Assembly (NCBI RefSeq): GCF_001189955.1
Contig: NZ_LFLT01000024.1
Span: 1-64,000 of the forward strand
DNA length: 64,000 nt
Source: Herbaspirillum chlorophenolicum
GTDB lineage: Bacteria; Pseudomonadota; Gammaproteobacteria; Burkholderiales; Burkholderiaceae_D
Direction: 5' to 3'
Shown here piece by piece: positions 1 to 64,000 of this stretch. Position 1 is the first letter of the stretch, and each line of letters starts with the position of its first letter. Below the pieces are notes generated by a model. The model did no database searches. It worked only from the letters and a program-made list of their open reading frames with translations, and was not told where the DNA came from. Made by a program: the position numbers and the translations under genes.

Positions 1-138
1 CACTGCCGGCTTAGCCGCTGCCTTAGCTACTGGCTTCTTGGCTGCGACGGCCTTCTTCGGTGCTGCGGCTGCCTTGGCGGCTGCCGGCTTCTTTGCAGCA
101 GGCTTCTTGGCTGCTGGCTTCTTTGCTGCTGTTGCCAT
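1..138 (-). CDS. Histone H1-like Ala/Lys/Pro-rich DNA-binding protein (5' part only)
   Basis: Only the first 46 codons are inside the window; the gene runs off the left edge. The start is ATG at 138-136, preceded by an AAGGAG ribosome binding site. The visible protein is built almost entirely of AAKKP-type repeats, the pattern of bacterial histone H1-like proteins that coat DNA through lysine-rich disordered tails. The same repeats form the N-terminus of the SWIB protein at 12150, so this gene could likewise end in a structured domain beyond the edge. No domain other than the basic tail can be seen. A nucleoid-associated role is inferred from composition. Confidence 0.75.
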   Translation of the reverse strand, partial: MATAAKKPAAKKPAAKKPAAAKAAAAPKKAVAAKKPVAKAAAKPAV

Positions 139-193
139 TTTGTTTCTCCTTCTTCACGTGATGGAAAAAATCAAGCTTGATATAAGAAACCCT

Positions 194-218
194 CCTGCGA
201 CATCGCGATGTACGCAGG
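194..218. repeat. Imperfect palindrome upstream of H1-like gene
   Basis: CCTGCG (194-199) pairs with CGCAGG (213-218) around the self-complementary core ACATCGCGATGT (200-211), with one unpaired base at 212. It lies about 60 bp upstream of the H1-like start codon and could be an operator or a structured 5' leader. No regulator is identifiable. Confidence 0.4.
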
Positions 219-434
219 CGGATTATTCATCGGCACAAGCATGCCTCTGCTTGCGCTAATGAATTCGGCACCAGCTGAACTGCTGCATCCCCTCACCTAT
301 GCAGCGCTTCAGCTATCTTGGCTGGACCTCTCCCGGCAGTCCCGCACATCAGGCGGGCTACGATCGACTACGGGAGCAGGCGCGAGGCCAAAAAAAACGC
401 CAGCGTGTTCAAACGCCAGCGTCGGAATAGCACT

Positions 435-460
435 TTTGAAAAACCATCAGGTTTTTCAAA
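435..460. repeat. 11-bp perfect inverted repeat, possible nrdB 3' hairpin
   Basis: TTTGAAAAACC (435-445) and GGTTTTTCAAA (450-460) are exact complements around a 4-nt loop. It lies about 180 bp past the nrdB stop in the direction of transcription. The stem is AT-rich and lacks a good U-tract, so calling it a terminator is tentative. Confidence 0.4.
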
Positions 461-641
461 GGAAAAGCCGCCTTACCCGACACGATGGGGTTGAGCGGCG
501 ATAACAGAGAAGAACGGTTCGGTCTCTGACTGTTCATTAATTTGGCGATTGCCTTTCAGTTTCAACAGCCGGGTATCTTGCAAGCTACCCGACTGCTGCT
601 GTGCAATGTGTCTCGCTGAAGAGCACTGACGAGACTGCACA

Positions 642-1796
642 TCATTCCCAACTCAACGCACCCCCGGTTTGGTATTCGATGACGCGGGTCTCAAAGAAGT
701 TGCGCTCCTTCTTCAAGTCGATCATCTCGCTCATCCAAGGGAACGGATTTTCTTCTTGTGCGAACAGCGGGTCCAATCCGATTTGCTGTGCGCGACGATT
801 AGCGATGAATCGGAGGTAGCCCTTGAACATGGTAGCGTTCAACCCGAGCACGCCTCGCGGCATTGTATCCTCTGCGTAACGATATTCCAACTCCACCGCG
901 CTTAAAAACAACGATTTGATCTCTTCGCGGAATTCCGGAGTCCACAGATGCGGGTTCTCCATCTTCACCGTGTTGATCAGATCGATCCCGAAATTGCAGT
1001 GCATCGACTCGTCGCGCAGGATGTATTGATACTGTTCGGCGGCGCCCATCATCTTGTTCTGGCGGCCCAGTGCGAGGATCTGCGTGAAGCCGACGTAGAA
1101 GAACAGGCCTTCCATGATGCAGGCAAAAACGATCAGCGACTTCAGCAGCTTCTGGTCGTTCTCTGTCGTGCCGGTCTTGAACTCGGGATCGGTCAGCGTG
1201 TTGATGAACGGGATCAGGAATTCGTCCTTGTCGCGAATCGATTTGACTTCGTGATAGGCGTTGAAGATCTCGGCTTCGTCCAGGCCCAGCGACTCGACGA
1301 TGTACTGGTAGGCGTGGGTGTGGATCGCTTCTTCGAACGCCTGGCGCAGCAGGTACTGGCGGCATTCCGGCGCGGTGATGTGGCGATAGGTGCCCAGCAC
1401 GATATTGTTGGCGGCCAGCGAGTCTGCGGTCACGAAGAAGCCGAGGTTGCGCTTGACCAGGCGGCGTTCGTCTTCGGTCAGTCCGTTCGGATTCTTCCAC
1501 AGCTCGATGTCGCGCTGCATGTTGATTTCCTGCGGCATCCAGTGGTTGGCGCAGCCGGCCAGGTACTTGTCCCAGGCCCATTTGTACTTGAACGGCACCA
1601 GTTGGTTGACGTCGGTGTGGCCGTTGATGATGCGCTTGTCGGCGGCATTGACGCGGCTGGTCACGTCCACCGGAGCATCGCGGGTGACCAGCGCCGGGTT
1701 CAGCGCCGAGTCATTGAATTGCGGGTGGCCGCCCACGGCCGGCTGCAGTTGGGGTTGCGCCGACTTTGCGCTTGCTTCGTCATCCCAAGAAAGCAT
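642..1796 (-). CDS. nrdB: Ribonucleoside-diphosphate reductase subunit beta (class Ia)
   Basis: This 384-residue radical-bearing small subunit of aerobic ribonucleotide reductase works with NrdA to convert ribonucleoside diphosphates to deoxyribonucleotides. Diiron and radical-site residues are visible: Asp125, then Glu156, His159 and Tyr163 in the ExxHxxxY pattern that carries the tyrosyl radical, and a second EExxxH-type region further on. The tail ends in the acidic/aromatic stretch expected to dock on NrdA. About 60 residues at the N-terminus precede the conserved core and look disordered. It lies 221 bp downstream of nrdA on the same strand, and the spacer carries two hairpins, so the two genes are probably co-transcribed with some attenuation. 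Confidence 0.96.
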
Positions 1797-1888
1797 GGTT
1801 ATTCCTCTTTAACTGTGTGTGTTGCGGCGATGCCGGGAACGGACTGGCCATTCATCCATGCATCTATTTAAGGTGACAACGGCGCATC

Positions 1889-1930
1889 CGGTGAAGTTCA
1901 CCGAGATGCGCCGGCGGTGAAAACCGGCGC
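1889..1930 (-). other. Two hairpins in the nrdA-nrdB spacer
   Basis: CGGTGAA (1889-1895) and TTCACCG (1897-1903) form a perfect 7-bp inverted repeat around one base. Next to it GCGCCGG (1908-1914) pairs with CCGGCGC (1924-1930) around 9 bases. Neither is followed by a U-run on the minus strand. They could lower read-through into nrdB or protect RNA ends; this is inference. Confidence 0.45.
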
Positions 1931-2017
1931 GGAAATCTGGCTGGCTACGATCGAGGATGGTGTTGGGCATCCTCATGAGCTGGCGATTCCGGCCGGACTT
2001 CTGGCTTCTTGCTGGTA

Positions 2018-5000
2018 TTACTGGCAGGCCTCGCACTCTTCGAAGCCCGCGTCGCCCGGACGCATGGTGCAAACCGGACCGTCGGCATCGATGGAAGCAC
2101 CCGGATTCGGCATCACGTAGGCGGTCGATGCGGCGGTAGCCGAGGCGATCGACGCTGCGGCGACTGCCGGAGCCGATGCTGCAGCCGCAGCAGCCGCTGC
2201 CGAACTGCTCATGCCGCCATCCACCGACACGGCATTCAGGGCGCCGGTGCGGGAAGTCGACTTCTCGGTGTGGGTCGCGCCAATGGTGCGCAGGTAATAA
2301 GTGGTCTTCAAGCCGCGCAGCCACGCCAGCTTGTAGGTCTCATCCAGGCGCTTGCCCGAGGCGCCGGCCATGTAGATGTTGAGCGACTGGGCCTGGTCGA
2401 TCCACTTCTGGCGACGCGAGGCGGCTTCCACCAGCCACGACGGATCCACTTCGAAAGCGGTGGCGTAGATGTCGCGCAGGTCTTGCGGGATGCGGTCAAT
2501 CTTGGCCAGGCTGCCGTCGAAGTACTTCAGGTCGGCGATCATCACTTCGTCCCACAGGCCGCGCGCCTTCAGGTCGCGCACCAGGTACTCGTTGATTTCG
2601 GTGAATTCGCCCGACAGGTTCGACTTCACGTACAGGTTCTGGTAGGTCGGTTCGATGCAAGCCGACACGCCGATGATGTTCGAAATGGTCGCGGTCGGGG
2701 CGATCGCCACGCAATTCGAGTTGCGCATGCCGTGCTCGCTGATGCGTGCGCGCAGGGCGCTCCAGTCCATGCTTTCGGTGCTATCGGCTTCCAGGTAGCC
2801 GCCGCGCTCTTGCGCCAGCAGCTTCAGGGAGTCCTGCGGCAGGATGCCGCGATCCCACAGCGAACCGCGGTAGGAGTTGTAACGGCCGCGCTCTTCCGCC
2901 AGCTCGGTCGATGCCCAGTAAGCGTAGTAGCAGACGGCTTCCATCGAACGGTCGGCGAACTCGACGGCGTCCATCGACGCGTACGGGATGCGCTTCATGT
3001 GCAGGCAGTCCTGGAAGCCCATGATGCCCATGCCCACCGGACGGTGGCGCAGGTTGGAATCACGCGCCTTCTTGACCGCGTAGTAGTTGATGTCGATGAC
3101 GTTGTCCAGCATGCGCATGGCGGTGCGGACGGTCTTTTGCAGCTTGGCATGGTCCAGCTCGCCATTGACCAGGTGCGCCGGCAGGTTGACCGAACCCAGG
3201 TTGCACACCGCGATTTCGGAATCGTTGGTGTTCAGGGTGATCTCGGTGCACAGGTTGGAGCTGTGCACCACGCCCACGTGCTGCTGCGGCGAACGGATGT
3301 TGCACGGATCCTTGAAGGTGATCCATGGGTGGCCGGTTTCGAACAGCATCGACAGCATCTTGCGCCACAGGTCGTTGGCTTGCACCTTCTTGAACAGCTT
3401 CAGCTCGCCGCGGGCGGCACGGGCTTCGTAGCCGGTGTAGGCTTCCTCGAAGGCTTTGCCGAACTTGTCGTGCAGGTCCGGGGTATCGGACGGCGAGAAC
3501 AGGGTCCATTCGCCCTTTTCCATCACGCGCTTCATGAACAGGTCGGGAATCCAGTTCGCGGTGTTCATGTCGTGGGTGCGGCGGCGGTCGTCGCCGGTGT
3601 TCTTGCGCAGTTCGAGGAATTCCTCGATGTCCATGTGCCAGGTTTCCAGGTAGGCGCAGACCGCGCCCTTGCGCTTGCCGCCCTGGTTGACCGCCACGGC
3701 GGTGTCGTTGACCACCTTCAGGAACGGCACCACGCCTTGCGACTTGCCGTTGGTGCCCTTGATGTGGGCGCCCAGGGCGCGCACCGGGGTCCAGTCGTTG
3801 CCCAGGCCGCCGGCGAACTTGGCCAGCAGGGCGTTTTCCTTGATGGCTTCGTAGATGCCGTCGAGGTCGTCGGCCACCGTGGTCAGGTAGCACGAGGACA
3901 GCTGCGAGCGCAGGGTGCCCGAGTTGAACAGGGTCGGGGTCGAGCTCATGAAGTCGAACGACGACAGCAGGTCGTAGAACTCGATGGCGCGCGCTTCGCG
4001 GTCGATCTCGTTCAGGGCCAGGCCCATCGCCACACGCATGTAGAACGCCTGCGGCATTTCGATGCGGGTGCCCTGGATGTGCAGGAAATAACGGTCGTAC
4101 AGGGTCTGCAGGCCGATGTAGCCGAATTGCAGGTCGCGCTCGGGCTTGATCGCGGCAGCCAGCTTCTCCAGGTCGAACTGGGCCAGCTTGGTGTCGAGCA
4201 GCTCGGCGGCGATACCCTTCTTGATGTATTTGGTGAAGTATTCGAGGTACTCAGCCGGTGCATCGGCTTGCGCCACTTCCTTGCCGAACACTTCCTTGCG
4301 GATGGTGTGCATCAAGAGGCGCGAGGTGACCTGGCTGTAGGCAGGATCCTTTTCCATCAGCGCGCGGGCAGCCAGGATGGCGGACTTGTACAGTTCCTCG
4401 ACGGGCACGCCGTCGTACAGGTTCTTCATGGTCTCAGCCAGGATCGCCTGGGCATCGACATGTTTTTCCAGGCCTTCGCAAGCGGCATTGATCAGCGCGC
4501 GCACTTCAGCGATGTCCAGCGGACGGCTGCGGCCGTCTTCGACCACGTGCAGTTGCGGCGCGGCGACATCCGCCTTGGCGGCGCTGCCCTGTTGGGCGCG
4601 CTCTTCCATGCGCTTGGCGCGGTACAGCACGTAGGCTCGGGCGACGTCGTGCTCGCCCGAGCGCATCAGGGCCAGTTCGACCTGGTCCTGGATATCTTCG
4701 ATATGGAACGTTCCGCCGGTGGGCTGGCGGCGCACCAGCGCCGAGACCACATTGGTGGTCAATTGCTCGACCATCTCGCGCACGCGGGCCGAAGCCGCGC
4801 CCTGGCCGCCGTTGACGGCCAGGAAGGCCTTGGTCACGGCAATGGAGATCTTCGACGGTTCGAAACCGACCACGGCGCCGTTACGGCGGATGATGCGGTA
4901 TTCGCCCAGACCGGCCGCAGCTTTCACGGCGGATGCCTGGGAAGCGTCAGAAGACACCTCCAGGTCAGCGGCGGTCACGCCGAACGCGGCAGGAGATTTG

Positions 5001-5026
5001 ACGGAAATTTCTTGAGTTGAGCGCAC
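2018..5026 (-). CDS. nrdA: Ribonucleoside-diphosphate reductase subunit alpha (class Ia)
   Basis: Large catalytic and allosteric subunit, 1002 residues. Domains in order: an ATP-cone at about 42-135, a second, more diverged cone-like segment at about 158-225, then the barrel with the redox cysteine after SQLSS, the NLCTEI active-site cysteine, the IAVCNLGS cysteine and the YQNLY tyrosine pair for radical transfer. The C-terminus has the swinging CxxC pair (Cys998, Cys1001), joined by an unusually Ala/Ser-rich linker. The start is GTG at 5026-5024, with a perfect AGGAGG four bases upstream. Two NrdR-box-like sites about 300 bp upstream suggest NrdR control. Confidence 0.96.
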   Translation of the reverse strand: MRSTQEISVKSPAAFGVTAADLEVSSDASQASAVKAAAGLGEYRIIRRNGAVVGFEPSKISIAVTKAFLAVNGGQGAASARVREMVEQLTTNVVSALVRRQPTGGTFHIEDIQDQVELALMRSGEHDVARAYVLYRAKRMEERAQQGSAAKADVAAPQLHVVEDGRSRPLDIAEVRALINAACEGLEKHVDAQAILAETMKNLYDGVPVEELYKSAILAARALMEKDPAYSQVTSRLLMHTIRKEVFGKEVAQADAPAEYLEYFTKYIKKGIAAELLDTKLAQFDLEKLAAAIKPERDLQFGYIGLQTLYDRYFLHIQGTRIEMPQAFYMRVAMGLALNEIDREARAIEFYDLLSSFDFMSSTPTLFNSGTLRSQLSSCYLTTVADDLDGIYEAIKENALLAKFAGGLGNDWTPVRALGAHIKGTNGKSQGVVPFLKVVNDTAVAVNQGGKRKGAVCAYLETWHMDIEEFLELRKNTGDDRRRTHDMNTANWIPDLFMKRVMEKGEWTLFSPSDTPDLHDKFGKAFEEAYTGYEARAARGELKLFKKVQANDLWRKMLSMLFETGHPWITFKDPCNIRSPQQHVGVVHSSNLCTEITLNTNDSEIAVCNLGSVNLPAHLVNGELDHAKLQKTVRTAMRMLDNVIDINYYAVKKARDSNLRHRPVGMGIMGFQDCLHMKRIPYASMDAVEFADRSMEAVCYYAYWASTELAEERGRYNSYRGSLWDRGILPQDSLKLLAQERGGYLEADSTESMDWSALRARISEHGMRNSNCVAIAPTATISNIIGVSACIEPTYQNLYVKSNLSGEFTEINEYLVRDLKARGLWDEVMIADLKYFDGSLAKIDRIPQDLRDIYATAFEVDPSWLVEAASRRQKWIDQAQSLNIYMAGASGKRLDETYKLAWLRGLKTTYYLRTIGATHTEKSTSRTGALNAVSVDGGMSSSAAAAAAAASAPAVAAASIASATAASTAYVMPNPGASIDADGPVCTMRPGDAGFEECEACQ

Positions 5027-5327
5027 TTAGCCTCCTAGATACTTAAGACAGACAACCACGTGGAGATTGCCCCGAATTGCTAAATTAGAACCCCTACCAG
5101 CCTGGGGGTTCGCGAACGACAGAAGCGCCCCACAATAAATATCCCTTTGCGCGGATATTCATGCTGACGCAAAACCTGCTTGAAACTGAATTAATGAGTA
5201 GACCGATGCTGGAAAAGAAGGAACCGCGAGACGTTGTAGGACTTTATTACTGCCTCACGAACCTTTCACCTTCTGAAGCACGGCCATTTTCGAATGACAA
5301 ATCCGGATACAACTGGGGATTACCAAA
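5027..5327 (-). other. Long nrdA 5' leader with hairpins
   Basis: About 300 bases separate nrdA from the NrdR-like sites, with no convincing gene. Read as RNA on the minus strand it holds a 7-bp stem (GAACCCC 5088-5094 with GGGGTTC 5105-5111) and another (AATATCC 5138-5144 with GGATATT 5153-5159). If transcription starts near the boxes, these lie in the 5' UTR. I recognise no riboswitch class. Confidence 0.4.
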
Positions 5328-5343
5328 ACACTACATCTAGTAC
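5328..5343. promoter_or_regulatory. NrdR-box-like site 1
   Basis: ACACTACATCTAGTAC fits the NrdR consensus (acaCwAtATaTwGtgt) at 12 of 16 positions by eye. It forms a pair with the site at 5358, with starts 30 bp apart (about three helical turns), as known for NrdR operators upstream of ribonucleotide reductase genes. Confidence 0.65.
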
Positions 5344-5357
5344 CAAAAGAACGATTG

Positions 5358-5373
5358 AGACTAATTCTAGTGG
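5358..5373. promoter_or_regulatory. NrdR-box-like site 2
   Basis: AGACTAATTCTAGTGG fits the NrdR consensus at about 11 of 16 positions and keeps the CTA...TCTAG core of site 1. Paired in-phase boxes upstream of nrdA are typical for NrdR, which represses RNR genes when dATP/ATP loads its ATP-cone. The nrdR gene itself is not in this window. Confidence 0.6.
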
Positions 5374-5395
5374 CGGCATCTCGATGTTGCAACCG

Positions 5396-6043
5396 CTATT
5401 TCTCGAATTTTTCTGGCCCGGCAGCTTGACTTTTGAGAGGGCCAGCAGGGAAGCGCAATTGCGCGCCGTTAATTATTTCCTCAAGCGCATTCCGATAGCG
5501 CCCCCAATCGAAAAACGGACCGGGGTCGGTCTTGCGCACCGGGGCGATATGTTCGTGCCCGGCCACATCGGTGAGCGCATAACGCTCCTGCAGTGCAGCA
5601 GTAAGCTTGGCCAATGCCGGATACTGGGTCTCGGCAAAGGGTTCGGTATCGGTGCCTTCGAGCTCGATGCCGATCGAAAAGTCGTTGCAGCGCTCGCGCC
5701 CGTCGAACACCGACACCCCGGCATGCCAGGCCCGGCGATTGGCGGAAACGAACTGGACCACCTCGCCATCACGCCGGATCAGGAAGTGCGCCGACACCCG
5801 CAGCGGCCGCAACTGGTCGAAATAGGGATCGGCCTCGTAGTCGAGCCGGTTGCAGAACAGGTCGGCGATGTAAGGTCCGCCGAATTCCCCGGGCGGCAAG
5901 CTGATGTTGTGGACCACCAGCAGGTCGGCAATGCAACCGTCAGGCCGTTCGTCGCAATTCGGGGAAGCTTCGCGGCGCGACATATTGCACCAGCCGTCGC
6001 CGTCGATGAACCATGCGCCGACGTCGGAAGGAGAGGTCGCCAT
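5396..6043 (-). CDS. ampD: 1,6-anhydro-N-acetylmuramyl-L-alanine amidase
   Basis: Cytoplasmic zinc amidase, 215 residues, of the peptidoglycan recycling pathway; it removes the peptide from anhydro-muropeptides and so keeps AmpR-type beta-lactamase induction low. Amidase_2 fold features are visible: VVHNISLPPGEFGG with the zinc histidine, the SAHFLI strand, the GIELEG segment and the C-terminal GHEHIAPVRKTDPGP loop with zinc ligands. It is slightly longer at the C-terminus than E. coli AmpD. The start lies 3 bp after the preceding small gene, so it is last in a ypjD-membrane protein-ampD operon. It ends just short of the nrdA regulatory sites. Confidence 0.93.
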   Translation of the reverse strand: MATSPSDVGAWFIDGDGWCNMSRREASPNCDERPDGCIADLLVVHNISLPPGEFGGPYIADLFCNRLDYEADPYFDQLRPLRVSAHFLIRRDGEVVQFVSANRRAWHAGVSVFDGRERCNDFSIGIELEGTDTEPFAETQYPALAKLTAALQERYALTDVAGHEHIAPVRKTDPGPFFDWGRYRNALEEIINGAQLRFPAGPLKSQAAGPEKFEK

Positions 6044-6046
6044 GGA

Positions 6047-6331
6047 TCAGAACGAGGCCAGGCGGCGGTGTTCTTCGGAGCAGTAATGCGCGCCGGAGGC
6101 ATGCGTGACCGCTTCGGAAATGGGAAAATGGATGCCGCAGTGCGCGCACTGCACCATGGTTTCGGCGCCGCTGTCGGCGCCACGGCGAAAACGCTTGGCC
6201 TTGGGGGCTGGCGCTTCGGATTCGCCTGCAGGTTCACCCGCGGCATCGCTGCCGGCCAGCATCGACTTCTTGGCGCGCTGGAACCACACCACTACGGCCA
6301 GCAAGACCACCAGCCAGATCAGATATTTCAT
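6047..6331 (-). CDS. PP0621-type small membrane protein with Cys-rich C-terminus
   Basis: A 94-residue protein with one N-terminal membrane helix (about 1-18), a charged linker, then a compact segment with CAHCGIHFP and YCSEEHR that looks like a small zinc site (CxxC plus Cys/His). This arrangement is the conserved PP0621 family of proteobacteria; its function is unknown. The start overlaps the ypjD stop by four bases (ATGA), and ampD begins 3 bp after its stop, so the three genes are translationally linked. Metal binding is inferred from the cysteine spacing. Confidence 0.8.
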   Translation of the reverse strand: MKYLIWLVVLLAVVVWFQRAKKSMLAGSDAAGEPAGESEAPAPKAKRFRRGADSGAETMVQCAHCGIHFPISEAVTHASGAHYCSEEHRRLASF

Positions 6332-7140
6332 GTCAGTACCCGATGCAGCACGACTTCAAGTACGAATCGGCTGCCCACATAAGCCAATAAAAGGATGGCG
6401 AAACCGGCCAGCGTAAAAGAAAGCGCGGTACGCCCCCGCCAACCCTGCCAGCGGCGGCCGGCCAGAAGCAGGCCGAACAGCAGCCAGGACAGCATGGTGA
6501 AGATCGTCTTATGGTCCCACCGGAACGGTGTCCCGAACAACTGCTCGGAAAATACCACGCCCGACAGCACGGTCAGCGTCAGCAGCACGAAACCGAAGCC
6601 GATCAGGCGAAACAGCAATCTTTCCATCGTCAACAGCGCCGGCAGGCGGTCCAGCGCTATCGCGAACCAGCCGTTTTTGGCGGCAGGGCCCGGCCGCGTA
6701 TGCAGGCGCGACTCCTGCAGCACCATCAGCACCGCATGGAAAGCGGCGATGGTCAGCGTGCTGTAGGCCAGGATGGAGACGGCGATATGCGCCAGGAACC
6801 AATCCGACTTGCCGGCCAATACGATCATGTTGCCCGGGAAAATACTGGGCAGCACCACCGATACCGCGGCCACCGGCAGCACCAGCACCCGCATGCTGTC
6901 GAGCGTGAAGTTGCGGTTTTCCAGCCAGTAAGCGGCCACCGAAATCCACAGCGTGGCCGACAGCATCACGGCAAACCCGACCCGGATGGCCTCAGCCGCG
7001 AACATGTCCGACAGCAACGCACCGCCATGCAGGATCCAGCCGACTACGATCCCCAGCGAAATCGGCAGGCGCCGCTCCGAAGGCAGGAAAGCACATGCCA
7101 GATACAGCAATGCGGCGAGGATGAAAAAATAAGTTTGCAT
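6328..7140 (-). CDS. ypjD: Inner membrane protein, cytochrome c assembly (CcsA/YpjD) family
   Basis: A 270-residue polytopic membrane protein with about eight hydrophobic helices and the family's conserved segment ending in a WDHKT motif (residues about 199-205), as in YpjD/CorE-like members of the CcsA superfamily. True CcsA proteins handle haem in cytochrome c maturation; YpjD-type members have no settled role. In many betaproteobacteria this gene is directly divergent from ffh. Here ffh is 3.3 kb away, with an ABC transporter operon between. First gene of the ypjD-PP0621-ampD operon. Confidence 0.85.
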   Translation of the reverse strand: MQTYFFILAALLYLACAFLPSERRLPISLGIVVGWILHGGALLSDMFAAEAIRVGFAVMLSATLWISVAAYWLENRNFTLDSMRVLVLPVAAVSVVLPSIFPGNMIVLAGKSDWFLAHIAVSILAYSTLTIAAFHAVLMVLQESRLHTRPGPAAKNGWFAIALDRLPALLTMERLLFRLIGFGFVLLTLTVLSGVVFSEQLFGTPFRWDHKTIFTMLSWLLFGLLLAGRRWQGWRGRTALSFTLAGFAILLLAYVGSRFVLEVVLHRVLT

Positions 7141-7309
7141 CGGCTAAGTTTACACCATGTCGGCCCCGGCCCTATCGCCGCCGTCCCGCATCCAGACCGG
7201 CGTTACGGCGCATCAGCGAAGGCCGGCCTTCCTCGCCTGCCTCTTCCCACCCGGCAAGAGTCTTGTCATGGCGACGTTTCCTGGCGGCGGCCAATATGCC
7301 GTCCAGATT

Positions 7310-7323
7310 CTCTATATATAGAG
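7310..7323. promoter_or_regulatory. 14-bp perfect palindrome, possible operator
   Basis: CTCTATATATAGAG reads the same on both strands and lies about 170 bp upstream of ypjD. Perfect AT-centred palindromes often bind dimeric repressors, but no regulator is encoded nearby and the site is single copy here. Confidence 0.3.
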
Positions 7324-7396
7324 GCGAATCCGCGCAAACAAAGTCCAAGGTTTCCGTGCCGAGTGCCGGGCGCGCATTCTACACGCACAAAAGAAA

Positions 7397-7418
7397 CACG
7401 GCAGGAGATCCTGCCGTG
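7397..7418 (-). terminator. Rho-independent terminator of the ABC transporter operon
   Basis: CACGGCAGGA (7397-7406) and TCCTGCCGTG (7409-7418) are perfect complements. On the minus strand the stem is followed by TTTCTTTTG. It lies about 40 bp past the stop of the ATPase gene. Confidence 0.85.
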
Positions 7419-7455
7419 CCTTAAGTCGAGACAAAACCAAACAAGCCGTGCAGCC

Positions 7456-8265
7456 TCAGTCGACCGCCGCCGCCTTCATTTCCGCATTGTGGTGGCGCTG
7501 CTGCTCCTCCATGACCAACTGGCCGAGTTCGCGCTTCAAGGCGTTGAACTCGGGATCAGCCGGATCGCGCAGGCGCGGCAGCGTAACCACCATATCGCGC
7601 TTGATGGTGCCGGGGCGATAGGTCATGACCACGATGCGGTCGGCCAGGTAGATCGCCTCTTCGATACTGTGGGTGACGAACACGATGGTCTTCTTGAACT
7701 CGTCCCAGATCCGCAGCAGCTCGTCCTGCAGATTGCGGCGAGTGAGCGCATCCAGCGCGCCGAACGGCTCATCCATCAGCATGATGGGCGAATCCAGCGC
7801 CAGCACGCGGGCGATCGCCACCCGCTGACGCATGCCGCCGGACAAGTCCTTGGGGAAGCGGCTGCGGAAATCGATCAGGCCCAGCTTGTCCAGCAACTGG
7901 GTCACGCGCGCAGTGATTTCCGCCTTGGGCGTCCCTTTGATCTCCAGGCCGAAAGCGACGTTCTGCTCCACCGTCATCCACGGGAACAGCGCGTATTCCT
8001 GGAACACCATGCCGCGATCCGGGCCGGGTTCGGTCACCAGCTTGTCACCGGTGGTGATGGTGCCGGAAGATGGCAGCGCAAAGCCGGCGATGGCGTTCAA
8101 CAGCGTCGACTTGCCGCAGCCCGAAGGCCCCAACAGGCAGACGAACTGGCCATCGGGGATCTCGAGATTGATGTCCTTCAAGGCCACGACTTCACGGTCG
8201 TCGGTCTTGAATACCTTGTGTACGCCGGAGATCCTGATCTGGGGCGAAGAAGGGTTCATGCTCAT
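7456..8265 (-). CDS. ABC transporter ATP-binding protein (NitT/TauT family)
   Basis: A 269-residue ATPase of a high-affinity importer of the nitrate/sulfonate/taurine class. Visible motifs: Walker A GPSGCGKST near residues 47-55, signature LSGGMRQR, Walker B LMDEPFGALD and the switch histidine in FVTHSIEEA. The family (SsuB/TauB/NrtD) drives uptake of small oxidised sulfur or nitrogen organics; the exact substrate cannot be read from the ATPase. It is the last gene of a three-gene operon after the binding protein and permease, three bases after the permease stop. Confidence 0.92.
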   Translation of the reverse strand: MSMNPSSPQIRISGVHKVFKTDDREVVALKDINLEIPDGQFVCLLGPSGCGKSTLLNAIAGFALPSSGTITTGDKLVTEPGPDRGMVFQEYALFPWMTVEQNVAFGLEIKGTPKAEITARVTQLLDKLGLIDFRSRFPKDLSGGMRQRVAIARVLALDSPIMLMDEPFGALDALTRRNLQDELLRIWDEFKKTIVFVTHSIEEAIYLADRIVVMTYRPGTIKRDMVVTLPRLRDPADPEFNALKRELGQLVMEEQQRHHNAEMKAAAVD

Positions 8266-8268
8266 GGT

Positions 8269-9090
8269 TCAGTTCTCCAGCCCGCGGTGCCAGCGCAGCA
8301 TGTAATTGTTCAGGCGGCTCATGCCAAGGTCGATCGCCAGGCCCAAGAGGCCGATGGTGATCATGCCGGCAATGATCTTGTCGGACCAGAAATACTCGCG
8401 CGCTTCCATGATACGGAAACCCAGGCCGTTGCTGACCGCGATCATCTCGGCCACGATCACCACGATGAAGGCGGTGCCGATGCCAATACGCACGCCCGAC
8501 AGGATGTAGGGCACGGCCGCAGGCAGCATCACCCGCATGAACATCGTGGTCTGGCTGGCGCCGAGGTTGCGCGCCGCGCGCAGGTAGATGCTGTCGACCT
8601 GGCGCACGCCGGCGATGGTGTTCATCAGCACCGGGAAGAACGCTCCCAGCGAGATCAGGAACAGCGCCGGCGGGTTACCCAGCCCGAACCACAGGATCGC
8701 CAGCGGAATGTAGGCAATCGGCGGAATCGGGCGGATCACCTGCACGGTCAGGTTCATCAGGCCGTAAATGCGCTGGCTGGATCCCATCAGGAGACCCAAC
8801 GGCAGCGCCAGCCCGGCCCCGATCAGGAAGCCGGCCACCACACGGTACAGGCTGCCGATGGCATCCATGATCAGTTCGCCGGAGAAAGCCCAGGCCAGCC
8901 AACTGCCGTCGGCCGAGTCATACGGCTTGGACGGCGTGGCATACTCGTACCACTTATGCAGCACCGCCCAGGGCGAAGGCAGGATCTGCGGATTGATCCA
9001 TCCTGCCCGGGACGCCCCCTCCCAGATCGCCACCACAATCAGCGGCACCAGCAACCCCTGGAGGACGCTCCCGTTCTTCTGTTTTGCCAT
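8269..9090 (-). CDS. ABC transporter permease (NitT/TauT family)
   Basis: A 273-residue inner membrane permease with about six helices and the binding-protein-dependent transport loop (ARNLGAS...MLPAAVPYI, around residues 172-195) that contacts the ATPase. It resembles SsuC/TauC. It would carry the substrate delivered by the periplasmic protein encoded just upstream and be powered by the ATPase encoded just downstream. Start at ATG 9090; spacing to the binding-protein gene is about 13 bp. Confidence 0.92.
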   Translation of the reverse strand: MAKQKNGSVLQGLLVPLIVVAIWEGASRAGWINPQILPSPWAVLHKWYEYATPSKPYDSADGSWLAWAFSGELIMDAIGSLYRVVAGFLIGAGLALPLGLLMGSSQRIYGLMNLTVQVIRPIPPIAYIPLAILWFGLGNPPALFLISLGAFFPVLMNTIAGVRQVDSIYLRAARNLGASQTTMFMRVMLPAAVPYILSGVRIGIGTAFIVVIVAEMIAVSNGLGFRIMEAREYFWSDKIIAGMITIGLLGLAIDLGMSRLNNYMLRWHRGLEN

Positions 9091-9103
9091 CGCGCCTTCC
9101 TTA

Positions 9104-10063
9104 TTACTTGAGGTTCATGCTCTTCTTGGCCTGCTCCAGCAGATCGGTTTTCACCCAATCCGTGGCTACCGGCGGCTTGGCCATCTTGCCAGTGCCGTAC
9201 TTGGCCATGGTGTCGGTGGTGATCTGGATGTGCTCGGCAGTGATGTCGTAGGCGTAAGGCGAGTTGCCGATGGCGTCGTAGAAATCTTCCTTGCTGATCT
9301 GGTTCTTGAAGATCACTTCACGCACGTATTTCTCGGCCACTTCGGGCTTGTCGATGAAGGTCTTGGTGGCTTCCAGGAAGCAGCGCATGAACTTCTCGGC
9401 CAGCGGGCGCTTTTCCTTGTAGAACTTCTCGGTCATCACCATGGTTCGGTACGGTTCGCCGATCGGGGTGTCGTAGGGTTTCATGACTTCCACGCCGAAG
9501 CCCTTGTTGATCGCCTGCGACGATTGCGGCTCGCTCTGCATCATGGCGTCGATGTTCTTGCCCAGCAGCGCCTGGTTGAGGTCGGCGAAGGCCAGGTAAA
9601 CAATAGTCACATCCTTGGCGGTCAGGCCGTTCTGGCCCAGTTCGGCATCCAGCAGCACTTCATGGATACCGCCGCGGGTCACGCCGACCTTCTTGCCCTT
9701 CAGATCCTTGACCGACTTGATGCCGGAATCCTTGCCCGCCACCAGGCGCGCGCCGCCCTTGGCGAAACCGGCCACCACATAGATCGGGGCGCCATTGGCG
9801 CGGCCCGAAATGGCGGCTTCAGAGGCGGTGGTCCCCACATCCAGTTCACCAGCCAGGATGCCTTGCATCACGTCCGGTCCTTTGGGAAAGACTTTTTCAT
9901 CGACCTTGATGCCACATTTTGGGGCAATTTCCTTGATATAGGACACCGCGCCGTAGTGGGCAAACTTCAGGTTGCCCAGGCGGACCACGTCGTCGGCGGC
10001 CTGGCTGGAGGCCGCAAAACCGGCGGTTGCCAACAGGGCCATTGCGATCAGTTTCTTTTGCAT
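9104..10063 (-). CDS. Periplasmic substrate-binding protein (NitT/TauT family)
   Basis: A 319-residue exported protein: signal peptide of about 22 residues ending in SSQAAD, then two-lobe NMT1/SsuA-like folds with segments such as DVGTTASEAAISGR and KGKKVGVTRGG. Such proteins bind sulfonates, nitrate, pyrimidine precursors or aromatics; nothing here fixes the ligand. I prefer ATG at 10063 over an upstream GTG because a GAGGAG site sits 6-7 bases before it. It is the first gene of the ABC operon and divergent from ffh. Confidence 0.9.
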   Translation of the reverse strand: MQKKLIAMALLATAGFAASSQAADDVVRLGNLKFAHYGAVSYIKEIAPKCGIKVDEKVFPKGPDVMQGILAGELDVGTTASEAAISGRANGAPIYVVAGFAKGGARLVAGKDSGIKSVKDLKGKKVGVTRGGIHEVLLDAELGQNGLTAKDVTIVYLAFADLNQALLGKNIDAMMQSEPQSSQAINKGFGVEVMKPYDTPIGEPYRTMVMTEKFYKEKRPLAEKFMRCFLEATKTFIDKPEVAEKYVREVIFKNQISKEDFYDAIGNSPYAYDITAEHIQITTDTMAKYGTGKMAKPPVATDWVKTDLLEQAKKSMNLK

Positions 10064-10411
10064 TTCCACTCTCCTCGTTATGTTTGTTTATTGTTCCGTT
10101 GGCCGGCGCGCTCCGGCGGTCTCGATGCTTTGCCGCTATTCAGCGGCTTGATTTTTATCGCGCTTGGAAATTCAGGCCAAATGTATACACAAAGTCCGCC
10201 CTCAGTACAAGTTGTTAATTTTACTTACCTGCGTTTCCTTACCTGCGCCTCCCGCCAAACGATTCATCCTCCGCGCAGGCGCCGGGGCGCGCGGCCGGGC
10301 CAATCGGTTAAAATGCAAGATTGCCCGGACTGGGCGCGGCGCAATGCCCGATTGCCTCCTGCCGCCCGTCCCCGCCAACCGCGGCGGCCCCACTTTTTTG
10401 CAGATACCACC
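10064..10411. other. Divergent promoter region, ABC transporter / ffh
   Basis: About 350 bases between two divergent starts. It must carry both promoters, but I cannot pick a convincing -35/-10 pair for either. The first part is AT-richer than its surroundings. No gene or RNA is recognised. Confidence 0.5.
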
Positions 10412-11779
10412 ATGCTAGACAACCTGACCCAACGCCTCGCCAAAGTCGTCAAAACCATGCGCGGCGAGGCGCGCCTGACCGAATCGAACACCACCGAGAT
10501 GCTGCGCGAAGTGCGCCTGGCCTTGCTGGAAGCCGACGTCGCCTTGCCCGCCGTGCGCGAATTCATCGCCAAGGTGAAAGAGAAAGCGCTGGGCGAGGAA
10601 GTGATCGGTTCGCTCACGCCCGGCCAGGCCCTGGTCGGCGTGGTGCAGCGCGAATTGGCCAGCCTGATGGGCGCCGACCTCGGTCCGGAAGCCTCGCAGC
10701 TCAGCTTCGCCACCCAGCCGCCGGCCATCATCCTGATGGCCGGCCTGCAAGGCGCCGGTAAAACCACTACCGTCGGCAAGCTGGCCAAGTACCTGCGCGA
10801 GAACAAGAAGAAAAAAGTCCTGACCGTCTCCGCCGACGTCTATCGCCCGGCCGCGATCGGCCAGCTGGAAACCGTGACCGGCCAGGCCGGCGCCGACTTC
10901 TTCCCGACCCAGACCACCGACAAGCCGGTCGACATCGCACTGGCTGCGCTGGACTACGCCAAGAAGCATCACCATGAAGTCCTGATCGTCGACACCGCCG
11001 GCCGCCTGGGCATCGACCAGGCCATGATGGATGAAATCCGCGCCGTGCACGCCGCCCTCAACCCCATCGAAACCCTGTTCGTGGTCGACGCCATGCTCGG
11101 CCAGGACGCCATCAACACCGCCAAGGCATTCAGCGATGCCCTGCCGCTGACAGGCATCGTGCTGACCAAGCTGGACGGCGATTCGCGCGGCGGCGCTGCG
11201 CTGTCGGTGCGTCACATCACGGGCAAACCGATCAAGTTCGCCGGCGTGGCCGAGAAGCTGGACGGCCTGGAAGCCTTCGATCCGGCGCGCATGGCCAACC
11301 GCATCCTCGGCATGGGCGACATCCTGGCGCTGGTCGAAGAAGCGCGCAAAGGCGTGGACGTGGCCGCGGCCGAAGGCCTGGCCAACAAGATCAAGGGCGG
11401 CGGCAAGTTCGACCTGAACGACTTCAAGGCGCAGCTCTCGCAGATGAAAAAGATGGGTGGCCTGTCCGGCCTGCTCGACAAGCTGCCGGCCCAGATGCAA
11501 CAGGCCGCCGGCAACGCCAACATGGACCAGGCGGAAAAGAACGTGCGCCGCATGGAAGGCATCATTAACTCGATGACGCCGGCCGAGCGCGCCAAGCCCG
11601 AGCTGATCAAGGCTGCGCGCAAACGCCGCATCGCCACCGGCGCCGGCGTCCAGGTGCAAGAGGTCAACCGCATGCTGTCACAATTCGAACAGATGCAATC
11701 GATGATGAAGAAGCTCAAGGGCGGCGGCATGATGAAGATGATGCGCAACATGAAGGGCATGCTGCCCGGCATGCGCTGA
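10412..11779 (+). CDS. ffh: Signal recognition particle protein (SRP54 homologue)
   Basis: A 455-residue GTPase that binds 4.5S RNA and signal sequences of nascent membrane proteins and hands ribosomes to FtsY. The N-domain helical bundle is followed by the G domain: GLQGAGKTTT at 111-120, then DTAGRLG and TKLDGDSRGG; the C-terminal M domain ends in methionine-rich helices (MMKKLKGGGMMKMMRN), as expected. The reading frame stays open far upstream, but family length and the MLDNLTQRL opening fix the start at 10412. The closing residues LPGMR are typical for betaproteobacteria. Confidence 0.96.
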   Translation: MLDNLTQRLAKVVKTMRGEARLTESNTTEMLREVRLALLEADVALPAVREFIAKVKEKALGEEVIGSLTPGQALVGVVQRELASLMGADLGPEASQLSFATQPPAIILMAGLQGAGKTTTVGKLAKYLRENKKKKVLTVSADVYRPAAIGQLETVTGQAGADFFPTQTTDKPVDIALAALDYAKKHHHEVLIVDTAGRLGIDQAMMDEIRAVHAALNPIETLFVVDAMLGQDAINTAKAFSDALPLTGIVLTKLDGDSRGGAALSVRHITGKPIKFAGVAEKLDGLEAFDPARMANRILGMGDILALVEEARKGVDVAAAEGLANKIKGGGKFDLNDFKAQLSQMKKMGGLSGLLDKLPAQMQQAAGNANMDQAEKNVRRMEGIINSMTPAERAKPELIKAARKRRIATGAGVQVQEVNRMLSQFEQMQSMMKKLKGGGMMKMMRNMKGMLPGMR

Positions 11780-12149
11780 TCTCGCCGGTTTCGTTCCCTT
11801 GGCGGCTTTCAGCGCCGCCAGGCTACCTCCCTCCCCGCGCCCCGCTTTCTGCCTCCTCCCGCAACAAACCCGTTTTCCCCGCCATCGAAAAGCGGAACGG
11901 AAATGCTCCGTTCTGCATCACGCCATGCTGCTTGCCCATTGTGCAAAGAACAGTCTTTCGCGGCCCGCGGCGATCCGCCGCAAGCCCTTTACCGGTGCGG
12001 CTTGACGGCGAATCGCGCGCACCCGTTGTTTCCCCGCCGTTTTACGGGGAAAACCCGTAAAAAATACTTGCATGGCCGTTCAAACCGCACCACTATTAGC
12101 GGTGCGTAATTGACGCATCCAACTCATTCCTTGTCGAGGAGTCTTTCAG
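11780..12149. other. Intergenic region ffh / SWIB gene
   Basis: About 370 bases. A stem TGGCGGC (11800-11806) with GCCGCCA (11814-11820) may mark the ffh 3' end but lacks a U-tract. A perfect 9-bp hairpin TTTTACGGG (12040-12048) with CCCGTAAAA (12054-12062) sits in the promoter region of the SWIB gene, followed by TTGCAT as a possible -35 element. No gene is supported. Confidence 0.5.
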
Positions 12150-12620
12150 ATGGCCACAGCAAAAAAACCAGCAGCCGCAGTAAAGAAGCCAGCAGCGAAA
12201 GCCGCAGCCAAACCAGCAGCCAAGAAGCCAGCCGCAAAGGCGGCAGCGCCTAAGGCTGCACCCAAGGCAGCCGCCAAACCGGCAGCAAAGGCAGCTCCGA
12301 AAGCAGCACCCAAGAAGGCAGCAGCAAAACCGGCAGCCAAGCCAGCGGCCAAGAAACCCGCAGCAAAGCGCACTCCCAACGCCGCTTTCATGAAGCCGCT
12401 GACACCGTCGGCCGCACTGGGCGAAGTGGTTGGCGCCAAGCCGCTGCCGCGCACCGAGGTCACCAAGAAGGTGTGGGAATACATCAAGAAGCACAAGCTG
12501 CAGAACCCCGAGAACAAGCGCAACATCGATGCCGATGACAAGCTCAAGGCCATCTTCGGCGGCAAGAAGCAGGTCACCATGTTCGAGATGACCAAGCTGA
12601 TTTCGGCGCACCTGAGCTGA
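12150..12620 (+). CDS. SWIB/MDM2-domain protein with histone H1-like N-terminal tail
   Basis: A 156-residue protein in two parts. Residues 1-75 are Ala/Lys/Pro repeats (KKPAAKAA type), a very basic disordered DNA-binding tail. Residues 80-156 form a SWIB domain: LPRTEVTKKVWEYIKKHKL, NIDADDKLKAIFGG and a closing helix. SWIB domains are common in eukaryotic chromatin remodellers and occur in Chlamydia and some betaproteobacteria; the bacterial role is presumed to be nucleoid organisation. A GAGGAG site lies 8 bases before the ATG, and a strong terminator follows at 12661. It is monocistronic. The left-edge gene at 1-138 shares the same tail. Confidence 0.9.
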   Translation: MATAKKPAAAVKKPAAKAAAKPAAKKPAAKAAAPKAAPKAAAKPAAKAAPKAAPKKAAAKPAAKPAAKKPAAKRTPNAAFMKPLTPSAALGEVVGAKPLPRTEVTKKVWEYIKKHKLQNPENKRNIDADDKLKAIFGGKKQVTMFEMTKLISAHLS

Positions 12621-12660
12621 TCCCTGGCCTGGCAACACCAGTTTGCAAGGCAATTGCAAA

Positions 12661-12692
12661 CAAAAACGCCCGCATCCCAGCGGGCGTTTTTG
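12661..12692. terminator. Bidirectional-looking rho-independent terminator after SWIB gene
   Basis: ACGCCCGC and GCGGGCGT arms (12666-12673, 12680-12687), flanked by A5 and T5, form a perfect 13-bp stem with a 6-nt loop (12674-12679). It lies 40 bp after the SWIB stop. Confidence 0.92.
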
Positions 12693-13027
12693 TTTCCGCC
12701 AGCCGTCGGAATCTGCTCAACGTCTCCCAATCCAGCCAGTCTCCACAGTCGACTTCGGCATATGCCACTGCGGTGTTTCACGGCAACATGGCCATGATCG
12801 CCAATCCGAAACTCAGCGGGGAAAAGCGATGAAATCGCAGAGTCCCCATTGTTTTATTGATGCTCCCTGCGAATCTCTTCAAGCATTTTTCTGACAGCGG
12901 ACACGCCAGAACGCCACAAGCACTGACAGCACAGGACTATCGCGAAACGATTTGCCGATCTGTACTGAACTTTGCTATTTTCATCCCTGTCTAGAAAACA
13001 TCAGTCACCACTTCAAGGGGCGATAAC
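12693..13027. other. Intergenic region before small secreted protein
   Basis: About 335 bases with no gene I can support. It presumably contains the promoter of the gene at 13028; I see no strong sigma70 pair, repeat or RNA. Confidence 0.4.
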
Positions 13028-13450
13028 ATGACATCCACACAACCCGTTTCAAGCATCCGCAACATCGCCTGCATCGGCTTGGCCGCTTGCGGCCTCTTGC
13101 TGGCAGGCAGCAGCCTGGCCGCCGATAAGGGCCGTGCGCAAATAGAAGCGCAGTACCAGGCAGAAAGAGCGGCCTGCAACAACGGCACATCCAATGAGGG
13201 CAAGGCCACATGCCTGCGCGAAGCCGGCGCCGCAAAAGAGGCTGCCTTGCGCGGTAGCCTCACCGATCCAGGCTCGGCGCAACTGAAGGAAAACGCCATG
13301 AAGCGCTGCGAAGGATTGCCTCAAATCAACCGCGTCGATTGTGAAAAGCGCATGAATGGCGGCGGCATCGCCGACGGCAGTGTGCGCGAAGGCGGCATCT
13401 TCCGCGAGACCGTCACCATCATCCCGGGCAAGCCGGCCGGCAGCCAGTAG
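13028..13450 (+). CDS. Small secreted protein with paired-cysteine motifs, unknown function
   Basis: A 140-residue protein not recognised as a named family. An N-terminal signal peptide is clear, with the hydrophobic stretch about residues 12-29 and probable cleavage after SSLAA. The mature part is charged and helical in character and contains four cysteines as C-X11-C (in AACNNGTS...ATC) and C-X10-C (in RCEGLP...DC), which could form two disulfides in a helical hairpin. It ends with a terminator shared with proS, which is encoded convergently. Probably periplasmic; function unknown. Confidence 0.75.
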   Translation: MTSTQPVSSIRNIACIGLAACGLLLAGSSLAADKGRAQIEAQYQAERAACNNGTSNEGKATCLREAGAAKEAALRGSLTDPGSAQLKENAMKRCEGLPQINRVDCEKRMNGGGIADGSVREGGIFRETVTIIPGKPAGSQ

Positions 13451-13473
13451 CGATAAACGGCGGCGCTGCACAC

Positions 13474-13506
13474 AAAAAAGCGGATGCCAATGGCATCCGC
13501 TTTTTT
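13474..13506. terminator. Shared bidirectional terminator (secreted protein gene / proS)
   Basis: GCGGATGCCA (13480-13489) and TGGCATCCGC (13491-13500), flanked by A6 and T6, form a perfect stem between two convergent genes, giving a U-tract in both directions. Confidence 0.93.
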
Positions 13507-13525
13507 CATTGGCGCACCGTATGGA

Positions 13526-15253
13526 TCAGGACGCCAGCTTGCCCTTGATGAAGGCCAGCGCATCGGCCAGCGGCACTTGGGTCGCTTCGGTATCGCGACG
13601 GCCCTGGTATTCGACATTGCCATCCTTCAAGCCGCGGTCACCCACCACGATGCGGTGCGGTACGCCGATCAGCTCCCAATCTGCAAACATGGCGCCCGGG
13701 CGCTCGCCGCGGTCGTCCAGCACGACGTCAACACCAGCCTCGCTGAGTTGCGCGTAGAGCTTGTCGATCTCGGCCTTGACCGCTTCGCTGCGGTCGTAGC
13801 CCATCGGGCACAGCACCACTTGGAACGGCGCGATGGCGGTCGGCCAGATGATGCCGCGTTCATCGAAGTTCTGTTCGATGGCCGCGCCCAGGATACGGGT
13901 CACGCCGATGCCGTAGCAGCCCATTACCAGCGGTTGCGGCTTGCCGGCTTCATCCAGATAGGTTGCCTTCATCGATTCCGAATAGGTCGTGCCAAGCTGG
14001 AACACGTGGCCCACCTCGATGCCGCGCTGGATCGCCAGCACGCCCTTGCCGTCCGGCGAGGCATCGCCTTCGACCACGTTGCGGATGTCGGCCACCTGCG
14101 GCTCCGGCAGGTCGCGGCCCCAGTTGGCGCCGGTGTAGTGGAAGTCCACATCGTTGGCGCCGCACACGAAATCGGCCATGTTGGCCACGGTGCGGTCGGC
14201 CACCACCTTGACCGGCTTCTTGGTGCCGATCGGGCCCAGGTAACCCGGCGTGGTGCCGAACCATTCGACGATCTCGCCCTCATTGGCGAAACGATAGGTG
14301 CCCAGGCCGGGAATCTTGCTGGCCTTGACTTCGTTCAGCTCGTGATCGCCGCGCAGCAGCAGCAGCCAGATTTCCTTCTTGGCCGGATCTTCGTTGTCCA
14401 CTGCCAGCACGATGGACTTGACGGTGCGCGACAGCGGCAGGCCCAGCAATTCGGCCACGGCTTCGCACTTGGACTTGCCCGGCGTCGGGGTCTTTTTCAG
14501 TTCCTCCCTGGCAGCGGCGCGCGCGCTGTCAACGGGCAGCGCCTCGGCCGCTTCCATGTTGGCGGCGTAATCGGACGTCGGGCAATACACCAGCGCATCC
14601 TCGCCGGTGGCGGCGATGACGTGGAACTCATGCGAGCCGGAGCCGCCGATGGCGCCGTTGTCGGCCGCCACCGCCCGGAACTCCAGGCCGAAACGCGTGA
14701 AGATGCGCACGTAGGCGTCGTACATGGCCTGGTAGGACTTCCTCAGGCCGTCTATGTCGCGGTCGAAGGAATAGGCATCCTTCATCGTGAATTCGCGCCC
14801 GCGCATCAGGCCGAAGCGCGGGCGGCGCTCGTCGCGGAACTTGGTCTGGATATGGTAGAAGTTGACCGGCAACTGCTTGTAGCTGCGCAGCTCGGTGCGC
14901 GCAACGTCGGTCACCACCTCTTCCGAGGTCGGCTGGATGGCGAAGTCGCGGCCATGCCGGTCCTTCACGCGCATCAGCTCGGCCCCCATCTTGTTCCAGC
15001 GCCCCGTTTCCTGCCACAGCTCAGCCGGCTGCACCACCGGCATCAGCAGCTCGATGCCGCCGGCGCGGTTCATTTCTTCGCGCACGATGGCCTCGACCTT
15101 GCGGATCACGCGCAGCCCCATCGGCATGTAGGTGTAGATGCCGGCGCCGAGTCGCTTGATCATCCCTGCCCGCATCATCAGCTTGTGGCTGACGATTTCA
15201 GCGTCGGAAGGGGCTTCTTTCAAGGTGGAAATAAAAAAACGTGAGGCGCGCAT
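13526..15253 (-). CDS. proS: Prolyl-tRNA synthetase (bacterial type)
   Basis: A 575-residue class II synthetase that charges tRNA-Pro. The order is the bacterial type: catalytic core motifs 1-3 ([12 protein letters not shown] near residue 40, [17 protein letters not shown] near 140), an INS editing domain in the middle (about 230-390) that clears mischarged Ala-tRNA, then the GCYGIGVTR motif and a C-terminal anticodon-binding domain (LCPMGYDRS onward). It starts at ATG 15253 with a weak ribosome binding site and is divergent from rppH. A tRNA-Pro(CGG), one of its substrates, lies at 21082. Confidence 0.96.
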
Positions 15254-15262
15254 GACGGTCGG

Positions 15263-15290
15263 TTCTTTTTAAAAAGAGGAGGGTTATAAT
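15263..15290 (+). promoter_or_regulatory. Candidate rppH promoter
   Basis: A perfect TATAAT at 15285-15290 on the plus strand, with only a weak TTCTTT -35 at 15263-15268 (16-bp spacer). Use of it would give a leader of about 185 nt before rppH. Confidence 0.45.
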
Positions 15291-15481
15291 CGATGTAATT
15301 TTAAAGGATTAGCTGGCTGATGCACCCACTCTTTGCAGAATTGGTCCTTGTTTCGATGACATCCGCGTGCCGAGGTAATTGTTCCTGACGCGCCTGCCGC
15401 GTCGGTATTTACGGCCGCGCGCCCAGTCGCACGAGTCCGCCTGAGAGGGTCGTCCAGTCGCAGAAAGTTTTGAGGTACACC

Positions 15482-16069
15482 ATGCTGGATCGAGAAGGCT
15501 TTCGCCCGAACGTCGGCATCATTCTGCTTAACGCCCAGAACGAAGTGTGGTGGGGCAAACGTGTGCGCGAGCATTCGTGGCAGTTCCCGCAAGGCGGCAT
15601 CAAGCATGGCGAAACGCCCGAGCAGGCCATGTTCCGCGAACTGGAAGAGGAAATCGGCCTGCGCGCGGAACACGTCAAGATCATCGGCCGCACGCGCGAC
15701 TGGCTGCGCTATGAAGTCCCCGACCATTTCATCAAACGCGAAGTACGCGGCCATTATCGCGGCCAGAAACAGATCTGGTTTCTGCTGCGCATGGTCGGCC
15801 GCGACTGCGACGTCAACCTGCGCGGCACCTCGCATCCCGAGTTCGATGCCTGGCGCTGGCATGACTATTGGGTTCCGCTGGATGTCGTGATCGAATTCAA
15901 GCGCGAGGTCTACCAGCAGGCGCTGCAAGAGCTGTCGCGCTTCCTGGCGCGCCCTTCGCACGGCCAGCGCCGTAGCGAGCAAAGCGGCAGCCATCCCGCC
16001 AACCCTCAGAAACAGCAGCCCCAACAAGCGTTGCCGCAGGATGCCGCGCCCGTCCCCAATACCAAATGA
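15482..16069 (+). CDS. rppH: RNA pyrophosphohydrolase
   Basis: A Nudix hydrolase of 195 residues that trims 5' triphosphate ends of mRNA and starts their decay by RNase E. The Nudix box GG(I)...[17 protein letters not shown] lies near residues 38-60, and the opening [15 protein letters not shown] matches RppH of E. coli. ATG 15482 with a GAGGT site is preferred to an upstream TTG in the same frame. The C-terminal 30 or so residues are a Gln/Pro-rich extension beyond the enzyme core, often present in betaproteobacteria. The stop overlaps the next start (ATGA). Confidence 0.94.
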
Positions 16070-16635
16070 CCCTTATGCCATTTTCCTTTGCATTGCCCTC
16101 CGTCCGCCACCTGCGCCGCGCCGTATTGGCCTGCTCCCTGCTGGCGGCCTGCGCCGGCACGCTGGCACAAAACCTCGATGAAGATTTCGACGATGAAGAA
16201 AAGCCTTGGCAGGAAATCGCCGTGCAGCTCCCGCCTACGCCGCAGGAACAAAACCTTGCCGAGTTTTACCTGAGCCCGAACGCCACCATGAAAGCCTATG
16301 TTGACCTCAACTCGGTCTCCGTCGGCACGGACAATGTGGTGCGCTATACCGTGGTGACCAAAACCGAGGGCGGGGCCGTCAACATCATCTACGAAGGCAT
16401 GCGCTGCGAAACCTGGGAAAAGAAGAGCTATGCCTTCGGCCACCCGGATGGCAAATGGTCGCGCTCGCGCCGCGACAAATGGCAACCGATCAGGGACGTA
16501 GGCGCCAACCGCGTGGATGGCGCCTTGTTCCGCGATTATTTCTGCGAAGGCAAGATGGTAGCCGACAATGGCAGGGTCAAGAGCATCATCGAGCGCTTGA
16601 AGACGCAGCGCTATATCGATCCGGTGCGCCGCTGA
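16066..16635 (+). CDS. CNP1-like family exported protein
   Basis: A 189-residue exported protein. Hydrophobic signal region about residues 18-34 ending ACAGTLAQ, an acidic stretch DEDFDDEE, then the CNP1-like domain ([48 protein letters not shown]), with two conserved cysteines likely joined by a disulfide. The family was named from a neisserial cryptic protein; its function is unknown. The start codon overlaps the rppH stop by four bases, so the two are translated as a unit, and a terminator follows. Confidence 0.85.
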
Positions 16636-16659
16636 CCGCGCCAACCGGCTTCGGAACGC

Positions 16660-16686
16660 AAAAAGCGCGGCATGACCGCGCTTTTT
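16660..16686. terminator. Bidirectional terminator (CNP1-like gene / proB)
   Basis: GCGCGG (16665-16670) and CCGCGC (16676-16681), flanked by A5 and T5, with a CATGA loop. It lies between two convergent genes and gives U-runs both ways. Confidence 0.9.
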
Positions 16687-16715
16687 TATTATTTACACAA
16701 TAAAAGCAAACCTGC

Positions 16716-17834
16716 TTACAGCAGCACCATGTTGTCCCGGTGCACCAGCTCCGGCTCTTCGACGAAGCCCAGGATGGCCTGGATTTCGGACGACGGATGG
16801 CGAATGATGCGGCGCGCATCCGAGCTGGCGTAATTGCTCATGCCGCGCGCAATGGCCCGGCCGCTCCCGTCGACGCAAGTGATGACATCGCCGCGACCGA
16901 ATTCTCCCGACACTTCCACCACGCCGATCGGCAACAGCGACTTGCCTTCCGAGGTCAATTTCTGCACCGCGCCCGCATCCAGCACCACGCGGCCTGCGGT
17001 TTGCAGGTGATCGGCCATCCATTGCTTGCGTGCCGTAAGCTGCGCGGTCTCGGCATTGAGCTGGGTGCCGATGGCTTCACCGGCGGCCAGGCGCGTAAGC
17101 ACCTTGTCTTCGCGGCCCCAGGCGATCACGGTATGCGCGCCTGAAGTCGCCGCGCGCTTGGCAGCCAGGATCTTGGTCAGCATGCCGCCGCGGCCAATGC
17201 CGGTACCGGTGCCGCCTGCGATCAGCTCCAGCGACGGGTCGCCGGCGCGCGCTTCGGCAATCAGGGTAGCGGCCGGATCCTTGCGCGGATCTGCCGTGAA
17301 CAGGCCAGGCTGGTCGGTCAGGATGATCAGCGCATCGGCCTCGATCAGGTTGGCCACCAAGGCGCCCAGTGTGTCGTTGTCGCCGAACTTGATTTCGTCG
17401 GTGACCACCGTGTCATTCTCGTTGATGACCGGCACCACGCCCAGTTGCAACAGGGCGAACAAGGTGGAGCGGGCGTTCAGGTAGCGTTCGCGATCGGCTA
17501 GGTCGGCGTGCGTCAGCAGCACCTGGGCGGTGTGCAGGTCGTGCTTGCGGAAACTGGTTTCATAGATCTGCGCCAGACCCATCTGGCCGACGGCGGCACA
17601 AGCTTGCAGGTGATGGATGCCGGTCGGACGCTTGTCGAAGCCGAGGCGCTGCATGCCTTCGGCCACCGCGCCCGAACTGACCAGCACCACTTCCTTGCCA
17701 AGGCCGCGCAATTGCGCGATCTGCTCGGCCCAGCGGGCGATGGCGTTGGCGTCCAGCCCCTTGCCGTCGTTGGTGACCAGCGATGAGCCTACCTTGATGA
17801 TCAGCCGCTTGGCGTTCTGAATGACCGATTGCAT
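16716..17834 (-). CDS. proB: Glutamate 5-kinase
   Basis: A 372-residue enzyme that phosphorylates glutamate in the first step of proline synthesis; feedback inhibited by proline in the family. The amino-acid kinase domain ([13 protein letters not shown] near residue 15, [19 protein letters not shown]) covers about 1-260, and a C-terminal PUA domain (residues about 285-370) is present, as in the longer bacterial form. It is the last gene of the rplU-rpmA-obgE-proB series, about 80 bp after obgE, an order common in betaproteobacteria. Confidence 0.95.
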
Positions 17835-17916
17835 ATTCTTCTAAGACGCAAAATCCGAAAGCGAAGATGATAGCCGGAACGCTCCGGCCGCGCAGCCGCC
17901 CGTACAACGGCCAGGG

Positions 17917-19077
<1,161 letters not shown>

Positions 19078-19119
19078 TCACGAAAGACTCGGCGCTTTGT
19101 TGACGGCTCAAAAAACTAA

Positions 19120-19146
19120 AAAGGCTCCACCACCGGCAGAGCCTTT
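19120..19146 (-). terminator. Terminator after rpmA
   Basis: AAAGGCTC (19120-19127) pairs with GAGCCTTT (19139-19146). On the minus strand a T-rich run (TTTTTAGTTTTTT) follows. It separates the ribosomal protein genes from obgE and may be only partly efficient, letting some transcripts continue. Confidence 0.8.
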
Positions 19147-19186
19147 CTTGTGCCTGACTCCGGCAGAGCCGGATGGCTGATTACGC

Positions 19187-19444
19187 TTACGCCGTAACGA
19201 CGGTAGCGTATTGGCGCTGTTGCAGGCCCTTCACAACGAACTTCACCTTGCCGTCCTTCAGGGCGAACAGGGTGTGGTCCTTGCCGATACCGACGTTTTC
19301 ACCAGCGTGGACGCGGGTGCCGCGTTGACGCACGATGATGCCGCCAGCGTTGATGACCTGGCCGCCGTAGACCTTCACGCCAAGACGTTTCGACTCTGAA
19401 TCACGGCCGTTGCGCGTAGTGCCGCCGCCTTTTTTGTGTGCCAT
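19187..19444 (-). CDS. rpmA: 50S ribosomal protein L27
   Basis: An 85-residue ribosomal protein near the peptidyl transferase centre. The N-terminus [16 protein letters not shown] is the classic L27 opening, whose flexible tail reaches the P-site tRNA. It follows rplU by about 36 bp on the same strand, the standard L21-L27 pair, and is followed by a terminator. Confidence 0.98.
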
Positions 19445-19480
19445 TTATATGACTCCTTGTATCTAGTTTGACCTACGCTA

Positions 19481-19792
19481 TTAAGCGTTGATCGAGACGA
19501 TTTGCAGTTCGGTGTAGTTCTGACGATGGCCTTGACGCTTCTGGTAATGCTTACGACGACGCATTTTGAAGATCTTGACCTTATCGTGGCGACCTTGCGC
19601 TATAACAGTAACCAGCACCGTTGCACCCTCGACCAAAGGCGCACCGAATTTAACGGTATCGCCTGCGCCCACTGCGAGCACTTGATCCAAAGTGATTTGG
19701 GAGCCAATGTCTGCCGGTATCTGTTCTACTTTAAGTTTTTCACCAGCGGCAACTTTGTATTGTTTGCCGCCGGTTTTTATGACCGCGTACAT
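19481..19792 (-). CDS. rplU: 50S ribosomal protein L21
   Basis: A 103-residue early-assembly 23S rRNA-binding protein. The opening [14 protein letters not shown] and the basic segment [16 protein letters not shown] are diagnostic. The frame is open further upstream, but the family start is the ATG at 19792. It is transcribed with rpmA from the promoter at 19866-19894. Confidence 0.97.
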
Positions 19793-19865
19793 GTGAAACC
19801 TCATCGAATGATTAATGAACGATTTTCCCCTGCGCCAAATAGCCGGACAATCAGGAAAACCTCCA

Positions 19866-19894
19866 ATTATACATAGACTTAGCTGCTCGGTCAA
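19866..19894 (-). promoter_or_regulatory. Sigma70 promoter for rplU-rpmA
   Basis: On the minus strand TTGACC (19894-19889), a 17-bp spacer, and a perfect TATAAT (19871-19866). This gives a leader of about 65 nt before rplU. Confidence 0.85.
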
Positions 19895-20038
19895 AAGGCC
19901 AGGCGCTTTGCGCGACCGGCACGCAACACAGTTTCCGGCAGGACAATTCCCATTCCGGCAAGATGCCGCATCCGCGCCGGGCAGAAATGCTGCCCGCCGT
20001 TGTCCAACCGGCTTTGGCGTCGGGGGCCGTTGTCATCG

Positions 20039-20044
20039 TATAAT
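20039..20044 (+). promoter_or_regulatory. Candidate -10 element for ispB
   Basis: A perfect TATAAT on the plus strand, about 33 bp before the ispB start. The matching -35 is weak (TTGGCG or TGGCGT at 18-19 bp spacing). Confidence 0.5.
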
Positions 20045-20076
20045 CTCGCGAATAACCATTTCCCACAGGTTTCCCC

Positions 20077-21066
20077 TTGTCCGCCGCCGTACATACCGCC
20101 TCGCAACAAACCATCCTGCAACCGATCGTCGCCGACATGGAGGCAGTCAATGCCGTTATCCGCCGGCAACTGTATTCCGAGGTGCCGCTGGTCAACCAGG
20201 TCGCCGAATACATCATCAGCGCCGGCGGCAAGCGCCTGCGCCCGGTACTGGTATTGCTCATCGCCAATGCCTTCGGCTACAAGGGCGAACACCACCATTC
20301 GCTGGCGGCGGTCATCGAATTCATCCACACCGCCACCCTGCTGCATGACGACGTGGTCGACGAATCGTCGCTGCGCCGCGGCAAGCAGACCGCCAATGCC
20401 CTGTTCGGCAACGCTGCTTCGGTGCTGGTGGGCGACTTCCTGTACTCGCGCGCATTCCAGATGATGGTCGCCGTCGGCAACCCGCGCGTGATGGAAATCG
20501 TGGCCGACGCCACCAACGTCATCGCCGAAGGCGAAGTGCTGCAGTTGCTCAACATGCACAATCCGGACGTGGATGAAGCCGGCTACCTGCAGGTGATCCG
20601 CTCCAAAACCGCCAAACTGTTCGAAGCGGCCAGCCAGATCGGCGCCCTGATCGCCGGCGCCGATGAAGCCGGCATCGAAGCGGCCGGCGAATACGGCCGC
20701 TCCATCGGCACCGCGTTCCAACTGATCGACGATGTGCTGGACTATTCCGGCAACAGCGAGGAAATCGGCAAGAACGTCGGCGACGACCTGCGCGAAGGCA
20801 AACCCACCCTGCCGCTGATCTGGCTGATGCAGCATGGCTCCCCGACCGAACGGGAACTGGTGCGCACCTGTATCGAGAATGGCGACGAACAGCATTTCGA
20901 CCAGGTGCTGGCGGCCATCACCCACTCCGGTGCGCTGGCGTATACCCGCGAGCAGGCGGAAATCGCAGCACGGCGTTCAGCGCAGGCCATCGCGCCGCTC
21001 CCGGATAGCCAATTCAAAAAATCCCTGCTAGAATTATCGGCTTTCGCGGTAGATCGTAATCACTGA
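20077..21066 (+). CDS. ispB: Octaprenyl diphosphate synthase (trans polyprenyl synthase)
   Basis: A 329-residue enzyme that builds the long isoprenoid side chain of ubiquinone from FPP and IPP. Both aspartate-rich motifs are present: LLHDDVVDES and QLIDDVLDY; GGKRLRP marks the substrate site. The best start is TTG at 20077; the first ATG (20137) would lose a segment that aligns with IspB of E. coli. The side chain length, Q8, is inferred from the taxon and not readable from the sequence. tRNA-Pro follows 15 bp after the stop. Confidence 0.93.
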   Translation: MSAAVHTASQQTILQPIVADMEAVNAVIRRQLYSEVPLVNQVAEYIISAGGKRLRPVLVLLIANAFGYKGEHHHSLAAVIEFIHTATLLHDDVVDESSLRRGKQTANALFGNAASVLVGDFLYSRAFQMMVAVGNPRVMEIVADATNVIAEGEVLQLLNMHNPDVDEAGYLQVIRSKTAKLFEAASQIGALIAGADEAGIEAAGEYGRSIGTAFQLIDDVLDYSGNSEEIGKNVGDDLREGKPTLPLIWLMQHGSPTERELVRTCIENGDEQHFDQVLAAITHSGALAYTREQAEIAARRSAQAIAPLPDSQFKKSLLELSAFAVDRNH

Positions 21067-21081
21067 TACGCATCCACTCGA

Positions 21082-21158
21082 CGGGGTGTAGCTTAGCCTG
21101 GTAGAGCGCTACGTTCGGGACGTAGAGGCCGGAGGTTCGAATCCTCTCACCCCGACCA
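21082..21158 (+). tRNA. tRNA-Pro (anticodon CGG)
   Basis: A 77-nt cloverleaf with encoded CCA. The acceptor stem CGGGGTG pairs with CACCCCG; the anticodon stem CTACG/CGTAG encloses loop TTCGGGA, giving anticodon CGG for CCG codons; the T loop GGTTCGAATCC is standard. A strong terminator follows at 21166. Confidence 0.97.
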
Positions 21159-21165
21159 GAATACG

Positions 21166-21200
21166 AAGCCGGATCATTCTCTTGAATGATCCGGCTTTTT
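21166..21200 (+). terminator. Terminator after tRNA-Pro
   Basis: GCCGGATCATT (21168-21178) and AATGATCCGGC (21185-21195) form a perfect stem, extended by AA/TT, followed by T5. Confidence 0.93.
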
Positions 21201-21352
21201 CGTTTTCGGCTCGCTCCTCCCGCCTGTCCTCAATACCGGCGACTGCGCTATGATGACCCGCTCATCGGCCGGACGTCCGATAAAACCAATAACAAAACGT
21301 CGCCTTCCGCACACCAACATTCTTCAAATAGTGCAAAAACAGGAGACAAGCA

Positions 21353-23101
21353 ATGCCTGACCAGCATTCATATCGGCAACGCCCTCATCTTGGACAGTTC
21401 GCCACCATCGCCCTGAGTCTGGCCTTCCTTGGCGCACTCGCCGGCTGCGGCACCACTGCCGCGCCCGGCCAGCCCTACACCGGCGCCAACCAGAAGACCT
21501 GCGCCGACCTCAATGCCATCACGGTTCCAGCCCCGGCCATCGGGCTGCCGACCGGCGGTGCGCGCGTTATCCGCGCCGAGATGGTCGCAGCGGCAGGCGA
21601 CGGCGCCAAGGCCATCGGCGCCTATTGCAAGGTGCTGGGTGAAATTGCGCCGGTAGACCCGGCCGCACCTGCCATCCGCTTCCAGCTCGACCTGCCCGCG
21701 CAATGGAACGGCCGTGCCCTGATGCTGGGCGGCGGCGGTTACAACGGCACCATTCCCGATCCCGCCGGCAATGTCCCCGCCGGCCCGGTCGACCAGCCCA
21801 CGCCGCTGGGCCGCGGCTACGCCACCTTCAGCAGCGACAGCGGGCACCAGGCCAATGCCACGACCTCGCGCGACGGCTCGTTCGGCCTCAACGACGAGGC
21901 GCTGCGCAACTTCGCCGGCGACGCCATCAAGAAAACCCACGATGCCGCCCTTCATCTCATCGCCGCCCGCTATGGCGCGAAACCGGGCAAGACCTATTTC
22001 GCCGGCGGCTCCACGGGCGGCCGCGAGGCCTTGCTGGCGGCGGGCAACTGGCCCGGCGACTTCGATGGCGTGATCGCCCTGTATCCGGCCTGGAATGCGG
22101 TGGCGCTGAACCTGCAGTTCGGCCGCATCACCCAGGCGCTGGCGCGTCCCGGCGCCTATCCGTCCCCGGCGCAGCGCAAGCTGCTGTATGACGCCGCCAT
22201 GGCCACCTGCGACGGCCTGGACGGCGCGGTCGACGGCGTGATCAGCAACGTCGACGCCTGCAACGCCGCCTTCGATCCCGCCACGGCAGCGCTCAATGGC
22301 ACGCCCCTGCGCTGCCCGGACGGCGGCAATGGCGGCGACCACTGCCTGTCCGACGCCCAGATCGCCGCCTTCAAGGTGATCAGCACCCCGCTGCAACTCG
22401 GCTACACGTTGGCCAGCGGCGAAACCACTTATCCCGGCTTCAATACCTGGGGGACGAACTGGGGCACCGGCGGCACGGGCGTTCAACCCACTATCCTGAC
22501 GCTGGGCCTGGGCACCGTGCAGCCGGCCAGTCCCATGCCGGCGGTGACCGCCAACGGCAGCCCGCCCTATCACAGTACTTTCTGGGACCAGTGGGTGAGG
22601 TATTTCGTGACGCGCGACGCCGGCTACGACTGGGCCAAGCTGGACGGCCAGCATCCCGGCGCCTGGCAGGCGCGCATCGTGCAGCTCAACGGCTTACAGG
22701 ACGCCAACCGCACCGACCTGTCCGCCTTCCAGGCCAGGGGCGGCAAGATCCTCATCGCTCACGGCACTGCGGACGCGCTGGTCAGCACGCAGGCCACGCG
22801 GCAATACATGGAGCGGCTGCGTACGGCCATGGGCCAAGACCGGCTCGACGGCTTTGTCCGCTACTATGAGATTCCCGGCTACGGCCATGTCTTCGGCACC
22901 GCCTTCAATGCCGCCTGGGATTCGCTGACCTTGCTTGAGAATTGGGTTGAGCGTAACGCGGCACCCGCACACCCGGTCGTCACCGACACCGCCGGCGTAC
23001 CCGGCCGGACCCGGCCATTGTGCGCGTACCCGGGCTGGCCGCAATACAAGGGCAGCGGCAGCCTCGACGATGCGGGCAATTTCCGCTGCATAGTGCAATA
23101 A
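21353..23101 (+). CDS. Tannase/feruloyl esterase family lipoprotein
   Basis: A 582-residue exported esterase. The N-terminus has a hydrophobic stretch ending LAGC, a lipobox, so it is probably lipid-anchored. The tannase-family serine motif GGSTGGRE lies near residues 217-224; an aspartate in AHGTADALVS and the histidine in GYGHVFG near the end complete a plausible Ser-Asp-His triad, with cysteines flanking as in the family. Such enzymes split ester bonds of plant phenolics (gallate, ferulate) or related polyester compounds; the substrate here is not readable. It stands alone after tRNA-Pro, likely an accessory gene. Confidence 0.85.
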   Translation: MPDQHSYRQRPHLGQFATIALSLAFLGALAGCGTTAAPGQPYTGANQKTCADLNAITVPAPAIGLPTGGARVIRAEMVAAAGDGAKAIGAYCKVLGEIAPVDPAAPAIRFQLDLPAQWNGRALMLGGGGYNGTIPDPAGNVPAGPVDQPTPLGRGYATFSSDSGHQANATTSRDGSFGLNDEALRNFAGDAIKKTHDAALHLIAARYGAKPGKTYFAGGSTGGREALLAAGNWPGDFDGVIALYPAWNAVALNLQFGRITQALARPGAYPSPAQRKLLYDAAMATCDGLDGAVDGVISNVDACNAAFDPATAALNGTPLRCPDGGNGGDHCLSDAQIAAFKVISTPLQLGYTLASGETTYPGFNTWGTNWGTGGTGVQPTILTLGLGTVQPASPMPAVTANGSPPYHSTFWDQWVRYFVTRDAGYDWAKLDGQHPGAWQARIVQLNGLQDANRTDLSAFQARGGKILIAHGTADALVSTQATRQYMERLRTAMGQDRLDGFVRYYEIPGYGHVFGTAFNAAWDSLTLLENWVERNAAPAHPVVTDTAGVPGRTRPLCAYPGWPQYKGSGSLDDAGNFRCIVQ

Positions 23102-23277
23102 CTGCGGCAATGAAACATCGGCAAGCGGCCGCCCCGGGAAGAGCGGCTGTCTTGCGGTAATACAGGCCATCGTCTAGACTTTGGCGCTCACTGACCGCCC
23201 TGCCCATATTGCAACAAAAGCAACGCCGCAGGCCCGCCGCCTCCCTTCCACAAGGGCAACCAACCTCACGGTGATGT

Positions 23278-24594
23278 TTGGAATCCGTACCCATATGGGT
23301 GCAACTGCTTGCACTCTTCGTCCTGATCTTGCTCTCGGCCTTCTTTTCCATGACCGAGACGGCGCTGATGGCCGCCAACCGCCATCGCCTGCGGCACCTC
23401 GCCAAGCAGGGCAACCGCCGCGCCATCACCATCCTGTGGCTGCTCGACCGCACTGAACGCCTGCTTTCACTGGTGCTGATCGCCAACACTGCGATCAACG
23501 CGCTGGCCACTGCGCTGGTGACTGCCATCGCGATTTCCGCCTTCGGCAACCACCAGCGCGTCATCACCATCGCCACCGCCTGCGTGGCGGGCCTCTTGAT
23601 CATCTTCGCCGAGATCGTACCCAAGGTGATCGGCGCGACGTATCCGGAACGCATTTCGCTATTCACCAGCTTCATCCTGAAGCCGTTGATGCGGGTAGCC
23701 AAGCCACTGATCTGGTTCGTCAACCTGTTCGTCTCGGCCGTACTGAAGCTGCTGCGCATCAAGGTCGGCGCGCGCGCCAGGGAGCAGCGCATCTCACCCG
23801 AGGAATTGCGCTCCATCGTGCTGGAGGGCGGCAGCTTCATTCCGCAAAAGCACAAGAGCATCCTGCTGAACCTGTTCGACCTGGAAAAGATCTCGGTGGA
23901 AGACGTGATGACGCCGCGCGCCCAGGTCGAGGCGCTGAACCTGGCCGCGCCTATCGAAGACATCCTGAGCCAGCTGGCCACCTGCTACCACAACAAGCTG
24001 CCGGTGTTCGAGGGCGAGATCAACCACATCGTCGGCATCCTGCACGTGCGCAAGGCGGTGTCGCTGTTCAACCATGAAGACGAGATCACGCACGAGGCCA
24101 TCCGCGAACTGCTGTCTGCCCCCTATTACGTGCCGGTGGAAACCGATGTCTTCACCCAGTTGCAGTACTTCCAGGAAAACCACGAGCGCCTGGGCATCGT
24201 GGTCGACGAATACGGCGAAGTGCAGGGCCTGGTGACGCTGGAAGACATCATCGAAGAGATGATCGGCGAATTCACCACTTCGTCTCCCGGCTCTTCGGCA
24301 GAAGGTTTCGGCTGGGGCAAGGACGGCGCTTGCCTGCTCGAAGGCAGCACCACCCTGCGCGATATCAACAAGCGCCTGGGCCTGCAGCTGCCGCTGGACG
24401 GCCCCAAGACCATCAACGGCCTGCTGCTGGAATACCTGCGGGACATCCCTGAAGCCAACGTCTCCCTGAAGATCGCCGGCTGCGTGATCGAGATCGTACA
24501 AGTGCAGAACCAGGCGATCCGCATGGTCAAGCTGATCGCCCCGAGGCAAGCCACTGCCGGAAACAGCGGGGCGAACGGTACGCCCTCCCGCTAA
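23278..24594 (+). CDS. CorC/HlyC-type membrane protein (DUF21, CBS pair)
   Basis: A 438-residue protein: DUF21 membrane domain with about three to four helices (residues 1-190), two CBS domains (about 210-340, opening with VEDVMTPRAQVEALN), and a C-terminal CorC_HlyC domain (residues about 350-430). Family members take part in Mg/Co homeostasis and adapt membrane function; older annotation as hemolysin is not supported. The start appears to be TTG at 23278 with GGTGA just before it; no in-frame ATG exists earlier. It lies upstream of the pilus genes without clear linkage. Confidence 0.88.
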   Translation: MESVPIWVQLLALFVLILLSAFFSMTETALMAANRHRLRHLAKQGNRRAITILWLLDRTERLLSLVLIANTAINALATALVTAIAISAFGNHQRVITIATACVAGLLIIFAEIVPKVIGATYPERISLFTSFILKPLMRVAKPLIWFVNLFVSAVLKLLRIKVGARAREQRISPEELRSIVLEGGSFIPQKHKSILLNLFDLEKISVEDVMTPRAQVEALNLAAPIEDILSQLATCYHNKLPVFEGEINHIVGILHVRKAVSLFNHEDEITHEAIRELLSAPYYVPVETDVFTQLQYFQENHERLGIVVDEYGEVQGLVTLEDIIEEMIGEFTTSSPGSSAEGFGWGKDGACLLEGSTTLRDINKRLGLQLPLDGPKTINGLLLEYLRDIPEANVSLKIAGCVIEIVQVQNQAIRMVKLIAPRQATAGNSGANGTPSR

Positions 24595-24676
24595 TCTCCC
24601 CTGCAGGTCATCGCCGGTCTTTCGAACTCGCTCGAAAATTCAAGCCAAAGCGCGGGGAGCTTCCTCGCGCACCGCT

Positions 24677-24710
24677 GCGAATGTGGGAGACTTTTTTCTC
24701 CCTCATTCGC
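24677..24710. repeat. 14-bp stem hairpin upstream of pilB
   Basis: The left arm at 24677-24690 pairs with the right arm at 24697-24710 at 13 of 14 positions, with a CTTTTT loop. It could end corC-like transcription on the plus strand, though no U-tract follows the stem. Confidence 0.55.
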
Positions 24711-24719
24711 CGCCTTCCC

Positions 24720-24762
24720 AGGAACCTGTCCACGATCTCCACGGAGTTGGGAACAGGTTCTT
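24720..24762. repeat. Short relative of palindromic element arm (element C)
   Basis: GAACCTGT (24722-24729) pairs with ACAGGTTC (24753-24760). The sequence between, with GATCTC and GGAGTTGGG, matches the left outer arm of the element at 34579 (same order: GAACCTGT, GATCTC, GGAGTTGGG), but the conserved core is missing, as if deleted. It lies 30 bp upstream of pilB. Confidence 0.65.
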
Positions 24763-24792
24763 ATAGCGGTCCCTCATCGCGAGGCGATCATC

Positions 24793-25989
24793 ATGGAAAA
24801 ACACCCGTTGCCGTCCGCCGCCCATATCGACGACGCCCCGATAGTGCGGCTGCTGCACAAAATGCTGGCCGATGCCGTCGGCATGGGCGCGTCCGACCTG
24901 CATTTCGAACCCTTCGAGCATTTCTGCCGGGTGCGCTTTCGCATCGATGGCGTGCTGCATGAAATGGCGCAGCCGCCGCTGTCGCTCAAAGACAAGCTCT
25001 CGACCCGCATCAAGATCCTCTCGCGCCTGGACATCGCCGAGAAGCGCCTGCCGCAGGACGGCAAGATGCGGCTGGAACTGGGCGGCGGCCGCGAAGTGGA
25101 TTTGCGCGTCTCGACGCTGCCGACCCAGTTCGGCGAAAAGATCGTGCTGCGTATCCTCCATGGCGGGCAAACCAGCCTGGGCATCGACCAGTTGGGTTAC
25201 GAACCGCGGCAGCAACAGGCGCTGCTGCGCGCCATCGGCAAGCCGCACGGCATGGTGCTGATGACCGGGCCGACCGGTTCGGGCAAGACCGTGTCGCTGT
25301 ACGCCTGCCTGCAACTGCTCAACCGCCCTGGGGTGAATATCGCCACCGCCGAAGACCCGGTCGAAATCAACCTGCCCGGCGTGAACCAGGTCGGCATCAA
25401 CGAACGCGCCGGCCTGAGCTTCGCCGTCGCCTTGCGCGCTTTCCTGCGCCAGGATCCCGACGTGCTGATGGTGGGCGAGATCCGCGACCTGGAAACCGCC
25501 GACATCGCCGTCAAGGCATCGCAGACCGGCCATCTGGTCTTTTCCACCTTGCACACCAACGACGCCCCGGCCACGCTGATGCGGCTGCTCAACATGGGCG
25601 TGCCGGCCTTCAACGTGGCCTCGTCGGTCAGCCTGATCGTGGCGCAGCGCCTGGTGCGGCGGCTGTGCAGCTGCCGCGAGGAAGTGCACGCCGCTCCCGA
25701 CAGCCTCAAACGCGCCGGCTTCAGCGAAGCCGATATCGAGCACTGCACCAGCCTGTTCAAACCCCGTGGCTGCGACAAATGCAACCAGAGCGGGTATCGC
25801 GGCCGCACCGGAATCTATCAGGTGATGCCGATCAGCGCGGCCATGGAGAGCCTGATCCTGAACCAGGGCAACACCCAGGACATCGCCCGCCAGGCACGCA
25901 GCGAAGGCATTGCCGACCTGCGCCGCGCCGGGCTCATGAAAACGCTGCGCGGCGAGACCAGCCTGAGGGAAGTCCTTGCCTGCACCTGA
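24793..25989 (+). CDS. pilB: Type IV pilus / type II secretion assembly ATPase, short form
   Basis: A 398-residue GspE/PilB-family ATPase powering pilin polymerisation. Visible: N2 domain from residue 14 ([10 protein letters not shown]...ASDLHFEP), Walker A GPTGSGKT (159-166), Asp box near 184-191, Walker [10 protein letters not shown] (224-232), His box ending STLHTND (257), and metal-site cysteines 292, 294, 327 and 330. Canonical PilB is about 570 residues; the whole N-terminal MshEN-type domain is absent and is not encoded upstream. Followed by pilC and pilD, so it belongs to a pilus or secretion system, whose other genes are elsewhere. Symbol by position and similarity; GspE is possible. 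Confidence 0.87.
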
Positions 25990-27262
25990 CGCCTCCGCCG
26001 CCTCCCGCACCGCCTTCCATTGGCAGGGCCTGGATCGTCATGGCCGTCCGCAAAGCGGCGTACTGGCTGCCGGCGATGCCGCGCTGGCGCGCGCCCTGTT
26101 GCGCCGCCAGGGCATCCGCGTGGCGCGGATCCGTGCGGCCGATGGCCTTGCATCGATGGCGGGCGATGGTGCATCCGGGCGCAGGCCCCGATCAGCGCAA
26201 GGGCTTTCCCCCGGTGCGGCACACGGCCGTATCCCGGAAAAACAGGTCGTGCTGTTCACACGGCAACTGGCGACCATGCTGCAAGCCGGCCTGCCGTTGC
26301 TGCAGGCGCTGGATATCGCCATCCGCGGCGCCGGCGCCACGGCCATGGCAGCGCTGCTGCGCGCCATCCGCAACGACGTGTCGCAAGGTGAAAGCCTGCA
26401 TGCCGCCCTGGGCCACCATCCGCGCCATTTCGATGCGCTGTTCTGCAACCTGGTGCGCGCCGCCGAAGAAGCTGGCATGCTCGATACCATGCTGGAGCGC
26501 ATCGCCGGCTATCGCGAGAAGTCGCTAGCCCTGAAGGGCAAGGTGCGCTCGGCGCTGGCCTATCCCTGTGCAGTGATGCTGGTGGCGGTGGTGGTCACGC
26601 TGGTGATCATGCTGTGGGTGGTGCCGGCCTTCGAACAGATGTTCCACAATTTCGGTGCCGAACTGCCCCTGCTGACGCGCATCGTCATGCAGGTCTCGCG
26701 CCTGCTCGCCCAATGGTGGCCCTGGCTGCTGGCGGCCATCGGCATGCTGGGCGCAGCCGGCCTCCATGCCTGGCGCCGCTCGCCCGGCATGCGGGCGGCA
26801 ACCCAGCGCGCCAGCCTGCGCCTGCCGGTGTTCGGCCAATTGCTGCGCAAGGCGGCCATCGCGCGCTGGAGCCGCACTTTCGGCACCCTGTTCAGCGCCG
26901 GCATTGCGCTGGTCGATGCGCTGGAAACGGTGGCTGGCGCGGCCGGCAACATTGCCTATGCCGATGCCAGCCTGGCCATTCGCGACGCCGTGCGCAACGG
27001 CGCCTCGCTACATGCGGCGATGGAACAAACCGGCGTCTTCCCCGACCTGGCGGTGCAAATGGCTGCGGTGGGCGAAGAAGCCGGCGCGCTCGACGCCATG
27101 CTGGGCAAGATCGCCGACATGAACGAACGCGAAGTCGACGACGCCGTCGCCGCGCTCACCAGCCTGATGGAACCGATTATCATGGTGGTTCTGGGCATTC
27201 TGATCGGCGGCCTGGTGATCGCGATGTACTTGCCGATCTTCCGCATGGGCTCCGTTGTATAG
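25976..27262 (+). CDS. pilC: Type IV pilus / type II secretion inner membrane platform protein
   Basis: A 428-residue polytopic protein with two GspF domains: the first around residues 90-215 ([20 protein letters not shown]), the second around 295-415 ([20 protein letters not shown]), with membrane helices at about 195-215, 240-265 and near the C-terminus. It links the ATPase to the growing pseudopilus. The start is TTG at 25976, inside the last 14 bases of pilB, implying translational coupling. The N-terminal 90 residues are less conserved and Ala/Arg-rich. Confidence 0.9.
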
Positions 27263-27292
27263 ATCCTGTTAAAAACACGCAAATTCGCTCCG

Positions 27293-28156
27293 ATGCCATT
27301 TCTCGACGCTTACAGCGAACCGAACAACGCCGCCATCAGCCTGATGGCGGCCCTGTTTGGCCTGATCGTGGGCAGCTTCCTGAACGTGGTGATCCATCGC
27401 GTGCCGAAGATGATGATGCGCGAAACGGCCAACTTCGTCGCCAATGAACGCGGCGAGGCTCTGCCCCATGCCGCTCGCTACGACCTGCTGCTGCCGCGTT
27501 CGGCCTGCCCTCACTGCGGCGCCGCACTGCCGGCGCACCACAATGTGCCGGTACTGAGCTGGCTGCTGCTGCGCGGCCGTTGTGGAGAATGCAAGGCGCC
27601 CATCGGCGTGCGCTACCTCGCGGTCGAACTACTGACCGCCATAGTATTCGCGCTGGCTGCCTGGCAATTCGGCGCCGGCCTGACCGGGCTGGCTGCGATG
27701 GCCTGCTGCGCCTTCCTCATCGCACTCGGCTTCATCGATGCCGAAACCATGCTGCTGCCCGACGACCTGACCCTGCCGCTGTTATGGCTGGGCCTGCTGG
27801 TCAACCTGAACCACCGCATCGTGCCCTTGCAAGATGCGGTGCTGGGCGCCGCGCTCGGCTATATCGCCTTGTGGCTGATCTTCTGGATCTTCAAACTGGC
27901 CACCGGCAAGGAAGGCCTGGGCTACGGCGACTTCAAGCTGATGGCCGCGCTCGGCGCATGGCTGGGCTGGCAGGCGCTGCCCTTCGTGCTGCTCTCGGCT
28001 TCGGCGCTGGGCGCCATCGCCGGCATCGCGCTGGTGCTGGCCAGGCGCCATGAGCGCGGACAGGCGATCCCGTTCGGCCCCTACCTGGCGATTGCAGGTA
28101 TGCTGGCGCTTCTCTATGGCGGCAACTGGCTGTCCTTCGGCATTTACGATTATTAA
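27293..28156 (+). CDS. pilD: Prepilin leader peptidase / N-methyltransferase
   Basis: A 287-residue membrane aspartyl protease that cleaves and methylates prepilins. The N-terminal methylase part has the zinc tetracysteine pattern (SACPHCGA...[10 protein letters not shown], residues about 65-100); catalytic aspartates are in [13 protein letters not shown] and [12 protein letters not shown]. About eight membrane helices are seen. It is third in pilB-pilC-pilD, and coaE starts two bases after its stop, an arrangement conserved in betaproteobacteria and gammaproteobacteria. Confidence 0.95.
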
Positions 28157-28158
28157 AC

Positions 28159-28779
28159 ATGACATCCACGGCGCAGCGTTTTTCCATCGGCCTCACCGGC
28201 GGCATCGGCAGCGGCAAGACCACGGTCGCCAATATGTTCGGCGAACTGGGCGCCTCGCTGGTCGACACGGATGCCATCGCCCATCAATTGACCGCGCCCG
28301 GCGGCCTGGCCATCGCCAGCATCCGTGACCACTTCGGCGCCGCCTTCATCGACGAGCACGGCGCCATGGACCGCGCGCGCATGCGCAGCCATGTATTCGG
28401 CAATGCAACCGCCCGCCATGCGCTGGAAGCCATCCTGCACCCGCTCATCCGCAGCGAGACCGCCCGCGCCGCCGAGGCGGCAACCGGCGACTATGTCATC
28501 TTCGTCGTCCCGCTGCTGGTGGAGTCCGGCACCTGGGTGGGCCGCGCCTCGCGCATCCTGGTGGTCGATTGCGAGGAAGAAGTGCAGATCGCCCGCGTCA
28601 TGCAGCGCAACGGCTTGCGGTGCGACGAGGTGGAAGCCATCATGGCCGCGCAAGCCAGCCGCCCGGCCCGCCTGGCGGTGGCCGACGACGTCATCGAGAA
28701 CAATGGCGACGCCGCCGGGCTGCTGCCGCGCGTGCGCGAACTGCATGCAAGCTATCTGGAATTGGCGCGCGCCGCCTGA
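28159..28779 (+). CDS. coaE: Dephospho-CoA kinase
   Basis: A 206-residue P-loop kinase for the last step of coenzyme A synthesis, phosphorylating the 3' hydroxyl of dephospho-CoA. The P-loop [10 protein letters not shown] lies near residues 14-23, with the [10 protein letters not shown] substrate region, and the lid contains [19 protein letters not shown]. The start is 2 bp after the pilD stop. Followed by 220 bp without a gene and then zapD. Confidence 0.95.
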
Positions 28780-28999
28780 TGCTGCGAGGGCAAAACTCTT
28801 TACATCCGGCAGCCGATCCCGCCCCTTCCTTGCCACTTGTGGCCGCGCCCATGCCCAGACGGCGCGTGCGGCCCTTCTCCATTGCGCCATGCATTTGTAA
28901 TTTTCCTCTGCATGGGTCAGAATCACACACAATGCGGCTAACAGCAGTTTTCCAGCGGCCCATCATCGAATCCGGTTCAACCACTAAAGGGATCATGCT

Positions 29000-29755
29000 T
29001 TGATCGTCTACGAATACCCTTTCAACGAGCGTATTCGCACGCTGTTGCGACTGGAAGACCTGTACGAGAAGTTCGTCTTCTTCCTGCACCAGGAAAGCCC
29101 GCAACAGCATCACATCGCCCTTGCCACCATTTTCGAAATGCTGGAGGTAGCCGGACGCGCCGACCTCAAGTCGGACCTGCTGCAAGAACTCGAGCGCCAG
29201 AAGCAGATGCTGCTGGCCTACCAGTCCAACCCCAATGTCGAGCCGGAGATGCTCAACGCCATCCTGGCCGAGGTCGACAAGGCCAGCAGCGCGCTGGCCG
29301 CAGCCCAGGGCAAGACCGGGCAGAACATCCGCGACAACGAATGGCTAATGAGCATCCGCGGTCGCACCATCATCCCCGGCGGCGCCTGCGAATTCGACCT
29401 GCCCGCGTACTACGCCTGGCAACAGCACAGCTTCGAGCGCCGTTTCAATGACATTTCGAACTGGTTCGCGCCGCTGATCCCGCTGGCCGACGCCATCACC
29501 ATCGTGCTGCGCCTGCTGCGCGAATCGGGCCACGCCGTGAAGATCAATGCCGCGGGCGGCAGCTACCAGCAAATGCTGCAGGGCAAGATCTACCAGATGC
29601 TGCGCCTGTCGCTGGACATCGAACTGGGCGCCATCCCCGAAATCTCCGCCAACAAGTACATGCTATGGGTACGCTTTACCCAGCAGGACGGCGATGAGAA
29701 ACCGCGTCCCCTCGAAGGCGAAGTGCCGTTCGAACTGGCGCTGTGCGGGTTTTAA
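29000..29755 (+). CDS. zapD: Cell division protein ZapD (FtsZ-ring stabiliser)
   Basis: A 251-residue cytoplasmic protein that binds the C-terminal peptide of FtsZ and bundles its filaments. The opening [21 protein letters not shown] and the closing beta region ([12 protein letters not shown]) are characteristic of the family (YacF). The start is TTG at 29000, with AAGGGA about 8 bases before; an upstream ATG is followed at once by a stop. It lies between coaE and yacG. Its partner FtsZ is encoded at 41175, with the matching C-terminal peptide. Confidence 0.93.
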
Positions 29756-29765
29756 GGAGCAAGCA

Positions 29766-29948
29766 ATGGCGACGATAGTCGATTGCCCGACCTGTGGGGC
29801 CAAGGTGGAATGGGCGGAAAAGAACAAGTACCGCCCTTTTTGTTCGGAACGCTGCAAACAGATCGACCTGGGCGCCTGGGCCGAAGAAAAGTATGCAATC
29901 CCGGCAGTGAACCTGCCGCAGGAAAACGACCAGGATACGTTGCAATAA
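29766..29948 (+). CDS. yacG: DNA gyrase inhibitor YacG, zinc-binding
   Basis: A 60-residue zinc protein that in E. coli binds GyrB and blocks DNA binding. The four zinc cysteines appear as CPTCG (residues 7-10) and FCSERC (26-30). The start is 10 bp after zapD, with AAGGAG overlapping the zapD stop region. It is the last gene of the pilBCD-coaE-zapD-yacG series; a terminator shared with the convergent mutT-type gene follows. Confidence 0.93.
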
Positions 29949-29973
29949 GCGGGGGATCATTGCCGCATCGACA

Positions 29974-30000
29974 AAAAAGCCGCTGATTGCGGCTTTTTTA
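29974..30000. terminator. Shared bidirectional terminator (yacG / MutT-type gene)
   Basis: A6-GCCGC (29974-29984) and GCGGC-T6 (29990-30000) with a 5-nt loop, between convergent genes. Confidence 0.93.
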
Positions 30001-30049
30001 TTTCTTTTGCGATGGTTCTACGTCCGTCCTCACAACGCCAGCAGAAGCA

Positions 30050-30472
30050 TCAAGAGGATTGCCCAGCTTCGCCATACCGCACCAGGTCCAGCCACTCGAT
30101 CAACGGGACGGTCGCCGGCAACAGGGGCTCCACCCCCACGCTGCCCTGCCAGGCAAAAGCCTGGCCTTCCAGGCTTTGCGGTTCGCCGCGCCAGCTGCGG
30201 CTGATATAGAAATGCAATCGCACATGGGCATGCGGATAGACATGCTCGACGCCGCACCAGCCTTCGCCGTCCAGCACCTCGATGCCCAGCTCTTCCTTGA
30301 ACTCGCGCTGCAAGGCGGCGAAGATGGTTTCGCCGGGCTCGACCTTGCCGCCCGGGAATTCCCAATAACCGGCGTAGGGCTTGCCCTCCGGACGCTGGCC
30401 CAGCAGCACGTCGCCATTGGGCTGCATCAGGATGCCGACGGCGACGTCGATAGGCTTGACCGCCTCGTTCAT
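30050..30472 (-). CDS. MutT-type Nudix hydrolase (probable 8-oxo-dGTP diphosphatase)
   Basis: A 140-residue Nudix protein. The Nudix box (GGKVEPGETIFAALQREFKEELGI) lies around residues 39-62 and the strand before it, GYWEFPG, is the MutT signature; the position next to secA and yacG is where mutT lies in many proteobacteria. Its likely role is removing oxidised dGTP from the nucleotide pool. The frame is open 66 codons further upstream, but ATG 30472 overlaps the DUF815 stop (TGATG), so coupled translation and family length favour this start. Confidence 0.88.
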   Translation of the reverse strand: MNEAVKPIDVAVGILMQPNGDVLLGQRPEGKPYAGYWEFPGGKVEPGETIFAALQREFKEELGIEVLDGEGWCGVEHVYPHAHVRLHFYISRSWRGEPQSLEGQAFAWQGSVGVEPLLPATVPLIEWLDLVRYGEAGQSS

Positions 30473-31344
30473 CAGCCCTGCGCCTTTCCGGCGTAGTCGC
30501 GCGCGAATTGCCAGGCCACGCGGCCCGAGCGCGAGCTGCGCTGCAGCGCCCAACGCAGCGCATCGCCGCGCGCTTCCTCGATCTGGGCGTCGTTGCAGCC
30601 GAAGTGGCGCAGCCAGTGCGCGACGATCTCCAGGAAATCGTCCTGCTTGAACGGATAGAAAGTCACCCACAGGCCGAAACGCTCCGACAGGGAAATCTTC
30701 TCTTCCACCGTCTCGCCGGGATGCAGGTCGCCGTCATCGGTATGGGTATAGGTGCTGTTGTCGGACAGGCGTTCCGGCATCAGGTGGCGGCGATTGGAGG
30801 TGGCGTAGATCAGCACATTGTCCGACTGCGCGGCGATGCTGCCATCCAGCGCCACCTTGAGCGCCTTGTAGCCGCCCTCTCCCTCTTCGAAGGACAGGTC
30901 GTCGCAGAACACGATGAAGCGTTCCGGACGCGCCGAGACCATCTCGACGATGTCTTGCAGGTCGTGCAGGTCGTCCTTGTCGACTTCGATCAGGCGCAGG
31001 CCGCGGTCGGCGTACTGGTTCAGGCAGGCCTTGATCAGCGAGGACTTGCCGGTGCCGCGCGCGCCGGTCAACAGCACGTTGTTCGCCGGACGGCCTTCGA
31101 CGAACTGTTTGGTGTTCTGGTCGATCTGCTCTTTTTGCGGGCCGATGTTATGCAGGTCCGACAACGCGATCTTCGAAATATGGCCGACCGCCTGCAAATA
31201 GCCCGGCCGCTGGCCGCTGGGGCCGCGCCAGCGGAAAGCGACGCCGGCATTCCAGTCCGGCTCCTTGGACGACGCGGGCAACAGCGATTCGACGCGCGCC
31301 AGCAAGGCTTCGGCACGCTGCAGGAATTGGTCTAACTGGGTCAT
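30472..31344 (-). CDS. DUF815-family AAA ATPase
   Basis: A 290-residue ATPase of unknown function conserved in betaproteobacteria. Walker A GARGTGKSSL lies near residues 92-101, Walker B region FIVFCDDLSFEEGEGGYK about 150, and the sensor-like segment NVLIYATSNRRHLMPE follows; this is DUF815/AAA. Start at MTQLDQFLQRAE (31344), preferred over an unconserved upstream extension. It is coupled to the MutT-type gene by a one-base overlap. Palindromic element A separates it from argJ. Confidence 0.85.
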   Translation of the reverse strand: MTQLDQFLQRAEALLARVESLLPASSKEPDWNAGVAFRWRGPSGQRPGYLQAVGHISKIALSDLHNIGPQKEQIDQNTKQFVEGRPANNVLLTGARGTGKSSLIKACLNQYADRGLRLIEVDKDDLHDLQDIVEMVSARPERFIVFCDDLSFEEGEGGYKALKVALDGSIAAQSDNVLIYATSNRRHLMPERLSDNSTYTHTDDGDLHPGETVEEKISLSERFGLWVTFYPFKQDDFLEIVAHWLRHFGCNDAQIEEARGDALRWALQRSSRSGRVAWQFARDYAGKAQG

Positions 31345-31537
31345 GATCAATAGTCTGGGAATGATGGTTAGCGCCATTTTGACGCAAAGCGGCAAGCACC
31401 TGAGTGAATTAAATTCTTCCGAGGGCTCCGGGCATTCATGTTGCCGCCACCATCACGGTACAGCGTTCGCCACTTGTAGATTGAACGCTGTCGATCTCCA
31501 TGTTTAAAGCAAAAGAATCTATTCGCACGCCTCGGGG

Positions 31538-31649
31538 ACGTCGTGCGGGTGCTATTGAGGATGAGATGCAAGGCGCAAAACGCAGCCAGACTGGAGTCTG
31601 GCGAGGCTTTGCAACGCAGCAGATCGCCTCAATAGCGCCCGCACGACGT
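31538..31649. repeat. Palindromic element A (variable stems, conserved core)
   Basis: A 112-bp element ending inside the argJ stop codon region. Outer arms of 23 bases (31538-31560 and 31627-31649) pair with one G/T mismatch. The core has TGCAAGGC at 31567, GCAAAACGCAGCC to 31587, an inner hairpin GCCAGACT/AGTCTGGC (31585-31592, 31595-31602), and GAGGCTTTGCAACGC at 31603-31617. TGCAAGGC can pair with GCTTTGCA. The core is near-identical to that of element B (34579), but the stems differ. Not recognised as a named repeat family. Confidence 0.85.
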
Positions 31650-32885
31650 TCACGAGCGGTAGTCCGCGTTGATGGAAACGTAGTCATGCGACAAGTCGCA
31701 GGTCCAGATCGAGGCCTTGGCATTGCCGCGCGCCAGCTTCACGCGCACCACGATCTCGGCCTTCTTCATGACGCGCTGGCCGTCTTCCTCGCGGTAGTCG
31801 GGGTTGCGGCCGCCGTCCTTGGCGACCCAGACGTCATCCAGCCACAGGTTGATCTTCGACACGTCCAGGTCGTCCACGCCGGCGTAGCCGATGGCGGCCA
31901 GGATGCGGCCCAGGTTCGGGTCGGAGGCGAAGAAGGCGGTCTTGACCAGCGGCGAGTGGCCGATCGAGTAGGCGATCTGGCGGCATTCCTCGACGCTCTT
32001 GCCGTCTTCCACGGCCACTTCGATGAACTTGGTGGCGCCTTCGCCGTCGCGCACGATCTGGTGCGCCAGGTTCTGCGACAGTTCGGTGACGGCCGCGGCC
32101 AGTTGCTTGTACTCGGCGCTGTCGGCGCTGGTGATGTCCAGCTCGCCGGCGCCGGTGGCGATCAGCATGAAGGAGTCGTTGGTCGAGGTGTCGCCATCGA
32201 TGGTGATGCAGTTGAACGAATGGTCGGCGGCATCCTTGACCAGTTGGTTCAGGAGCGCCTGCGGAACCTTCGCATCGAAAGCCAGGAAGCCCAGCATGGT
32301 CGCCATGTTGGGCTTGATCATGCCGGCGCCCTTGCTGATGCCGGTCATTACGACCTGCTTGCCGCCGATAGTGACCGTACGCGATGCCGCCTTGGGCTGG
32401 GTGTCGGTGGTCATGATGGATTCGGCGGCGTTGAACCAGTTGTCGGCCTTCAGGTTGCCGATGGCCTGCGGCAAGCCGGCGGTGATGCGGTCGACCGGCA
32501 GCGGCTCCAGGATCACGCCGGTCGAGAACGGCAGGATCTGCGACGGCGCGCAGCCCAGCAGCTTGGCCAGGGCGTCACAGGTAGCGTTGGCACGCTTCAG
32601 GCCCTCTTCGCCGGTGCCGGCGTTGGCATTGCCGGTGTTGATCACCAGTGCACGGATCGGCGCGCCGTCCTTGACTTGTTCGAGGTGGGTCTTGCAGACC
32701 TGCACCGGCGCCGCGCAGAAGCGGTTCTTGGTGAACACCCCGGCGACCGTGGCCGTGGGCGCCAGCTTCAGCACCAGCAAGTCTTTACGGTTGGCCTTGC
32801 GCACGCCCGCCTCGGCATGGCCGAGTTCGATGCCGGCGACGGCTTTCAGGTCGGAAGAGACGGGAATCGGGGAATTGACGGCCAT
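31650..32885 (-). CDS. argJ: Bifunctional ornithine acetyltransferase / N-acetylglutamate synthase
   Basis: A 411-residue enzyme recycling the acetyl group from N-acetylornithine to glutamate in arginine synthesis. It is made as a precursor that cuts itself at the conserved Ala-Thr bond; the site is visible in [16 protein letters not shown] around residues 180-195, giving alpha and beta chains. The C-terminus VSINADYRS is the family end. It stands in the secA-to-mutT block, and its stop codon touches palindromic element A. Confidence 0.96.
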
Positions 32886-32961
32886 GGCGTGCTTTCAGCG
32901 AAAAATTCGGAACGCGTATTTTAAACACTTTCACCGGCGGACCGATGACAGCGGCATGAAA

Positions 32962-33699
32962 TCAGCCTGGCTGTGGCGCCAGGCCGTCCTCGATGATCTC
33001 GGCCGTCATGCGCGCCCATTGTGCGTACTGGCCGAGGCCGGGATGGAACTTGTCGATCGCCATCTCATGCGGCAGCGCCCATTGCAGTGAACAATAACGC
33101 AACATCGGCTCCCGCGCGATCCAGGCCCGCAGCGCATGGTCGAGCTTGCGCGCGTAGCGGCCAAGGTACCAGCGCAGCGGCTGCGGCGCAGCCGGCAGGT
33201 TGTGCAGTGGCGGCAACCCGGCAAACACGATGTGTTCGACTCCGGCCTGCGCCATCAGGCGTTCCACCAGCAGCCTGAGGTTGGCGATATAACGCTGCGG
33301 CGGCATCTGCGAGGTGACGTCGTTGGTACCCAGCGCCACCACCAGCACGGCGGCCGGGCCGATCTCATGCTGCGCCAGCAAGTCCAGCGCTTCCAGCGAG
33401 TTGACGCCGCTCTTGGCCACCAGTTGCCATTGCACCGTGCGCCCGCTGCGCTGCGCCAGATGGCGCGCCAGCGGCAAGGCCAGCGCGCGTTCCTGGCGGT
33501 CGACGCCGACACCGGCAGCCGATGAATCGCCTACCACCAGCAGCCTAAGCGGCTCGGCCGGCGCTGCCGGCGGCATGTCAGGCGCCTCCATTCCGGTGCG
33601 CGGGCCTTCGGCTTCAGGCAGGCGCAGCGCGGTCTTGCGCAGCCATTTGGCCTGGGCCAGCAACACAGGCCCGAGCAGGATCTTCGCGAAGGTCAGCAA
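32962..33699 (-). CDS. SGNH/GDSL-type esterase, membrane-anchored
   Basis: A 245-residue hydrolase of the SGNH family. The GDS block VVGDSSAAGVG with the catalytic serine lies near residue 58, the glycine/asparagine block LGTNDVT about 123, and the C-terminal DKFHPG gives the Asp-His pair. A hydrophobic N-terminus (about 1-15) suggests a signal anchor or export. The substrate is unknown; relatives are lipases and arylesterases. It follows the DUF2272 gene by 10 bp and precedes argJ by about 75 bp. Confidence 0.85.
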   Translation of the reverse strand: MLTFAKILLGPVLLAQAKWLRKTALRLPEAEGPRTGMEAPDMPPAAPAEPLRLLVVGDSSAAGVGVDRQERALALPLARHLAQRSGRTVQWQLVAKSGVNSLEALDLLAQHEIGPAAVLVVALGTNDVTSQMPPQRYIANLRLLVERLMAQAGVEHIVFAGLPPLHNLPAAPQPLRWYLGRYARKLDHALRAWIAREPMLRYCSLQWALPHEMAIDKFHPGLGQYAQWARMTAEIIEDGLAPQPG

Positions 33700-33709
33700 G
33701 CGCCTCTCC

Positions 33710-34507
33710 TCATGGCAACAGGTTCTTCACCACTGCCAGCCACGGCCGCTGGGAAATCGGGACCGCACGGCCCTGCGCATCCACCGGGATCAGCGATTCC
33801 GATACCGAATTGAACACGTTGCCGCCGATCACGCCGGCCCAGCCTTCATCCGCGTGCACCTCCACCACCATGTCGCAATGTCCCGCCAGGCCGGGCTGGA
33901 TCTCGTCGAGCGTGGTCGCCGTGTTGTTGCCGCGCGGCGCACAGAGCAAGTCGCCCGGCGCAACAGGCTCGCTGGCGGCCGGGCGCAGCACGAACTGCGG
34001 CGACGGAAGCGACTCGCGCTGCTTGAGGAAGCTCAGGTAGTTGAAATGGGTTTCGCTGGGTGCGAAATCCTGCGGCGCCACATTGGAGCTGACCATCAGC
34101 CAGGAAATGAAGGCGGCCGACCAGGCTTGCTGGCAATCGGCGCCGGTATAGTTCCTGCCGACCGCATGCCAGTATTCGGCAACGCGCTGCACCGCCTCGC
34201 CCTCATCTTCCAGCAAACCCAGGCGCGGCGCACTGAAGGGCTCGTGACGCATGTCGATCTGCTGGTTGCCGAAGAAATCCCATTCGGCCTTGGCCGCGTC
34301 CACCAGCGCGGCGCGCGTGGGTGGCGCGGTGCTGATCGCCACGGCCGGCACCGCAGTCACAGCCGGTTCAACCTGTGCCGGACGTACCGGCACATAGCCA
34401 GGATCGGCCGCGCCCTTCCATGTCGGCATCGGACTGGAGGCACAGCCGGCCAACAGCCCGGCGGCAAGGATCGCGGGCGATATCAGGGAAAGCTTGGCGG
34501 TTTGCAT
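33710..34507 (-). CDS. DUF2272-domain lipoprotein
   Basis: A 265-residue exported protein with a lipobox LLAGC near residue 21 and a Pro/Ala/Val linker to about residue 65. The DUF2272 domain follows: AEYWHAVGRNYTGADCQQAWSA, where the cysteine sits as in cysteine-peptidase-like folds, and GHCDMVVEV with a histidine, then GWAGVIGGNVFNSV. An NlpC/P60-like hydrolytic role is plausible from this Cys/His pair but not shown. ATG 34507 is chosen for signal peptide length. It lies between secA and the SGNH esterase. Confidence 0.8.
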   Translation of the reverse strand: MQTAKLSLISPAILAAGLLAGCASSPMPTWKGAADPGYVPVRPAQVEPAVTAVPAVAISTAPPTRAALVDAAKAEWDFFGNQQIDMRHEPFSAPRLGLLEDEGEAVQRVAEYWHAVGRNYTGADCQQAWSAAFISWLMVSSNVAPQDFAPSETHFNYLSFLKQRESLPSPQFVLRPAASEPVAPGDLLCAPRGNNTATTLDEIQPGLAGHCDMVVEVHADEGWAGVIGGNVFNSVSESLIPVDAQGRAVPISQRPWLAVVKNLLP

Positions 34508-34542
34508 TTTGTTGTTCTCCCACAAACGAAGTCGAAAAAAAA

Positions 34543-34568
34543 CCGTTCACCACATCGATGGTGAACGG
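34543..34568 (-). terminator. Terminator of secA
   Basis: CCGTTCACCA (34543-34552) and TGGTGAACGG (34559-34568) are exact complements; on the minus strand T8 follows. It lies about 190 bp past the secA stop because palindromic element B sits between. On the plus strand it also has a U-rich tail. Confidence 0.92.
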
Positions 34569-34578
34569 CTTCTTTTTA

Positions 34579-34741
34579 AGAACCTGTTCGGGATCTCGGC
34601 GGGAGTTGGGCAAATGTCATTTCAGGATGGGCTGCAAGGCGCAAAACGCAGCCGGGCCGGTTGGCCCGGCGAGGCTTTGCAACGCCGCAGACCGCCTGAA
34701 AGGGCATTTGGACAACCCCGACGAGATTCCGAACAGGTTCT
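34579..34741. repeat. Palindromic element B (variable stems, conserved core)
   Basis: A 163-bp element between the secA stop and its terminator. Outer arms 34579-34626 and 34695-34741 are complementary at most positions (few mismatches, one bulge). The core carries TGCAAGGC at 34633, GCAAAACGCAGCC to 34653, an inner hairpin GCCGGGCC/GGCCCGGC (34651-34658, 34663-34670) and GAGGCTTTGCAACGC at 34671-34685. The core sequence equals that of element A apart from the inner stem and a few bases. Confidence 0.88.
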
Positions 34742-34759
34742 AAGGCCAGCGCGGCTGGA

Positions 34760-37516
<2,757 letters not shown>

Positions 37517-37697
37517 GCTTGGATTCTATAAAAGCGCCGATGAAAGATCCGGCAGGCAGACGTTTGGCACCCGGCCGAAAGAACGCCCAATAATAAACCG
37601 TGGATTTTAGCACGCAGGCCCCATGGCGATGGCTTTCCCGGGCCATCAACCGGCTGCATCGCCTGTAGATCGGGCCCGATTGCAAAGATTCAATAGA

Positions 37698-37721
37698 AAA
37701 ACCCGCCAACGGGCGGGTTTT
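37698..37721 (-). terminator. Terminator of M23 peptidase gene
   Basis: AAAACCCGCC (37698-37707) and GGCGGGTTTT (37712-37721) with a 4-nt loop; on the minus strand the stem runs into T5. It lies about 45 bp after the peptidase stop. Confidence 0.9.
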
Positions 37722-37763
37722 GCAGGCAGCCGGACGGCCATCGGGGCGCAAATCGGGCCGGAT

Positions 37764-38741
37764 TCAGCGGCCCGCGACGAATACCGGCATCTGCTTGGGC
37801 TGGTTGCCGCCGGTCGCGCCCAGCGCCAGGAACTTGCGCGGGTCCTGGGCGATGCCGCGGATACGCACCTCGAAATGCAGGTGGGCCCCGGTCGAGCGGC
37901 CGGTCGAGCCGACATCGGCCACATGCTGGCCGCGCTTGACGATGTCGCCGACCTTCACGTACAGCTGGGAGGCATGGGCATAGCGCGTGATGATGTTGTT
38001 GCCGTGATCGATCTCCAGCATGTTGCCGAACTGATAATGATACTCGGAGGCAATCACCACGCCGGCCGCCGCCGCCACGATCCTGGTGCCGACCGGTGCA
38101 GGAAAGTCCAGGCCTTCATGGAAAGCGTTATGGCCGGTGAAAGGATCCAGGCGCCAGCCGAAGCTCGACGAGTTGTAGGCCACATTGACCGGCTGATTGG
38201 TTGGCAGCAGGCGCGACTTGATCTTGTCGCTCATCAGCGTCGATTCGACCGCATTGAGGTAGTCGGTGCGGTGGCCGGCATCGACCACCAGCGCATCCAG
38301 CATCCGGCGCAGCTCATCCATGCCGACATCACGGCCCGCGCCGGCGATGCTGGAAATCTCGGCGCCGCCGCGGCCGGGCAATTCCTTGAAATTGAATTCC
38401 TCAGGGCGGATGCCGGCCAGGCCCTGCACCCGCTCGCCCAGCGCGTCCAGGCGCATCATCTGGGCCTGCATCTCGCCGACCTTGACGGCCATCATGGCCA
38501 GGTTTTCCTTGAGGTATTTTTCCTTGCGGTCGTCTTCCTGCTGGTTCATCGATATGGCCAGCTTGTGGAACATGGGCGAGGCATCGGCGTCGGACGCATG
38601 GCGCAGCAAGAGATAGGAGCCCAGTACCGAGCAACCGGCGATCACGCCCATCAGCAGGACCAGCATGATGAACAGGTGTTTCGACCCCAGCGTGACGGAA
38701 CGGGCCCTGGTGAAACGGGGGTGCAGCAGGATAATTTGCAT
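37764..38741 (-). CDS. M23-family metallopeptidase, membrane anchored
   Basis: A 325-residue LytM-type protein: one N-terminal membrane helix (residues about 23-47), a coiled-coil region (about 65-115), then the zinc peptidase domain with HEGLDFPAP and HLHFEVRIRG carrying the family metal ligands. It likely acts on peptidoglycan crosslinks or, like EnvC/NlpD, activates an amidase; the ligands look intact, so activity is possible. In betaproteobacteria this gene regularly sits upstream of secA and divergent from a DUF721 gene, as here. Confidence 0.9.
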   Translation of the reverse strand: MQIILLHPRFTRARSVTLGSKHLFIMLVLLMGVIAGCSVLGSYLLLRHASDADASPMFHKLAISMNQQEDDRKEKYLKENLAMMAVKVGEMQAQMMRLDALGERVQGLAGIRPEEFNFKELPGRGGAEISSIAGAGRDVGMDELRRMLDALVVDAGHRTDYLNAVESTLMSDKIKSRLLPTNQPVNVAYNSSSFGWRLDPFTGHNAFHEGLDFPAPVGTRIVAAAAGVVIASEYHYQFGNMLEIDHGNNIITRYAHASQLYVKVGDIVKRGQHVADVGSTGRSTGAHLHFEVRIRGIAQDPRKFLALGATGGNQPKQMPVFVAGR

Positions 38742-38794
38742 CTTTGCTCCTTGGACTCCGGCCGGCTAACAACCGGATGTGATAAGGTTTAAAG

Positions 38795-39304
38795 ATGAAG
38801 TATCCATCTACATTCACCCCTTATCGGCCAAGCCTCTCGAGCGCCCAACGCATGGCGAAGAGCACGAAAGACGCTTCAGATTTCTTGCGGTCGAATTCGG
38901 CAATGGCGGCACTGCTGCCAGCCCTCACGCGCATGAATGCGCTGCAAAAGGCATGTGCCGCCACCCTGCCCACGATGTTTGCCGCGTGCGAGATATTGAA
39001 TTTCGAAGCAGGTGTACTGGTGATGACCGCGCCCAACGCAGCATTGGCGGCCCGGCTCAAACAGCAGCTCCCCACGCTGCAAGACCGCTTGCAAAAGGAC
39101 GGATGGCAGGTTAATTCAATCCGTATCAAAGTGCAAGTTGGCAGGATCGCCCCGCCGCCCGCGCCCAAGCGGGTCATCGAACTGACTGATAACGCACTGT
39201 CTTCCTTCGCCGAACTCAGCAATTCACTGTCCAACGACCCGCGCAGCCAAGGGCTAAAGGATGCCATCGACGCCATGGTACGCCGCCGAAAGGCACGTGC
39301 ATAG
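38795..39304 (+). CDS. DciA-like DUF721 protein
   Basis: A 169-residue protein. Residues 30-115 form the DUF721 domain (LQKACAATLPTMFAACEILNFEAGVLVMTAPNAALAARLKQQ in outline), the fold of DciA, which loads the replicative helicase DnaB in bacteria that lack DnaC. The C-terminal part is Ser/Asn-rich and basic. Divergent from the M23 peptidase gene with only about 50 bp between, so both promoters overlap. A role in replication is by family. Confidence 0.8.
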   Translation: MKYPSTFTPYRPSLSSAQRMAKSTKDASDFLRSNSAMAALLPALTRMNALQKACAATLPTMFAACEILNFEAGVLVMTAPNAALAARLKQQLPTLQDRLQKDGWQVNSIRIKVQVGRIAPPPAPKRVIELTDNALSSFAELSNSLSNDPRSQGLKDAIDAMVRRRKARA

Positions 39305-39454
39305 GAGAAACAAGGAAGGGAAAGCGGGGTTATTTCCAGTTAAAACCCCTGCCCGGCGCTTTTTCTTGTAAAAAATTTACGCCTTGCAAGAAGTGCCTCG
39401 AAGCCTCCGGCGGCCCCGAGATGCCGCCCATGCAGGCGGCGCAACCCCACAACA

Positions 39455-40390
39455 TCAGTTCAGCGCCCACTCCTGCCGGGCCTGCATCACATAGGTCTGC
39501 GGCGCATCTTCCAGCGAATCGAAGGTCACCACTTCATAGGCGTCGGGGTGCTTCAGCAGCTCGCGCAGCAACTGGTTGTTCAGGCCGTGGCCCGATTTGT
39601 GGGCATCGTAGCTGGCCAGGAGCGGATGGCCGATGAGATAGAGGTCGCCGATGGCGTCCAGGATCTTGTGGCGCACAAATTCATTGTCATAACGCAAACC
39701 ATCGGCGTTGAGGATGCGGTATTCATCCATCACGATCGCGTTCTCGAACGAGCCGCCACGGGCCAGGCCCATGCCGCGCAGGGTTTCAACGTCCTGCATA
39801 AAGCCGAAGGTACGTGCGCGGGCGATTTCTTTCACATAGGAATCGATGCCGAAATCGACCTCGGCCACCTGGCCGGTGCCGTCCACCGCAGGGTGGTTGA
39901 ATTCGATGAAGAATTTCAGGCGGAAACCGTCGTAGGGTTCGAGGCGCGCCCACTTCTCCTTGTCGCCCGTGCCTTCGCGCACTTCGACAGGCTTCTTCAC
40001 ACGGATGAATTTCTTGGCCGCGTTCTGTTCCTGCAAGCCGGCCTGCTGCAGCAGGAACACGAAAGAGGAGGCCGAACCGTCCATGATCGGGATTTCTTCC
40101 GCGGTCAGGTCGATATAGAGGTTGTCGATACCCAGGCCGGCGCAGGCCGACAGCAAATGTTCGACGGTGGACACCTTGGCGCCGTCCCTGGTCAGGGTAG
40201 ACGCCATGCGCGTATCGCCCACCCCGGTTGCGCTCATCGGCAGCTCGACCACCGGATCGAGGTCGATGCGGCGGAAGATGATACCGGTATCCGGTGCGGC
40301 CGGACGCAGGGTCAGCTCGACCTTGGTGCCCGAGTGGAGTCCGACGCCGACGGTCTGGACCAGATTCTTGATTGTGCGCTGTTTCAACAT
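39455..40390 (-). CDS. lpxC: UDP-3-O-acyl-N-acetylglucosamine deacetylase
   Basis: A 311-residue zinc enzyme for the committed step of lipid A synthesis. The zinc ligands are visible in VEHLLSA near residue 78 and in [14 protein letters not shown] (about 238-251), with the catalytic histidine in [13 protein letters not shown]. It lies at the end of the dcw region, as in E. coli, but here a peroxiredoxin gene stands between ftsZ and lpxC. In E. coli LpxC level is controlled by FtsH proteolysis; the tail here is unlike that of E. coli. Confidence 0.97.
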
Positions 40391-40484
40391 CCCGTCATTA
40401 TAGCCAAGGCTATGGCGCCAAGGCCGCAGGGTGTTGCAAATCCGGATCAGCGGGAAATGACTTGTTTGCTAGCCGGCAAGATCC

Positions 40485-40512
40485 TGTCGTTCCTGCTTTC
40501 ACAGGAACGACA
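40485..40512. repeat. 11-bp perfect inverted repeat between peroxiredoxin and lpxC
   Basis: TGTCGTTCCTG (40485-40495) and CAGGAACGACA (40502-40512) around CTTTCA. It lies just after the peroxiredoxin stop. It has no U-tract on the minus strand, so it may be an RNA 3' stabiliser, a weak terminator or an operator for lpxC. Confidence 0.5.
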
Positions 40513-40530
40513 CGTCACCTTGATGCTTGC

Positions 40531-41034
40531 TTACAGTTGGCCCAGCAGGGTTTCGGCGTTGGACACCTCGAACTTGCCCGGCGCTTCCAGGTTCAGTTGC
40601 TTGACCACGCCGTCGTCGATCAGCATCGAGTAGCGCTGCGAACGGATGCCCATGCCCTTTTCGGTCAGGTCGAACACCATGCCCAGCGCCTTGGTAAAGA
40701 TGGCGCTGCCGTCGCCCAGCATGCGCACGATGCCGGTAGCCTTTTGCTCGCGGCCCCACGCGCCCATGACGAAGGGATCGTTGACCGACAGGCACCAGAT
40801 TTCGTCGACGCCTTTGGCCTTGAACTGCGCGGCGTGGGCGATATAGCCCGGCACATGCTTGGCCGAACAGGTCGGGGTGAATGCGCCGGGCAGCGCGAAC
40901 AGCGCGATCTTCTTGCCCTTGACCAGGTCCGACACCTTGAAGGTGTTGGGGCCGAGCGAACAGCCTTCGGTTTCGGTTTCGATGAATTCAGCCAGGTTGC
41001 CTTCGGGCAGGCGGTCGCCGATCTTGATGGTCAT
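40531..41034 (-). CDS. Peroxiredoxin (Prx5/AhpE-type thiol peroxidase)
   Basis: A 167-residue thiol peroxidase of the Prx5 group. The peroxidatic cysteine is in PGAFTPTCSAKH near residue 56; other cysteines (GCSLG near 30, EIWCLS near 80) could resolve the oxidised form, or glutaredoxin/glutathione may do so. It removes hydrogen and alkyl peroxides. A peroxiredoxin at this place, between ftsZ and lpxC, recurs in Burkholderiales. Confidence 0.93.
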   Translation of the reverse strand: MTIKIGDRLPEGNLAEFIETETEGCSLGPNTFKVSDLVKGKKIALFALPGAFTPTCSAKHVPGYIAHAAQFKAKGVDEIWCLSVNDPFVMGAWGREQKATGIVRMLGDGSAIFTKALGMVFDLTEKGMGIRSQRYSMLIDDGVVKQLNLEAPGKFEVSNAETLLGQL

Positions 41035-41080
41035 GATGTTTCCTTGTCTGGTTGTAAGTCTGAATGGCCCGTGCGGGCGA

Positions 41081-41108
41081 AAAAACGCCGCGCTCGGGGC
41101 GCGGCGTT
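41081..41108 (-). terminator. Terminator of ftsZ
   Basis: AACGCCGCGC (41084-41093) and GCGCGGCGTT (41099-41108); on the minus strand a T-run follows. A second, 10-bp hairpin, GGCCGGGCTG (41125-41134) with CAGCCCGGCC (41147-41156), lies between it and the ftsZ stop. Confidence 0.85.
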
Positions 41109-41174
41109 AGTATGCCTTGTTACCGGCCGGGCTGCTCAAAATCGGACAGCCCGGCCAGGCAAGTCAATCGACGA

Positions 41175-42359
41175 TCAGTCCGCCTGCTTACGCAGGAAAG
41201 CCGGAATGTCGTAGGTTTCCATGCCGTTCTTCTCCAGCGCGCGCACGGTGTCGGAAGCCGACTCGCGGCGCCAGACTGCCGGCGCCTTCAGGCCGCCGAA
41301 CGTTGCCGCAGGTTGCGCGGCGCCTTGCATCATGCCGGTGGCAGCCATCATCGGCTCGTTGTGGGTACCGGTACGCATCACCGGGGTCTGCACCAGTTGC
41401 ACCGTCTTGCGTGCACGGCCCAGGCCGGTCGCCACCACGGTCACGCGGATCTCGTCGCCCATCGTGTCGTCATAGGCAATGCCCTGGGCGATCGATGCGT
41501 CGGGGGCGGCGAAAGCGCGCACGGTCGCCATCACTTCCTTGATTTCCTTACCCTTCAGGCTACGGCTTGCGGTCACGTTGACCAGCACGCCGCGTGCACC
41601 CGACAGGTCGATGCCGTCCAGCAGCGGCGACGCCACTGCCTGCTCGGCCGCCACGCGCGCACGGTCGACGCCGGAAGCGGTCGCGGTGCCCATCATGGCC
41701 TTGCCCTGCTCGCCCATGATGGTCTTGACGTCGTTGAAGTCGACGTTGATGTGGCCTGGCACATTGATGATTTCGGCAATGCCTGCCACCGCGTTGTTCA
41801 GCACGTCGTCGGCGTGGGACAGCCATTCGATCATGCTGTCGTCTTCGTAGATCTCTTCCAGCTTTTCATTGAGGATGATGATCAGCGAATCGACGTGCTG
41901 GGACAGCTCTTCCAGGCCGGCGTCGGCGATGTCCATGCACTTCTGGCCTTCGTACGAGAACGGCTTGGAGACCACCGCCACCGTCAGCGCGCCCTGCTGC
42001 TTGGCCACCTGCGCCACCACAGGAGCAGCACCGGTGCCGGTGCCGCCGCCCATGCCGGCCGCGATGAAGACCATGTGCGCACCGCGCAGCGCATCTTCGA
42101 TGCGCGAACGGGTGTCTTCGGCCAAACGACGGCCGACGTCCGGCTGCATGCCGGCGCCCAGGCCGGTTTCACCGATCTGGATCACGTTGTGCGCCTTGGA
42201 TTGCTTGAGCGCTTGCGCATCGGTGTTGGCCGCGATGAACTCGACACCCGACACCCCCTTGTTGATCATATGCTGCACAGCGTTGCCGCCGGCGCCGCCG
42301 ACGCCGACGACCTTGATGATCGTACCGAGCGTCGCATTGTCGACCATATCGATTTCCAT
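41175..42359 (-). CDS. ftsZ: Cell division protein FtsZ
   Basis: A 394-residue tubulin-like GTPase that forms the division ring. The tubulin signature GGGTGTG is at residues 104-110, and NTDAQAL near 45-51 and the NVDFNDV T7-type loop are intact. The C-terminal conserved peptide DIPAFLRKQ (386-394) binds FtsA, ZipA or ZapD. ATG 42359 with GGAGT just before it is preferred to a non-conserved 17-residue extension. It is last of the division genes in the dcw series, with a 250-bp gap from ftsA that may hold its own promoter. Confidence 0.97.
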   Translation of the reverse strand: MEIDMVDNATLGTIIKVVGVGGAGGNAVQHMINKGVSGVEFIAANTDAQALKQSKAHNVIQIGETGLGAGMQPDVGRRLAEDTRSRIEDALRGAHMVFIAAGMGGGTGTGAAPVVAQVAKQQGALTVAVVSKPFSYEGQKCMDIADAGLEELSQHVDSLIIILNEKLEEIYEDDSMIEWLSHADDVLNNAVAGIAEIINVPGHINVDFNDVKTIMGEQGKAMMGTATASGVDRARVAAEQAVASPLLDGIDLSGARGVLVNVTASRSLKGKEIKEVMATVRAFAAPDASIAQGIAYDDTMGDEIRVTVVATGLGRARKTVQLVQTPVMRTGTHNEPMMAATGMMQGAAQPAATFGGLKAPAVWRRESASDTVRALEKNGMETYDIPAFLRKQAD

Positions 42360-42529
42360 GATGACTCCTTTAAATATATGTGTCTGCAGCTGGCAGTTGA
42401 TAGGCATCACGCGGTGTGACGACTAGCAACTGAAAACTGCACGTCCGTCCAAAATCCAAAACCAAAATACTGATGCTGCAATGTTTGTTTCCAACTCCTG
42501 CTACTGCGATGAAGACCTAAACTCCCTGA

Positions 42530-42557
42530 ACCGTACTGCCGTTGACTTTGCTGTCAA
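42530..42557 (-). promoter_or_regulatory. Candidate internal promoter for ftsZ
   Basis: On the minus strand a perfect TTGACA (42557-42552) with TACGGT (42535-42530) after 16 bp. The -10 is poor, so this is only a candidate. It lies in the ftsA-ftsZ gap, where ftsZ promoters occur in other bacteria. Confidence 0.35.
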
Positions 42558-42610
42558 AACTCATTTGCCGCCAAACCTTTTACATCCTGAATCACCTTGG
42601 AAAAGCCGCC

Positions 42611-43843
42611 TCAGAAATTACCGAGGAACCACTCCTTCATGCGCTGCCAAACCGCTTTCACCGAACCCTCCTGACGCGTCACGATGTAGCCGCGCAGGTA
42701 CTGCTTCTTGGCCTCCTGCAGCAGGCCCAGCACGGTCGAATAGCGCGGGCTGCGCACCACGTCGGCCAGTTGGCCGCTGTACTCCGGCGTGCCCAGGCGC
42801 GCCGGTTTCAGGAAAATGTCTTCGGCCAGCTCGGTCATGCCCGGCATCATCGCCGAACCGCCGGTGAGCACGATGCCCGAGGACAGCACTTCTTCGTAGC
42901 CCGACTCGCGCACCACCTGGTGCACCAGCGCAAACAGCTCTTCCACCCGTGGTTCGATGACCGCCGCCAGTGCCTGGTGCGACAGCGTGCGCGGATTGCG
43001 GTCGCCCAGGCCGGGCACTTCCAGCGTATTGGTCGGATCGACCAGGATTTGCTTGGCCACGCCGTAGCGCAGTTTGATTTCTTCGGCTTCCAGCGTCGGC
43101 GTGCGCAGCGCCATCGCGATGTCGTTGGTGATCTGGTCGCCGGCGATCGGGATCACGGCGGTATGGCGGATTGCGCCTTCGGTAAATACCGCCACGTCGG
43201 TAGTGCCGCCGCCGATGTCGACCAGCACCACGCCCAGCTCGCGCTCGTCGGTAGTCAGCACGGCATCGGCAGAGGCCATCGGCTGCAGGATCAGGTCCGA
43301 CACTTCCAGGCCGCAGCGGCGCACGCACTTGACGATGTTCTGCACTGCCGAGACCGCGCCGGTCACGATGTGCACCTTCACCTCGAGGCGAATGCCGCTC
43401 ATGCCGATCGGCTCGCGCACGTCTTCCTGGTTGTCGACGATGAACTCCTGCGGCACCGTGTGCAGCAGTTGCTGATCGGTCGGGATGTTGACGGCCTTGG
43501 CGGTTTCGATCACGCGCGAAACGTCGGCCGCCGTCACTTCCTTGTCCTTGATCGCCACCATGCCGCTCGAATTGAAGCTGCGGATGTGGCTGCCGGCGAT
43601 GCCGGTATAAACGTTTCTGATCTTGCAGTCGGCCATTAGTTCGGCCTCTTCGAGCGCGCGCTGGATCGACTCGACCGTGGCTTCGATATTGACGACCACG
43701 CCCTTCTTCAGTCCCTTGGATTCGGACTGGCCCAGGCCGATCACCTCATGCCGGCCATCGGCCAGCACCTCGGCCACCACCGCCACCACTTTCGAGGTGC
43801 CGATGTCGAGGCCGACGATCAAGTTCTTTGCGTCTTTTGTCAT
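42611..43843 (-). CDS. ftsA: Cell division protein FtsA
   Basis: A 410-residue actin-like ATPase tethering FtsZ to the membrane. Seen: LIVGLDIGTSKVVAVV at the start (phosphate 1 motif), VDIGGGTTDVAVF (phosphate 2), TGGSAMMPG (adenosine), the 1C subdomain inserted around residues 85-165, and a C-terminal amphipathic tail ending RMKEWFLGNF for membrane binding. It starts 10 bp after ftsQ. Confidence 0.97.
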   Translation of the reverse strand: MTKDAKNLIVGLDIGTSKVVAVVAEVLADGRHEVIGLGQSESKGLKKGVVVNIEATVESIQRALEEAELMADCKIRNVYTGIAGSHIRSFNSSGMVAIKDKEVTAADVSRVIETAKAVNIPTDQQLLHTVPQEFIVDNQEDVREPIGMSGIRLEVKVHIVTGAVSAVQNIVKCVRRCGLEVSDLILQPMASADAVLTTDERELGVVLVDIGGGTTDVAVFTEGAIRHTAVIPIAGDQITNDIAMALRTPTLEAEEIKLRYGVAKQILVDPTNTLEVPGLGDRNPRTLSHQALAAVIEPRVEELFALVHQVVRESGYEEVLSSGIVLTGGSAMMPGMTELAEDIFLKPARLGTPEYSGQLADVVRSPRYSTVLGLLQEAKKQYLRGYIVTRQEGSVKAVWQRMKEWFLGNF

Positions 43844-43853
43844 ATCGTTCCGC

Positions 43854-44624
43854 TTATTTTTTCTTTCCGTTCAATCCCGCCAGCACCATTCCATCCGCCT
43901 TGAGCGCCATCCCGTTGGGATAGCGCATGTCGACGCTTTCGATCTTGCCTTGCAACCGTTCCATCAACTGCGGGTACACCGCCACCAGCCGGTCGATGCG
44001 TTCCTTCAGTACCGCCTCACCCTGGTCCCGGCCCAGTTCTACCGTCATGCCGTTGTCCATCCGCACCGTCCACGCATAGCGGTTGGACAGGCGCAATGCC
44101 TCAGGTTCCAGCTTGATCGGCGCAAACCACTGGCGGAACTGCGCCAGCCGCGCCACCACTTGCTTCTCGCTGCCGTCCGGCCCTTCAAATTCCATCAAGT
44201 CGCCGTCATCCTCGGCTTCCGCCAAGTTGGCGGTAAATACATCGCCCTTCTGCGACAGCAACTTGCCATCTTCACCCCAGGTACCCAGGGCCTTGTGTTC
44301 CTCGATCTTCACCACCAGCCGGTCCGGCCATTCGCGCCGGACCATCGCGCGGCGCACCCAGGGCACCGCCTCGAACGCCGCGCGCACCGCCGACAGGTCG
44401 GTGGTGAAGAAGTTGCCGTGTATCCTCGGCACCGCCGTGGCGCGCACCGTCAACGCATTCACCTTCTCCAGCGGCAACTCACTGGCGCTCTCGATGCGGA
44501 TGGTATGCAGCGTAAACATCGGCCGCTGCGCCACCCACCACAGGCCCGATGCCACCAGGGCCAGCACCACCAGCGCCAGCAGCGCGCTGCTGGCCGCATT
44601 GAGCATCTTGACGTCTTGCCACAT
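43854..44624 (-). CDS. ftsQ: Cell division protein FtsQ
   Basis: A 256-residue bitopic protein linking early and late divisome parts (FtsB/FtsL partner). One membrane helix at about residues 13-33, then the POTRA domain (FTLHTIRIESASELPLEKVNALT, in outline about 37-105) and the beta domain with AVPWVRRAMVRREWPDRL. Order ddlB-ftsQ-ftsA is standard. The gap to ddlB is 19 bp. Confidence 0.93.
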   Translation of the reverse strand: MWQDVKMLNAASSALLALVVLALVASGLWWVAQRPMFTLHTIRIESASELPLEKVNALTVRATAVPRIHGNFFTTDLSAVRAAFEAVPWVRRAMVRREWPDRLVVKIEEHKALGTWGEDGKLLSQKGDVFTANLAEAEDDGDLMEFEGPDGSEKQVVARLAQFRQWFAPIKLEPEALRLSNRYAWTVRMDNGMTVELGRDQGEAVLKERIDRLVAVYPQLMERLQGKIESVDMRYPNGMALKADGMVLAGLNGKKK

Positions 44625-44643
44625 TACCGCGCGTACTCCACCA

Positions 44644-45645
44644 TCACGACTGGTCCGCCTGCGGCGTCCAGTCCTTGGAAGGCGTCATGTCGAGCGCCGC
44701 CAGCTGCAAAATCTCGCAGCACAAATCCTCATAGCTCAAGCCGACCGCCTTGGCCGCCATCGGCACCAGCGAATGGCCGGTCATGCCCGGCGAGGTGTTG
44801 ATCTCCAGCAGGTACGGCTCGGTCTGGCCATCTTTCTCGCGCAGCATGAAGTCGACCCGGCTCCAGCCGCGGCAACCCAGCGCATGGAAAGCCTGCACCG
44901 CCAACTCCTGCAGGCGATGGGTCAGCGCTTCGTCCAACGGCGCCGGGCACAGGTACTTGGTGTCGTCGGTGAAGTACTTGTGCTGGTAGTCGTAATTGCC
45001 GTCCGGCGCGCGGATTTCGATCACCGGCAGGGCGCGCGCATTGCGGCCGGTGCCGATCACGGGCACCGTCAGCTCGCGGCCGCGGATGAACTCCTCGGCC
45101 AGCACCACTTCATCGTATCTGGCGCACATCTCGAAACCCGACTGCATGTCGGAATAGCCGTTCACCTTGGCGATACCGATGGTCGAGCCCTCATGCGGCG
45201 CCTTCAGCATCAGCGGCAAACCCAGCTCATCGGGCACGGTGCGCAACACTTCGCGCGGCGTGTTCTTGTCCAGCACGGCGAAGCGCGGCGTCGGCAAACC
45301 ATGCCCCAGCCAGATGCGCTTGGTCATCACCTTGTCCATGGCAATCGATGACGCCATGACGCCGGGGCCGGTATAAGGCAAGCCGATCTGTTCCAGCGCC
45401 CCCTGGATCGTGCCGTCCTCGCCATAGCGGCCGTGCAGCGCGATGAAGACGCGGTCGAACTTCTCCGCCTCCAGCTCGCCCAGACTGCGTTCGGCCGGAT
45501 CGAACGGATGCGCGTCCACGCCCTTGCTGCGCAGCGCCTGCAGCACGCCGCTGCCGGACATCTTCGACACTTCGCGCTCGGCCGAACGGCCGCCGAACAG
45601 TACGCCGACGCGGCCGAAACTCTTGATGGTCGCCTGGTCGATCAT
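44644..45645 (-). CDS. ddlB: D-alanine--D-alanine ligase B
   Basis: A 333-residue ATP-grasp ligase producing the D-Ala-D-Ala end of the muropeptide precursor. Visible: [11 protein letters not shown] near residue 17, [12 protein letters not shown] about 76, [11 protein letters not shown], and [15 protein letters not shown] at the metal site. It overlaps the murC stop by four bases. The family has two forms, DdlA and DdlB; the dcw position marks this as DdlB. Confidence 0.95.
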
Positions 45646-47066
45646 GCGCTTGCCTCACTCTTTTCAGTTGCCGCCGCCATCAGGCGGCCGGGTACTGCGG
45701 AAATCGAACCGGCGCCCATGGTCATCACCACGTCGCCATCGCGCACCACGTTCCTGATGGTGTCCGGCATGTCGGCAATGTCATCGACGAATACCGGTTC
45801 GACCTTGCCGGCTGCGCGCAGCGCATGCGCCAGCGAACGTCCGTCGGCCGCCACGATGGGCGCTTCACCGGCCGAATAGACCTCGGCCAAGACCAGCACA
45901 TCGGACTGCGACAGCACCTTGACGAAATCCTCGAACAGGTCGCGCGTGCGGGTGTAGCGGTGCGGCTGGAACGCCAGCACCAGCCGGCGGCCGGGATACG
46001 CGCCGCGTGCGGCGGCGATGGTGGCGGCAGTCTCGACCGGGTGGTGGCCGTAATCGTCGACCAGTGTGAAATGGCCGGCCGGCTTGCCCTGGGCATCGAA
46101 CAGCGGTACCTCGCCGTAGCGGGTGAAGCGGCGCCCGACGCCGTTGAATTCGGTCAGCGCCTTTTGCGTGGCGGCGTCGTCGACATCCAGCTCGCGCGCG
46201 ATGGCGATGGCCGCGCAGGCGTTCTGCACGTTGTGCATGCCAGGCTGGTTCAGGCTCACCTGCATCGGCGCATAGCCATCCTGGAGCACCGTGAACACCA
46301 TCTTGCCGTCGACGGCCTGGGCATCGATGGCGCGCACGTCGGCATCTTCATGGAAGCCGTAAGTGACGATGGGCTTGGACACCATCGGCATGATCTCGCG
46401 CACGTGCGGGTCATCCAGGCACAGCACCGCCACACCGTAGAACGGCAGGCGCTGGGTGAACTCGACGAAAGCCTGCTTCAGGCGCGCGAAGTCATGGTTG
46501 TAGGTCTCCATGTGGTCGGCGTCGATGTTGGTGATCACCTCGATCACCGGCGTCAGGTTCAGGAAGGAGGCATCCGACTCATCGGCCTCGGCCACGATGA
46601 ATTCGCCGGTACCCAGCTTGGCATTGGCGCCGGCCGAAGTCAGGCGGCCGCCGATGACGAAGGTCGGGTCCAGCCCGCCTTGCGCCAGCACGCTGGCCAC
46701 CAGCGAAGTAGTGGTGGTCTTGCCGTGGGTGCCGGCGATGGCGATGCCCTTCTTCAGGCGCATCAGTTCGCCCAGCATCACCGCGCGCGGCACGATGGGG
46801 ATATGTTTCTTGCGCGCCGCCAGCACTTCCGGGTTGTCGCCCTTGACGGCGGTGGAAGTGACGATGGCGTCGGCGCCGTCGATGTTTTCGGCCGCGTGGC
46901 CGTAGCGGATGCACGCACCCAGTTGCGCCAGGCGCTGGGTCGCGGCATTGCTGCCCAGATCGGAACCGGACACGCCGTAGCCCAGATTGAGCATGACTTC
47001 GGCAATGCCGCTCATCCCTGAGCCGCCGATGCCTACAAAGTGAATATTCTTGACGCGATGCTTCAT
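45642..47066 (-). CDS. murC: UDP-N-acetylmuramate--L-alanine ligase
   Basis: A 474-residue Mur ligase that adds L-Ala to UDP-MurNAc. The Rossmann opening [17 protein letters not shown] loop [10 protein letters not shown] near residues 114-123, EADESDASF and the C-terminal DDYGHHPVE and FQPHRYTRT motifs are all present. It overlaps murG at its start and ddlB at its stop by ATGA junctions, so it is translationally coupled on both sides. Confidence 0.96.
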
Positions 47067-48145
47067 GGTGTTACCAGCCCTTCCAGCACGCGCGCGATCG
47101 CCTCGTTGGCATCGCGCCGGCCTTGTTCGTACGCCGCCTGCGCCATTTCATGGCATGCAGCGCGGTCCAGTTTCTGCAGCAAACCCGCCAGCGCTTCGGC
47201 CGTGAGTTCGCGTTGCGGCAGGTGTATCGCCGCCTTGTGTTGCGCCATCCATCTGGCGTTGTCGATCTGGTGCGAGGTGGTCGACACCGCCAGCGGCACC
47301 AGCACGCTCGCCACACCCGCCGCCGTCAGCTCCGATACGGTGATGGCGCCGGCACGGCAGATCACGAGGTCGGCCTCGGCATAGCGGCGCGGCATGTCGT
47401 CGATGAAATCGACCACTTCGGCCTGCACGCCCGCCTTGTCGTAAGCGGCGCGCAAGGCCTCGATATGCTGCTTGCCGGACTGGTGCGTCACCGACGGACG
47501 CTGCTCCGGCGGCAACTTGGCCAGCGCCGCAGGGACGTTGTCGTTCAACACCTTGGCCCCCAGGCTGCCACCCACCACCAGGATCTTCAGCGGGCCGCTG
47601 TGGCTGGCGTAACGCTCGGCCGGCAGCGGCAACGCAATGATTTCCTTGCGCACCGGGTTGCCGGTGACCTCAGCCTTGCCGGCGGCACGGCCAAAATCGG
47701 CCGGGAAGCCGAACAGCACGCGGTCGGCCAGCGGCGTGAGGGTCTTGTTCGACAGCAGCAGCGCCGCATCGGCATTGACCAGCACCAGCGGCTTGCCGCG
47801 CAGGCGTGCCATGGCGCCGCCCGGCACCGTCACATAACCGCCCATGCCCAGTACCACGTCCGGACGGCGGCGGCCGAGAATGGCGAAGCAGCTGAAGAAG
47901 CTGGCCGCCATGCGCCACACGCCCTTGACCGTATGCATCAATCCCTTGCCGCGCAGGCCGGCGAACACGATGGTGTCCATCTCGACGCCGTGGCGCGGCA
48001 CCAGGTCGCGCTCCATGCCGTGCGAAGTGCCCAGCCAGCTCACCTGCCAGCCGCGCGCGCGCATGGTGTCGGCGATCGCCAGGCCGGGGAAGATATGGCC
48101 GCCGGTGCCGGCCGCCATGATCAGCAGTTTGCGGGGCGTACTCAT
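47063..48145 (-). CDS. murG: UDP-N-acetylglucosamine--MurNAc-pentapeptide transferase (lipid II synthesis)
   Basis: A 360-residue GT28 glycosyltransferase that adds GlcNAc to lipid I. The opening [17 protein letters not shown] is the G-loop 1 signature, [10 protein letters not shown] gives the second glycine-rich loop, and [17 protein letters not shown] is the UDP-binding motif. The same frame is open for 300 codons further upstream as a shadow of ftsW; the start at 48145 overlaps the ftsW stop (ATGA) and matches the family. Confidence 0.95.
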
Positions 48146-49407
48146 AAGCGCCCTCCCCGCATCAGCACACGGTTCTCGTAATCGATGCGCAACAGGATCG
48201 CGAGACCCACGCAGTTCAGCAGCACGCCCGAACCGCCATAGCTCATCAGCGGCAATGTCAGGCCCTTGGTCGGCAGCAGGCCCAGGTTCACGCCCATGTT
48301 GATGAAGGCCTGCACGCCCAGCCAGATGCCGATGCCCTTGGCCACCAGGCCGGCGAACGTCAGGTCCAGCGCGATGGCCTGGCGGCCGATCTCGAAGGCG
48401 TGCTTGACCAGCCAGTAGAACAGCAGCACCACCACCAGCACGCCGACGAAACCCAGCTCCTCGCCGATCACCGCCAGCAGGAAGTCGGTATGCGCTTCGG
48501 GCAGGTAGTGCAATTTCTCCACGCTGCTGCCCAGGCCCACGCCGAACAGCTCGCCGCGGCCGAAGGCGATCAGCGAGTGCGACAGCTGGTAAGCCTTGCC
48601 CAGCGCGTTTTCTTCTTCCCACGGATTGAGGTAAGCGAAGATACGCTCGCGCCGCCACGGCGACATCACGATCACCAGGGTAAACAAGCCGCCCAGCAAG
48701 GCGCTGATGCCGCCGAACCAAATGCCGTTGATGCCGCCCAGGAACAGGATGCCCATGGCGATGCAGACGATCACGCCGAACGCGCCCAGGTCGGGCTCCA
48801 GCAGCAGCAGCAGGCCGACGAAACCGACGGCCGCGGCCATCGGCACGAAGCCCTTGACCAGCTTGTGCATCACCGCTTGCTTGCGCACCGTGTAGTCGGC
48901 TGCGTACAGCACGATGAACAGCTTCATCAGTTCGGATGGCTGCAGGTTGATGATCTTCAGCGACAGCCAGCGCTTGGCGCCGTTGACGCCCTTGCCCACG
49001 CCCGGCACCAGCACCAGCACCAGCAGGATCAAGGTACCGGCGAACAGGTAAGGCGCCCATTTCTGCCAGGTCTCGATGCGCACGCGGAACGCCAGCGCGC
49101 CGGCAACCAGCGAGATCACGATGAAGATCGCCTGGCGCAGCAGGAAGTGGTAATTCGAATAGGCGGCGTACTTGGGTGAATCGGGCAGCGCCACCGACGC
49201 CGAATACACCATCACCATGCCGAACAGCATCAGGAGCAGCACCACCCAGATCAGCGGCTGGTCGTACTCCATCATGCGCGAGCGCTGCTCGAAGCCGACA
49301 CTGCCGCTGCGGCTGCCCGCGCCGCCTTTGAGGCGACCGGCAGCGGCCGGCGCAGCTTCTTTCACGCTGCCCAGCAATTCACGCAGTGATGACAGTCCGA
49401 ACTTCAT
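48142..49407 (-). CDS. ftsW: Peptidoglycan glycosyltransferase FtsW
   Basis: A 421-residue SEDS-family polymerase that builds septal glycan with FtsI. About ten membrane helices follow an N-terminal cytoplasmic segment of roughly 45 residues that is longer than usual. The SEDS motif [16 protein letters not shown] lies near residues 378-393. The reaction uses the conserved aspartate of the large extracellular loop. It overlaps murD and murG by four bases each. Confidence 0.95.
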
Positions 49408-51431
49408 GCGATCACCTCGCCGCGCGACAGCGCCAATTCACGCACCGAGTCCACGAAAACTTCGGCCCGATGCGCGTAGTTGCGGAACATGTCGAGGCTG
49501 GCGCAAGCCGGCGAGAGCAGGACGATTTCACCCGCGCGCGCCATGTCGCCCGCCTTCTGCACGGCCTCTTCCAGGGTCGCGCAATCGATCAATTCAACGC
49601 CGGTATCGGCCAGCGCCGCGCGCACGGCCGGGCCGTCGCGCCCGATCAGGAACACGGCACGGCCGTATTTCTCCACCGGCAGCGCCAGCGGCGAAAAATC
49701 CTGGCCCTTGCCGTCGCCGCCGGCGATCAGCAGGATGCGGTTGGGACGGCCGCCCAGACCAAGCCCGTTCAACGCCGCCACCGTGGCGCCGACGTTGGTG
49801 CCCTTGCTGTCGTCGTAATACTCGACCTCCTGCACCACTGCCACCAGTTCCACGCGATGCGGTTCGCCGGTGTAGTCGCGCAAGCCGTGCAACAGCGGCG
49901 CCATCGGCAAGTCGATGGCACGGCATAAGGCCAAAGCCGCCAGCGCATTCATCGCATTGTGCGCACCGCGGATCTTGAGCGCATCGGCCGGCATCAGGCG
50001 CTTGAGCGTCACCGGTGGCGGCACCAGCTCCTTCTGCTTGCGCCGCCGCTTGCCTTCCGGCTGCTCGTCGTCTTCATGCACGAAAGCATTGGCCAGCCAC
50101 AGCATGCCGTTGTCGTTGATCAGCCCGAAGCTGTCCGGCGTGGACGGCTCGTCCAGCCCGAACGAGGAGACCGGTGCGGTGGCCGACGCCATCTGCATCA
50201 CTGCCGCATCGTCGCGGTTGAGCACGCGCACGGTGCGTTCGCCGAAGATGCGCGCCTTGTCGCCGGCATAGGCTTGCATGCTGCCGTGCCAGTCGAGGTG
50301 GTCTTGCGTGACGTTGAGCACGGTAGCGGCATCGGCCTGCAGGCTATGCGTGGTATGCAGCTGGAAGCTGGACAACTCCAGCACCCAGGCCTGCGGCATC
50401 GAGCCGCGGTAGGTCGGTTCCGGCGGCGGGGGCGGCGGCACGTCGGCCAGCGCATGTTCTTCGGCCGTGCGCGAGACCGCCATGAAATCGTCCAGGTTCA
50501 TCGCCTCGACCTCATTGCCCGCAGCATCGGCTTGCAAGCCGGCGTCTGCGGATTTTTCGTCATTGGCGGCTTCGGACGACAGATGCTCGACGCCTTCGCT
50601 GATTTCGGTGGCGACCGTGGCCTGTTCTTCGTGCAGCGCGTGTACGGCGGCAGGTTCAGATTCGACCGCTTGCTCGCCCTGCGGCAGCGTGTCCAATTGC
50701 ATGTCGTTGGCGGCCGGCGACTCCGCTTCCGGGGCCGGCACTGCGATCGCCGCATCGCCCTCGATGCGTGCCTCGGCCTTCTTGCGCTGGGCAACCTCCG
50801 CGGCTTCCTGTGCGGCCAGTTCGGCCTGCCGCGCAGCTTCCGCCTCGGCTTCAGCGGCCGCCTGGGCAGCGTCGATGGCATCCTGCACGGCCAGTTCGGC
50901 CAGGAATACCTTGTCCTTGATCACCGCTTCGCGCAGCACGTCCAGCGCGGCCGGGCTGATGTTGCCCGCCACCCGCACCGACAGGCCGGCACGCTGGCAC
51001 AGCATGCCGGTCAGGCTGGTCACGGTGGTCTTGCCATTGGTGCCGGTCACGGCCAGCACCTTGGGCTTGTAGAGGGTTTCTTCGCGCAAGGCGGCCAGCG
51101 CCTGGGCGAACAGCTCGATCTCGCCCCACAGCGGCAAGCCGCGCTCGGCAATGGCCGGCATCAGCGGTGCCAGCTCGCCGTTCGGCGCCAGGCCTGGGCT
51201 GACGGCGACGAAATCCACGCCTTCCAGCAATTCGGGCGACAACGGGCGACCCAGCACGGCTTCGGCCTCCGGCGCATCGGCACGCAGGGCGGCCAGGCGC
51301 TCGGCCAGTGCCGCCTCGCCGCGCGTGTCGGCCACGCGCACGCCGGCGCCGCAGTAGACCAGCCACCGCGCCATTGCCAGGCCGGACTCGCCGAGTCCGA
51401 GCACCAGTACGTGTTTGCCCGAGTAATTCAT
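49404..51431 (-). CDS. murD: UDP-N-acetylmuramoyl-L-alanine--D-glutamate ligase with large internal insertion
   Basis: A Mur ligase adding D-Glu to UDP-MurNAc-L-Ala; 675 residues against about 440-500 in most bacteria. Core motifs are intact: [10 protein letters not shown] (10-19), ATP loop TGTNGKTT (129-136), VLELSSFQL (350-358), [22 protein letters not shown] (540-550) and [12 protein letters not shown]. Between about residues 168 and 343 there is an insert: an Ala/Glu-rich helix (179-222, probable coiled coil), an acidic low-complexity part and a polyproline run (332-337). A smaller Lys/Arg-rich insert lies at about 452-476. The frame is unbroken, so this is real protein. ATG 51431 is chosen by homology. 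Confidence 0.93.
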
Positions 51432-51525
51432 TCTTCTTTCCAGCTCACTTCCAATTCGATCAACTGCCAAGGGCGCCGCCTTGCATCGCTTGCGAGGGGC
51501 GCCGTGTTCTCCATCTTCGCTCCGG

Positions 51526-52695
51526 TCAACGCAGCTTCAGCGTCGACAGGCCCACCAGCACCAGCATCATGGTGATGATCCAGAACCGCACCACCACCTG
51601 GGTTTCCTTCCAGCCCTTCTGCTCGTAGTGATGGTGCAGCGGCGCCATCAGCAACACGCGGCGGCCGGTGCCGAAGCGCTTCTTGGTGTACTTGAAATAG
51701 GCCACCTGGATCATCACCGACAGTGTCTCCACCACGAAGATGCCGCCCATGATGAACAGCACGATTTCCTGGCGCACGATCACGGCGATGGTGCCCAGCG
51801 CGCCGCCCAGCGCCAGCGCGCCGACATCGCCCATGAACACTTGCGCCGGGTAGGCGTTATACCAAAGGAAAGCCAGGCCCGCGCCACCCATGGCGCCGCA
51901 GAAGATCAGCAATTCGCCGGCGCCGGGGATATGCGGGATGAACAGGTATTTGGCGTAGTTGGCACTGCCGGTCAGGTAAGCGAACAGGCCCAGCGCGGCG
52001 CCTACCAGCACGGTCGGCATGATGGCCAGGCCATCCAGGCCGTCGGTCAGGTTGACCGCGTTGCTAGTGCCGACGATGACGAAATAGGTCAGCGCGATGA
52101 AGCCCCACACGCCCAGCGGATAGCTCACGCTCTTGAAGAACGGCACGATCAGGTCGGCCTTGGGCGGCAGGTCGAGGCTGAAGCCGGACTGCACCCAGGC
52201 CACGAACAAGTCGATCACCTTCATGTTGCTCACCTCGGACACCGAGAAGGCCAGATAGACCGCAGCCACCAGGCCGATCAGCGATTGCCAGAAATACTTT
52301 TCGCGCGAGCGCATGCCTTGCGGGTCGCGGTACACCACCTTGCGGTAGTCGTCGACCCAGCCGACCGCGCCGAAACCGAGCGTGACGATCAGCACGATCC
52401 AGACGAAACGGTTGGACAGGTCGGCCCACAGCAAGGTCGAGACGCCGATGCCGATCAGGATCAGCACGCCGCCCATGGTCGGGGTGCCGGACTTGATCAG
52501 GTGGGTCTGCGGACCATCGGTGCGCACCGCCTGGCCGACCTTCATGCGCGTCAGCATGCGGATCACCGCCGGGCCGGCAATCATGCCGATCAGCAAGGCG
52601 GTCAGCGTGGCGAACACCGCGCGGAAGGTGATGAAGCTGAACAGGCGCAAGAAGCCGAAGTCCTGTTGAAAATTCTGAGCGAGCCAGACCAGCAT
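51526..52695 (-). CDS. mraY: Phospho-N-acetylmuramoyl-pentapeptide transferase (lipid I synthesis)
   Basis: A 389-residue membrane enzyme moving phospho-MurNAc-pentapeptide to undecaprenyl phosphate. About ten helices; aspartate motifs [19 protein letters not shown] and [11 protein letters not shown], and the HHHYEQKGW loop near the end are diagnostic. Start MLVWLAQNF at 52695, one base after the murF stop. The gap to murD is 94 bp. Confidence 0.97.
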
Positions 52696-52696
52696 G

Positions 52697-54166
52697 CTAA
52701 TGGGTCTCCTGTTGATGTTGCGTGTTGGATTCAACGTTGACCAGATGCTGTACAACTCGCTCCATCTTCATGAAGCGTGAACCTTTTACCAAAATGCTCG
52801 CGCCTTGCGGTGCGGCCTGCTCGACTGCGGTATTCAGCGCGTCGATGTCGGCGAAGTGGACGGCCATACCAACCGGCATCGTCGCTTCGCCCGGTGTTTT
52901 TTCATACGCCTGCACTGCATGGCGCATCAGCTCGCCCAAACCGAACAGGCGGGAGACGCCGCGCTGGCGGGCATAGATGCCAATCTCTCGGTGGAACTGC
53001 GGCCCCTGGTCGCCGACCTCGCCCATGTCGCCCAGCACCAGCACACGCGGCCCATCGATGCCGGCCAGCACATCGATGGCGGCGCGCACCGAATCCGGAT
53101 TGGCGTTGTAGGTGTCGTCGATCACCAGCGCGCCGCTTTTTGCGGTCTTGCGCTGCAGGCGGCCGTTGACGGGCGCGAAGCTTTCCAGCCCGCGCACCAC
53201 GGCATCCACCGGGATCCCCGCGCCCAGCGCGCAAGCCGCCGCCGCCAGCGCGTTGCGCACATTGTGTTCGCCGACCGCGGCCAGTTCCACCTTGAAGTGC
53301 GCCGGCGGCACCGCGATGTCCTTGACCGTCACTTGCAGCGTGCTGCCGAAAGCGCTGGGCTTGTAGGTGGCGCCGACATCGGCAGAGTCGTTCAAGCCGA
53401 ATGTCAGTACGCGGCGCGTGCCGGCTTCCTCGCGCCACAGCGGCGTGAAATCGTCATCGGCCGGGAACACCGCCACGCCATCGGCCGGCAAGTGACGGAT
53501 CACCGCACCGTTCTCGCGCGCGACAGCCTCGACCGTGGCCATGAATTCCTGGTGCTCGCGCTGGGCGTTGTTGACCAAACCCAGCGTCGGTTGCGCGATG
53601 CGTGACAAGACAGCGATCTCGCCCGGATGGTTCATTCCCATCTCGATCACGGCCGCCCGGTGCGACGGCTGCAAACGGAACAAGGTCAGCGGCACGCCGA
53701 TCTCGTTGTTGAAATTGCCGCGCGTGCCCAGGTAGCCGTCCTCGCCGAAAGCAGCGGCAAGGATGGAGGCGATCATTTCCTTGACCGTGGTCTTGCCGTT
53801 GCTACCGGTCACGCCGATCACCGGCACCTTATAGAGAGAACGCCAGCCGTGGGCGATCTGGCCCAATGCGGCGCGGGTATCGGGTACGACGATGGCGGGA
53901 ACGGCCAACCCTTGCGGCACGCGTTCGACCACCACGGCGGCGGCGCCTTGCGCGACCACGGCATCGAGGAAGTCATGCGCGTCGAAACGCTCGCCGCGCA
54001 GCGCGACGAACACGTTGCCGGGCTTGACCGCGCGGCTGTCGGTGACCACGTCGTTGAGTTCCAGCACGCCGGCCGGGGCATTGACCACGGTCGGTACATG
54101 ATGCGCGGAAGCGGCCGCCTCGGCGGCACGGATCCATTCCAGCATCTGCTTGAATTCGAACCGCAT
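52697..54166 (-). CDS. murF: UDP-N-acetylmuramoyl-tripeptide--D-alanyl-D-alanine ligase
   Basis: A 489-residue Mur ligase adding D-Ala-D-Ala. The ATP loop [14 protein letters not shown] lies near residues 123-136, [12 protein letters not shown] follows, [10 protein letters not shown] marks the substrate region, and [12 protein letters not shown] is characteristic. The long upstream frame is a shadow of murE; ATG 54166 overlaps the murE stop by one base (TGATG). Confidence 0.96.
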
Positions 54167-55701
54167 CACGCGCCCCCCATCATGGTCGAGCGCGCGGCCA
54201 AGGCCAGCGCGACATGGTCGGCATCGAGGAAGGGCAGCTTCTTGCCGGCGATTTCCTGATAAGCCTCGTGGCCCTTGCCGGCCAGCAGTACCACGTCGGC
54301 CTTGGTGGCATGGCGGATCGCCCAAAGAATGGCGCCGGCGCGGTCTTCCAGGATCACCGGCTCGATGCGGCTGATGCCGGCGCGGATCTGGGCGATGATG
54401 GCCTTGGGATCTTCGCTGCGCGGATTGTCGCTGGTCAGGACCACATGGTCGGCCTGTTCGGAAATCTGGCCCATCTGCGGGCGCTTGCCCGGATCGCGGT
54501 CGCCGCCGCAACCGAACACGCACCACAGCTCGCCGCCGCGCTGGGTCGAGACCTGGCGCAAGGTGGTCAGGGTCTTGTCGAGCGCATCGGGCGTGTGCGC
54601 ATAATCGATCACGATCAGCGGCACATCCGGCCCACCGAACTGCTGCATGCGGCCCGGCGCGGCGCTCAGCGCACCGGCGGCAGCGACCACGGCATCCCAG
54701 GCCACGCCCTTGGCCAGCAACACGCCCATGATGCCCAGCACATTGCTGACATTGAAGCGGCCCACCAATTGAGTCTTGACCTGGCCGCTGCCGAACGGCG
54801 AATCGACCTGGAACACGGTACCGGCATGGCTGCTGCGAATATTGCCGGCGCGCAGCACGGGAACGCCCGCTGCCTGTTCGGAAACAGTGTCTTCCAGCGC
54901 ATAGCCGATCAGTTGGACCTGGCGCGCCTGCACCAGCGGCACCAGGCGCACGCCCATCGGGTCGTCGAGGTTGACCACTGCGTGCTTGAGGCCGTCCCAT
55001 TCGAACAGCTTGCGCTTGGCGGCTTCATAGGACGCCATGTCGCCGTGATAATCGAGATGGTCGCGCGTGAAATTGGTGAACAACGCCACGTCCACATGCA
55101 TGCCGTTCATGCGCCCCTGCTCCAGCCCGATCGAGGAGGCCTCGATCGCCAGGGCGCCGACCTTGGCCCTGGCCAGGATTGCGAGATTGCGTTGCAGCAG
55201 CACGGCGTCCGGCGTGGTGTAGCCGGTGACATCGAACGCCTGGGCGCGGCCGCCAAGGAAGGTGCCGACGCCAAGGGTGCCGACCACGCCCGCCAGGCCC
55301 GCGCCGGGCAAGCGTGACAGCGCGGAGCCCAGCCACCAGGCGCAGGAAGTCTTGCCGTTGGTGCCGGTGACGGCCACGGTAAACATGTCCTGGTCCGGCT
55401 GGCCGTACCAGTCGGCGGCGATGTCGCCCGCCAATGTCTTGAGGTCATCAACCGCCAGGCCCGGCACGCCAAGATGTTCCGGCCAGGCGAAGCCGGCCGC
55501 CTCATAAACTACGGCGGCGGCGCCGCGCTCGACGGCATCCTCTATATAAGAGCGGCCATCGGCGTCGCCCACGTAGGCGAAGAACACGTCGCCCGGCTCC
55601 ACCCGGCGCGAATCGGCGGTCAGTTGCGCACCGGCGGCAATGGCTGCGTTCGACCGCAGCCAGTTGGCGATGTCCTTGACGTTAAGCGCTCGCGGGGCCA
55701 T
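54166..55701 (-). CDS. murE: UDP-N-acetylmuramoyl-tripeptide synthetase (meso-DAP adding)
   Basis: A 511-residue Mur ligase that adds the third amino acid. The ATP loop VTGTNGKTS lies near residues 112-120. The motif DNPRSEDP near residue 425 is the signature for meso-diaminopimelate rather than lysine. It starts at ATG 55701, overlapping the ftsI stop by one base (TAATG), and its stop overlaps murF. Confidence 0.96.
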   Translation of the reverse strand: MAPRALNVKDIANWLRSNAAIAAGAQLTADSRRVEPGDVFFAYVGDADGRSYIEDAVERGAAAVVYEAAGFAWPEHLGVPGLAVDDLKTLAGDIAADWYGQPDQDMFTVAVTGTNGKTSCAWWLGSALSRLPGAGLAGVVGTLGVGTFLGGRAQAFDVTGYTTPDAVLLQRNLAILARAKVGALAIEASSIGLEQGRMNGMHVDVALFTNFTRDHLDYHGDMASYEAAKRKLFEWDGLKHAVVNLDDPMGVRLVPLVQARQVQLIGYALEDTVSEQAAGVPVLRAGNIRSSHAGTVFQVDSPFGSGQVKTQLVGRFNVSNVLGIMGVLLAKGVAWDAVVAAAGALSAAPGRMQQFGGPDVPLIVIDYAHTPDALDKTLTTLRQVSTQRGGELWCVFGCGGDRDPGKRPQMGQISEQADHVVLTSDNPRSEDPKAIIAQIRAGISRIEPVILEDRAGAILWAIRHATKADVVLLAGKGHEAYQEIAGKKLPFLDADHVALALAARSTMMGGA

Positions 55702-57479
55702 TACATGCTCTCCTCAAGCGGTTCTTTGGGAATGATGATGTTGGTCACGCTGGAGTCCGGCGGCACGTTCAGCGCACGCAGCGCATTGGCGGCCACGTTG
55801 GCGAACACCGGGCCAGCCACCGGGCCGCCGTAGTGCTGGCCCTGGGGCTCGTCGATCATGACCGAGATGATCAGGCGCGGATCGGACATCGGCGCGATGC
55901 CGGAGAACGAGGCCACGTACTTGCGCACGTACTTGCCGCCTTCGATCTTGTAGGCGGTGCCGGTCTTGCCGCCGACGCGGTAGCCCGGCACCTGGGCTTG
56001 CGGCGCGGTGCCGCCGGGGGCGACCACGGTTTCCAGCATGCGGCGCATCTGCAGCGCGGTGTTTTCAGAGATCACGCGCTGGCCGATCGGCGAATCGTTC
56101 ACCTTGGTGAACGACAGCGGGATGATGTCGCCGTTGCGGGCGAAGATCAGGTAGGCGTGGGCCAGCTGGATCAGCGACACCGAAATGCCGTGGCCGTAGC
56201 TCATCGTGGCCTGTTCGATCGGACGCCAGGATTTGTAGGGACGCACGCGGCCGGCCACCGCGCCGGGGAAGCCGAACTTGGGCTGCTGGCCGAAACCGAC
56301 CGTGGTGAACATTTCCCACATCTCTTCCGGCGGCATTTGCAGCGCGATCTTGGCGGTGCCGATGTTGGACGATTTCTCGATGATCTGCGCCACCGTCAGC
56401 GGACCGTGGGCATGCGAGTCGCCGATGGTCGCTGTGCCGATGGTCATCTTGCCGGGCGCGGTCTGGAACACCGTGGAAGGCGTGACGCGCTTGGTATCCA
56501 GCGCCAGCGCCACGGTGAACGGCTTCAGGGTCGAACCCGGTTCGAAGGTGTCGGTGACGACGCGGTTGCGCAACTGCGCGCCGGTCAGCACCGAACGGTC
56601 ATTTGGATTGTAGGTCGGCATGTTGGCCAATGCCAGCACTTCGCCGGTCTTGGCATCAACCACGATGATGCCGCCGGCCTTGGCCTTGAACTTGTCGACC
56701 GCCTCTTTCAACTGGGTGAAGGCGATGTACTGGATCTTGCTGTCGATGGACAAGGTCAGGTCGCGGCCGTCGTGCGGATCGCGGATGGACTCGATGTCCT
56801 CCACGATGCGGCCCAGGCGGTCCTTGATGACGCGGCGGCTGCCGGTCACGCCGGCCAGCGTCTTCTGCGCGGCCAGCTCCATGCCGTCCTGGCCGGCGTC
56901 TTCGATATTGGTGAAGCCGACCACGTGCGCCATCACCTCACCCTCGGGGTAGAAGCGCTTGTATTCCTTGCGGGTCTCGATGCCGGGAATGCCGAGCTTG
57001 ACGATCTTGTCGGACGTATCCTGCTCCACCTGGCGCTTGAGGTAGACGAAGCTGCGGTCGGAATCGAGCTTCTTGCGCAGGTCGGCGTCGCTCATCTCCA
57101 GCAGCTTGGCCAGTTCGCGCAGCTTGTCCTTGGGCGCGGCCTGCACGTCTTCGGGGATGGCCCAGATCGCCTTGACCGGCACTGAAGACGCCAGCACCTG
57201 GCCGTTACGGTCGGTGATCTTGCCGCGCGTGGCCGGCAGTTCCAGCGTACGCGCGTAGCGCGAAGCGCCCTGCTTTTGCAGGAAATCGGTCGATACGCCC
57301 TGCAGCCACAGCGCGCGCAGGATCAGCGCCACGAAGGCGACGAACAGCACAAACAGCACGAAGCGCGAACGCCAGGCCGGCAGTTTCACCTGCAGGATGG
57401 GGTTGGAAGAAAACGCCACTCCCTTGGAGGCGGCGACGCGGCCACCGGAGAGATTGGGGCGCGGGGGCATGCGGGTCAT
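55701..57479 (-). CDS. ftsI: Septal peptidoglycan transpeptidase FtsI (PBP3)
   Basis: A 592-residue class B penicillin-binding protein that crosslinks septal wall with FtsW. A short cytoplasmic tail, one membrane helix (about 39-57), a pedestal domain, then the transpeptidase with Ser316-x-x-Lys319 in PGSTLKPF, Ser370-Ser-Asn and Lys505-Thr-Gly. Start at 57479 overlaps the ftsL stop (ATGA). Confidence 0.96.
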   Translation of the reverse strand: MTRMPPRPNLSGGRVAASKGVAFSSNPILQVKLPAWRSRFVLFVLFVAFVALILRALWLQGVSTDFLQKQGASRYARTLELPATRGKITDRNGQVLASSVPVKAIWAIPEDVQAAPKDKLRELAKLLEMSDADLRKKLDSDRSFVYLKRQVEQDTSDKIVKLGIPGIETRKEYKRFYPEGEVMAHVVGFTNIEDAGQDGMELAAQKTLAGVTGSRRVIKDRLGRIVEDIESIRDPHDGRDLTLSIDSKIQYIAFTQLKEAVDKFKAKAGGIIVVDAKTGEVLALANMPTYNPNDRSVLTGAQLRNRVVTDTFEPGSTLKPFTVALALDTKRVTPSTVFQTAPGKMTIGTATIGDSHAHGPLTVAQIIEKSSNIGTAKIALQMPPEEMWEMFTTVGFGQQPKFGFPGAVAGRVRPYKSWRPIEQATMSYGHGISVSLIQLAHAYLIFARNGDIIPLSFTKVNDSPIGQRVISENTALQMRRMLETVVAPGGTAPQAQVPGYRVGGKTGTAYKIEGGKYVRKYVASFSGIAPMSDPRLIISVMIDEPQGQHYGGPVAGPVFANVAANALRALNVPPDSSVTNIIIPKEPLEESM

Positions 57480-57744
57480 TTGCCCCCCACGGTGAGATAT
57501 TGGGTGCGGGCCGCCGTCAGCGGCATCATGCCGAGGTCGCGCCGGGCCAGCTCTTCGATGCGGGCATTCTTGCCCAGCGTGGACTGGTCCAGCTGCAGCT
57601 GCGCCCAATCGACGTCGAGCTGGCGCGACGCCGTTTGCGCGCGTTCCAGCTCGATGAAAAGACTGCGTGCCTTATATTGGGAGCTGACCACCGACAGGGC
57701 GCACCCTACCAGCATGATGGTCAGGAGAATGCACAGGCGCCCGG

Positions 57745-57748
<4 letters not shown>
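57476..57748 (-). CDS. ftsL: Cell division protein FtsL
   Basis: A 90-residue bitopic protein of the FtsQLB complex. One membrane helix (about residues 4-22) is followed by a periplasmic coiled coil (about 25-70; [19 protein letters not shown]) and a short tail. Short and poorly conserved in sequence, but the position between rsmH and ftsI and the topology are diagnostic. It overlaps both neighbours by four bases. Confidence 0.92.
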
Positions 57749-58710
<962 letters not shown>

Positions 58711-58721
58711 CTCGCCGGCCG

Positions 58722-59150
58722 TCAGAAGGAAAAATTATTCAACACATCGGGCATGCCCGCCGCGACCGCTTCCGATTCGCTCTCGGCCAGCTTGGCGGCA
58801 TCCCAGATTTCAAAATGGCTACCCATGCCCAGCAGCATCACGTCGCGCTGCAGGCCGACCGCGGCGCGCAACTCCGGCGCGACCAGGATGCGGCCGGCGG
58901 TATCGAGCTCAACATCGGAAGCATTGCCGAGGAAGATGCGCTGCCATGCGCGTGCCGACATCGGCCAGGCCGCGATCTGCTCGCGATGAGCTTCCCAGGT
59001 CGGGCGCGGGAAGAACAGCAGGCAGCCGTGCGGGTGGCGGGTCAGCGTGACGCGTCCTTCGCACTGCACAATCAGGGCGTCACGATGCTTGGCCGGAATG
59101 GTCATCCGTCCTTTGGCATCGAGATTGAGTGCTGACGCGCCCTGAAACAC
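58722..59150 (-). CDS. mraZ: Transcriptional regulator MraZ
   Basis: A 142-residue DNA-binding protein with two SpoVT/AbrB-like halves, each with the family DxxGR-type motif ([10 protein letters not shown] near residues 10-19; [11 protein letters not shown] near 84-94). In E. coli it represses its own operon by binding TGGGN repeats. The start is GTG at 59150, giving the family-standard length; AGGA lies about 8 bases upstream. A four-fold box array with 10-bp period lies 87-122 bp upstream, over a good sigma70 promoter. Confidence 0.95.
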
Positions 59151-59236
59151 TGTGTTTATCCTGTTCGCCGTGGCGAGTGAAATTGCTGATCGGGTGTTTT
59201 GAGGTGGCAGGCGAATGCAAATAAATTCGCAAAATC

Positions 59237-59272
59237 TCCCACAAAAAAACACTTTTTGACACTGCCGCCCAC
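59237..59272 (-). promoter_or_regulatory. MraZ operator: four boxes at 10-bp period
   Basis: On the minus strand GTG triplets recur exactly every 10 bp: GTGGGC (59272-59267), GTGTCA (59262-59257), GTGTTT (59252-59247), GTGGGA (59242-59237). The outer two are perfect TGGGN MraZ boxes, the inner two are degenerate. The array begins at the -10 element and covers the expected start site. Confidence 0.75.
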
Positions 59273-59299
59273 TTTAGAGGATGCACTAATACAGGTCAA
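59271..59299 (-). promoter_or_regulatory. Sigma70 promoter of the dcw cluster (Pmra)
   Basis: On the minus strand TTGACC (59299-59294), 17-bp spacer, TAAAGT (59276-59271). The -35 is the same hexamer as in the rplU promoter. It gives a leader of about 115 nt before mraZ. Confidence 0.75.
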
Positions 59300-59853
59300 G
59301 CGGTATACAAGGGAAAAAACCGGGATTTTGCTAATAAAGTCAAAGACTTAGCGCACTTCCTTAAAACACCGTTTAAAGAAGTTTTCCGAGAAAAATGAAG
59401 GACTTAGGATTTACACTGAATGTGCAACCTGAGATATACACATGTGTTTATCGACAAAATTGCGTAACGACGCGGATTTGCGCGCGATGGCCACGCCGTC
59501 GGGAGCGCTTTAGGCGAACCCGGGCCTCGCTGCTTCGATGGACGAATGCCGGGATGGATTTTGCGAGTGGCAGAAGAAATCGGAATTGATTTTGCGCCGC
59601 AACTTTAGTTCGTGAAATTCAGCCATCGCTGCTTTTTTATTTTGACTAAAGCGCTTCGCTACTTTTACTATCCACGGTTTTGGAGATATCGATCGAAGAC
59701 AGTTTTTTACAAAGCCGTTTTAGATGCATCGATATTTTTCAATCGTGGGCGATCCGCTCAAGTCAAATCGGCTCAAAACGCAGATAGGGCTTGCTGATTC
59801 GCCGTATTACAGTGCTAAAATCTCGGCACCTTAACAGTGAAAGGAATTTTAAA
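59300..59853. other. AT-rich region between mraZ and hupB
   Basis: About 550 bases clearly lower in GC than the surroundings, especially 59330-59480 and 59600-59760. Two short reading frames here (64 and 61 codons) have no ribosome binding site or recognisable product. It holds the promoter for hupB at its right end. I see no known RNA or repeat. Confidence 0.5.
59813..59821 (+). promoter_or_regulatory. Extended -10 promoter for hupB
   Basis: TGCTAAAAT at 59813-59821 is an extended -10 element (TGn plus TAAAAT). A TTGCTG -35 candidate lies at 59791, with a long 19-bp spacer. The leader would be about 27 nt. Confidence 0.5.
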
Positions 59854-60138
59854 GTGAACAAATCTGAATTGGTTGACGTTATCGCCGCCGACACCGAAAT
59901 CTCCAAGGCTGCTGCCCAGCGCGCGCTGGACTCCGTCATCGAGAACATCATCAAGGCCGTTACCAAGGGCGATACAGTGCAATTGGTTGGTTTTGGTTCT
60001 TTCTCGACTGGCAAGCGCGCAGCGCGCACCGGCCGTAATCCGCAAACCGGCGAAGAGATCAAGATCGCTGCAGCGACCACGGTCAAGTTCTCGGCTGGCA
60101 AGGCTTTCAAAGAAGCCGTGAACAAGAAGAAGAAATAA
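59854..60138 (+). CDS. hupB: DNA-binding protein HU
   Basis: A 94-residue histone-like dimer that bends DNA. Helices at 1-40 are followed by the beta-arm region with [21 protein letters not shown] (HU signature, about 46-66) and the conserved proline at its tip; the tail has four extra lysines. The start is GTG at 59854, where AAGGA precedes by about 10 bases; family alignment supports it. A long perfect hairpin follows the stop. Confidence 0.95.
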
Positions 60139-60145
60139 TTCCCGA

Positions 60146-60182
60146 ATTTGAATGCCATGAACCTGGTTCATGGCATTCAAAT
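60146..60182. repeat. 18-bp perfect inverted repeat after hupB
   Basis: The 18-base arms at 60146-60163 and 60165-60182 are exact complements around a single T, beginning 8 bp after the hupB stop. No U-tract follows (GTTCCCCC), so it is not a standard terminator; it may guard the mRNA 3' end or end transcription in another way. Confidence 0.75.
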
Positions 60183-60282
60183 GTTCCCCCCTCGATATCC
60201 CCCAGCCGCCGTCGCCTGCGACGCATCCGCTCAGCATACCGGCACACGGTCGCCCTGCTTCAACCGACCATACCTCTTCGCT

Positions 60283-60957
60283 CTACAAATACTCCAGCTC
60301 AAATGTCAGCGAGCCATCGATACTGGCATCCTGCGTCAGGTTTTCCTGCTTGTTGAGCACCGGCCGGATCCGCATCACGCCCGAGATATTGCTATATGTC
60401 CCCGGCGTCAACGTCCCCTGTGCTCCCCAGGCGTTGGTAACGCCTCCCCGGATTTGACGAGCATTGCGGCGCTCCCAGCGCACACTTCCTTCTGCTTCCG
60501 AAGGCGCCGAAATCACCTCCACGCGACGGCCGTCGGCAATCAAAGAACTTTCCACGAAACGCGCGACAAAGCCGCCCAGGTTGCGGTTGCCATGGCGGCC
60601 CAGGCCAAATACGTCCGCCGGCTCATGGCTATCCTCGCCTTCAACTCCCTCCCCAATGCTGCGGTCGGCACTTCCCCTCTGGTTGTCGCGCGGCGTTACG
60701 CCAACACGGATACGGGCATCGCAGAGGATACGGAAAGCGACATCCTTGCTTTCCAAATGGAGACGCTTGCGGCCCTTGAAGGCCATCGTCGAGATCACGC
60801 CGAAATGGGCCGGCCCCGGTTCTGAGAACGACAGTTGGCAAGCGCCGGCACGAATGGTGCCTGCGACCGTCAATTCCGCCGCCGTCTCTGCGGACGACGA
60901 CCGGACGACAGCGCCTGCAATGCATAAAGAACACACGATGCGGTGGCCAAGCTTCAT
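60283..60957 (-). CDS. DUF1120-family exported protein
   Basis: A 224-residue protein with a signal peptide (residues 1-22 or so, ending RSSSAE) followed by AELTVAGTIRAGACQLSFSEPG, the opening of DUF1120 beta-sandwich proteins related to fimbrial subunits. Two cysteines lie where the family has a disulfide (GACQ and ILCDAR), and the C-terminus FELEYL resembles a donor-strand end. DUF1120 genes are usually beside a chaperone and usher; none is here, so this is an orphan. Function unknown, probably surface or periplasmic. Confidence 0.75.
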   Translation of the reverse strand: MKLGHRIVCSLCIAGAVVRSSSAETAAELTVAGTIRAGACQLSFSEPGPAHFGVISTMAFKGRKRLHLESKDVAFRILCDARIRVGVTPRDNQRGSADRSIGEGVEGEDSHEPADVFGLGRHGNRNLGGFVARFVESSLIADGRRVEVISAPSEAEGSVRWERRNARQIRGGVTNAWGAQGTLTPGTYSNISGVMRIRPVLNKQENLTQDASIDGSLTFELEYL

Positions 60958-61280
60958 GATGCCTTTCTTCGATGAACGGGAGAAGGGAACAGCGAATCCC
61001 CAAATAGCCAATTCTCGTCATTGCCGGATCGAAAACGAATAGAAAAAATATCAAATTTCAATCGAAATAATGCAGAAGTCCACCGCCCTTCCCCCAGCAG
61101 AAGAGCAACACAGTCAGGCCGGTTGCCAATGCATACAGCACATTCGCCCCGCCATTCCCCTCACTTGTGTTTGCCTTGGCCTCGCCTGGCTTCTAGAATG
61201 AATTCTCACCTGATGCCACAAATCCTCCTGTTATCCAGGCAACTGCTCGCTGCACCACCCCATCCAAGGAAGCTCCAGGC
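60958..61280. other. Divergent intergenic region, DUF1120 gene / NTF2-like gene
   Basis: About 320 bases between divergent starts. It should hold both promoters. I see no strong promoter pair, RNA or repeat; part of it (61021-61080) is AT-rich. Confidence 0.4.
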
Positions 61281-61760
61281 ATGACCACATCCGCACAACG
61301 CCCCCCATTACCTCCTTTCACGCGTGAAACCGCCATACAGAAAGCGCGTGCGGCCGAAGACGCCTGGAATTCCTGCGACCCGCAACGGGTATCGCTGGCC
61401 TACACCGCAGACAGCCGCTGGCGCAACCGCGCCGACTTCATCAACGGCCGGGCCGAGATCGTCGCCTTCCTCACAAAGAAATGGACACGTGAACAGGAAT
61501 ACCGGCTGATCAAGGAAGTCTGGGCCCACGAAGGCAACCGCATCGCCGTACGCTTCGCCTATGAATGGCATGACGACTCGGGCAACTGGTTCCGCTCGTA
61601 TGGCAATGAGAACTGGGAATTCGATGAACACGGCCTGATGCGTATCCGCCATGCCTCGATCAACGATCTGCCGATCGCCGTCTCCGACCGCAAATTCCAC
61701 TGGGACCGTTCGGCCCCACGCCCGGCCGGCCATCCGGGCCTGTCCGACCTGGGCCTCTGA
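61281..61760 (+). CDS. NTF2-like / DUF1348 family protein
   Basis: A 159-residue cytoplasmic protein of the SnoaL/NTF2-like fold. The family pattern is clear: [39 protein letters not shown] (residues about 44-65), [27 protein letters not shown] and the closing RRHASIND-type helix. Members have no established reaction; many are annotated as conserved hypothetical or ring-cyclase-like. Monocistronic; a terminator shared with the convergent gene follows. Confidence 0.85.
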
Positions 61761-61792
61761 TGGCGGCAGTACAGTCGGCATCCCCAAGTACA

Positions 61793-61830
61793 AACGCCGC
61801 TGCGCTGACCTGAGTCAGCACAGCGGCGTT
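61793..61830. terminator. Shared terminator (NTF2-like gene / hydrolase gene)
   Basis: AACGCCGCTG (61793-61802) and GCTGAC (61804-61809) pair with GTCAGC (61814-61819) and CAGCGGCGTT (61821-61830), with one mismatch and a 4-nt loop; CTTCTTTTC follows on the plus strand, less U-rich on the other. Confidence 0.85.
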
Positions 61831-61859
61831 CTTCTTTTCACTCCCTTCGCCTGAACGAC

Positions 61860-63011
61860 TCAGGCGCCAAGGTCGGCCAGCGGGTGATCTTCCTTCTTCC
61901 ACGGATCGTCGAAGAACCCTTCGACCCACGCCGGCGTCGCCTCGGCCAGTGTGGCCGGTTGCCATACCGGCTTCTGGTCCTTCTCGATGATCAGCGCCCG
62001 CACGCCTTCGACGAAATCCGGCCGCGCCGCGCAATGCAGCGAGACCACGAACTCCAGCCGGAATACCTCGGCCAGCGACAGATGGCGTACCCGCTTTTGC
62101 AGCGCGTATCCCAGCCAGGCCGAGCCGGGCGCGCCTGCGCGCAAGGTGGCGATGGCTTTTTGCAGCCAGGCATCGTCGGTCTGGATCGCCAGGATGGCTT
62201 CGACGATTTCAGGCAGCACAGGCTTGCGGCATAGCGCCTCGATCTGGTCGAAATGGCTGCGCAGGTTGGATGGTGCGAAGGTGACGGCATCATCGCGCAA
62301 TGAGGCGGCCTGCGCATCGGCCAGCGTCCGGTCCAGCAGCTCGGCGTCGTCGCCGCTGCCCCATGGCTGCGCCAGCAGCGCATCGAACACGGACTGCTTG
62401 CCCGCCTGCGCGATACGGTAGTCGGCCAGGCCGGCGAACACGGCATCGCTGGCGTTGAGCAAGGCGCCGGTCAGCGCCAGGAACACGCCGATCTTGCCCG
62501 GCATGCGCGACAGGAACCAGCTTCCGCCCACGTCCGGATACAGGCCGATGGTGATCTCCGGCATCGCCAGGCGCGACTTCTCGGTCGCCACCCGATGGCT
62601 GCAGCCGGCCATCAGGCCAATGCCGCCGCCCATGACGATACCGTGGCCCCAGCACAGGATGGGCTTGCCGAAAGTGTGGATCAGGTAATCCAGGCGGTAT
62701 TCATGCTCGAAGAATTCGGCGGCATAGGGGTTGCCGCGGATATCGCCGCGTTCGGGCGAGGCATGGTGCTCGCGCATGGTGCGGTACAGCTGCTGCAAGT
62801 CGCCGCCGGCGCAGAAGGCTTTTTCGCCCTGCGCTTGCAGGATCACCAGCGCCACATCGGGGTCGGCCTGCCACTGGCGCAGCTGCGGCGTCAGCAGGTT
62901 CACCATGTCCAGCGAAATGGCGTGCAAGGTCTTTTCGGAAGCCAGCGTGGCCACGCCGATGCGGCGGCCGTTCTGCGTGGCCAGTTCTTCAAACAAAACC
63001 GGTTGGGTCAT
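61860..63011 (-). CDS. 3-hydroxyisobutyryl-CoA hydrolase-like enoyl-CoA hydratase family protein
   Basis: A 383-residue crotonase-fold enzyme. The substrate loop KAFCAGGDLQQLY and oxyanion-hole glycines in GGGIGLMAGCSHRVATEKS are present, and MPEITIGLYPDVGGSWFL is the pattern of 3-hydroxyisobutyryl-CoA hydrolases (valine breakdown), which are longer than plain hydratases, as here. Ligase or isomerase roles are less likely. It starts at ATG 63011 (MTQPVLFEEL), preferred to an in-frame extension that crosses toward the RNase P RNA. It stands alone, without other valine genes nearby. Confidence 0.86.
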   Translation of the reverse strand: MTQPVLFEELATQNGRRIGVATLASEKTLHAISLDMVNLLTPQLRQWQADPDVALVILQAQGEKAFCAGGDLQQLYRTMREHHASPERGDIRGNPYAAEFFEHEYRLDYLIHTFGKPILCWGHGIVMGGGIGLMAGCSHRVATEKSRLAMPEITIGLYPDVGGSWFLSRMPGKIGVFLALTGALLNASDAVFAGLADYRIAQAGKQSVFDALLAQPWGSGDDAELLDRTLADAQAASLRDDAVTFAPSNLRSHFDQIEALCRKPVLPEIVEAILAIQTDDAWLQKAIATLRAGAPGSAWLGYALQKRVRHLSLAEVFRLEFVVSLHCAARPDFVEGVRALIIEKDQKPVWQPATLAEATPAWVEGFFDDPWKKEDHPLADLGA

Positions 63012-63082
63012 GAGGAGTCCTGACGTGTCTCGCGGGACCCGCAGTCTCTTCACGGGCCGCAGTGTTGTTATCGTTGAGATGC

Positions 63083-63103
63083 CTCCCGGCATTGCGCCGG
63101 GAG
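63083..63103 (-). terminator. Probable 3' hairpin of rnpB
   Basis: CTCCCGGC (63083-63090) and GCCGGGAG (63096-63103) with an ATTGC loop, 15 bases after the RNase P RNA. A U-tract is not clear, so efficiency is uncertain. Confidence 0.6.
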
Positions 63104-63117
63104 TATCCGAAATCAAT

Positions 63118-63447
63118 GAAGCAGACCGGTAGGCCGGATTCTGTTACGGCGGTTGCCCGCTATGACAGCCATTCCTCTAGGCGCCGGATTGCTCCGGCGC
63201 TCAAGCTTTCTACCCGCACGCTCCGCGAGCCGCATCACCGCGTGCCTATTTGAAATTGCTCCGAGTGGAGGTTACCGCGTTTCACCGTAACTTAATACGC
63301 TCGTCTCTGTGGCCCTGTTCCTCGCCTTATACCGGCTTGCGCCGGCTTTCGGCGGACGGCCGTTAACCGTCACCCTGCTCTGTGGAGTCCGGACCTTCCT
63401 CCCGCCGCGCCCTTGCGGACACGGCCAGCGGCTGTCTGGTCTGCATC
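63118..63447 (-). ncRNA. rnpB: RNase P RNA (M1-type, bacterial class A)
   Basis: The catalytic RNA that trims tRNA 5' ends. On the minus strand the conserved segments are in order: GAGGAAGGTCCGGACTCC near the 5' end (CR I), GAGCAGGGTGACGGTTAACG, ACAGAGACGAGCG-type region, GGTGAAACGCGGTAACC (the GGU-binding area) and the 3' AACAGAATCCGGC (CR V). The 5' GCAGACC pairs with 3' GGTCTGC to close P1. Ends are placed by P1 and may be off by a few bases. Confidence 0.95.
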
Positions 63448-63454
63448 GGCCGCT

Positions 63455-63460
63455 ATTGTA
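63455..63460 (-). promoter_or_regulatory. -10 element of rnpB
   Basis: TACAAT on the minus strand (63460-63455), about 8 bases before the predicted RNA 5' end. I could not find a convincing -35. Confidence 0.6.
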
Positions 63461-63739
63461 ACGCAGCATGGGCCCCGGCCCGCAGGCACTGTCCGCAAAA
63501 CGGTTTTGCACGTGCGCACAAGATCCGTCTGCATTGCCTGTACGGCAGGCAGTTCATGCCGATTATGCATATGACACTCCTATCGAATCTTCGTATAGTT
63601 GCTCACCATGATGTTGGGTATCGACGGTTTGCCGCCGGAAATGCCATGCACCGCAGCACGGAATTTCCGGCCCGCCCCCGCAGACGCGCTCATCCCGCAA
63701 GAGATACCCGCAACCAACCCTGAACAATATAAGAACACC

Positions 63740-64000
63740 ATGCATATCTGCGTATTGGGCGCCGGCGTCATCGGCGTCACCACTGCCTACCGCCTGCTGC
63801 AGGACGGCCACCAGGTCACCCTGGTCGACGGCCGCGAACATCCCGGCGACGGCACCAGCCTGGGCAACGGCGCGCAACTGAGCTACTCCTACGTAGCGCC
63901 GCTGGCCGATCCGTCGGTCTGGTCCAAGTGGGCCTACTACATGTTCAGCAGCGAATCCCCGCTGACGTTCAAACCCACGCTCGATCCGGCCCAGTACCGC
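63740..64000 (+). CDS. dadA: D-amino acid dehydrogenase, FAD-dependent (5' part only)
   Basis: The first 87 codons of a gene that runs off the right edge. The start MHICVLGAGVIGVTTAYRLL is an FAD-binding Rossmann motif (GxGxxG at 7-12), VTLVDGREHPGDGTS gives the ribose end, and NGAQLSYSYVAPLADPS matches DadA proteins, which oxidise D-amino acids to keto acids and feed electrons to the respiratory chain. The ATG at 63740 lies about 290 bp from rnpB, in the opposite direction. Subfamily is by similarity and could be another DadA-like dehydrogenase. Confidence 0.8.
   Translation, partial: MHICVLGAGVIGVTTAYRLLQDGHQVTLVDGREHPGDGTSLGNGAQLSYSYVAPLADPSVWSKWAYYMFSSESPLTFKPTLDPAQYR

Follow-up and report, generated by a model that had tools for sequence, protein, structure and literature searches.

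A structured core common to MITE-like palindromic elements with unrelated ends, found in Herbaspirillum chlorophenolicum, behind argJ-like and secA-like genes, and in other bacteria

The window analysed here is the whole stretch of 64,000 nucleotides at positions 1 to 64,000 of contig NZ_LFLT01000024.1 of Herbaspirillum chlorophenolicum. It contains two palindromic elements, A and B. Element A overlaps the end of a minus-strand open reading frame of 411 amino acids that we take to be argJ, and extends into the last codons of that gene. Element B sits just downstream of a gene that is presumably secA. The features are:

31531 to 31656, plus strand: element A, whole palindrome, 126 bp, overlapping the argJ stop codon
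31568 to 31575, plus strand: left conserved motif of element A, GCAAGGCG
31585 to 31602, plus strand: variable inner hairpin P3 of element A (GCC AGACT GG AGTCT GGC)
31611 to 31617, plus strand: right conserved motif of element A, GCAACGC
31650 to 32885, minus strand: argJ-like gene, 411 amino acids, with its stop codon inside the right arm of A
34577 to 34579, no strand: TAA next to GAACC at the left end of B (locus L004), likely target duplication
34579 to 34741, plus strand: element B, MITE-like palindrome of 163 bp with ends AGAACCTGTTC/GAACAGGTTCT
34634 to 34641, plus strand: left conserved motif of element B, GCAAGGCG
34679 to 34685, plus strand: right conserved motif of element B, GCAACGC
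34741 to 34743, no strand: TAA next to GGTTC at the right end of B (locus L004)

A and B have in common the core GCAAGGCGCAAAACGCAGCC ... GGCGAGGCTTTGCAACGC, while their stems and arms are not the same. One 21-base strand of this core occurs twice in the window, compared to a mean of 0.00 over 100 shuffles, which agrees with the original prediction that the core strands of the two elements are identical. The same prediction placed the palindrome of A at 31538 to 31649; the palindrome is real and longer, with arms at 31531-31560 and 31627-31656 that are 90% complementary. The arms of B are 92% complementary across the outer 25 nt, so that the outer arms, unlike between the elements, are self-complementary in each as had been proposed, although imperfectly. 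Both inner stems, AGACT/AGTCT in A and GGGCC/GGCCC in B, pair, and three of their five pairs differ rather than all of them: A-T, A-T and T-A in A are replaced by G-C, G-C and C-G in B, and two pairs are unchanged. The folding energy of A was −83.2 kcal/mol compared to −42.9±4.0 in shuffles (z = −10.1), and that of B was −110.3 (z = −12.2). Since the z-score is similar for the opposite strand of A (−73.7 kcal/mol, z = −10.8), energy by itself picks out no strand.

The folding of many copies revealed a shared plan in which outer arms enclose a loop whose left side carries CAAGGCG and whose right side carries CAACGC, followed by a helix P2 and a hairpin P3. Between P2 and P3 most families have a small internal loop, with CRCA on the left, GAG or AAG on the right and often a bulged A; this second loop is missing in one hairpin of the elements of a relative, G025. 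The CAAGGCG/CAACGC loop is constant, whereas P2, P3 and the arms vary, and bulges are preserved in most families folded. The left motif GCAAGGCG is invariant across 74 aligned cores, most of which were gathered with a pattern already demanding that motif, and the invariance of the core motifs is therefore partly built into the search. P3 of element A corresponds to the covarying helix 3 of that alignment and carries one compensated A-T to G-C change among orthologues of A.

The 20-base core strand had 28 matches with up to three mismatches in the genome of H. chlorophenolicum, compared to none for the reversed control, and some of the three-mismatch matches resemble chance. A gapped core pattern was present in 12 of 149 genomes, this genome included, and in at least 119 stretches of named genomes; among the matches listed, these belong by title mostly to Comamonadaceae and other Burkholderiales. 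The original prediction also proposed a covariance-model search. The model R1, built on the 74 cores and with E-values that are rough, found 31 matches in the own genome, two of them at 31548-31636 in A and 34614-34704 in B, both of which are among its building sequences. Within the genus, 28 of 34 genomes had an R1 match, and in a sample from the phylum 41 of 249 did, the own genome being part of both counts. All five genomes behind loci with unexpected labels matched as well, having been picked because they already did; four of these are metagenome-assembled. Loci of other phyla that stand on metagenome-assembled contigs, labelled Bacteroidetes, Chlamydiae, Desulfovibrionaceae and Desulfuromonas, may be misbinned. 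The record of Lujinxingia vulgaris names a strain, and its genome holds 31 matches. In the assembly labelled Bacteroidetes (G392, behind locus L096) at least 150 R1 matches were counted, many with equal scores, an apparent recent burst. Eight contigs of the own genome (C2, C24, C35, C116, C124, C150, C171 and C177) have a B-type end no more than a few dozen bases from one of their termini, and copy numbers in this draft genome are thus probably lower bounds.

The core is found in families with different ends. Four arm types are present in the own genome: the B type, with ends GAACCTGTTC/GAACAGGTTC, the type of A, and two others. A longer class of about 260 to 275 bp, read closely in G113 and G025, holds a second, oppositely oriented hairpin within the same pair of ends, which places one core on each strand of these elements. 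In many longer loci a matching right end lies within about 170 nt, and this identifies them as elements of that length. A reading of the longer loci (L040, L061, L065 and others) as full-length insertion sequences was rejected, as ORF lists inspected by eye gave no obvious transposase behind the core. One locus of genome G017 (L034:1501-1646) carries two tandem cores 97 bp apart.

The prediction had raised the possibility of a hairpin used in mobility, and B and its relatives provide the evidence for movement. The whole of B is absent from the corresponding site in all six relatives inspected (G002, G021, G033, G003, G010 and G015), and in the own genome it lies between two copies of TAA, the last base of the left TAA doubling as the first A of the palindrome. 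At the B-less site of G021 (L399), 14 of 15 nt agree by eye with the right end of B; these may have been left by a lost copy or may agree by chance, and consequently not all six B-less sites need be original empty sites. Among 22 B-type copies the 3-bp flanks are identical in 10 and not identical in 12, and TNA stands on both sides in 12. Six further palindromes of 36 to 125 bp in the own genome (L209, L213, L219, L221, L222 and L223) have B-type ends with the core missing or shortened, and look like centre deletions.

In G025 the elements have ends in common with a resident insertion sequence. The 10 elements fetched from this genome, 271 to 272 bp long, end in TAGAACCCATTTCATAAATAG (21 bp), and the same 21-bp end is found on 12 of 13 copies of an 859-bp insertion sequence with a DUF4096 transposase. 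At one end of this insertion sequence the 21 bp are identical in 11 of the 12 copies, the remaining copy having a single difference; the other end has one to three differences. We take DUF4096 transposases to belong to the IS5 family, whose habits TA or TNA targets would fit. Just inside the common ends, the sequences of the 272-bp element and of the insertion sequence are unlike, so that ends and core seem to be separate in history. This discordance also bears on the hypothesis that the core is a functionless leftover of an ancestral insertion sequence. Insertion sequences are a common source of MITEs according to the available text of PMC10969869, which favours such an origin, but the G025 elements and the insertion sequence differ next to the ends that the two have in common. 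Covariation around fixed loops in distant genomes, described below, suggests ongoing selection on the core, and we regard the leftover hypothesis as very unlikely.

Covariation was examined in two alignments. The first, A1, consists of 74 cores: 70 of 80 representatives, together with four cores of the own genome. Those omitted were L029 (for which B stands), the second cores of L034 and L154, L097, L107, L131 (from Kosakonia, with arms that are not self-complementary by eye), L137, L146, L150 and L170, and the row of L027 has misplaced ends and a gapped right side. The hand-drawn structure pairs in 90.0% of the cells of A1. Two-sided pair changes occurred in 162 cells, compared to 60.4±5.2 in shuffled alignments and at most 49 in slid versions, so that the proposed covariation check came out above both controls. 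Counted by pairs rather than by cells, two-sided changes showed no excess (9 pairs compared to 8.5 shuffled, and 10 in one slid version); the A1 signal thus rests on cell counts and score, in which inherited changes are counted repeatedly. In the second alignment, A2, made of six orthologues of A, 12 pairs had two-sided changes, compared to 6.6±1.5 in shuffled and no more than 2 in slid versions; further pair types were not in excess (16 compared to 17.3 shuffled).

Long palindromes are prone to template switching and to conversion of one arm by the other, and symmetry could be kept in this way with no selection on the fold; many arm pairs alter together in the A orthologues, and the short palindromes with B-type ends that look like centre deletions are in line with such events. 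A double-stranded palindrome, or one maintained by arm-to-arm conversion, should however be strand-symmetric. We aligned left with right arms using symmetric mismatch scores, which favour neither strand, and read the mismatches on the CAAGGCG...CAACGC strand. In the 118 elements with an arm alignment score of at least 40, out of 165 matches, 405 G·T and 70 A·C mismatches were counted; G·T exceeded A·C in 103 of the elements, fell below it in three and tied in 12. The excess remained when one element per cluster was counted. At 15 nt or more from the core the means were 54 G·T and 8 A·C, and at 30 nt or more they were 34.7 and 3.3 (16 clusters, mean of 200 draws), with more G·T in 15 clusters, fewer in none and one tie. 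Counted by cluster, G·T predominated in 15 of 16 and A·C in one. In finer clusterings G·T led in 31 of 37 clusters and trailed in 4, and led in 59 of 69 and trailed in 6; the ratios of G·T to A·C were near five. A second set, in which 31 of 59 loci were used and 28 went unrecognised by its pattern, gave 36 G·T and 13 A·C (10 clusters against 2 of 16); some of its types were already in the 118-element count, and it is not independent. The six A orthologues had only a moderate excess, 16 G·T (six of them one fixed pair) against 9 A·C. A further count, with pairs defined by RNA folding, was set aside because the definition favours G·T.

This strand-specific excess argues for selection on a folded single strand. 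Conversion should leave the strands equal, whereas G·T exceeded A·C five- to ten-fold, also at 30 nt or more from the core, and it should make bulges vanish, yet they are preserved in most families folded; we consider maintenance by conversion, with the fold unselected, improbable. Strand-biased mutation is less likely as a mimic, since the elements occur in both replication orientations. One specific strand, RNA or single-stranded DNA, thus appears to have been selected to fold, and the selected structure that had been predicted is supported by the covariation in the 74 cores, the compensated changes in the six orthologues and the strand-specific G·T excess. Purine-purine mismatches also outnumbered pyrimidine-pyrimidine ones, A·A over T·T included. 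Purine-rich mismatches suit RNA well, and G·A and G·G suit single-stranded DNA too.

The strand could accordingly be DNA, spreading like REPs and REPINs, with a Y1 (HUH) transposase recognising the imperfect hairpin of one strand. Mismatches of the G·A and G·G type are stable in DNA hairpins, and their enrichment here would suit one, as would the apparent selection of a single strand; the two inverted cores of the longer elements recall the two REPs of a REPIN, and all 34 genomes of the genus have a Y1_Tnp gene. These include the six genomes without an R1 match, and a Y1 or RAYT partner was judged unlikely because Y1_Tnp does not track the presence of the elements. REPs bear GTAG or CGTC tags, according to the available text of PMC3733652, and neither tag was seen at the hairpin foot in the conserved A1 columns, which cover the core and about 20 nt on each side. 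No leading- or lagging-strand bias was detected in three single-contig genomes (10/12, 9/9 and 10/13), the GC skew of one being weak; the model matches used were 22 of 23, 18 of 24 and 23 of 34, with one weak G025 match and the second hairpin of each double element set aside. Terminal repeats with TA or TNA flanks indicate a DDE enzyme instead. Taken together, spread as single-stranded DNA seems unlikely to us.

Where the elements lie was assessed with crude home-made gene calls for 153 of the 165 matches, and 112 of these 153 occupy gaps bounded by genes on both sides. At the element edge there is a stop codon of a long coding-like frame in 34 of 86 cases, compared to 15, 8, 8 and 4 of 86 at positions 25, 50, 75 and 100 nt further out. 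These observations, and the retention of A behind argJ described below, agree with the hypothesis that the elements are transcription terminators or stabilisers of 3' ends that turned useful behind genes, A being the terminator of argJ. Stop codons at the edge may have another cause, in that a TA-containing target resembles a stop and a TAA or TAG duplication keeps it; target choice and the loss of gene-breaking insertions can yield the same adjacency. A terminator has no need of a fixed CAAGGCG/CAACGC loop, and A and B, inspected by eye, have no run of T directly after them on either strand. We hold this hypothesis to be possible and rather doubtful. If the core acted as RNA inside host messages, a sense bias would be expected, and none was seen between co-directional genes by the crude gene calls: the core was on the gene strand in 25 cases and on the opposite strand in 40, at least four of the latter being the same argJ site, so that sense is not favoured.

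Element A differs from B in its history. The argJ-like gene was found in all 34 genomes of the genus, and A is retained behind it in six species, with arms that alter in compensated fashion. Among 21 argJ 3' ends that were read, 4 had A and 17 did not, a count that omits nine fetched loci and four genomes; two further A sites came from the gapped-pattern search. G002 is without A although its argJ is 98% identical. A target duplication is likely for B, and the arms of A end within argJ. A looks like a vertically kept copy rather than a recent insertion. Another palindrome lies behind argJ in 5 of the 17 ends without A. It stands just after the argJ stop in five related genomes (L197, L198, L199, L203 and L205), has the inner motif CTCGCC-stem-GGCTGCG in common with the core of A, and may be a distant family of the core. 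Near argJ in two of these relatives, Guanidine-II riboswitch matches above the gathering score were recorded (L199:276-322 and L197:3898-3944).

In comparison with known systems, the elements are closest to MITEs. According to the available text of PMC10969869, MITEs such as Correia/NEMIS, ERIC, RUP and those of Polaromonas are small and multi-copy with terminal inverted repeats, produce short target duplications, are mostly intergenic and would form hairpins when transcribed. The elements here resemble them in these respects. Their lengths (126 and 163 bp in the window, 271 to 272 bp in G025) fit the MITE range of less than about 500 bp, terminal inverted repeats are present in B and relatives, and B has both an insertion polymorphism (absent as a whole in six of six relatives) and a TAA/TAA duplication. 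They are unlike MITEs in that one structured core occurs across elements with unrelated ends and in several bacterial groups. Three loci with Polaromonas titles (L064, L079 and L147) carry the core. REP and REPIN sequences with their RAYT likewise have imperfect hairpins, a strand-specific signal and inverted pairs, the last found here in the longer elements. The present elements are much longer than REPs (126 to 272 bp) and have terminal repeats and flanks of the DDE type. From the IS5-type insertion sequences with DUF4096, whose 21-bp ends the G025 elements carry, they differ by having no transposase gene and by the sequence inside those ends. R178 and other Pseudomonas fluorescens repeats, compared by description only, are multi-copy and intergenic, some with internal inverted repeats (PMC2718517, available text).

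The prediction that no named family fits was upheld by Rfam, which at or above the gathering score matched the window only at RNase P RNA and tRNA (63114-63447, minus strand, and tRNA-Pro(CGG), 21082-21158, plus strand; both ordinary) and not at the elements; in six related loci nothing was found at the elements up to an E-value of 1. In the literature text searched, to which most subscription journals are outside coverage, the first 12 letters of the core, GCAAGGCGCAAA, had no match, and within the same coverage no paper title on MITE, REPIN, palindromic or Polaromonas elements described the core. Individual arm families may well be in print already. In the absence of an Rfam match, with REP tags that differ and MITEs known, some of them in Polaromonas (PMC10969869, available text), we class the elements as MITE-like, marked by a common structured core.

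We hypothesize that these are MITE-like non-autonomous DNA transposons whose ends and core have separate histories, and we consider this explanation as a whole fairly probable. The ends would be terminal inverted repeats of IS5-type insertion sequences, and we infer that a transposase of that type, made elsewhere, moves the elements in trans and duplicates TA or TNA targets. It counts against the explanation that an autonomous partner with B-type ends was looked for and not found in the own genome, where PF13340 is unmatched and the single PF01609 region lacks such ends. The inside would be an independent structured core, kept in elements with unrelated ends and acting in folded, single-stranded form with one polarity, RNA likelier than single-stranded DNA. 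Our guess is that a conserved host factor binds the core as RNA; alternatively, the core may perform a step of the element's own movement. A would be a copy fixed behind argJ that may form the 3' end of the gene. The bolder proposal, which we put forward tentatively, is that the core is an unnamed mobile structured nucleic acid, most likely RNA, riding on many unrelated pairs of IS5-type ends in several phyla, and surviving because a host factor recognises its fold or because it performs a needed step. If this is true, the core would be a parasite of parasites with a conserved functional RNA of its own.

Bacterial MITEs are usually viewed as decayed insertion sequences with unimportant insides. 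Here the inside is the conserved part, with a strand-specific fold found between unrelated ends in distant bacteria, and this makes testable the idea of a MITE that carries its own functional RNA or DNA structure; CAAGGCG...CAACGC is a clear motif to seek in transcript and protein-binding data. Searches of plasmid and phage sequences gave no match to B. An Acidovorax member of the family matched seven plasmid records, two of them over at least 80% of its length, and the core was also observed on two IMG/VR contigs, once on the first (L416:5114-5163) and twice on the second (L417:4785-4834 and 7218-7267).
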